From the NCBI GenBank assembly GCA_029059965.1, contig JAIDUY010000525.1:1-17457 (forward strand): a DNA stretch of 17,457 bases, in the 5' to 3' direction. A program made the position numbers and the translations under genes. This DNA comes from Muribaculaceae bacterium (lineage in GTDB: Bacteria; Bacteroidota; Bacteroidia; Bacteroidales; Muribaculaceae). The notes beneath the pieces are model-generated. The model saw nothing but the letters and a program-made list of their open reading frames with translations, was not told where the DNA came from and did no database searches. This document shows, in pieces, positions 1 through 17,457 of this stretch (its first letter is position 1; each line of letters begins with the position of its first letter).

Positions 1-161
1 GCGTATCCGACACCGCCCATGGAGCGCTGGGCGCTGGTGGCATGGTCGCCGAGCATACCGTAGGCATATCGGGAATATGGAGTCATGGTGCCGTTCTGAG
101 CCTGGACGGCGACGGCGGCAGTGATGAATGCGACAGCAGCGAGGAGCCTAAATAATTTCAT
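1..161 (-). CDS. Exported, probably outer-membrane protein, N-terminal fragment cut by the window edge
   Basis: Only the first 53 or so codons are visible. The ATG is at 161-159 and the frame is open to the window edge. The protein begins with a short basic start (MKLFR), a hydrophobic Ala/Val/Ile stretch and an Ala-Gln-rich cleavage region (VQAQ) near residues 19-22, so it carries a Sec signal peptide. The mature part begins with a Thr-Pro-Tyr-Ser-Arg-Tyr segment and continues to SAQRSMGGVGY. This pattern is typical of a Bacteroidales outer-membrane beta-barrel protein often encoded just after coaX; that recollection is family knowledge, not a search. Its start overlaps the end of coaX by 14 nt, so the two are probably co-transcribed and translationally coupled. 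Exact function unknown. Confidence 0.75.
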   Translation of the reverse strand, partial: MKLFRLLAAVAFITAAVAVQAQNGTMTPYSRYAYGMLGDHATSAQRSMGGVGY

Positions 162-894
162 TGTAACGTAGTATGCAGTTAAGACCGCGGTGCACAAGGT
201 ACGGGTCGTGTATGTAGTCGAAATCGATGATGCCTGCCTTGGCAAGCAGAGGCGAACTGCCGCCGGTGAGCACGGTCACGGCATCGGAGCCGGCGGCGCG
301 GCGATAGTAGTCGAGCTCGGCGGCGACGCCTCGCAGGGCACCGCTGCGCAGAGCTTCTTCGGTGGAGCTTCCCCACAGAGGAGTGTTGCCGCACGTGTCT
401 ACCTCCGGCAGAGCCGACGTGTGGGCGTGGAGTGCGGCCAGACGCATGCTGACTCCGGGAGCGATGTTGCCTCCGAGATAGTATCCTTTGGCATCGACAA
501 AGTCGTAAGTCACCGCAGTACCCACGTCGGCGACCATCGCGGGACGGCCTCCGGCATAGTCGCGGGCACCGACGGCTGCGGCAATGCGGTCGGCGCCGAG
601 GGTCTCGGGAGTGCCGTAGCAGAGCCTCAGAGGCATCGGCGTGTTGCAGTCAAGGTCAATGACACGCGGACAAAAAGCGGCCAGCGACTCCATGTCGGCG
701 CCGCGGGCGGCAGAGACCACCGAGCAGTATATTGCGGCCGCGACAGTGTCGCCGGGCTCAAGGATGCTGCGCACGAGGTCGGCAGCCCCGGCGGGGTCGA
801 ACGAAACCGTCTGGCGCACCATACGGTTGTCGCGGTCCCACAGGGCGACTTTCAGCGCGGTATTTCCCCTGTCTATGGTCAGGTTCAGTTCCAT
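148..894 (-). CDS. coaX: Type III pantothenate kinase
   Basis: Phosphorylates pantothenate with ATP, the first committed step of coenzyme A synthesis, in the cytosol. The 248-residue protein has the ASKHA-fold signatures of the CoaX type: DRGNT at residues 8-12 (phosphate loop), GADR at 100-103 with the expected catalytic Asp102, and DVGTA at 123-127, where the family binds a monovalent cation and ATP phosphates. A YYLGGNIAPG segment follows at 138-147, also characteristic. Length is normal for the family. The start at 894 puts DxGNT at its usual place near the N-terminus. The gene overlaps the next, exported protein gene by 14 nt and lies 71 bp downstream of pdxB. A TAATTTTG box at 910-903 suggests its own promoter with an extremely short leader. 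Confidence 0.95.
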   Translation of the reverse strand: MELNLTIDRGNTALKVALWDRDNRMVRQTVSFDPAGAADLVRSILEPGDTVAAAIYCSVVSAARGADMESLAAFCPRVIDLDCNTPMPLRLCYGTPETLGADRIAAAVGARDYAGGRPAMVADVGTAVTYDFVDAKGYYLGGNIAPGVSMRLAALHAHTSALPEVDTCGNTPLWGSSTEEALRSGALRGVAAELDYYRRAAGSDAVTVLTGGSSPLLAKAGIIDFDYIHDPYLVHRGLNCILRYNEII

Positions 895-902
895 CGTAGC
901 GG

Positions 903-910
903 CAAAATTA
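903..910 (-). promoter_or_regulatory. Candidate -7 promoter box of coaX
   Basis: Read on the minus strand this is TAATTTTG, a match to the Bacteroidetes -7 consensus TAnnTTTG. If the box is centred at -7, transcription would start about 5 nt before the coaX ATG. No TTTG is found at the expected 19-22 nt upstream; the nearest, at 926-923, leaves only 12 nt. The call is therefore weak, and read-through from pdxB remains possible. Confidence 0.35.
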
Positions 911-965
911 CTAAATCGGCGCCAAATGGTTTTGATTGGCTGTTGTTTTTACTATTTATTAACTA

Positions 966-1997
966 TCAGTCGGGAGTGGAACCCTCGGGGACTTCGTCGC
1001 GGAGGTGATAGTGATTCCGGAGGCCTTCGAAAGCCGCCGGGTCGGACTTCAGTGCCTGTGTGTCGGCCATGGGGTCGTATCCGGCGCATATGTCGGCGAT
1101 GCGCACCGAGCGCGCCGGAGCCGGCGGCAGAGGCTGGTCGAGAGTCACACGGGGCAGCATGAACATGGTGGTGACGGCGTCGAGGGCCTGCTGCGAGGCA
1201 CGCACCTTGCCGGGGCGCGAATATCCGGCTATGTGCGGAGTGGCCACGGCGGCCATGTCGAGCAGCGTGCGGTCTATTTCGGGTTCGTTCTCCCAGCAGT
1301 CTAAAATCAGCGGGCCGACGAGCCCCTTGCGGCGCGCCTCGATGAGCGCGGCGGTGTCAACGACAGGACCGCGGGCCGAATTGACAATGACGGGAGTGCG
1401 GCGCAGAGAGCTGAAAAAAGCCTCGTCGGCAAGATGATATGTGGCATCGGCGCCCTCGCGGGTCAGGGGTGTGTGGAAGGTGATGATGTCGGCCTGTGCG
1501 GCAATCTCCTCCATGGTGTTCCACTCCCCTCCCTCGCAACGCCGTCGGGGCGGGTCGCAGCGCAGCACTTTCATGTCGAGCGAGCGAGCCCAGTTCTCGA
1601 CGATGGAGCCCACATGTCCCAGTCCGACAATGCCTATGGTGAGCTCGCACAGCGGACGGTTGACTACGGCCAGGAGCGAGGCGAACACATACTGGGCCAC
1701 TGCCGGAGCGTTGCAGCCGGGAGCGTTGACCACAGTGATGGAGCGCGATGCGCAGAAAGGCAGGTCGATATGGTCGGTGCCTATGGTGGCCGTGGCGATG
1801 AGCTTGCAGCGCGACTTATCGAGCAGGTCGCGGTCGCAGCGTGTGCGTGTACGCACTATCATGGCGTCGGCGTCGGCGACATTGCGCGGTGTGAATTCGT
1901 CGGGTGCGAGATAGCGCACGTTGGCGTATTCGTCAAGGAGTCCGCGCACGAAGGGCACGTTCTCCTCTATCAGGATGTTCAGATTACTGTTTGGCAT
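966..1997 (-). CDS. pdxB: 4-phosphoerythronate dehydrogenase (PLP biosynthesis)
   Basis: Oxidises 4-phospho-D-erythronate in the DXP-dependent pathway to pyridoxal phosphate. The 343-residue protein is a D-2-hydroxyacid dehydrogenase. It has GLGHVG at 125-130 (NAD-binding loop), SARG with catalytic Arg209, WENEPE with Asp233 and Glu238, and HIAGYS with the acid-base His255. The HIAGYSxPGK stretch and the short helical C-terminal extension separate PdxB from SerA or other family members. The start at 1997 overlaps the end of the upstream membrane-protein gene by 19 nt, so it is the last gene of the rlmL-purD-membrane protein-pdxB operon. No anomalies seen. Confidence 0.93.
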   Translation of the reverse strand: MPNSNLNILIEENVPFVRGLLDEYANVRYLAPDEFTPRNVADADAMIVRTRTRCDRDLLDKSRCKLIATATIGTDHIDLPFCASRSITVVNAPGCNAPAVAQYVFASLLAVVNRPLCELTIGIVGLGHVGSIVENWARSLDMKVLRCDPPRRRCEGGEWNTMEEIAAQADIITFHTPLTREGADATYHLADEAFFSSLRRTPVIVNSARGPVVDTAALIEARRKGLVGPLILDCWENEPEIDRTLLDMAAVATPHIAGYSRPGKVRASQQALDAVTTMFMLPRVTLDQPLPPAPARSVRIADICAGYDPMADTQALKSDPAAFEGLRNHYHLRDEVPEGSTPD

Positions 1998-2959
1998 AAG
2001 TACAGGGCGACGTAGACCGCGATGACGGCAAGGATGGCGAAGCAGCTGCGATCGGCACGGTGCGTCGAGAAGTAATGCGCTGTCTGTATGGCGGCGCAGA
2101 AGTTAAGCAGAGGTATGTAGGCCGGGATGTTGCTGAAGTCGGCGCAGGCTCCGACGATGGCAAACAGCGCCGTGACCGTAATGGCGCCGTTGACGGCACG
2201 GCTCCGGGCATTATAGGCTATGGTCTTGAATACATTGAGGATGATGCTCAGAACAAGCAGCAGGCCGGTGAAGCCTGCGCTGATGAGCGTCCACAGCATG
2301 TCGCCCGGGTCGAGCTCGGCGAAGATGCTGCGGAAGTCGGGCACATGGAGGGTCTGTGGCGTGACGATGCCAAAACCCAAAAGAATCCACCACGGCGTAA
2401 GCGTGCCTAAAAAGGCGGCCACAAGTGTACGGCCGTTGAAAATGCGCATCTGCGCGCAACATATCAGGAATGCCGGCATGAAGAGGCCGAAGCAGTACTG
2501 TGTGGCCGTCAGCAGCGACAGCATCATGAACACTATGAATACGGACCATGACGCCTGTGTGCTGCGGTAGCATCCGAAAAGCAGGTAGAGCCCGACTGCC
2601 ACAGCCAAGGCCAGCACCGGGCCGGTGTAGAACTGGGTGAAAAAGCCCGGCGTCGCTGCCTGCATGAACGCGAACAGGGTGATATATAGTCCCGTCATGG
2701 AGCGCAGGATATTGTACACCTTGTTCATCAGTGCGGCCATGACAACGACAAGAGCGTTGACAGCCATGGCCGACAGGAAGTTGCCCCATCCTTCCGGAAT
2801 CCATTCGTTGGCAGACGGAAGCGCGAAGCCACGGTCGGCAAGGATGCCGCCGGTTCCCCCGGAGACATAGTAATATACAGCCGCGGCGACTGCAAGAAGC
2901 GACGCCACGGCGGCGACACCGCGGGAATGCAGTATTCTGGTTAGTGTGGCCGGGCGCAT
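1979..2959 (-). CDS. Multi-pass inner-membrane protein of unknown function
   Basis: A 326-residue protein made almost entirely of hydrophobic helices; I count roughly eight to ten. They include residues about 14-32, 61-80, 88-108, 112-130, 136-160, 163-178, 180-202, 225-245, 255-275 and 303-325. There is no signal peptide, cofactor motif or recognisable catalytic signature. It loosely resembles the uncharacterised Bacteroidetes integral membrane families of the DUF6427 sort, but I cannot confirm membership. It starts 10 nt after the purD stop and overlaps pdxB by 19 nt, so it is firmly embedded in a biosynthetic operon. This context suggests, but does not prove, a role linked to metabolism or transport. 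Confidence 0.8.
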   Translation of the reverse strand: MRPATLTRILHSRGVAAVASLLAVAAAVYYYVSGGTGGILADRGFALPSANEWIPEGWGNFLSAMAVNALVVVMAALMNKVYNILRSMTGLYITLFAFMQAATPGFFTQFYTGPVLALAVAVGLYLLFGCYRSTQASWSVFIVFMMLSLLTATQYCFGLFMPAFLICCAQMRIFNGRTLVAAFLGTLTPWWILLGFGIVTPQTLHVPDFRSIFAELDPGDMLWTLISAGFTGLLLVLSIILNVFKTIAYNARSRAVNGAITVTALFAIVGACADFSNIPAYIPLLNFCAAIQTAHYFSTHRADRSCFAILAVIAVYVALYLCQTVI

Positions 2960-2969
2960 TGAGTCTTAA

Positions 2970-4274
2970 TCAGTCGGTTACATCGGCCGAGATGTCGCTG
3001 CGGAAGCGCATGCCTTCGAAGTGTATGTCGGCAAGCGCGGCATAGGAGGCCTTGGCGGCGTCCTTGAGCGTATCGGCCAGCGAGGTGACAGCGAGCACTC
3101 GGCCTCCGGCGGTGACGGGGTGGCCGCCCTCGCCTATGCGCGTTCCGGCATGGAAGACGATGGAATGTTCCGGTTCGAGCTTTCCGCTAATGACCTTGCC
3201 TTTCTCGTACTTGCCGGGGTAGCCGCCGGCGACCGCCACGACAGTTACGGCGGCACGGGGGTCGGTGACAACGATGTCGCTGTCGGTGAGCTGTCCGAGG
3301 GCGGCATGGTACATCACGGGAAGTATGTCGGAAGCGATGCGCGGCATGACGGCCTCGGTCTCGGGGTCGCCCATGCGCACGTTGTACTCTATCACCATCG
3401 GGTCTCCGTCGGAGTCCATCAGGCCCAGGAAGATGAAGCCGCGGTAGTCGATGCCGTCGGCGATGAGGCCTTCGACGGTGGGACGGACGACGCGCTCTTC
3501 GACCTTCTTCATGAATTCAGCGTCGGCGAAAGGCGGAGGGCATACAGCGCCCATACCGCCGGTATTCAGGCCGGTATCGCCGTCGCCGGCACGCTTGTAG
3601 TCCTTGGCCGGGGGCAGGATGCGGTAATTGCCCTTGCCGTCGGTGATGACAAAGACAGAGCACTCGATGCCGCTGAGGAACTCCTCGATTACGACCTTGG
3701 CGGAAGCGGCGCCGAACTGGCCGCCAAGCATGGTGCGCAGCGATGCGCGGGCAGCCTCGAGGCTTGGCTCGATGAGCACGCCCTTTCCGGCGGCAAGGCC
3801 GTCGGCTTTGAGCACAAAGGGCGGATTGAGGGTAGCCAGGAAGGCCTCGCCGTCGGCGATGGTTTCGGCGGTGACGGTGAGATGGCGTGCTGTGGGGATT
3901 CCATGACGCCCCATGAAGAGCTTGGCGAAGTCCTTGCTGCCCTCAAGGGCGGCGCCGTCGGCACCCGGGCCGAGCATGGCCACAGGGCGGCATCCGGCGG
4001 GACGGGCGTCGAGAGCCTCGCGCAGGCCGAGAACCAGAGGGTCTTCGGGTCCGACGACCACAAGGTCGATTTCATGCTCTTCGACTGCCTTGCAGACTGC
4101 GTCGAAGTCGGAGGCGGCGAAATTCAGGACGGTGCCGTAGCGGCCTGTTCCGGCATTGCCGGGGGCTACGAAGAGCCTGCCCTTGAGGGGACTTTGGCTG
4201 ATTTTGTATGCCAGGGCCGATTCGCGGCCACCGCTGCCGAGGAGCAGTACGTTCAGAGGCTTTTGAGCTGTCAT
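2970..4274 (-). CDS. purD: Phosphoribosylamine-glycine ligase (GAR synthetase)
   Basis: Joins phosphoribosylamine and glycine with ATP, the second step of purine synthesis. The 434-residue length is normal. Visible signatures are GSGGRESALAYK at residues 13-24 (N-terminal substrate-binding loop), the ATP-grasp lysine segment KADGLAAGKGV, IEEFLSGIECSVF, the family-specific NTGGMGAVCPPP, and EYNVRMGDPETE near the metal site. The gene starts 9 nt after the stop of the upstream methyltransferase gene and is followed 10 nt later by the membrane-protein gene, consistent with one transcript. Purines are built elsewhere in the genome; no other pur gene is in this window. Confidence 0.96.
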   Translation of the reverse strand: MTAQKPLNVLLLGSGGRESALAYKISQSPLKGRLFVAPGNAGTGRYGTVLNFAASDFDAVCKAVEEHEIDLVVVGPEDPLVLGLREALDARPAGCRPVAMLGPGADGAALEGSKDFAKLFMGRHGIPTARHLTVTAETIADGEAFLATLNPPFVLKADGLAAGKGVLIEPSLEAARASLRTMLGGQFGAASAKVVIEEFLSGIECSVFVITDGKGNYRILPPAKDYKRAGDGDTGLNTGGMGAVCPPPFADAEFMKKVEERVVRPTVEGLIADGIDYRGFIFLGLMDSDGDPMVIEYNVRMGDPETEAVMPRIASDILPVMYHAALGQLTDSDIVVTDPRAAVTVVAVAGGYPGKYEKGKVISGKLEPEHSIVFHAGTRIGEGGHPVTAGGRVLAVTSLADTLKDAAKASYAALADIHFEGMRFRSDISADVTD

Positions 4275-4283
4275 GATGTAGTG

Positions 4284-5774
4284 TTATGATTTGTTGGAAT
4301 CGTCGTTGTCTTTCTTGCGGCGTGCTCGCCATGCCGGGCGGAGCACAATCTCCTTGCTCTCGGGGATGCTGGGCTGACGGCCGAGACGCGACAGGTTGAG
4401 CGGACGGCGCTCCTGCTTTTCAGTTTTTTCGCCTTCGGATTCGCGGCGGCGGAAGGGGCGTGTCGAGGGAGTGTCGGCACGGTCGCTCTCGTACTGCTTG
4501 CGCGGACGGTAGGGACGGCGCGCGGAATCGTCGCCATTCCTGTCGGACACGGGCTTGCGGGGACGCGACGGACGTGCGTCGCGCTCGGGACGCTCGCGCT
4601 TGATGGCACCGCCGCCGGCACGGAACTGGCGCTTGCTGCCCTCGAATATCACATACTCGCGGAGCTCGCAGTCCAGACCGCCGTTGTTGAGCTGTACACG
4701 CTGCGAGGGAGCGAGTCCTATCTCGTTGAAATATTCGTCAGTATAGCCGATTATCCACGCGTGGTAGCCCGTAAATACGTGCTTGAGCACGGTTCCGATG
4801 GTGCTGTAGAGGGCGTTCATGTCGTCGGCGCCGATGCGCTTGCCGTAAGGCGGATTGGTGACCAGCACACCGGCGGGTGCAGGCGCTTGCTCCCACTTGG
4901 CGATGGGACGCACCTCAAGTGAGAGGTACTGCATGACGCCGGCGCTTTTTGCGTTCTCAGTGGCGATGGCGATGGCGCGGGGCGAGATGTCGGCGCCGAC
5001 AATAGGCACTGTGACAGCGCGGTCGGCACTGTCGTCATTATATATTTCCTCAAGCAGGTCGGGGTCGAAGTCGGGCCAGTTCTCGAAGGAGAAGTGGCTG
5101 CGGAATATGCCGGGATTGATATTTGCGGCAATGAGGGCGGCCTCGATCAGGAATGTACCCGAGCCGCACATGGGGTCGACGAAAGGTGTCTCGCCGCGCC
5201 AGCCGCTCATGAGGATGATGCCGGCGGCAAGGACCTCGTTGATAGGCGCTTCTGTCTGGGCCTTGCGGTAGCCGCGCTTATGGAGCGACTCGCCCGACGA
5301 GTCGAGGCTGAGGGTCACGTCGCGGCCGGAGATGTGCACGTTGATCATGATGTCGGCGCCTTCGAGACGTACTCGCGGACGACGCTCGTCGCCGAGATGG
5401 TCGCGGAACCAGTCGACAATGCCATCCTTGACACGGTAGGTGACGAACTGCGAGTGACGGAACTCATCGCTGAAAGCCACCGTATCAATCGAAAAAGTCT
5501 GGTCGACCGTCATCAGGGAGCTCCAGTCGAATTCCTTGACGCGGTCGTAGAGCTCGTCGGCGTCGCGGGCGGTGAAATGAGCAAAAGGCTTCAGGATTCG
5601 CAGGGCTGTGCGGCAGCACATATTGGCGCGGTACATCATCTCGAGGTCGCCGCGGAAGCTGACCATGCGTTTACCGGGTGTCACATCGGCGGCTCCCAGG
5701 CCGCGCAGTTCTTCGGCCAGAACATCCTCGAGTCCCTGGAAGGTCTTGGCCACCATTTCGAATGTCGTCTTCAT
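4284..5774 (-). CDS. THUMP-domain class I SAM-dependent RNA methyltransferase (RlmL-like)
   Basis: Predicted to methylate a guanine N2 in RNA, probably 23S rRNA, as RlmL does. Residues about 1-160 form the N-terminal ferredoxin-like plus THUMP RNA-binding region. The Rossmann methyltransferase follows, with DPMCGSGT at 200-207 (SAM loop), ADIS at 261-264 and the catalytic NPPY at 307-310. Residues about 381-496 are a low-complexity, Arg/Pro-rich basic tail, probably disordered. I chose the ATG at 5774 because MKTTFEMVAKTF is the usual family start and a consensus promoter lies just before it; the frame also opens further upstream to 5852, but that part overlaps the previous gene. It lacks the RlmK half found in E. 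coli RlmL. First gene of the operon leading to purD and pdxB. Confidence 0.9.
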   Translation of the reverse strand: MKTTFEMVAKTFQGLEDVLAEELRGLGAADVTPGKRMVSFRGDLEMMYRANMCCRTALRILKPFAHFTARDADELYDRVKEFDWSSLMTVDQTFSIDTVAFSDEFRHSQFVTYRVKDGIVDWFRDHLGDERRPRVRLEGADIMINVHISGRDVTLSLDSSGESLHKRGYRKAQTEAPINEVLAAGIILMSGWRGETPFVDPMCGSGTFLIEAALIAANINPGIFRSHFSFENWPDFDPDLLEEIYNDDSADRAVTVPIVGADISPRAIAIATENAKSAGVMQYLSLEVRPIAKWEQAPAPAGVLVTNPPYGKRIGADDMNALYSTIGTVLKHVFTGYHAWIIGYTDEYFNEIGLAPSQRVQLNNGGLDCELREYVIFEGSKRQFRAGGGAIKRERPERDARPSRPRKPVSDRNGDDSARRPYRPRKQYESDRADTPSTRPFRRRESEGEKTEKQERRPLNLSRLGRQPSIPESKEIVLRPAWRARRKKDNDDSNKS

Positions 5775-5795
5775 CAGTGTCAATTTAAAACACTG

Positions 5796-5828
5796 CAAAG
5801 TTACGAATAAAACCCGAACCGCACACAA
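5796..5828 (-). promoter_or_regulatory. Promoter of the rlmL-like - purD - pdxB operon
   Basis: On the minus strand a TTG at 5828-5826 is followed after 22 nt by TAACTTTG at 5803-5796, matching the Bacteroidetes -33/-7 pattern (TTTG, TAnnTTTG). The predicted start near 5792 leaves a leader of about 18 nt before the ATG at 5774. The -7 box is a full consensus match; the -33 box is a partial one. Confidence 0.65.
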
Positions 5829-5836
5829 GGCGCGGC

Positions 5837-6949
5837 TCAGCTTTTTTGCCACGCATCGACGAATCTGGACGCCACGACACTCGATTCGTTATGCCGGGCC
5901 ACGAACCGACGTCCGTCACGACGCAGTTCCATGAGTCTGTCGCAGTCCGCAACGAGCTGTCGGAGATTGTCGTAGGATGCTTCAAGGTCAAGAGGATCAG
6001 GGTTGATAATCGGGCGCAATGTGTCCTCGCCGATAAAACGGTAAAAGTCTTCCTCGCCGCCGCTTATGGACGCCGCGCCAAGAGCCATTGCAAGCAGGGC
6101 CGTTGTCCCCGGCGTATAGGAATAGAGCTGATCGGAGACTATATCCGCACCCCGCAAAAGCTCGAGGAAGTCCCTGTATGGCACATTGGCGGGAGTCGAA
6201 AGACGTACTTTCCCGACGAACTCACGTTCAAGTCGACGGAGCATGTCGAGGAGGTACAGACTGCCCTTCTCGCCTTCTCGCCCGCGATGAGCCGTATACA
6301 TAAGGTTCAAAGTGTCGCGCGGCGTCAGGTCGGGCTCCGGAAGGGCGTCAAGACACACCGGGATACCTCCGTAGTGCAGATTCAGCGACGGATGCGTCGT
6401 TTCCAATACTTTATGGTACTCATACAGTGCCGAGACGGCTCCATCGATCAGGCCATAGAATTCATCCGTATAGTCGGATAGCTCCTGTGCGAGCCATTCG
6501 GCCTTTCGGGCCTCGGGCGTATCGCTCCAGGCCGTTATACGGCCTCCAATCTGCCATTCCGAATATTCCAGCGGAGGATTGGGGCTTGTAAGTGCTCGGA
6601 CAAAATTGGAATCTGTCCCGAGAGCCGACAACCAGACCATGCCGTTCTGCTTCTTCAGCCTGTGCAACAGCTTGAGCAAGCGGGACGGACGAAGCTGCAC
6701 AAAGCTGGGCGAAACAAGCTGCACCACATCATATCCGCTGAGCTTGGATGCGAGCATGGTGAGCATTCTGCCGTAGAGAAGCGCGCCACCGGCAGGACCG
6801 CGGAATGGACGCGTCAGGTCGATATCGCGGTCGGTTTTCATCCAGCGGCTGCCGTCAGAGGCTACACAGACCGTATGTCCGAGTTTCCTCAGACCCTGCG
6901 CCAGGCTGTTGTGATAGTTACTGGCATCTCCCAGCAGAAGGACTTTCAT
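5837..6949 (-). CDS. Glycosyltransferase, GT-B fold
   Basis: A 370-residue protein with the two-domain layout of a GT-B enzyme. The start MKVLLLGDASNYHNSLAQGL is the typical first strand and acceptor-side loop. Residues about 55-200 form the rest of the N-terminal domain. A second Rossmann-like domain runs from about 213 to the end, with a Tyr-Thr-Pro-Gly-Thr-Thr segment at 278-283 and SGGEED at 296-301 in the donor-sugar region. The exact CAZy family, donor and acceptor cannot be told from sequence. Its ATG overlaps the stop of the preceding glycosyltransferase by 4 nt (ATGA), so it is the third gene of a coupled trio. A sugar-transfer step in a surface glycan or glycolipid is likely. Confidence 0.8.
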   Translation of the reverse strand: MKVLLLGDASNYHNSLAQGLRKLGHTVCVASDGSRWMKTDRDIDLTRPFRGPAGGALLYGRMLTMLASKLSGYDVVQLVSPSFVQLRPSRLLKLLHRLKKQNGMVWLSALGTDSNFVRALTSPNPPLEYSEWQIGGRITAWSDTPEARKAEWLAQELSDYTDEFYGLIDGAVSALYEYHKVLETTHPSLNLHYGGIPVCLDALPEPDLTPRDTLNLMYTAHRGREGEKGSLYLLDMLRRLEREFVGKVRLSTPANVPYRDFLELLRGADIVSDQLYSYTPGTTALLAMALGAASISGGEEDFYRFIGEDTLRPIINPDPLDLEASYDNLRQLVADCDRLMELRRDGRRFVARHNESSVVASRFVDAWQKS

Positions 6950-7746
6950 AGCTCTTTACGGTGGCGGATGGAGTAGACGTAGCCCTGCATGTAGTGCCAC
7001 AATGCTGTCAGGAAGGGCGCGGGCGAGCGCATGGCTTCGATCGGAAAGCGCGTCAGCGCTGTGATATTGCCTCGCATAAGACGCAGGCAGGCTCCTTTGG
7101 CACGCAGAACGGAAGCCTCCGCTCCGGCGCGTTCGGAGGTAGTAGGCTCGGGATGACGGGCCACAACGAAATCGAGAAAACGGCATTTGGCTCCGCTGCG
7201 GACGGCATGAAGCAGAAACAGATTCTCCTCGCCCGAGCCGAGATAAGGGGCTCCGATTCCGGCCAGCGGACTGAAATGCCAGCCGCGGGAGCGGACAGAA
7301 TCCATCCTCACGGCTATCTCGATGGAAATCGTATAGTAACCTTTGAAGGGCTTGGCAAGGTCGTGTCCGTCAGGTGGATATATTCGCGTCTTGGGGCTTT
7401 CGCTCCTGACTGTCACCAGTTCGAGCTTCGAATCACTTTCAAAGGCCTCGATAATCCCGACAAGTCCGTCGCGGGAGAACGAAGTGTCGTCGTCGGCAAT
7501 CAGCGCATAGGGAGCATATGCCCGATCAAAGGCATGGTTACGGTTTTTGCTCAAGCCCTTGCTGTCGGTTTCGACAATCTCCACATCATTACGCCCGCCA
7601 AGGTGCTGCCATGCTGAGGAAGGCACTTTCTGCCCGGGATTCTGCCAGCTTATCAGGTAGCCGACGCCGTCGAGCTGCGGCAGGCTGTCGGGGTCGATAC
7701 CGGCAATCCTGTTGCCGTAGGTGCATATTAGAACCTGTAACTTCAT
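6946..7746 (-). CDS. Glycosyltransferase, GT-A fold (family 2-like)
   Basis: A 266-residue protein. MKLQVLICTYG at the start and the YLISWQ segment at 30-35 resemble Bacteroidetes GT-A enzymes. KGLSKNRNHAF at 63-73 is the usual segment before the sugar-nucleotide site. ADDDT at 84-88 holds the metal-binding DxD motif, and GSGEENLF at 170-177 is in the place of the ED-type catalytic acid. No membrane segment is evident. It overlaps its upstream and downstream neighbours by 4 nt each (ATGA), which strongly supports co-expression with the other two glycosyltransferases. Donor and acceptor unknown. Confidence 0.8.
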   Translation of the reverse strand: MKLQVLICTYGNRIAGIDPDSLPQLDGVGYLISWQNPGQKVPSSAWQHLGGRNDVEIVETDSKGLSKNRNHAFDRAYAPYALIADDDTSFSRDGLVGIIEAFESDSKLELVTVRSESPKTRIYPPDGHDLAKPFKGYYTISIEIAVRMDSVRSRGWHFSPLAGIGAPYLGSGEENLFLLHAVRSGAKCRFLDFVVARHPEPTTSERAGAEASVLRAKGACLRLMRGNITALTRFPIEAMRSPAPFLTALWHYMQGYVYSIRHRKEL

Positions 7747-8675
7747 ATCACTTTGCCGCCGCCAAGCAGCAGTCTGAGGATGTGGTTCTGACCGCGTCCA
7801 CCGAGGCGGCGGAAATAGTAGACGCTGCGTAGCAGTATTTTATGAAAAGCGGACGGAGCCCCATCCGAAACTCTGCGCATGAGTGCCAGGGCCTTGTCCG
7901 CGACTTCGGGAGAGGCGCCCCGACGAGTATTACCGGCCACAATGGCCCTCACATATTCCGGCCATACCGAAGCCTCGGGAGGCAGATGCGAAGTTATCGA
8001 CTTCAGCGGTGCTTCCATGCGCTCAAGATAGTCCCCTGTCACATTTGTACTTATGGATACTTCCTGCGGATAGACCTCGACTGTAATATCATCGCCGAGA
8101 TGAACGATGGATGGATTTTTCGCGAGCATACGCGCACCAAGCTCGATATCATCCCAAAGACGGACATCGGGATTCCATCCTCCGGCTTCACGGACCAGCG
8201 AGGTACGCGCGCACCATCTTAATGTGGCAAAATTACCCTCAAAAAGATTATTCCATATACAATGGTCCGCGTGGAAACGTTTAACGCCTACTCCGCGATA
8301 GAGCACGTTCCACCCCAAGATATCCGCCTCCGGATTGGCTTCGATGCCTGCCAGCACACGGGCTATATGCTCCGGCAACATCACATCGTCGGAGTCGAAG
8401 AACAGCACCCGGGGCGTATTGACAGCCCTAAGTCCTAAATTACGCGCATTGCACGCGCCGGGCTTCGGCTCAAGCAGAACGCGTACGGGCCGAGCATCCG
8501 TGCTGTTGCGGATACCCCAGTGCTCAAGCACTTTAAGCGTTCCGTCGGAACTGCCGTTGTCGACCAGGACCACATCGAAAGCAGGCGCAGTCTGAGCCGC
8601 GAGCGATTCGAGGGTGCGCCCGACAATTTCGGCCCTGTCATAGACCGGTATGACGACAGTAAGCAGATTCGGCAT
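7743..8675 (-). CDS. Glycosyltransferase family 2 protein
   Basis: A 310-residue GT-A enzyme of the GT2 type, first gene of the three-gene cluster. It shows LTVVIPVYDRAE at 5-16, VLVDNGSSDGT at 37-47, the segment ARNLGLR at 77-83, the metal-binding FDSDD at 93-97, and WDDIELG at 174-180 in the place of the ED catalytic motif. It lacks a C-terminal transmembrane helix, so it is probably cytosolic or peripheral. A textbook promoter lies just upstream and would give an almost leaderless mRNA. It probably transfers a sugar to a lipid-linked or surface glycan; specificity cannot be read from sequence. Confidence 0.87.
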   Translation of the reverse strand: MPNLLTVVIPVYDRAEIVGRTLESLAAQTAPAFDVVLVDNGSSDGTLKVLEHWGIRNSTDARPVRVLLEPKPGACNARNLGLRAVNTPRVLFFDSDDVMLPEHIARVLAGIEANPEADILGWNVLYRGVGVKRFHADHCIWNNLFEGNFATLRWCARTSLVREAGGWNPDVRLWDDIELGARMLAKNPSIVHLGDDITVEVYPQEVSISTNVTGDYLERMEAPLKSITSHLPPEASVWPEYVRAIVAGNTRRGASPEVADKALALMRRVSDGAPSAFHKILLRSVYYFRRLGGRGQNHILRLLLGGGKVI

Positions 8676-8682
8676 ATATGCG

Positions 8683-8714
8683 CAAATTTAGCAATTTACA
8701 ACGAAAGCCGCAAA
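8683..8714 (-). promoter_or_regulatory. Promoter of the three-gene glycosyltransferase operon
   Basis: On the minus strand TTTG at 8714-8711, a 20-nt spacer, then TAAATTTG at 8690-8683: a full match to the Bacteroidetes vegetative promoter. With the box centred at -7, transcription would start about 4 nt before the ATG at 8675. The -33 box lies inside a perfect 12-bp palindrome (8710-8721, GCAAATATTTGC), which could be coincidence or a regulator site. Confidence 0.75.
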
Positions 8715-8730
8715 TATTTGCCCCAACAGC

Positions 8731-9585
8731 TCAGAAAGTGCATGTAAGGGTCAGTGCGAAAGAACCGCGCCCGACGCTCGGTGTCAGCGACGAGGTGACG
8801 CCGCGCTTCTGCATGTGCACTTTCCGTGCCGGATTGCCCGCGAACAGTCCGACGATTTCATTGACAGGGTCAATGATAAATGCCACGAAACCGCCCAGGA
8901 AGCGCGAACCGAGCAGACTGTAGTCGTTGGCGGCAAGATAGCGCTTGGCCTTGTAGAACAGCTCGCCGAGGGCGCTGCCGACCACCGGAGTGATGAAGAT
9001 ATCCTGTATGGAGGGGCGTTCCATCGTACCCTCGATGCCGAACTCCCAGCCTATGGTCGAAACACAGGCCGAAAACAGCAGCGACTGATAGAAATTGAAC
9101 CCGCACGAACGGGCGGCCATGAAGTAGACGGCTCCGGCATAGGGGTGCAGCACATAATTGAAGATGAAGTCGTCGCCGTCCCATTCCGGACCTTTCTCGA
9201 CCACATTCTGCCACCAGCGCTTGTACCACGTTGTGTTCTCTATGGCGGCGCGGTTCCAGTTCGTCGCACCTTCGGGCAGGCATTCGAGCACCACGAGTGT
9301 GCCCACATATGCGCCGGTAAAAATACCGGCGTTTATCCACAGGCGCTTCCAGTCGGGCTGGCTTGTGGTGAGCGAATACGGAAGTTCGTACAGCGACAGC
9401 CGTGCAGGCTTCGCTCCCCCGGCTCTGAGCGCCGCGAAGGAGCATGTATCTATCTTGGCTTCTTCCACCTGAGCAACATTCACGTCGGGCAGAGACGCGG
9501 CGCCGGTGTCGGCCTGCTGCGCCGACACAGCCGGCGACAGAAGGGCAAATGCGACAAGAGCCATATATTTCTTGAAACGTGTCAT
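8731..9585 (-). CDS. Exported DUF3943 domain protein
   Basis: A 284-residue protein with a Sec signal peptide (hydrophobic core about residues 8-20, cleavage after SPAVSA near residue 22). Its central part matches my knowledge of DUF3943: a hydrophobic GIFTGAYVG segment, WDGDDFIFNYVLHPYAGAVYF with the conserved His-Pro-Tyr, then the small-residue segments ARSCGFNFYQSLLFS, GWEFGIEG and a TPVVGSALGELFYK motif. It ends in an alternating hydrophobic stretch finishing with Phe, as outer-membrane barrels often do. From memory many DUF3943 proteins are considerably longer, so this looks like a short form. The family's function is unknown; an envelope location is likely. It lies between the terminator of the tyrS operon and the glycosyltransferase promoter, so it appears to be a single-gene unit. 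A one-mismatch -7 box (TAAATCTG at 9611-9604) is its only promoter candidate. Confidence 0.8.
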   Translation of the reverse strand: MTRFKKYMALVAFALLSPAVSAQQADTGAASLPDVNVAQVEEAKIDTCSFAALRAGGAKPARLSLYELPYSLTTSQPDWKRLWINAGIFTGAYVGTLVVLECLPEGATNWNRAAIENTTWYKRWWQNVVEKGPEWDGDDFIFNYVLHPYAGAVYFMAARSCGFNFYQSLLFSACVSTIGWEFGIEGTMERPSIQDIFITPVVGSALGELFYKAKRYLAANDYSLLGSRFLGGFVAFIIDPVNEIVGLFAGNPARKVHMQKRGVTSSLTPSVGRGSFALTLTCTF

Positions 9586-9660
9586 TGCGATGAATTCTTG
9601 AATCAGATTTACCTATATTACATATAACACTTTACGGCGGCTGTCGGTCGGCACCGGGAC

Positions 9661-9700
9661 AAAAAAAGGACTTTCCGGCCATTTTTTGACCGGAAAGTCC
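9661..9700 (-). terminator. Intrinsic terminator of the cdd-tyrS-DUF2007 operon
   Basis: On the minus strand an 11-bp perfect stem (GGACTTTCCGG at 9700-9690 pairing with CCGGAAAGTCC at 9678-9668) encloses an 11-nt loop. It is followed at once by seven T residues (9667-9661). It begins 32 nt past the stop of the DUF2007 gene. This is a strong rho-independent terminator. The stem also forms on the plus strand, but there the T tract is in the loop, so it acts in the minus direction. Confidence 0.93.
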
Positions 9701-9731
9701 GATATGATTTTACGATGGATTCAGACGGTTG

Positions 9732-9965
9732 TCAGCTGTCGCCGTACTCTTTGAGCAGAACTGCCGCTTCTTCGGCCCTGTCGGCCGGCACATTGAGGGT
9801 CACGGGAGCCCAGGTGCTGCCGGCACCGTACAGTGTGCTCATGCGGTCGGCGCCTACATTGGCTTCTATTCCGTGGCTGCGCAGCATGCCGCAGGCTATG
9901 TAGGCGGGTTGTTCGGTCGAATATTCGGCCACGGTGACCCAGCCGCCGGTTCCAATGGTTGCCAT
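9732..9965 (-). CDS. Small DUF2007 domain protein (putative signal-transducing protein)
   Basis: A 77-residue protein. After a short N-terminal strand it has AYIACGMLRSHGIEANVGAD, the helix-loop-strand typical of DUF2007. It then has a Thr-Leu-Tyr-Gly-Ala-Gly segment and the strand VTLNVPADRAEEAAVLLKEYG. Pfam describes the family as a putative prokaryotic signal-transducing domain with a ferredoxin/PII-like fold; its ligand is unknown. I take the ATG at 9965, whose A is the last base of the tyrS stop (TGATG); a GTG one codon earlier (9968) is also possible. Co-transcribed with tyrS and followed by the terminator. Confidence 0.85.
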   Translation of the reverse strand: MATIGTGGWVTVAEYSTEQPAYIACGMLRSHGIEANVGADRMSTLYGAGSTWAPVTLNVPADRAEEAAVLLKEYGDS

Positions 9966-11257
9966 CACTTTACTATGATAAGGAAATACTGCTTCTTGCC
10001 TTTCTGGACAATGATGTAGCGTTCGTTCAGCAGCATGTCGGCCGATGCCACCGCCATGGGGTCGGTCACCTTCTCCTTGTTGATGGCAAAACCGCCCTGC
10101 TGGACGAGCTTGCGCATCTCGGCCTTGGAGGGGAAGACGGGAGCCTTCTCCACAAGGAGATCCACGAGCTTGATGCCTGCGTCGATGTCGGCACGCTCGA
10201 CTTCAAAGGTAGGCACACCGTCGAACACATCGAGCAGCGTGGCCTCGTCGAGCTTGCGCAGCGATTCGGCGGCCTTGTTGCTGAACAGAATCTGCGATGC
10301 CTCGATGGCGGCGTCGGTGTCGGCCTGCGAGTGCACCATAGTGGTGATTTCGCTGGCGAGACGGCGCTGCAGGGGGCGCTTGCCGGGGTCGGCTGCCTGT
10401 TCGGCCACGAGTGCCTCGATTTCCTCTCGCGGAAGTTCGGTGAAAATCTTGATGTACTTCTCGGCGTCGGCGTCGCTGACATTGAGCCAGAACTGGTAGA
10501 ACTTGTAGGGCGACGTGTAGCGGCGGTCGAGCCATACGTTACCGCTTTCGGTCTTGCCGAACTTGCCGCCGTCGGCCTTGGTGATGAGGGGGCAGGTCAG
10601 CGCATAAGCCTCGCCGCCTTCGGTGCGTCGGATGAGTTCGGTGCCGGTGGTCATGTTGCCCCACTGGTCGGAGCCGCCGAGCTGCAGGCGGCAGCCATAC
10701 TCGCGATAGAGGTTCAGGAAGTCGTAGCCCTGAACAAGCTGGTAGCTGAACTCGGTGAAGCTCATGCCCTGCTGGTTCTCGCCGTTCAGGCGTTTCTTGA
10801 CGGAGTCCTTGGCCATCATATAGTTGACGGTAATGAGCTTGCCGACATCGCGGATGAACTCCAGGAAGGAGAAGTTCTTCATCCAGTCGTAGTTGTTGAC
10901 AAGAATGGCCGCATTGGGGGCGTCGGAATCGAAGTCGAGGAAGTGAGCGAGCTGCTTCTTGATGGCCTCCTGATTGTGGCGCAGGGTTTCCTCGTCGAGG
11001 AGCTTGCGTTCCTGACTCTTCATCGAGGGGTCGCCAATCATGCCGGTGGCACCGCCGACAAGTGCGATGGGACGGTGTCCGGCGCGCTGGAAGTGCTTGA
11101 GCATCATCACTCCCACGAGGTGACCTATGTGGAGGCTGTCGGCTGTCGGGTCGATGCCCAGATAAGCCGTCGCCATACCTTTCTTGAGTTCTTCGTCAGC
11201 GCCGGGCATGACGGTGTGAATCATGCCGCGCCAGCTAAGTTCTTCTATGAAATCCAT
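9965..11257 (-). CDS. tyrS: Tyrosine-tRNA ligase
   Basis: Charges tRNA-Tyr. The 430-residue protein is a bacterial class I synthetase: HIGH at residues 43-46, the tyrosine-binding region including the [10 protein letters not shown] and LGGSDQWGN segments (residues 171-201), and the KMSKS-equivalent KFGKT at 232-236. The C-terminal 75 or so residues form an S4 RNA-binding domain. It lies 15 nt after cdd and ends one base into the DUF2007 start. I see no T-box or attenuator ahead of it, so regulation probably lies at the cdd promoter. Confidence 0.97.
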
Positions 11258-11272
11258 ATATGAATGTATGTG

Positions 11273-11746
11273 TTAGAATTCGGTGAATGCCAGCGGCAGC
11301 AGCGAGGCCACCGAGGGCAGGATGTAGATTTCTTCGGCTCCTGCGAGGAGGACTGGCACGGGATGTCCCGAGAGCTTCTCGTATTCGAGCAGCGACTGGC
11401 GGCAGGCGCCGCAAGGTGCCGTGGGCTGTGCGGTAGGCTTGCCGTCGGGACCGACAGCGGCCACAGCTATGCGCGCGAAGCCTACGCCGGGATAGCGCGC
11501 GCCGGCATAGAAGCAGGCCGAACGCTCGGCGCAGGTTCCCGACGGATAGGCCACATTCTCCTGATTGGCGCCGGTCACAGTCACGCCGTTTTCCAACAGT
11601 ATGGCTGCTCCGACCTTGAAGTGACTGTAAGGAGCATACGAGCCGGCGATTGCCGACTTGGCGGCATCGACAAGGGCGCGGTCGATGTCGTCGAGCTCAT
11701 CGTAGCCGCGGGCTATTATAGGAGTTGCAATATCTAATTCTTTCAT
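11273..11746 (-). CDS. cdd: Cytidine deaminase
   Basis: Deaminates cytidine and deoxycytidine to uridine and deoxyuridine in pyrimidine salvage. The 157-residue protein is of the short, homotetrameric type with three zinc cysteines: CAE at residues 72-74 (Cys72 ligand, Glu74 proton shuttle) and PCGAC at 111-115 (Cys112, Cys115). YAPYSHFKVGAA at 38-49 and NQENVAYPSGTCAERSA at 61-77 are the substrate loops. I chose the ATG at 11746; the frame stays open upstream to 11803, but the extra 19 codons are translated promoter. First gene of the cdd-tyrS-DUF2007 operon. Confidence 0.95.
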   Translation of the reverse strand: MKELDIATPIIARGYDELDDIDRALVDAAKSAIAGSYAPYSHFKVGAAILLENGVTVTGANQENVAYPSGTCAERSACFYAGARYPGVGFARIAVAAVGPDGKPTAQPTAPCGACRQSLLEYEKLSGHPVPVLLAGAEEIYILPSVASLLPLAFTEF

Positions 11747-11773
11747 GGCCGTAAAAAATCGGTTAATCAGTCG

Positions 11774-11804
11774 CAAATATACGGCTTTCGCGCCACCCCG
11801 CAAA
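11774..11804 (-). promoter_or_regulatory. Promoter of cdd-tyrS-DUF2007
   Basis: On the minus strand TTTG at 11804-11801, a 19-nt spacer, then TATATTTG at 11781-11774: a full consensus match. The predicted start near 11770 gives a leader of about 24 nt before the cdd ATG at 11746. Confidence 0.8.
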
Positions 11805-11834
11805 ATCCGAAATGGAAAAAGAGTCTAAAGAATG

Positions 11835-12344
11835 TCAGAAACGCACATCAAAATCCTGACGCGGCAGCTTGGGATTGCGCACGATGACAACCGTGCCGCG
11901 GTGATTGTCGAAACTCATGCCGTCGGGCAGGGAGGCAAGCAGTTCCTTCAGTCTGCCGAAGCGCCGCGAGCCTGTCAGTAGGGCGTTGGCGCCGTCGGCC
12001 ACGGCATCGGCGAATGCCTGTTTCTCATCGTCCGAGGCATAGTCGGCTTCCATGACGACAAGGTCGGGGCGCCGTCCGACAAGCCTCGCTTTCGGCAAGG
12101 CTGTCCGCACGGCCTCGGCAAGGCGGCGGGAACCGTAGACGGCCACCCGCTCCCCGCCAAGCGCGAGGGCGACACGGAAGACAAGGCGCAGGCGCTTGTC
12201 GGTCAGCCGTTCGTAGGCATAGTAAGCACGATTCTGGTTCAGCACCTCGGTGATGAACCGGAACGCGAACGGCGAGTGGATGCCGAAGCCGCGTCCGTGG
12301 CGCAGCATACGCCACTGAAGCAATGGATTCAGAAGAGACGCCAC
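11835..12344 (-). CDS. Shortened methyltransferase-like protein, probably without SAM-binding loop
   Basis: A 169-residue protein. Its start resembles the Bacteroidetes class I methyltransferase-like family: LQWRMLRHGRGFGIHSPFAF with the conserved His-Ser-Pro-Phe at residues 23-26, then a Tyr-rich segment (YYAYERL). The end also fits: a strand PDLVVMEADY, DGMSFDNHRGTVVIVRN and the final FDVRF. From memory members are about 230-260 residues and have a glycine-rich ELGTSLG-type SAM loop. Here the middle is shorter and that loop is missing. It may therefore be non-catalytic or have a changed role. The start is a GTG (12344) overlapping the yfhO end by 16 nt; an internal ATG at residue 13 is the alternative. 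Function unknown. Confidence 0.7.
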   Translation of the reverse strand: MASLLNPLLQWRMLRHGRGFGIHSPFAFRFITEVLNQNRAYYAYERLTDKRLRLVFRVALALGGERVAVYGSRRLAEAVRTALPKARLVGRRPDLVVMEADYASDDEKQAFADAVADGANALLTGSRRFGRLKELLASLPDGMSFDNHRGTVVIVRNPKLPRQDFDVRF

Positions 12345-14950
12345 TTGTGCGATTCCACGAATATGCCTCCGAGAAGAAGCAGATAGATCAGACTTACGCA
12401 GGCATAGGCTACGTTGGAGCTCACATTAATCGACTCGGGGTCGAATGTCATGGTGATTTCATGAGTTCCGGCGGGGATGCTGACCGCACGCAGGATATAG
12501 TTCACGCGGGCGAGGGGAACCTCGTTGCCGTCGATTTCAGCCTTCCATCCCCAGGGGAAATAGACCTCCGAGAACACGCCGGTGGCCGGAGCCGTCGTCG
12601 TCGTGCGGTAGCTCAGGCGGTTGGGACTGTATTCGGTCATGTAGATTGTGTCGCCGGGACTGAGCGAGGGCACTTCCGGCAGCGAGGCCGCGAAGGAGCG
12701 GTCGGCCACAGCCGTGCGGTGCAGGTCGAGGTCGGCGGTGAGAGCGTCCATCTCGGCACGGGCGCCGTCGACCCACACGATGGAGTCGACGAGCCATGCG
12801 TTGCCCATGGCTCCGGGATTTACAAGAAGAGGCCTCTGCGGGTCGCCTGTGATGATGTAGCGGGCGTTGAGCATGTCGACCACCGCATGGCCGTCGGCAA
12901 CTCCGGGCTGTGTCTCGGCGCCGGCCTGATAGCCGTAGCGGAGCACGGGCATCAGCTTCTCGGAGATGATGTCGTCGTAGCGGTTGAGCTTGGCGGCATG
13001 GTATCCGCCGAGCATCTTGTGGAAGTAGCTGCGGCGGGCGTCCTGGAAGCCGGGGATGTCGAGAACACGGTAGTGTCCCACGCTGTCGCCGAGAATGGCA
13101 CGGTCGATGGCATCGGCTTCGATTCCGTGCGAATCGCCCGCGGGAGGTCCGAAGGATGCGTGGCTGACATAACGCTTGTCAGTGCCGTAGAGGTCGATAA
13201 GAACAAGCAGACCGATGGCGCATATGGCCACGGGGCGGCGCACACCGGCACCCTTGCCGCGTCCGTACCACAGCAGGAAGACGAAGCCGAGGGCAAGGAA
13301 GAGCAGCGAGCGCAGCGCATCGGAGCGCACCAGTCCGAGTCGCAGCGTCTTGACGGCCTCGAAGGTCGTCGGATTGGACAGCGAGTAGTCGTACATGGCC
13401 GCCGCAATCTCATCCTGCGACGCGCCCTGCATGCCGTACACCTGCGCCACCTGCATCTGCAGGTACTGGAGGTTGGGGCTTTCGAGGTCGCGTCCGCTCA
13501 CGGGATTGCCGAAAACAGTAGGAGCCACGACAGCAAGCAGGGCTATGGCTCCGGGGATGGCGAAGGACGCGATGAGCGGCTTGCGGTAGCGGCTCCATGC
13601 CTCCGAACCGGCTTCGATGAATTCCGCCAGCGCGAGGACGCCAAGCAGAGGCATGGCGAACTCGGCAACGACGAGTATGCTCTCGACGGCGCGGAACTTA
13701 TTGTAGAGCGGGAAGTGGTATATCATCCAGTCGGACAGCCACATTGCATTGTAGCCCAAGGCGAGCAGGCACGACATCAGCGTGGCCGCCGCCATGGCCC
13801 ACTTGAGCGGGCCGCGGACAATGAAGCATCCCAACAGGAAAAGGGCGGCAATGATTGCGCCGACGTAAACAGGGCCGTTGGTGCCCTCGCTGTCGTTGAA
13901 ATACTGTGGCAGGCAGCTCAGCACATAGCCCGTGGGGGTGTCTGTGCCGAAGCCTTCGGCTCCGTCGAGCTCCGCGAGGCTGCTCATCACCATCGAGCCA
14001 CCCTCGGGACGGGCGCTGGCACCACCTTTGATATTGGGAATCAGCAGAGAGAACATCTCGCTCTGTCCGTAGCTCCAACCCACAATCTGCTCCTTGGGCA
14101 TGCCGCCGGTAGGCCTCTCGCCTGTAGCCGCGCCGTTGTCGGCGGCCACGGCAAGCTCGCTCTGCGAGCGCTTGGTCTGCTTGGCGTATTCGTAGGTATT
14201 GTAAAGCGAGGGCGCGTTGGCGCCGAGGGCGAGCAGGCCTGCAAGGAGAGCGAGGGCGCTGCCCGTGAGCCATGTGCGGAGAGTGTGGCGGCGGATGGCG
14301 TCGATAAGATAGGCGATGGCAATCAGAGCCATGACGAGGCCGAAGTAATAGCTCATCTGCGGATGGTTGGCCGACAGCTGCATCATGGCGAAGAATGCCG
14401 TCAGGGCCGTGCCTATGAGCTTACGTCCTTTATAGAGCAGCACGATGCCGCCTATTGTCGGCGGTATATAGGTCAGAGCCATGAATTTCCATATGTGCCC
14501 CGCGCCGATGATGATTATAAAGTAGCTCGACAGGCCCCACGCCACGGCACCTATGAGGGCGTAGTACCAGCGCTTGCCCAGAGCGTACATCAGAATCAGG
14601 AAGCCCATCATCATCATGAACAGCAGGTTCGATGGCGACGGCAGTCCCAGCCCGTAGGCGGTGTTCACCCACGAGAAAAGGCTGTTCGACGGATAGGAGG
14701 GCGAAATCTGGAAGGTGGGCATACCGCCGAAAAGCGAGTTTGTCCACAGCGCCTTTTCGCCTGTGGCCTCCTCCCATGCCTGGCCTTCGTGGCCGTTGGC
14801 GGCACCCTGAATCATGTCGGGCTGCCGCAGACTGTTACCCTCGAAGTTGTCGGGGTAGAAGAATGCCAGCGAGATGATGGCCATCACGGCCACCGATACT
14901 AAAAAGCCCCATACCTGAGGGCGCGAAAGTATTGTTTTTATCTTGTCCAT
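12329..14950 (-). CDS. YfhO-family multi-pass membrane protein
   Basis: A 873-residue protein with about a dozen transmembrane helices: the first at residues about 14-31, a block between about 115 and 560, and a last one near the C-terminus. A large soluble, presumably extracytoplasmic region (about residues 600-845) comes before that helix. The segments YALIGAVAWGLSSYF, GHIWKFMALTYIPP and SANHPQMSYYFG, and the late NYILRAVSIPAGTHEI, are characteristic of YfhO. In Firmicutes YfhO proteins are GT-C-type enzymes that glycosylate cell-wall polymers; the substrate here is unknown. I use the ATG at 14950. The frame is open upstream to 15100, but that part is the promoter and repeat. The first 13 codons match those of the small gene upstream exactly. 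Confidence 0.88.
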   Translation of the reverse strand: MDKIKTILSRPQVWGFLVSVAVMAIISLAFFYPDNFEGNSLRQPDMIQGAANGHEGQAWEEATGEKALWTNSLFGGMPTFQISPSYPSNSLFSWVNTAYGLGLPSPSNLLFMMMMGFLILMYALGKRWYYALIGAVAWGLSSYFIIIIGAGHIWKFMALTYIPPTIGGIVLLYKGRKLIGTALTAFFAMMQLSANHPQMSYYFGLVMALIAIAYLIDAIRRHTLRTWLTGSALALLAGLLALGANAPSLYNTYEYAKQTKRSQSELAVAADNGAATGERPTGGMPKEQIVGWSYGQSEMFSLLIPNIKGGASARPEGGSMVMSSLAELDGAEGFGTDTPTGYVLSCLPQYFNDSEGTNGPVYVGAIIAALFLLGCFIVRGPLKWAMAAATLMSCLLALGYNAMWLSDWMIYHFPLYNKFRAVESILVVAEFAMPLLGVLALAEFIEAGSEAWSRYRKPLIASFAIPGAIALLAVVAPTVFGNPVSGRDLESPNLQYLQMQVAQVYGMQGASQDEIAAAMYDYSLSNPTTFEAVKTLRLGLVRSDALRSLLFLALGFVFLLWYGRGKGAGVRRPVAICAIGLLVLIDLYGTDKRYVSHASFGPPAGDSHGIEADAIDRAILGDSVGHYRVLDIPGFQDARRSYFHKMLGGYHAAKLNRYDDIISEKLMPVLRYGYQAGAETQPGVADGHAVVDMLNARYIITGDPQRPLLVNPGAMGNAWLVDSIVWVDGARAEMDALTADLDLHRTAVADRSFAASLPEVPSLSPGDTIYMTEYSPNRLSYRTTTTAPATGVFSEVYFPWGWKAEIDGNEVPLARVNYILRAVSIPAGTHEITMTFDPESINVSSNVAYACVSLIYLLLLGGIFVESHKWRLF

Positions 14951-15139
14951 AATCAATAAACGGCAAAACGGATGCAAAAGTAAACGATTGCGGCGAATCT
15001 TCCAAAAAGTCGGCGTCACTCGCCGGTGCTGAGCCTGAAAGTAATCGGCAGGGTATATGACACCCTGACCGGATGCCCGTTGTTGAGCCCCGGATTCCAT
15101 CGCGGCATGGCATTCACCACACGCAGTGCCTCGCGGTCG
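14928..15139. repeat. 212-bp perfect direct repeat, copy A
   Basis: Identical over 212 bp to 15455-15666 (offset 527 bp). This copy holds the last 40 codons and stop of the small TonB-domain gene, the 65-bp intergenic promoter and the first seven codons of yfhO. At lower coordinates the match continues with substitutions to about 14837. At higher coordinates it drops abruptly to protein-level homology only. Confidence 0.97.
14975..15006 (-). promoter_or_regulatory. Promoter of yfhO (copy A of a duplicated promoter)
   Basis: On the minus strand TTTG at 15006-15003, a 20-nt spacer, TACTTTTG at 14982-14975. This is a full Bacteroidetes consensus, giving a leader of about 21 nt before the ATG at 14950. 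The -33 box begins 10 nt past the stop codon of the upstream gene. The sequence is identical to the promoter at 15502-15533. Confidence 0.8.
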
Positions 15140-15477
15140 TATGCAGGGCCTAAAGAACGTACAATGCAGGCTTCGCGGACAAAGCCCTCTTTGTCGATTA
15201 TAAATCTTACAACTAATCTGCTGACCGGCTCTACATCATCAGCTAATGACGGGTTCACATAGTTCTCGGCAAAGAAGCTGTACAATGCATTTTCGCCACC
15301 GGGGAAAATTGGTGTTTGCTCTACTTCCTCATAATTATAGACAGCTTCATCATCAGGAGCAGCACCTTGAACCTTGTACGGGTGGAAGAATGCCAACATG
15401 ATGACAGCCATCACGACCACGGATATGGGAAAGTCCCCGACCTGAGGGCGCGAGAGTATTGTTTTTATCTTGTCCAT
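15016..15477 (-). CDS. Chimeric membrane-anchored TonB C-terminal domain protein
   Basis: A 153-residue protein assembled from two neighbours. Residues 1-38 align without gaps with the YfhO start: residues 1-13 identical, then 13 of 25 identical, including a single transmembrane helix at about 17-31. Residues 46-153 align without gaps with residues 481-588 of the kinase-TonB protein. There 24 of 68 residues match up to residue 113, and all of the last 40 match. The layout (cytosolic stub, one helix, periplasmic TonB-type domain with FPGG at 58-61 and LPITFRL near the end) looks functional. No SxxxH motif for ExbB contact is seen in the helix, so energy transduction as in true TonB is doubtful. 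I take the ATG at 15477; upstream opening to 15627 is repeat sequence. Confidence 0.85.
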   Translation of the reverse strand: MDKIKTILSRPQVGDFPISVVVMAVIMLAFFHPYKVQGAAPDDEAVYNYEEVEQTPIFPGGENALYSFFAENYVNPSLADDVEPVSRLVVRFIIDKEGFVREACIVRSLGPAYDREALRVVNAMPRWNPGLNNGHPVRVSYTLPITFRLSTGE

Positions 15478-15666
15478 AATCAATAAACGGCAAAACGGAT
15501 GCAAAAGTAAACGATTGCGGCGAATCTTCCAAAAAGTCGGCGTCACTCGCCGGTGCTGAGCCTGAAAGTAATCGGCAGGGTATATGACACCCTGACCGGA
15601 TGCCCGTTGTTGAGCCCCGGATTCCATCGCGGCATGGCATTCACCACACGCAGTGCCTCGCGGTCG
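15455..15666. repeat. 212-bp perfect direct repeat, copy B
   Basis: Identical to 14928-15139. This copy holds the last 40 codons and stop of the kinase-TonB gene, the 65-bp intergenic promoter and the first seven codons of the chimeric gene. Imperfect homology extends on both sides, so the whole 527-bp block 15364-15890 corresponds to 14837-15363. Confidence 0.97.
15502..15533 (-). promoter_or_regulatory. Promoter of the chimeric TonB-domain gene (copy B)
   Basis: TTTG at 15533-15530, a 20-nt spacer, TACTTTTG at 15509-15502 on the minus strand, base-for-base the same as the yfhO promoter. The predicted leader is about 21 nt before the ATG at 15477. Confidence 0.8.
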
Positions 15667-17309
15667 AGTGCGGGATGCCTGCCGCTCACTATGCGGGCAT
15701 TGCTGATGGAGCCGTCGCGGTCGACAACAAACTCCACAACTACACGCCCCTGCACATTTTCCTCGGCAGCCTCAGTCGGATACATTAGGGTATTCGATAC
15801 GAAACGGTACATTTCGGCTTTGCCGCCGGGGAAAGACGGCGCCTGCTCTAACATAGCTACAGTATAGACCTGATTATTTTGTTCGGGCTGAGGCGCAGGA
15901 GCCGGTGCTTCTACGGGCGCTGTATAATGCGGCAGGGTCTCGCTGAGTTCATCCTGACGCTGACTCTCCTGCGCGGCTGCGGCCTCGGCTTCCTGACGTT
16001 GACGCTCACGCTCGGCTGCCGCCTCTTCTTCGCGGCGCTGACGCTCGCGTTCGGCGATTTCCTGCTGGCGGCGAGCCTCTATTTCGGCAAGCTGTTCGGG
16101 GGTGTACTTGCCGGGAATGTCGGCTATGTTGACCTGATTATCGACTGTGTCAACAAGTCCGGCGACAGCATCGTAGTCGGAATTCGAATCGCCGCCACGG
16201 CTCATAAAGCCGATTATGGCGCCTGCTACGGCGAGCACTATGGCCGCTATGGCGACGTAGAACCACGGCTTGCGCGATGTCGGTTCATCGTCAGCCTTAT
16301 TGTAGCGAGGCCTATAGGACTGGCCGGCAGCCACGGGGCGCACTGCCGTAGGAACTTCGGCTGCCGTAGGTGCTACAGGAGGAACAATGGCGCCGCCTCC
16401 GCTACCTAAGGCGGCAAGGAGGGCGCCCGCATCCTGGTAACGCTCGTTCTTGCGCGGTGCCAGAGCCGTAGTCATAGCCATGCGCAGCGAGGCCGACAGA
16501 GGCAGCGCGGCTATAGTGGCCGCGGGCTCGCCGGCGTGCCATTCCGTACTGATGGCGGGGCGACGACCGGTGGCGGCGTCGTAGAGGGTGGCGCCGAGGG
16601 CGTAGACGTCGGCGGTAGGGCTGAAGCTGCGGATGCCGGAGTACTGTTCGGCAGGCGAGTAGCCGTCGGAATATGCCATCGTGTTGATGGTCGATGTCGC
16701 CGAGCCGTCTTCGTTGTAGTGTTTGCTCAGGCCGAAGTCTATGAGCACGGGGCGTACGACGCCGTCTATGGGCGCATCCAGCATGATGTTGGCCGGCTTG
16801 ATGTCGAGGTGGGTCAGACGGTGACGGTGCAGATGCGCCACGGCGTCGACGACCGGCACAATAAGCGTGCGAATCTCCTCCTCGCTCAGAGGGCCGTACT
16901 CCAATATGTATTCGCCAAGGCTACAGCCGTCGAGATATTCCATCACATAGTAGGCCGTGCCGTTGGCCTCGAAAACCTCGCTGACCTTCACTATGCTGTC
17001 GTGACCGGCTCCGTACTGTGCCAGTCGGCGCGCCTCGGAGATAAAGTCTTTGAGGCTGTTCGCCACCAGCATGCGCGAGTTCTGCGTACCGGGGCATACC
17101 ACCTGCGTTGTGTCGGAGCCGCGTTCGCAGTGCGAGCTCAGGAAATGCTCCTTGATGGCCACCGTGACCGGGGCGTCCATGGATTGTATTGTTGTGCTCG
17201 CCAGATAAGTGATGCCGAAGCCTCCGGCGCCGAGCACGCTCTCGATGCGGTAGGTCTGCTCGCCCTGAAGAACCGTCCCTATCGGGAGCGCCTTGTCGAT
17301 ATTTGCCAT
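15543..17309 (-). CDS. Transmembrane Ser/Thr protein kinase fused to a TonB C-terminal domain
   Basis: A 588-residue protein. Residues about 20-300 are a complete Hanks-type kinase: glycine loop GAGGFG at 27-32, Lys53 in VAIK, Glu92 in the C-helix, HLDIKPAN at 167-174 (catalytic Asp169), DFG at 191-193, SPAE at 218-221 and Asp234. All key catalytic residues are present. After a cytosolic linker a single membrane helix spans about 349-369. A charged Glu/Arg/Gln coiled coil follows (about 403-456), then an Ala/Pro linker (464-476), and a TonB C-terminal domain (about 485-588: FPGG at 493-496, LPITFRL at 578-584). The kinase should be cytosolic and the TonB part periplasmic. The helix lacks the SxxxH motif of energised TonB. 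The ATG at 17309 lies 25 nt after a predicted transcription start. Substrates unknown. Confidence 0.93.
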   Translation of the reverse strand: MANIDKALPIGTVLQGEQTYRIESVLGAGGFGITYLASTTIQSMDAPVTVAIKEHFLSSHCERGSDTTQVVCPGTQNSRMLVANSLKDFISEARRLAQYGAGHDSIVKVSEVFEANGTAYYVMEYLDGCSLGEYILEYGPLSEEEIRTLIVPVVDAVAHLHRHRLTHLDIKPANIMLDAPIDGVVRPVLIDFGLSKHYNEDGSATSTINTMAYSDGYSPAEQYSGIRSFSPTADVYALGATLYDAATGRRPAISTEWHAGEPAATIAALPLSASLRMAMTTALAPRKNERYQDAGALLAALGSGGGAIVPPVAPTAAEVPTAVRPVAAGQSYRPRYNKADDEPTSRKPWFYVAIAAIVLAVAGAIIGFMSRGGDSNSDYDAVAGLVDTVDNQVNIADIPGKYTPEQLAEIEARRQQEIAERERQRREEEAAAERERQRQEAEAAAAQESQRQDELSETLPHYTAPVEAPAPAPQPEQNNQVYTVAMLEQAPSFPGGKAEMYRFVSNTLMYPTEAAEENVQGRVVVEFVVDRDGSISNARIVSGRHPALDREALRVVNAMPRWNPGLNNGHPVRVSYTLPITFRLSTGE

Positions 17310-17337
17310 TTTGCCCTTGTGAAATGATTGATTTGCG

Positions 17338-17368
17338 CAAAATTAACAAAAAAGTCCCGTAAGCCCAA
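17338..17368 (-). promoter_or_regulatory. Promoter of the kinase-TonB gene
   Basis: On the minus strand TTG at 17368-17366, a 20-nt spacer, TAATTTTG at 17345-17338; leader of about 25 nt. The rest of 17310-17457 shows no supported gene. Confidence 0.72.
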
Positions 17369-17457
17369 CTTTTGCGCACAATAAGAGCCGGTTCCCCAAT
17401 ATTTGTTAATGCTGGGGTCGCATATCTCTGAGTGATTTTTGTCTTGTGATGAAGGAG

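Follow-up and report, generated by a model that had tools for sequence, protein, structure and literature searches.

Between a kinase gene ending in a TonB domain and the gene yfhO, the minus strand of a 17,457-bp stretch of Muribaculaceae DNA (hereafter the window) carries a short reading frame that begins like yfhO and ends like the kinase gene. This arrangement raised the question of whether the frame is a real gene, where its two halves came from and whether it has been kept by selection. Our analysis favours, with moderate confidence, a real, lineage-specific chimera that encodes a membrane-tethered TonB_C protein and arose through duplication and fusion.

Organization of the locus

The kinase-TonB gene, the middle gene, yfhO and a small gene (11835-12344) follow one another on the minus strand (Table 1), and both neighbours of the middle gene adjoin it as intact reading frames. 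The kinase gene matched Pfam Pkinase at 106 bits and TonB_C at 78.4 bits; among the titles listed in a literature search on kinase-TonB proteins, none was relevant. The yfhO product scored 26 bits against Pfam YfhO, under the cut-off of 28.5, and one match per genome was found in 48 of the 49 genus genomes, its own included. The protein sets contained close relatives of both products: P0191, identical to the kinase at 576/588 residues, and P0071, identical to YfhO at 867/873.

Table 1. Features of the locus. Positions are those of the window.
Feature	Position	Strand	Remarks
yfhO	12329..14950	-	873 codons; membrane protein; likely source of the N-terminus and of the promoter-like site
Middle gene	15016..15477	-	153 codons; start and anchor from YfhO (about residues 1-38), then TonB_C
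Kinase-TonB gene	15543..17309	-	588 codons; Ser/Thr kinase, transmembrane segment, linker, TonB_C
Core copy A	14928..15139		yfhO codons 1-7 and 2 bases of codon 8, promoter-like site, middle-gene end
Core copy B	15455..15666		middle-gene codons 1-7 and 2 bases of codon 8, promoter-like site, kinase-TonB end
YfhO-derived part of middle gene outside core	15364..15454	-	counterpart 14837-14927, 68/91 nt
TonB_C part of middle gene outside core	15140..15363	-	counterpart 15667-15890, 115/224 nt
Promoter-like site TTTG-N20-TACTTTTG	14975..15006	-	before yfhO
Identical promoter-like site TTTG-N20-TACTTTTG	15502..15533	-	before middle gene
Weak terminator-like hairpin	15011..15025; second copy 15538-15552	-	around the stop of the middle gene; in both cores

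Further observations concern the kinases and the small gene. Kinase residues 1-23 (17241-17309) are identical to those of the paralogue P0192, while 6 of them are different in P0191, the 98% relative; of the 12 differences between P0191 and the kinase, 8 lie within the first 28 residues. The identity over the first 23 residues suggests that sequence may have been exchanged among kinase genes of the same lineage. P0191 and P0192 were both assigned to contigs of 45,407 bp and may be neighbours. Other contigs of the same genome (L131, L132 and L133) carry related kinases with a common N-terminal kinase part and differing C-terminal halves, and would thereby make up a modular family whose outer domains have been swapped. 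On the far side of yfhO, the small gene encodes a 169-codon protein without a Pfam or NCBIfam match. A relative of this protein, whole or partial, was found 3′ of yfhO in 20 of 25 named loci, some of the matches being short; it is a conserved unknown neighbour of yfhO.

Repeat structure and layers of divergence

As the preliminary description had reported, positions 14837-15363 align without gaps to 15364-15890 at a constant offset of 527 bp. Towards yfhO the similarity is lost at about 14837, towards the TonB end at about 15350-15363, and the block encloses an exact core of 212/212 nucleotides. Chance similarity is excluded, because the 17,457-bp window holds no other exact direct repeat of at least 16 nt (pairs wholly within 14900-15700 were left aside).

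The same description had read the block as the result of one duplication and had not told its layers apart. The similarity is real; one duplication of a uniform block was not upheld: the block consists of three layers of unlike divergence (100, 76 and 53% identity) and not of one. The YfhO part, codons 9-38 of the middle gene, matched its own yfhO at 68/90 nt (76%), and the TonB part matched its kinase counterpart at 115/216 nt (53%) over 72 codons, one core base included. By codon position, the identities in the TonB part were 32, 50 and 33 of 72. Third codon positions were identical at 22/30 in the YfhO part vs. 33/72 in the TonB part (Fisher p 0.016), and the TonB part was also the more diverged when all positions were counted (p 0.0003). 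Identical residues outside the core came to 24/72 in the TonB part and 18/30 in the YfhO part; the 24/68 and 13/25 given earlier had been counted within different limits. Part of the gap between the two halves may reflect the constraint on yfhO itself, with one side only changing.

Because a core of 212/212 sits between flanks of 53% and 76%, a later exchange between the copies is needed, and the ends were most likely homogenised after the duplication by gene conversion. Two other accounts of the core were rejected. A single recent duplication is ruled out, since one uniform clock cannot give 212 identical positions between such flanks. Preservation of the core by function is likewise ruled out by the comparison of the kinase with the genome's own TonB, which share 72/105 bp at the TonB end, and functional constraint is also contradicted by the silent and non-coding positions inside the core.

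The middle gene and its predicted product

The fusion of the yfhO start to a TonB domain was borne out. The join is in frame and gives a single open product, whose ATG has the sequence context of the yfhO start and whose stop is that of the kinase gene, the last 40 codons being common to it and the kinase gene; the open reading frame listing gives it as 203 aa, from an in-frame ATG further upstream. The 153-residue protein matched Pfam TonB_C (PF03544) at 48.1 bits (cut-off 24.6), with an alignment spanning profile positions 17-79 only, and TIGR01352 at 30.9 (cut-off 27.1). At residues 75, 86 and 88 it has N, S and L, where an alignment of 47 TonBs has at least 90% Y, G and V, respectively.

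One hydrophobic segment is present, with its best 19-mer at residues 13-31. If the N-terminus stays inside, the predicted product is a TonB_C domain in the periplasm, tethered to the inner membrane. The tether before the FPGG motif measures 26 residues; that of the kinase has 124, and that of the TonB encoded in the same genome 131. The protein thus lacks the long periplasmic linker that marks a TonB energy transducer and was not classed as one, and with a tether so far below 124 and 131 residues it probably cannot extend to the outer membrane in the manner of an ordinary transducer. The function we rank first, a guess that we nevertheless think less likely to be right than wrong, is that of a partner or decoy acting at short range on proteins that bind TonB_C or on the periplasmic TonB_C of the kinase itself.

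A search of 5.8 billion proteins with the middle protein yielded 70 matches at E ≤1e-15 from 197 candidates. The sole full-length match among the 70 was P0001, also of 153 residues and identical at 152/153, with one replacement (T55K); the remaining 69 were TonB_C proteins. P0001 belongs to a cluster of two sequences from two contigs. The longest of these contigs, at 132,198 bp, exceeds the 17,457-bp contig of the window, so the cluster does not stem from the latter alone; the cluster may include the window's own protein, and P0001 was counted as one independent sequence. The cluster sizes of the middle protein (2 members), the kinase (6) and YfhO (8) were rejected as a measure of presence and absence: the shorter a protein, the fewer distinct variants it yields, and the sizes are not comparable.

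The locus in relatives and the origin of the YfhO part

The order first proposed as ancestral (kinase-TonB gene, promoter, yfhO) was seen in no relative examined, either among 29 genus relatives or in 25 named loci. Of the 48 genus relatives searched, 47 carried yfhO. The sequence before yfhO was read in 29 of these 47 (about 1.5 kb in 26, and 126, 306 and 746 bp in the other three), and it contained no middle gene and, by tblastn, no kinase or TonB gene. The named loci, found through YfhO and mostly labelled Porphyromonadaceae, Muribaculaceae or Bacteroidales, come from genomes that partly overlap the genus set; in their upstream sequence (6 kb in 17 loci, 126-4386 bp in eight) tblastn likewise found no kinase or TonB gene. 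As the kinase does not adjoin yfhO in these relatives, neither order is seen in them. An independent, longer TonB gene before yfhO, which had been named as the finding contrary to a fusion, did not appear in the upstream sequence examined either. In the nearest relative (73% YfhO), an 819-codon reading frame of another kind occupies the site upstream of yfhO.

When 99 genomes were searched with the middle protein, matches were obtained in 95, the genome of the window included; outside the window, none among the matches listed started before query residue 17. Over codons 9-38, the middle gene agreed better with its own yfhO (68/90 nt, as above) than with any of 29 other yfhO genes (at most 59/90). 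The earlier view that both halves came from the adjoining genes is therefore well founded for the YfhO half, and by the same closeness the fusion most probably postdates the separation from the relatives sampled. A foreign mobile origin was considered and rejected: the 1.3-kb region gave no phage match, and the 14 plasmid records that it matched were TonB-like and each covered less than 80% of the query.

Origin of the TonB part

For the TonB half, descent from the TonB domain of this kinase is undecided. The 24/72 residues (33%) identical to the kinase domain outside the core compare with up to 42-43% to other TonBs, and the kinase ranked outside the best 25 of the 116 rows compared for this part. 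Of 22 sites at which the kinase differs from the genus consensus, 7 carry the consensus residue in the middle gene, 3 the residue of the kinase and 12 a different one. The third-position G+C of its TonB part is 0.42, vs. 0.60 in the kinase counterpart and 0.78 in yfhO. Along with the three strata and the greater divergence of the TonB part than of the YfhO part, both overall and at third positions, these values argue for a mosaic: the TonB_C domain would have come from another TonB-family gene, gene conversion would have replaced only its last 40 codons with those of the kinase gene (or vice versa), and the yfhO start would have been joined separately.

We regard such a mosaic as a serious but unlikely origin. 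In a tree built for the TonB part from 102 rows and 73 columns, the middle gene had a branch of 1.73 and no clear placement, and a clade of kinase and middle gene was not rejected (AU p 0.415). This tree left out P0001, which is nearly identical to the query, P0002 and P0004, which have two TonB domains each, and P0005, taken from its length alone to be like them; those TonB domains of the loci that were cut off or had a stop in the first 100 residues had been excluded beforehand, with 36 kept, and one domain of the window's own genome entered twice. The kinase has 4 rare residues in common with the middle protein, compared to 5 for one other row and at most 3 for the rest. Moreover, a long, freely evolving branch, the constraint on yfhO and staggered conversions would yield the same pattern as a mosaic, and the constant 527-bp offset over the whole block is given by a single duplication without further assumptions.

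Selection or drift

The TonB part was compared with 2000 neutral simulations that started from the kinase's TonB domain and ran to the same divergence, and that presume descent from the kinase. Scored against a profile of 34 TonB rows from its own and related genus genomes, the middle gene's TonB part obtained 60.2 bits and the kinase 114.7, whereas the best simulation reached 28.6; none of the 2000 kept the score of the middle gene, and 195 remained open. The TonB part is not the outcome of simple drift: it is constrained, and even under the rival origin it has not drifted at random. The YfhO part has changed as under drift. Its codons 9-38 comprise 12 replacement and 5 silent codons, and 21% of the neutral simulations had a residue identity at least as high as the observed 18/30. 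The hydrophobicity of the anchor (2.69, against a simulated mean of 1.98) was reached by 6.7% of 972 open simulations, a marginal value. The proposal that the gene had been kept by selection was accordingly sustained for its TonB part and not for its YfhO part.

The neutral change of the YfhO part, the loss of nearly invariant TonB_C residues at positions 75, 86 and 88 and a Pfam match limited to profile positions 17-79 would also be expected if the duplication had been an accident and the middle frame were a pseudogene in the making. Decay of this kind is improbable in view of the simulations, with their assumption of kinase descent, and of the intact second sequence, which differs at 1 residue in 153.

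An assembly accident in a fragmented metagenome bin (545 contigs, completeness 83.26, contamination 6.26%), with an exact core that exceeds usual short-read k-mers, is unlikely in general and, as an account of the middle gene itself, highly improbable and largely refuted, because the YfhO-TonB junction sits outside the exact repeat, where repeat-driven misassembly would not create it, and is spanned by the distinct full-length protein P0001.

Predicted expression and proposed history

In both yfhO and the middle gene, TTTG-N20-TACTTTTG lies at -56 to -25 from the ATG. It matches the -33/-7 promoter pattern quoted for Bacteroides fragilis in PMC7366714. The pattern occurs four times on the minus strand of the window and not on the plus strand, two of the occurrences being the core copies. 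All four sites (15533, 15006, 11804 and 8714) are on the gene-bearing strand, and those at 11804 and 8714 precede likely ATGs at 11746 (58 nt) and 8675. Among 30 yfhO loci, the window included, the full pattern was present within 150 bp upstream (126 bp in one locus) in two; the nearest relative lacked it there. As an identical site stands ahead of both genes, transcription of the middle gene from this predicted promoter-like site is expected to resemble that of yfhO. The folding z of the terminator-like hairpin was only -1.23, and Rfam gave no match at gathering scores.

For the chimera favoured here, the following history is proposed. A duplication, the event to which the observed architecture points, would have set a second copy of the segment comprising the TonB 3′ end, the promoter and the yfhO start beside the first. 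The promoter, leader and first 38 or so codons of yfhO would then have come to drive and anchor a TonB_C domain, and the copies would have diverged. Judging from the layered divergence, a recent homologous exchange between the tandem copies would have re-homogenised the 212-bp core with its last 40 TonB codons, promoter-like site and first 7 codons.

Recombination between the two identical cores would delete the middle gene cleanly, with both neighbours left intact. Recombination is known to remove tandem duplications, short ones slowly (about 1e-4 per generation at 2.6 kb; PMC12607827). It is conceivable, and in our opinion doubtful, that the core is a conserved expression cassette and recombination site in one, where continual exchange keeps the chimera under the yfhO promoter and lets the gene come and go cleanly. 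If the core did serve as a recombination site, the middle gene would be present in some cells and absent in others, with the parents unharmed.

Comparison with known systems

Fusion genes born of tandem duplication are a kind already known from laboratory selections. The closest case is sigH of Staphylococcus aureus, where spontaneous short-junction tandem duplications join the start of a downstream gene to an upstream gene (PMC3486894). As in the middle gene, the downstream gene contributes its promoter, start and first codons (e.g., rplK codon 42) to a fusion with the upstream gene, both parents stay intact and the protein is chimeric. The sigH events were laboratory-selected, reversible and rare (≤1e-5), and they restored expression of a cryptic gene; the middle gene, in contrast, is natural and diverged, is known from two sequences, has taken one domain of the upstream gene and had its ends later homogenised. 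In the his genes of Salmonella, tandem duplications supply genes with new promoters by fusion (Anderson and Roth, 1978, cited in PMC11111574), the join point likewise placing the promoter of one gene ahead of another coding sequence; the middle gene differs in being a protein fusion besides, with flanks old enough to have diverged.

Bacterial fusion genes born by deletion (PMC12803068) are similar in that a new gene is made from existing fragments through structural change; duplication, unlike deletion, let both parents survive. Chimeras of Drosophila also arise by partial tandem duplication that joins parts of genes (PMC5460883), and the middle gene is set apart from them by being bacterial and by an in-frame coding fusion at the join. 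The product itself resembles proteins of the TonB family (energy transducer TonB, PF03544) in having a C-terminal TonB_C behind one hydrophobic segment, and differs from the TonB of the same genome in its tether (about 26 vs. 131 residues) and its YfhO-derived N-terminus.

Among the titles listed in literature searches on duplication and fusion there was no natural, diverged bacterial case like the middle gene, which is not proof of absence. With its parents, join, borrowed promoter-like site and a second sequence all in view, this natural case shows what a fusion gene of the kind obtained in the laboratory becomes later. By its layered divergence, the origin of the gene can be told apart from the exchange that later took place between its ends, and the case serves as a warning that a near-perfect repeat may conceal an old event.
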